From the NCBI GenBank assembly GCA_003456855.1, contig DMOO01000185.1:1-7728 (forward strand): DNA of 7,728 nt, given 5' to 3'. The notes below the pieces were generated by a model that was not told where the DNA came from, did no database searches, and worked only from the letters and a program-made list of their open reading frames with translations. Of this stretch, positions 1-7,728 are shown in pieces; the stretch's first letter is position 1, and each line of letters starts with the position of its first letter. This stretch comes from Sphaerochaeta sp. Its GTDB lineage: Bacteria > Spirochaetota > Spirochaetia > Sphaerochaetales > Sphaerochaetaceae. Made by a program: the position numbers and the translations under genes.

Positions 1-1099
1 TGTTGCTGGCGCTGATGTAGCCCGGAACCTCCGGGAAGACATCGAGATCCGGATGGTTCGCCTTGTGGACTCCATAGCCTACGGCCTCAACAAGATAGGC
101 TGCCACCTTGCCTGACTTGAGGGCCAGAATCATGTCTGTAGGCATTGTATAGTACTGGAATTGTGTATCTGGAACGCGGTCCTGGATCAGCTCTTCGTAA
201 AGGACAGCTGTCTGTACGCCGATTGGAAGACCATTGAAGTCCTCGATCTTTGTGAATGAACTGACGGTGCTTGATGAGACTACAGGTGCAGTCTCCTCCT
301 CTGAACCCATGACAACAAGGTAGACAGGACAGGTGTAGTAGATGTCCGACAGAGTGCCTGTCTCGTTTCTCTCCTCGCTGACGACGATGTTCATTCCGAT
401 GTCGAACTTACCAGTCTCGACACCCGGTGCGATGGACTCGAACGGGATCTCGTTGAACACAGGCTTGTAGCCGTACTCAACGCAGAAGCGGCAGATGAAC
501 TCGACGTCGAAGCCTGCAAGGTTTCCGTCGCTGACGAATGAGAACGGCTCGTAACCACCCTCAACTGCGATGTTCAACGTCCCGTTCTCGCCTGTGAACT
601 CGAAGTCCTTGACTCCAACATTGTCGGTAAGCGGATCGAAATCGGCGATCCAGTACTGGTAGAGTGAGCCATCGTCGCCAAGAAGACCATTCTCATAGCC
701 CTTCTTGATGAACTCGTTCATCTCGGCAAGAAGGCGCTCCTGCTTGTCGTTGTTTCCAATGATGTTGCTGGCGCTGATGTAGCCCGGGACCTCCTTGAAG
801 GTTCCAAGCTCTGGATGGTTCGCCTTGTGGACACCATAGCCGACAGCCTCAACAAGGTAGGCTGCGACCTTGCCTGACTTCAGGGCAAGGATCATGTCGG
901 TAGGCATGGTGTAGTACTGGAACTCGGTGTCAGGAACACGGTCCTGAATCAGCTCCTCGTACAGAACGGCGGTCTGGACTCCGATTGGAAGTCCGTTGAA
1001 ATCCTCGATGGTCTCGAACTTGCTTGTGTCTATCGTGGCAGCGAAGACAGATGCACAGAGCAGGAGCATGGCAATAAGAGCAATAGCTATCTTCTTCAT
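1..1099 (-). CDS. Amino-acid ABC transporter substrate-binding protein with internal 254-residue repeat (3' end beyond left edge)
   Basis: This is a secreted family 3 (polar amino acid) solute-binding protein that would capture an amino acid in the periplasm for the ABC importer encoded just upstream. 366 codons are visible and the frame is still open at the left edge. Residues 1-20 form a signal peptide (MKK start, hydrophobic core, VFA before a likely SPase I site); Cys15 has Leu at -1, so a lipobox is unlikely. Residues 31-155 match only the C-terminal half of a family 3 protein (IEDFNGLPIGVQ start, ending near YQYW). Residues 172-267 are a normal N-terminal half (TLNIAVEGGYEPFSF, GFDVE at 196-200, and SEER at 241-244, whose Arg normally binds the ligand carboxylate). 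Residues 285-366 repeat residues 31-112. The start is fixed by GGAGG 9 nt upstream of the ATG, inside the end of the ATPase gene; the junction reads TGAGTATG, implying translational coupling. The amino acid bound is not predictable. A GlnP-like fusion to a permease domain further left is possible. Confidence 0.88.
   Translation of the reverse strand, partial: MKKIAIALIAMLLLCASVFAATIDTSKFETIEDFNGLPIGVQTAVLYEELIQDRVPDTEFQYYTMPTDMILALKSGKVAAYLVEAVGYGVHKANHPELGTFKEVPGYISASNIIGNNDKQERLLAEMNEFIKKGYENGLLGDDGSLYQYWIADFDPLTDNVGVKDFEFTGENGTLNIAVEGGYEPFSFVSDGNLAGFDVEFICRFCVEYGYKPVFNEIPFESIAPGVETGKFDIGMNIVVSEERNETGTLSDIYYTCPVYLVVMGSEEETAPVVSSSTVSSFTKIEDFNGLPIGVQTAVLYEELIQDRVPDTQFQYYTMPTDMILALKSGKVAAYLVEAVGYGVHKANHPDLDVFPEVPGYISASN
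2..247 (-). repeat. Internal coding repeat, copy B (residues 285-366 of the binding protein)
   Basis: Second copy of the 762-bp-period direct repeat. It probably continues past the left edge, because copy A remains binding-protein-like for another 40 or so residues. Residue changes against copy A are a Glu/Gln swap and a small cluster just before EVPGYISASN. Confidence 0.93.
764..1009 (-). repeat. Internal coding repeat, copy A (residues 31-112 of the binding protein)
   Basis: First copy of an in-frame direct repeat with period 762 bp (254 codons). It encodes the start of lobe 2 of a family 3 binding protein. By hand alignment 77 of 82 residues equal copy B, while about 29 codons differ synonymously. 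The duplication is therefore not recent, and both copies appear to be constrained at the protein level. Confidence 0.93.
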
Positions 1100-1101
1100 A
1101 C

Positions 1102-2214
1102 TCACTCCTCCATCCACTTGAAGCTCATGTCGATCTCGTTCTCACAACCATCCGGGTCATCAGTGAGCTTTTTCTCTGAGACTGTGGTTGTTGGCTCATC
1201 GAGCAGGGACAGGAAGAGTTTGCTTTCAGACTCTCTAGGGGTGAAATGCTCCTCTGCCTTGTACTTCACAAAGAGGTACAGGGTATCCTGCTTCTCCGAA
1301 TACTCGATCTTGACCAGAATGTATGGGTTGTCCGAGTAGTTGGCGATGTTGTTGATACAGATTTCCTCTATGGCAAGGCTGAGCTTGGTAAGACGCTCTG
1401 CCTCGATGAGCAGCTTCTCTCCATAGAGCTGGAGCTCTTCGTTCATTGCCTCGAAGTTGAACTCTGTGCTGTCGATCTTGTAGCTGAGAGTCGTGAGTCT
1501 CTGGACGAACTTCCTTGTAAGCTCCTTCTTTGGATGATCGAAGATCTCCTTTGGTGTTCCTTCCTCATAGATGACACCGTCAGCCATGAAGAGGACTCTG
1601 TTCGAGATCTTGCGTGCGAAGTCCATCTCGTGTGTGACGATCATCATTGTTCTTCCCGAGTTGGCAAGAAGCTTGATGACTGACTGGACTTCTCCGATCA
1701 TTGACGGATCCAATGCGCTGGTAGGCTCATCGAAGAGGATGATGTCCGGATCCATTGCCAGGGTCCTTGCAATTGCGATTCTCTGCTGCTGACCACCAGA
1801 GAGCTCGTCTGGATATGAGAACACCTTGGTTGCAAGACCGACCTGTGTGAGCAGGTACATTGCCTTGTCGAACGCCTCTTGCCTGCTTCTGCCAAGCAAG
1901 GTGATCTGAGGATTCATGATGTTCTCGATAACCGTGAGATGACCAAAAAGATTGAACGACTGGAAAACCATTCCCATCTTCTTTCTCACTTCGTTGAGGT
2001 CGCAACCTCGTGCTGTGATGTCCTGGCCGTCAACTATGATCTCACCGCTGGTCGGTTCGGTGAGCATGTTGATACATCTGAGCAATGTGGACTTGCCCGT
2101 GCCAGAAGGTCCGATGATGCTTATCACATCCCCGTTGTTGATGGTAACGTTGATATCCTTCAGTGGAATTGTGTTATCATCAAACTCCTTTCGCAAATGA
2201 CGCACTTCAATCAT
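1102..2214 (-). CDS. Amino-acid ABC transporter ATP-binding protein with RsbW/HATPase-like C-terminal extension
   Basis: This is the cytoplasmic ATPase of a polar amino-acid importer (GlnQ/HisP family). Numbered from the ATG at 2214 (370 aa), it has Walker A GPSGTGKST (35-43), Q-loop Gln85, signature LSGGQQQR (138-145), Walker B ending in catalytic Glu163, and switch His195, so the NTPase is complete by about residue 240, the usual family length. Residues 245-370 are extra. They resemble the RsbW anti-sigma/GHKL fold: a helix with EEICINN (Glu284, Asn288 at the N-box positions), a beta hairpin, then a helix LFLSLLDE and a final strand. The DxGxG and GLGL nucleotide loops are not recognisable, so this domain is probably a non-catalytic sensor or partner-binding module. 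I chose the ATG at 2212-2214 because MIEVRHLRK is the usual family start and AGGG lies 10 nt upstream. The ATG at 2221-2223 adds MRR but leaves AGGG only 1 nt away. The stop is 2 nt before the binding-protein start. Confidence 0.93.
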   Translation of the reverse strand: MIEVRHLRKEFDDNTIPLKDINVTINNGDVISIIGPSGTGKSTLLRCINMLTEPTSGEIIVDGQDITARGCDLNEVRKKMGMVFQSFNLFGHLTVIENIMNPQITLLGRSRQEAFDKAMYLLTQVGLATKVFSYPDELSGGQQQRIAIARTLAMDPDIILFDEPTSALDPSMIGEVQSVIKLLANSGRTMMIVTHEMDFARKISNRVLFMADGVIYEEGTPKEIFDHPKKELTRKFVQRLTTLSYKIDSTEFNFEAMNEELQLYGEKLLIEAERLTKLSLAIEEICINNIANYSDNPYILVKIEYSEKQDTLYLFVKYKAEEHFTPRESESKLFLSLLDEPTTTVSEKKLTDDPDGCENEIDMSFKWMEE

Positions 2215-2223
2215 TCTACGCAT

Positions 2224-2301
2224 ACCCTAGGTAAAATGCAGTTCGTTCTGAAGTCGTCTTACTTGACTAGGGTGGCACCACATGCATTGTTTGCCTTCAG
2301 A
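2224..2301 (-). promoter_or_regulatory. Structured 5' leader that could mask the ABC ATPase ribosome-binding site
   Basis: Three perfect complementary pairs are present in the leader RNA: 2301-2295 with 2253-2247 (7 bp), 2288-2283 with 2240-2235 (6 bp), and 2273-2267 with 2230-2224 (7 bp). The last pairs with the AGGG of the ATPase. The first two would cover the AAGG and the ATG of the possible leader ORF. The order a-b-c-a'-b'-c' means they cross, so they would form a pseudoknot or compete. I do not recognise a known riboswitch class. Confidence 0.35.
2227..2283 (-). CDS. Possible 18-codon leader ORF upstream of the ABC ATPase
   Basis: An ATG at 2283 opens a reading frame (MWCHPSQVRRLQNELHFT) whose TAG stop at 2227-2229 overlaps the AGGG used by the ABC ATPase. 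AAGG lies 10 nt upstream of this ATG, and 6 nt upstream of a second ATG at 2287 that would give a 6-codon peptide (MHVVPP). Its position fits a leader peptide that couples translation to the downstream gene. There is no homology evidence, and an ORF this short is easily a chance event. Confidence 0.2.
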   Translation of the reverse strand: MWCHPSQVRRLQNELHFT

Positions 2302-2349
2302 GCTGTGGGGATTCTTGGATCTAGTTGGTCCCCGCACTTTACAGGGCCT

Positions 2350-2397
2350 ACCATACCCCCTAAGGGGGTAGGGGTCAAGGCTTTTTGGCTTTTTTTT
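2350..2397 (-). promoter_or_regulatory. Candidate sigma-70 promoter with UP element for the ABC transporter unit
   Basis: Read on the minus strand, TTGACC (2378-2373) is followed after exactly 17 nt by TATGGT (2355-2350). Two A-tracts of 8 and 5 (2397-2390, 2386-2382) sit just upstream of the -35, where an UP element is expected. Transcription would begin near 2343, giving a leader of about 130 nt. A weaker alternative pair is TTGTTG (2428-2423), 17 nt, TATTTT (2405-2400). Confidence 0.6.
2354..2370. promoter_or_regulatory. 17-bp perfect palindrome in the promoter spacer (candidate operator)
   Basis: TACCCCCT-A-AGGGGGTA is a perfect dyad with 8-bp arms and a single central base. It fills the spacer between the proposed -35 and -10 and overlaps the first two bases of the -10. 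This is where MerR-type activators or blocking repressors bind. As the spacer is already 17 bp, a repressor site seems more likely than a MerR-type one. Confidence 0.45.
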
Positions 2398-2478
2398 GGA
2401 AAATAATTGAAATACTTTCTTGCAACAATTTAACAATAGTTTAGTAGGACCGAGAAATTGGACTTTATTTTTTTCTGC

Positions 2479-2508
2479 AAAAAAAATTGGCCCCCTCTCG
2501 GGAGCCAA
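2479..2508 (-). terminator. Rho-independent terminator of the fusA-ATPase unit
   Basis: On the minus strand, TTGGCTCCC (2508-2500), a GAGA loop (2499-2496) and GGGGGCCAA (2495-2487) form a 9-bp stem with one G-U pair, followed directly by eight Ts (2486-2479). It starts 29 nt after the stop of the small ATPase gene. The plus strand has no T-tract after the stem, so it acts in one direction. Confidence 0.92.
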
Positions 2509-2537
2509 CTCCAAAATGCTTCGGATCTACAAGAAAA

Positions 2538-3245
2538 TCACTCGCAGATAAGCATTGTGCTTGGATCAAGTGCAACACCTGCCGGATGTGGAAGGTTCTT
2601 GTTGTGATCCTTGACGATCGTCATGATTACCCTGCTCTTCTCGTCGTTGTAATGAAGTCCGATAAGGACATCGATCAGGTTGAGATAAGGGTCCATTGTC
2701 ACTGGAACTCCGTACTCTGTGAACTCGACGTTAGGTCTTGCAGGTGACACGCAGAACCAGACCTCGATGTTCATCTTCTTTGCGAATTCCTTGATCTTCT
2801 TGACATCCTCGTCAGAGGCGATTGTCAGCTTGTAGCCGTCGAAGAAGACTGCATCGGCCTTGAAGGAACCCTGGTTGATCAGTGTCTCGAGGCTGGAGAG
2901 GATCTTGTCCACACCAACTCCCTCCTGGCTGAAGTTCATCATGACGCGGTTTGAACGGATCGTCTGGTAGACGTCGAAGGCATCGTCCAGGCTACGGAAC
3001 TCGGAGATCTCACGGAAGGCCTCCTTGTACCAGTTCATGATGTGCTCCACATTGGCACCGAACGAGACGTGGATCACGTTCAGACCTCTGAGGATCTTGT
3101 CTATTGCGAGGTGAACCATGCAGGCTGTCTTGCCGACACCGTGCTGTGAGGCAAGGACACCGAGGTTTCCACGGCCGAGGCCGCCATCGATTGAATTCTC
3201 AAGGACCCTGATGGGACTCTTTTTGATAAGCTCTGCTACTTCCAT
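2538..3245 (-). CDS. Small RecA/DnaB-fold P-loop ATPase, function unknown
   Basis: A 235-residue cytoplasmic protein with the core of a RecA-fold ATPase. The N-terminal helix leads into GGLGRGNLGVLAS and a P-loop, SQHGVGKT (33-40), where Ser replaces the usual first Gly/Ala. A Walker B strand, AVFFDG, ends in Asp136. The C-terminal segment (about 205-232: IMTIVKDHNK then GVALDPSTM) resembles the end of DnaB helicase, where an Arg/Lys-Asn strand is followed by a beta hairpin. There is no DnaB N-terminal domain and no zinc finger, so it is not a replicative helicase; it may be a solitary regulatory or chaperone-like ATPase. AAGGA sits 6 nt upstream of the ATG. The gene follows fusA by 52 nt with no strong terminator between, so co-transcription is likely, and it ends at the terminator at 2479-2508. 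I do not know its role. Confidence 0.88.
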   Translation of the reverse strand: MEVAELIKKSPIRVLENSIDGGLGRGNLGVLASQHGVGKTACMVHLAIDKILRGLNVIHVSFGANVEHIMNWYKEAFREISEFRSLDDAFDVYQTIRSNRVMMNFSQEGVGVDKILSSLETLINQGSFKADAVFFDGYKLTIASDEDVKKIKEFAKKMNIEVWFCVSPARPNVEFTEYGVPVTMDPYLNLIDVLIGLHYNDEKSRVIMTIVKDHNKNLPHPAGVALDPSTMLICE

Positions 3246-3288
3246 ATCGTTTCCTTTGGGTTTTCGTTAATTAAATGATAACACATAA

Positions 3289-3303
3289 AAGTGAAAATCA
3301 CTT
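3289..3303 (-). other. Short AT-rich hairpin over the fusA stop codon
   Basis: AAGTGA and TCACTT form a perfect 6-bp stem with a 3-nt loop that includes the fusA TGA (3300-3298), followed by TTA. The stem is weak and lacks a long T-tract, so at most it attenuates read-through or protects a 3' end. Confidence 0.3.
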
Positions 3304-5409
3304 CTTGTTTTTATCCTTCTCTTCCTTCTTCTTCTTCAATTCCTCAGCGATTGACTGCGGGACCTTGGCATAGCGGCAGACCTCCATGGAGTACTCCGCC
3401 TTACCCTGTGTCATGGATCTCAGGACTGTGGAGTAGCCGAACATCTCTGCAAGTGGGACCTCGGCGTCAACTGTACAGACGTTGTTGTCCTCTGTTGAGC
3501 TGACGATCATGCCACGGCGCTGGTTGACTGTTCCGAAGATTGCACCCTGGAACTCGGATGGACCCTCGATCTCGACCTTCATGATAGGCTCGAGGATGGT
3601 CGGCTTAGCCTTGGCGAAAGCCTCCTTGAAGGCTGCGATTGCAGCTGTCTGGAAGGCCATGTCTGAAGAATCGACCGGATGCCATGCACCATCGTTGATG
3701 CATACGCGTACTCCGACAATCGGGAACTCGAGCTGAGGACCCTTCTTCATTGCTGTCTGGAAACCCTTCTCGCAGGATGGAATGTACTCGGTTGGGATTG
3801 CACCACCCTTGACCTCGTTGAGGAACTCGAAGTCCTTCGGCTCCTCGTCGCTGCCCGGCTCCTGGATGATTGGCTCGATGTAACCGGCAACACGTGCATA
3901 CTGACCGCTTCCACCAGTCTGCTTCTTGTGGGTGTAGTTGAACTCGGCTCTCTGTGTGATTGCCTCGCGGTATGCAACCTCAGGTGCACCGACTGTGACT
4001 TCACAGTTGTACTCACGTCTCATTCTCTCGACATAGACGTCAAGATGGAGCTCTCCCATACCCTTGATGATGGTCTGGTTGCTCTCCGGATCGACATAGC
4101 ACTGGAAGGTCGGGTCTTCCTTCATGAAGCGGTTGACTGCCTTGCTCATGTTGTCCTGGCTCTTCTTGTCCTTCGGGAAGATGGCAAGGGAGATGACAGG
4201 ATTAGGAACGAACATCGACGTCATTGCATAGTTCAGACCTGCTCCGCAGAAGGTGTCTCCACTTGCGCAGTCAATTCCAAACAGAGCTGCAATCTCACCT
4301 GCTCCACACTCGTTGATGTCCTCCATCTCAGATGCGTGCATCTTGATCAGTCTTCCGATTCTGAACTTCTTACCGGTCCTTGTGTTGATGAGCTCATCGC
4401 CCTTGCGGAGCTTGCCCTGGTAGACTCTGATGTAGGTCAGCTGACCGTAGCGTCCGTCCTCAAGCTTGAAAGCCAGAACGACCGGAGTCTTCTTCTCGTC
4501 TGAATCGAGCACAATCTCGGCCTCGTTGTTGTCCAGATCAAGTGCCTTGTTCTCGACATCCCTTGGCTCAGGGAGGTACTTTGTGACACCATCAAGAAGT
4601 GGCTGGATACCCTTGTTCTTGTGTGCTGAACCTACGAAGACCGGGCACATCTTCAGAGAGAGTGTTCCTCTTCTGATTGCAGCCTCGATCATCTCGATTG
4701 TCGGCTCCTCACCCTCGAGGATCATGTTCATGAGCTCGTCATCGAAATCGGATGCGCTCTCGATCAGCTCCTCACGCTTCTGCTGGGCCTCTTCGAGCAT
4801 TGACTCTGGAATCTCCTCCTCGCGGAGAACGTTCCCGTTTGGCTCGTCGAAGTAGATTGCCTTCATTCTGATCAGGTCCACAACACCCTCGAGCTTGTCC
4901 TCGAGACCGATCGGGAGCTCAACCATGACTGCATTGAGGTGAAGCTTCTCTCTCATCTGTCCTACGACACGATACGGGTTTGCACCGACACGGTCGCACT
5001 TGTTAATGAATGCGATTCTAGGAACTTTGTAGCGATCCATCTGTCTGTCAACGGTGATGCTCTGGCTCTGGACTCCGCCAACGGAGCAGAGAACGAGTAT
5101 TGCGCCATCAAGGACTCTCAGTGACCTTTCAACCTCGATTGTGAAGTCAACGTGGCCCGGAGTGTCTATGACGTTGATCTCATAGCCTTTCCAGTTGACG
5201 CTTGTTGCAGCGCTTGCGATGGTGATTCCCCTCTCCCTCTCGAGCTCCATGCTGTCCATGGTGGCTCCGACTCCGTCCTTTCCGTGGACTTCGTGGATTG
5301 TGTGGATTCTATTGCAATAGTAGAGAATCCTCTCGCTAAGCGTTGTTTTTCCGGAATCGATATGTGCGCTGATTCCGATGTTTCTCATCTTTGACAGTTC
5401 TGTTGCCAT
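3298..5409 (-). CDS. fusA: Translation elongation factor G, mitochondrial EFG1 / spirochaete type
   Basis: This GTPase drives translocation of tRNA and mRNA on the ribosome. At 703 residues it is full length. Visible G-domain motifs are AHIDSGKT (15-22), RGITI switch I (60-64), DTPGH (82-86), NKCD (136-139) and GSAHKNKG as G5. Domain II begins near 307, domain III near 400, domain IV near 480 with [13 protein letters not shown], the ribosomal tip around [12 protein letters not shown] (575-586) and EPIMKVE, and domain V follows with [37 protein letters not shown] and the [15 protein letters not shown] motif resemble mitochondrial EFG1 and spirochaete EF-G1 more than E. coli EF-G. Such organisms usually carry a second EF-G specialised for ribosome recycling. 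The tail is lysine-rich (691-703). AGGA lies 3 nt before the ATG, rather close, and GAGG 11 nt before. It is first in a unit with the small ATPase gene. Confidence 0.98.
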
Positions 5410-5438
5410 TTTTCCTAAAACCTCAATATAATTTTCGA

Positions 5439-5467
5439 ATAATCCTTTACACTAAAAACCTTAGTAA
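5439..5467 (-). promoter_or_regulatory. Weak candidate promoter for fusA
   Basis: On the minus strand, TTACTA (5467-5462) and GATTAT (5444-5439) are 17 nt apart and each matches four of six consensus bases. The region upstream (5468-5515) is rich in A- and T-tracts. A short dyad, TTAG-TAAC-CTAA (5461-5472), overlaps the -35 and could be a regulator site. A TATATT closer to the gene (5430-5425) lacks a -35 partner. Confidence 0.28.
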
Positions 5468-5703
5468 CCTAATGTATTTTTAAAAAAACATCAATCTTAT
5501 TTTTAAAGAATCGTGATTAATTTATTTAGTTCCCTCTGTGATCCACCCAAACAGAATGGCAAAGCACCTTGCCTGCAAAGCGGCAAAACCGAAAGGAAAC
5601 ATGCTGGATTGCAGATGGCATCGACAAAACAGGGGAAAAGTCGTCGGACAAAAAAAGAAATTAAAAATTCCTCTTCTATAAATATTACTGGACAGCCCAT
5701 GTC

Positions 5704-5733
5704 TTGACCTTCCTTAGTTTACTTACTTATGCT
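5704..5733 (+). promoter_or_regulatory. Candidate promoter for feoAB
   Basis: TTGACC (5704-5709) is followed after 18 nt by TATGCT (5728-5733). Transcription would start near 5740, leaving a leader of about 17 nt that just accommodates the GAGGAAGGG ribosome-binding site (5747-5755). TACTAT (5733-5738) is an overlapping alternative -10, but it would be too far from this -35. Confidence 0.42.
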
Positions 5734-5756
5734 ACTATCCTCATCCGAGGAAGGGC

Positions 5757-7728
5757 ATGAAGCTAAATAATCTGAAACCTGGACAGACAGCAAGGGTCAT
5801 CTCCCTAGGCGGAGAAGGAGCCCTCAGACAGCATTTTCTTGATATGGGAATACTCCCGGAGACCGAGATGACCCTGGTCAAGCTCGCACCTATGGGCGAC
5901 CCTATGGAGTTCAGACTCCATGGCTATGAGCTTACACTGCGAGTATCCGACGCAAAGAACATAGAGGTGGAGCTCCTGGACAAGGCCACCGAGCAGAAAA
6001 CTCCGGCAAAGAAGGAGACCATAGAACACCCGGGTCTTGGTGAGGACGGAAAGTACCACAAGAAAGGAAGCGGAAACCCACTTCCAGAGGGCACTAGGCT
6101 CAAGTTCGCCCTTGTCGGGAACCAGAACAGCGGAAAGACCACCCTCTTCAACCAGCTCACAGGATCCAACCAGCATGTCGGAAACTTCCCCGGCGTCACC
6201 GTGGACAGGAAGGATGGAATGATCCGTGGTCAGGACAATGCGGTTGTGACCGACCTTCCAGGCATCTACTCCATGTCCCCATACTCCAGCGAGGAGCTTG
6301 TATCCAGGAACTTCATCCTGAATGAGAAGCCGCACTGCATCATAAACATAGTGGATGTGACCAGCATAGACCGCAGTCTCTACCTGACAATGCAGCTCCT
6401 TGAGCTTGGCATTCCGATGGTCTTAGCACTGAACATGATGGATGAAATGAAGGGTAATGGTGGCTCTGTGGACATCAATTCGATGGAAGCCATGCTTGGA
6501 ATTCCTGTAGTCCCGATCTCAGCCTCGAAGAACCACGGAGTCGACGAGCTCATCAGACACGCCGTGCATGTGGCCAAGAACCAGGAGGGTCCTCTGAGAC
6601 AGGATTTCTGCAGCTCAGACGACAACGGAGGCGCGGTCCACCGCTGCCTTCATGCAGTGATCCACCTTATCGAGGACCACGCCAAGGCTGCGGAGATCCC
6701 CACAAGGTTCGCGGCAAGCAAGATAATCGGCGGAGACAACCTGATCCTTGAGCAGCTCAAGCTCGATGACAACGAGAAGGAGATGCTTGAGCACATAGTA
6801 ATCCAGATGGAGAACGAGAGAGGCCTTGACCGCAATGCAGCCATTGCCGACATGAGATACGCCTACATCAGACGCGTCACCGCATCCTGCGTGACGAAAC
6901 CTGAACGCAGCGAGGAGCGAATCAGAAGCCAGAGACTGGACACCATCCTCACCGGAAAGTTCACGGCAATCCCGATGTTCATCCTGATCATGGGAACCGT
7001 GTTCTTCCTGACCTTCTTTGTAATCGGACCTTTCCTGCAGGACCTGCTTGCAATGGGAATCGGAGCACTTCAGGACGTTGTAGCCAGAGGCATGGAGTCC
7101 ATCAACGTCAACCCTGCGGTGCGGAGCCTTGTCATAGAGGGTATCTTCGAAGGCGTCGGAAGCGTTCTGAGCTTCCTGCCGTTGATAGTGATCATGTTCT
7201 TCTTCCTCTCCCTGCTTGAGGACAGCGGGTACATCGCCCGTGTCGCATTCGTCATGGACAAGCTTCTGAGGAAGATAGGACTTTCAGGACGAAGCATCGT
7301 ACCTATGCTCATAGGTTTCGGCTGCACGGTCCCTGCCGTCATGTCCACCAGGACCCTTCCAAGTGACAGGGACAGGAAGATGACGATTCTTCTCACCCCG
7401 TTCATGTCCTGCACGGCAAAGCTTCCTATCTACGGCTTCTTCGTCAACGCACTGTTCCCGAAGATCAGCTGGATACTGATCACAGCCCTGTATCTCCTGG
7501 GAATCCTTGTCGGGATCCTTGTTGCCCTGCTCTTCAAGAAGACTCTCTTCAAGGGAGAGGCTGTTCCGTTTGTCATGGAGCTTCCGAACTACAGGATGCC
7601 TCAGGCAAAGAACGTGATCAGACTGCTCTGGGAGAAGACGAAGGACTTCCTGCACAGGGCCTTCACCGTGATTCTGATTGCAACCATCGTGGTCTGGTTC
7701 CTCAAGAGCTTCGACTTCCACTTCAACC
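5757..7728 (+). CDS. feoB: Ferrous iron transporter, FeoA-FeoB fusion (3' end beyond right edge)
   Basis: This is an inner-membrane Fe(II) importer with a cytoplasmic G-protein domain. 657 codons are visible and the frame is open at the right edge. Residues 1-75 are a FeoA SH3-like domain (LKPGQTARVISL, FLDMGILP, GYELTLRVSDA). A charged linker (76-112) leads to the FeoB G domain, with GNQNSGKTT (121-129), the GNFPGVTVD G2 region, DLPG (166-169), NMMD (226-229) and SASKNHG (255-261), then a helical region. Membrane segments begin near 402. The FeoB gate motifs are present: GFGCTVPAVMSTR (520-532) and PFMSCTAKLPIY (548-559), both with their conserved Cys and Pro. The ATG is set by GAGG 6 nt upstream (5747-5750). 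FeoB is normally a separate protein from FeoA, but fusions are known. It is transcribed away from fusA and is probably iron-regulated, although no clear Fur box is seen. The missing end should carry the remaining membrane helices. Confidence 0.96.
   Translation, partial: MKLNNLKPGQTARVISLGGEGALRQHFLDMGILPETEMTLVKLAPMGDPMEFRLHGYELTLRVSDAKNIEVELLDKATEQKTPAKKETIEHPGLGEDGKYHKKGSGNPLPEGTRLKFALVGNQNSGKTTLFNQLTGSNQHVGNFPGVTVDRKDGMIRGQDNAVVTDLPGIYSMSPYSSEELVSRNFILNEKPHCIINIVDVTSIDRSLYLTMQLLELGIPMVLALNMMDEMKGNGGSVDINSMEAMLGIPVVPISASKNHGVDELIRHAVHVAKNQEGPLRQDFCSSDDNGGAVHRCLHAVIHLIEDHAKAAEIPTRFAASKIIGGDNLILEQLKLDDNEKEMLEHIVIQMENERGLDRNAAIADMRYAYIRRVTASCVTKPERSEERIRSQRLDTILTGKFTAIPMFILIMGTVFFLTFFVIGPFLQDLLAMGIGALQDVVARGMESINVNPAVRSLVIEGIFEGVGSVLSFLPLIVIMFFFLSLLEDSGYIARVAFVMDKLLRKIGLSGRSIVPMLIGFGCTVPAVMSTRTLPSDRDRKMTILLTPFMSCTAKLPIYGFFVNALFPKISWILITALYLLGILVGILVALLFKKTLFKGEAVPFVMELPNYRMPQAKNVIRLLWEKTKDFLHRAFTVILIATIVVWFLKSFDFHFN

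What the first reader, a model, noticed from the sequence alone, without database searches (positions are those of the whole stretch)
1..1099. Binding protein begins with half a binding domain, followed by a complete one
After the signal peptide, the protein goes straight into the lobe-2/C-terminal half of a family 3 binding protein (residues 31-155), then an N-terminal half (172-267), then the C-terminal half again (285 onward). The repeat unit is 254 residues. The architecture is signal-[C]-[N-C...]. Either an orphan half-domain precedes a normal domain, or the chain is built from permuted units in which halves pair across repeats. Tandem binding domains are known, for example in GlnP of lactic acid bacteria, but those are complete domains. 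What a free C-half does is unclear; it might swap into or cap the full domain.
Basis: partly seen in the sequence, partly recalled or inferred. Interest (0 to 1): 0.72.

Follow-up and report, generated by a model that had tools for sequence, protein, structure and literature searches.

The report
Circularly permuted nutrient-binding domains in tandem
The protein is not a binding domain preceded by a loose half: each repeat is a whole domain of a predicted amino-acid-binding kind whose two halves come in reversed order, an arrangement found alone or in rows of up to six in spirochaetes and other bacteria, where each copy likely catches nutrient for an import pump.

Summary
In detail: on the minus strand (1099 to 2) a signal peptide is followed by C-half, N-half, C-half of a family 3 binding protein, repeat 254 residues. 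The window stops inside the second C-half. Close relatives show the rest: signal-[C-N]-[C-N]-permease. Others have one [C-N] unit, more distant ones three to six. So the repeat unit is C-N, a circularly permuted binding domain, and no half is an orphan. Strongest support: 51 of 392 Spirochaetota genomes (my count of listed rows; ten checked further) carry a frame of 257-311 aa that is one C-N unit. One of these aligns to canonical AncQR in two swapped pieces, 29-144 to 109-228 and 165-259 (its last residue) to 9-104. Within arrays, co-variation favours pairing of each N-half with the C-half before it over the one after. The cut lies in the lobe-2 loop where, as recalled, glutamate receptors insert their channel. 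A permuted binding protein of another fold (TpMglB-2 of Treponema) is in print; my library searches gave none of family 3. The two-unit structure prediction failed. Ligand and transport are untested, and one or two origins is unsettled. New variant of a known kind.

The parts
1040..1099 (-). signal peptide (residues 1-20)
   Evidence: sequence MKK..hydrophobic..SVFA-A; cleavage site by eye, recalled motif, not predicted by a tool
644..1015 (-). unit 1, C-half (most of lobe 2 and the C-terminal part of lobe 1), residues 29-152
   Evidence: same stretch as the C-half model in P0125 (29-152); C-half profile matches PDB binding proteins at their C-terminal half
587..643 (-). joint inside unit 1, residues 153-171, joining the old C-terminus to the old N-terminus
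   Evidence: C-to-N joint: median 18 residues, IQR 17-18, n=636
305..586 (-). unit 1, N-half (first part of lobe 1 plus the hinge strand into lobe 2), residues 172-265, with ligand-type Arg in EERNETG
   Evidence: PF00497 175-267, profile 1-94/132; Arg at this model column in 617 of 633 units
254..304 (-). linker between units, residues 266-282
   Evidence: N-to-C linker: IQR 21-25.75, range 12-47, n=366, by model edges
2..253 (-). unit 2, C-half, cut by the window edge (residues 283-366)
   Evidence: repeat D1, 85% DNA identity to unit 1; start 254 residues after unit 1; continues into N-half and permease in P0019, which begins with the same 60 residues
1102..2223 (-). ABC ATPase gene immediately upstream, with a C-terminal extension of about 130 residues
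   Evidence: PF00005 E 4.7e-38; best NCBIfam matches TcyN and GlnQ, below their cut-offs; the same gene with the extension in 14 of 16 loci (the other two start after it) and 21 of 21 of L027-L047

Best explanation
The window's left end encodes a signal peptide, one complete circularly permuted family 3 binding domain (C-half then N-half) and the start of a second, and the chain likely goes on, as in its near relatives, to a second N-half and the permease of an ABC importer, predicted to take up a polar amino acid. The natural ends of an ordinary domain are joined by a joint of about 18 residues, and the new ends lie in a loop of lobe 2, just after the hinge strand. Both hinge crossings are thereby kept (inferred from the sequence map), so each unit should fold by itself, close on ligand like a Venus flytrap, and hand it to the permease; two permease chains and two ATPases would carry four binding domains here, up to twelve in the six-unit relatives (inferred from the usual dimer). 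Because the ends sit on lobe 2, each domain would be tethered by lobe 2 and not by lobe 1 as in ordinary fusions; what this buys is not known, my guess being that the anchor stays clear of lobe 1. Shown: order of halves, stand-alone units, arrays of 1-6, joint lengths, co-variation. Inferred: fold of the two-unit chain, ligand, transport.
For: Architecture: of 123 proteins (P0002-P0124, four of them my own translations) 96 are C-N-T, 25 C-N-C-N-T, 2 N-C-N-T; these two start inside an N-half. Of 52 found with the unit alone, 37 show both halves, all C before N, 11 only C, 4 only N. Of 121 found with the three-unit protein (query included), [C-N] x2/3/4/5/6 with permease in 15/24/47/23/2, 5 arrays without a detected permease, 5 that begin with N and all start inside an N-half. 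Stand-alone: 51 of 392 genomes, my count of listed rows; 10 of these read C-N with half-models, beside 26 canonical proteins that read N-C with the same models. L088: two swapped pieces against AncQR, 7.3e-25 and 1.5e-21, and against canonical L105 of the same phylum, 53% and 40% identical; 47 of 61 permuted-canonical pairs with hits show two swapped pieces. Operon binding protein-permease-ATPase at L088-L090. Joint length sd 3.0 inside units, 4.8 between. Co-variation, 363 N-halves in 146 proteins: top-20 score 4.30 for C_i:N_i, 2.69 for N_i:C_i+1, 1.30-1.56 in 8 shuffles; own above next in 12 of 12 half-samples. Fold: P0002 binding part, ten-residue blocks 64 to 95 pLDDT.
Confidence: 0.87

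Rival explanations
1. Halves pair across repeats: N1 with C2 forms a domain in the usual order, and C1 pairs with the last N-half or with the partner chain.
For: A profile search reads straight through N1 into C2 as an ordinary domain (172-340 to AncQR 9-170; P0177 417-640 over PF00497 1-131). The two-unit model failed, so structure does not exclude it. Next-neighbour co-variation is above the shuffles (2.69 against 1.30-1.56), though other wrong pairings within a protein score as high.
Against: One-unit fusions and stand-alone units have no other half to pair with, short of dimer swapping; the N-to-C linker is the more variable one; co-variation favours own pairing.
Confidence: 0.08
2. A free C-half caps or swaps into a normal N-C domain.
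For: In the window alone, C-N-C is what one would see. Eleven of 52 proteins show a C-half only.
Against: In the C-first proteins the numbers of C and N are equal and the last half is N; the 11 C-only proteins look cut or chimeric.
Confidence: 0.02
3. Assembly artefact: the repeat was collapsed or duplicated.
For: Residues 132-266 of the window's unit 1 are 134/135 identical to unit 2 of P0019 and 127/135 to its unit 1, which a collapsed repeat could give.
Against: The same C-N-C-N-permease order is in contigs of several separate MAGs and in 25 proteins, and C before N does not depend on the copy number.
Confidence: 0.03

Closest known systems
TpMglB-2 (Tp0684), circularly permuted glucose-binding protein of Treponema pallidum ('Type Ic'), PMC4990184 (passages read)
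   Same: natural circular permutation of an ABC-importer binding protein in a spirochaete; lipid-anchored, as 3 of the 5 stand-alone members I read in full appear to be (L089, L090, L096; lipobox by eye, recalled motif); the authors raise the possibility that the topology is an adaptation to anchoring
   Different: type I sugar-binding fold, cut elsewhere (the first three strands of EcMglB correspond to the last three, with a fourth hinge crossing); [quoted passage not shown] no tandem arrays mentioned in the passages read
GlnPQ of Lactococcus, two binding domains in tandem fused to the permease, PMC8025302 (passages read)
   Same: same binding-domain family and same kind of permease; domains before the permease in one chain; flexible linkers
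   Different: domains in the usual N-C order; two per chain, giving four sites per transporter; here C-N order and 1-6 per chain
OpuAC of Bacillus (2b4l), glycine betaine binding protein; L. lactis OpuA domain in PMC2861598 (passages read)
   Different: other ligand; 11% identity in the structural alignment; single domain, in L. lactis fused after the permease (recalled)
ionotropic glutamate receptor ligand-binding domain (S1-channel-S2)
   Same: the three-unit protein P0177 matches the S1 profile PF10613 (E 2.1e-20, three stretches, best ending at profile 109/115); the S1/S2 split at this loop is recalled
   Different: P0019, the window's own kind, has no PF10613 match at E <= 1; the membrane part is an ABC permease (PF00528), not a channel; the second half precedes the first and the membrane part follows both

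Membership tests
SBP_bac_3 (PF00497) binding proteins, cluster F | homology of the N-half | tested here: met
   66.8 bits against a cut-off of 26.4, profile 1-94/132
SBP_bac_3 (PF00497) binding proteins, cluster F | homology of the C-half | tested here: met
   22 of 22 PDB matches (E <= 0.1) of the C-half profile lie in the C-terminal half of such chains
SBP_bac_3 (PF00497) binding proteins, cluster F | N-half before C-half within one domain | tested here: not met
   C before N in all 37 two-half proteins and in the stand-alone members read; hence called a permuted variant, not an ordinary member
SBP_bac_3 (PF00497) binding proteins, cluster F | two-lobed type II fold | tested here: inconclusive
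SBP_bac_3 (PF00497) binding proteins, cluster F | binds an amino acid | not testable with these tools
   only residues: Arg in 617 of 633 units, Lys in 8; acidic column in 517 of 633; roles recalled
GlnPQ-type binding-domain/permease fusion importers | binding domains and amino-acid permease in one chain | tested here: met
   in relatives: PF00528 55.7 bits against 26.4 in P0019, architecture, 4yms_C; the window ends before the permease
GlnPQ-type binding-domain/permease fusion importers | partner GlnQ-type ATPase next door | tested here: met
   window 1102-2223: PF00005 over cut-off; GlnQ model 279.6 bits, below its cut-off of 379; conserved neighbour
GlnPQ-type binding-domain/permease fusion importers | domains in usual order | tested here: not met
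TpMglB-2 'Type Ic' permuted proteins | type I (Peripla_BP) sugar-binding fold | tested here: not met
   PF00497 is the only Pfam match at E <= 0.001; PDB sequence matches are of the family 3 kind
ionotropic glutamate receptors | channel pore between the halves | tested here: not met
   membrane part is PF00528 permease after both halves (P0019 and P0177)

The most novel reading that the evidence does not exclude
Family 3 binding proteins were circularly permuted at least twice, in spirochaete stand-alone proteins and in permease-fused arrays, each time at the one lobe-2 loop where glutamate receptors inserted their channel; the permutation moves the membrane tether to lobe 2, freeing lobe 1 and allowing beads of up to six receptors per permease chain, twelve per importer, each lobe-2 tether moving when its domain closes.
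Probability: 0.3. Interest if true: 0.75.

Novelty: new variant of a known kind. Interest (0 to 1): 0.6.

Why it matters
It would add a second natural permutation, in another fold, to the binding proteins of ABC importers, in the same phylum as the first, and so make the idea that permutation serves tethering testable. The arrays, up to six domains per chain, exceed the two per chain of GlnPQ and ask how many receptors compete for one pore. Family models read across unit borders, so existing annotations of these proteins are likely wrong on where each domain begins.

Tried and rejected
Structure of the two-unit protein P0019: failed, mean pLDDT 45.5; not used. Foldseek/VIA matches of the one-unit model: weak support only. 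Whole genome of the window: not held. A unit-alone protein search gave nothing that I recognised as stand-alone, only proteins that run into the permease, stop, or turn into other sequence (not every one of the 52 was read to its end); I would have called stand-alone units absent, but a broader model then found them. One or two origins: the tree puts 8 stand-alone members with canonical L105/L106/L115/L116 (93.8/96) and the fused units apart (93.7/93). Forcing one origin is rejected at p-AU 0.042 with all 66 units, but not (p-AU 0.116) with 56 after I dropped ten rows, eight canonical and two permuted, chosen by me as long-branched or loosely placed after seeing the first tree. Not settled. 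Plasmid search: 182 records with distant matches, none covering 80% of the query. The ATPase extension: HATPase_c_2 E 0.012, under cut-off; a profile of eight found no PDB match at E <= 1; left open. My notebook entry that the ATPase of the three-unit locus L050 lacks an extension is wrong: that locus was cut, and the longer L061 shows 363 aa. Papers: ten searches (two searches found nothing) gave no permuted family 3 binding protein among the titles listed; of these papers I read passages of PMC4990184, PMC10601554 (which mentions permuted ribose-binding constructs) and PMC8025302, and, by DOI, PMC2861598. The library lacks most subscription journals, so this is no proof of absence.

Full report
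What is there. The frame 1099..2 on the minus strand gives 366 residues and runs off the window. After a signal peptide come residues 29-152 (C-half), 172-265 (N-half) and a second C-half from 283 to the edge. The DNA repeat is 247 nt at 85% identity, 762 nt apart, which is 254 codons. Pfam sees only the N-half (PF00497, 66.8 bits, profile 1-94 of 132). A profile of the C-half of six relatives finds 22 PDB sequences at E <= 0.1, binding proteins or chains of that kind, all matched in their C-terminal half; a single C-half gave six weak matches, best E 0.042.

What follows outside the window. No whole genome is held for it. One scan of bacterial genome contigs gave 16 loci, all titled as Spirochaetales, Spirochaetaceae, Spirochaetia or Sphaerochaetaceae, six of them with rumen in the title. 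Their frames read signal-[C-N]-[C-N]-permease in L001-L006 and L008 (L008 has a masked stretch), and signal-[C-N]-permease in L010, L013 and L014; the other six are cut by contig ends. P0019, a 789-residue protein that starts with the same 60 residues as the window, has two units and the permease.

How general. Half-models made from three one-unit proteins were run over 123 proteins: 96 C-N-T, 25 C-N-C-N-T, 2 N-C-N-T; these two start inside an N-half. A search with the three-unit protein of L048, and models widened on its matches, gave [C-N] x2, x3, x4, x5, x6 with permease in 15, 24, 47, 23 and 2 of 121, five arrays with no permease found, and five that begin with N; all five start inside an N-half, so are cut. 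The lists are the best 120 of 2500 and of 857 scored matches, themselves from capped candidate sets. Names given by sources, for the few that have one, include Sphaerochaetaceae, Firmicutes, Clostridia, Synergistaceae and Anaerolineaceae.

Stand-alone units. A broader unit model found, in 392 Spirochaetota genomes, 51 genomes (my count of the rows listed) with a frame of 257-311 aa matched from model position 1-9 to 231-233 of 233, that is, one C-N unit and little else. Thirty have a longer frame (501-1030 aa) with a unit; 27 of these are the genomes, and the frames of G389, G156 and G272 were not read. 76 genomes have either, by the same count. The list was cut by the tool; its last rows match the N-half only, as ordinary proteins do. 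Ten of the 51 were read as C-N by half-models, while 26 canonical proteins from the same set of loci read N-C with the same models; loci without both halves, and identical sequences, were dropped and not counted. Five of the ten I saw as full sequence. At L088-L090 the order is binding protein, permease, ATPase. The L088 protein (259 aa) matches AncQR in two pieces: 29-144 to 109-228, and 165-259, its last residue, to 9-104. Against canonical L105 of the same phylum the pieces are 40% and 53% identical. This is circular permutation with the cut between AncQR 104 and 109.

Which halves pair. The joint from C to N within a unit has IQR 17-18 residues and sd 3.0 (n=636; range -26 to 23 by projected model edges), the linker from N to the next C IQR 21-25.75, sd 4.8 and range 12-47 (n=366; gaps over 120 left out). 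Their make-up does not differ. In a mean-field co-variation test on 363 N-halves that have a C-half on both sides (146 proteins, effective number 122), the top-20 score was 4.30 for the preceding C-half, 2.69 for the following one and 1.30-1.56 in 8 shuffles. Own led next in 12 of 12 half-samples; in the 110 N-halves with four C-halves to compare, own scored 4.85, the others 3.68-4.10, a smaller lead. Among the leading pairs are the last helix of the C-half with the first helix of the N-half (C98-N33), and C12 with N74, the loop after the first strand of the C-half with the Arg that binds the carboxylate in ordinary members (helices and role recalled, not measured). That Arg is kept in 617 of 633 units; an acidic ligand-type column is kept in 517 of 633, and in only 5 of 27 last units of three-unit proteins, so not every unit need bind the same thing.

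The cut site. The N-half keeps the hinge strand that enters lobe 2 (YYTCPVYLVV in the window; lobe assignment recalled from glutamine-binding protein), so both hinge crossings are inferred to remain. The three-unit protein P0177 matches PF10613, the S1 part of glutamate receptors, at E 2.1e-20, the best stretch ending at profile 109 of 115; P0019, the window's kind, has no such match at E <= 1. That receptors insert their channel at this loop is recalled.

Known or new. TpMglB-2 is a permuted binding protein of the type I fold in a treponeme, and its authors raise a link with anchoring (PMC4990184, passages). GlnPQ has two ordinary domains per chain (PMC8025302, passages). Ten library searches listed no permuted family 3 binding protein (see tried and rejected). 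I rate it a new variant of a known kind.

Origin. Two origins are favoured by the tree but not established: one origin is rejected at p-AU 0.042 and not rejected, 0.116, after I dropped ten rows.

Noticed in passing
window 1102-2223 (-), residues 241-373 of the ATPase: The partner ATPase has a C-terminal extension, weakly HATPase_c_2-like and under the cut-off, kept in 14 of 16 loci and 21 of 21 of L027-L047. Of five three-unit loci, two have ATPases of 363-364 aa with an extension not matched by the window's, one has a 248-aa ATPase, and in two none was found in the stretch fetched.
   Followed up: partly
L061 4176-5381 and L058 2265-4001: Next to three-unit arrays lie a STAS-phosphotransferase (APH) fusion and a MatE protein with an extra C-terminal stretch, which may point to partner-switch-like control of the importer.
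   Followed up: no
window 302-706 (-): Residues 132-266 of unit 1 are 134/135 identical to unit 2 of P0019 but 127/135 to its unit 1: gene conversion between repeats, or a collapsed repeat in assembly.
   Followed up: partly
L059 1704-2522 and 1-655 (-): A stand-alone permuted unit, and the start of another cut by the contig end, lie close to a three-unit array and a CstA-type gene.
   Followed up: partly
P0177 417-640, P0019 175-402: PF00497 reads from the N-half of one unit into the C-half of the next as if one domain, so family scans mis-place the domain borders.
   Followed up: yes
window 5757-7727 (+): FeoA domain (1-72) fused in front of FeoB.
   Followed up: no
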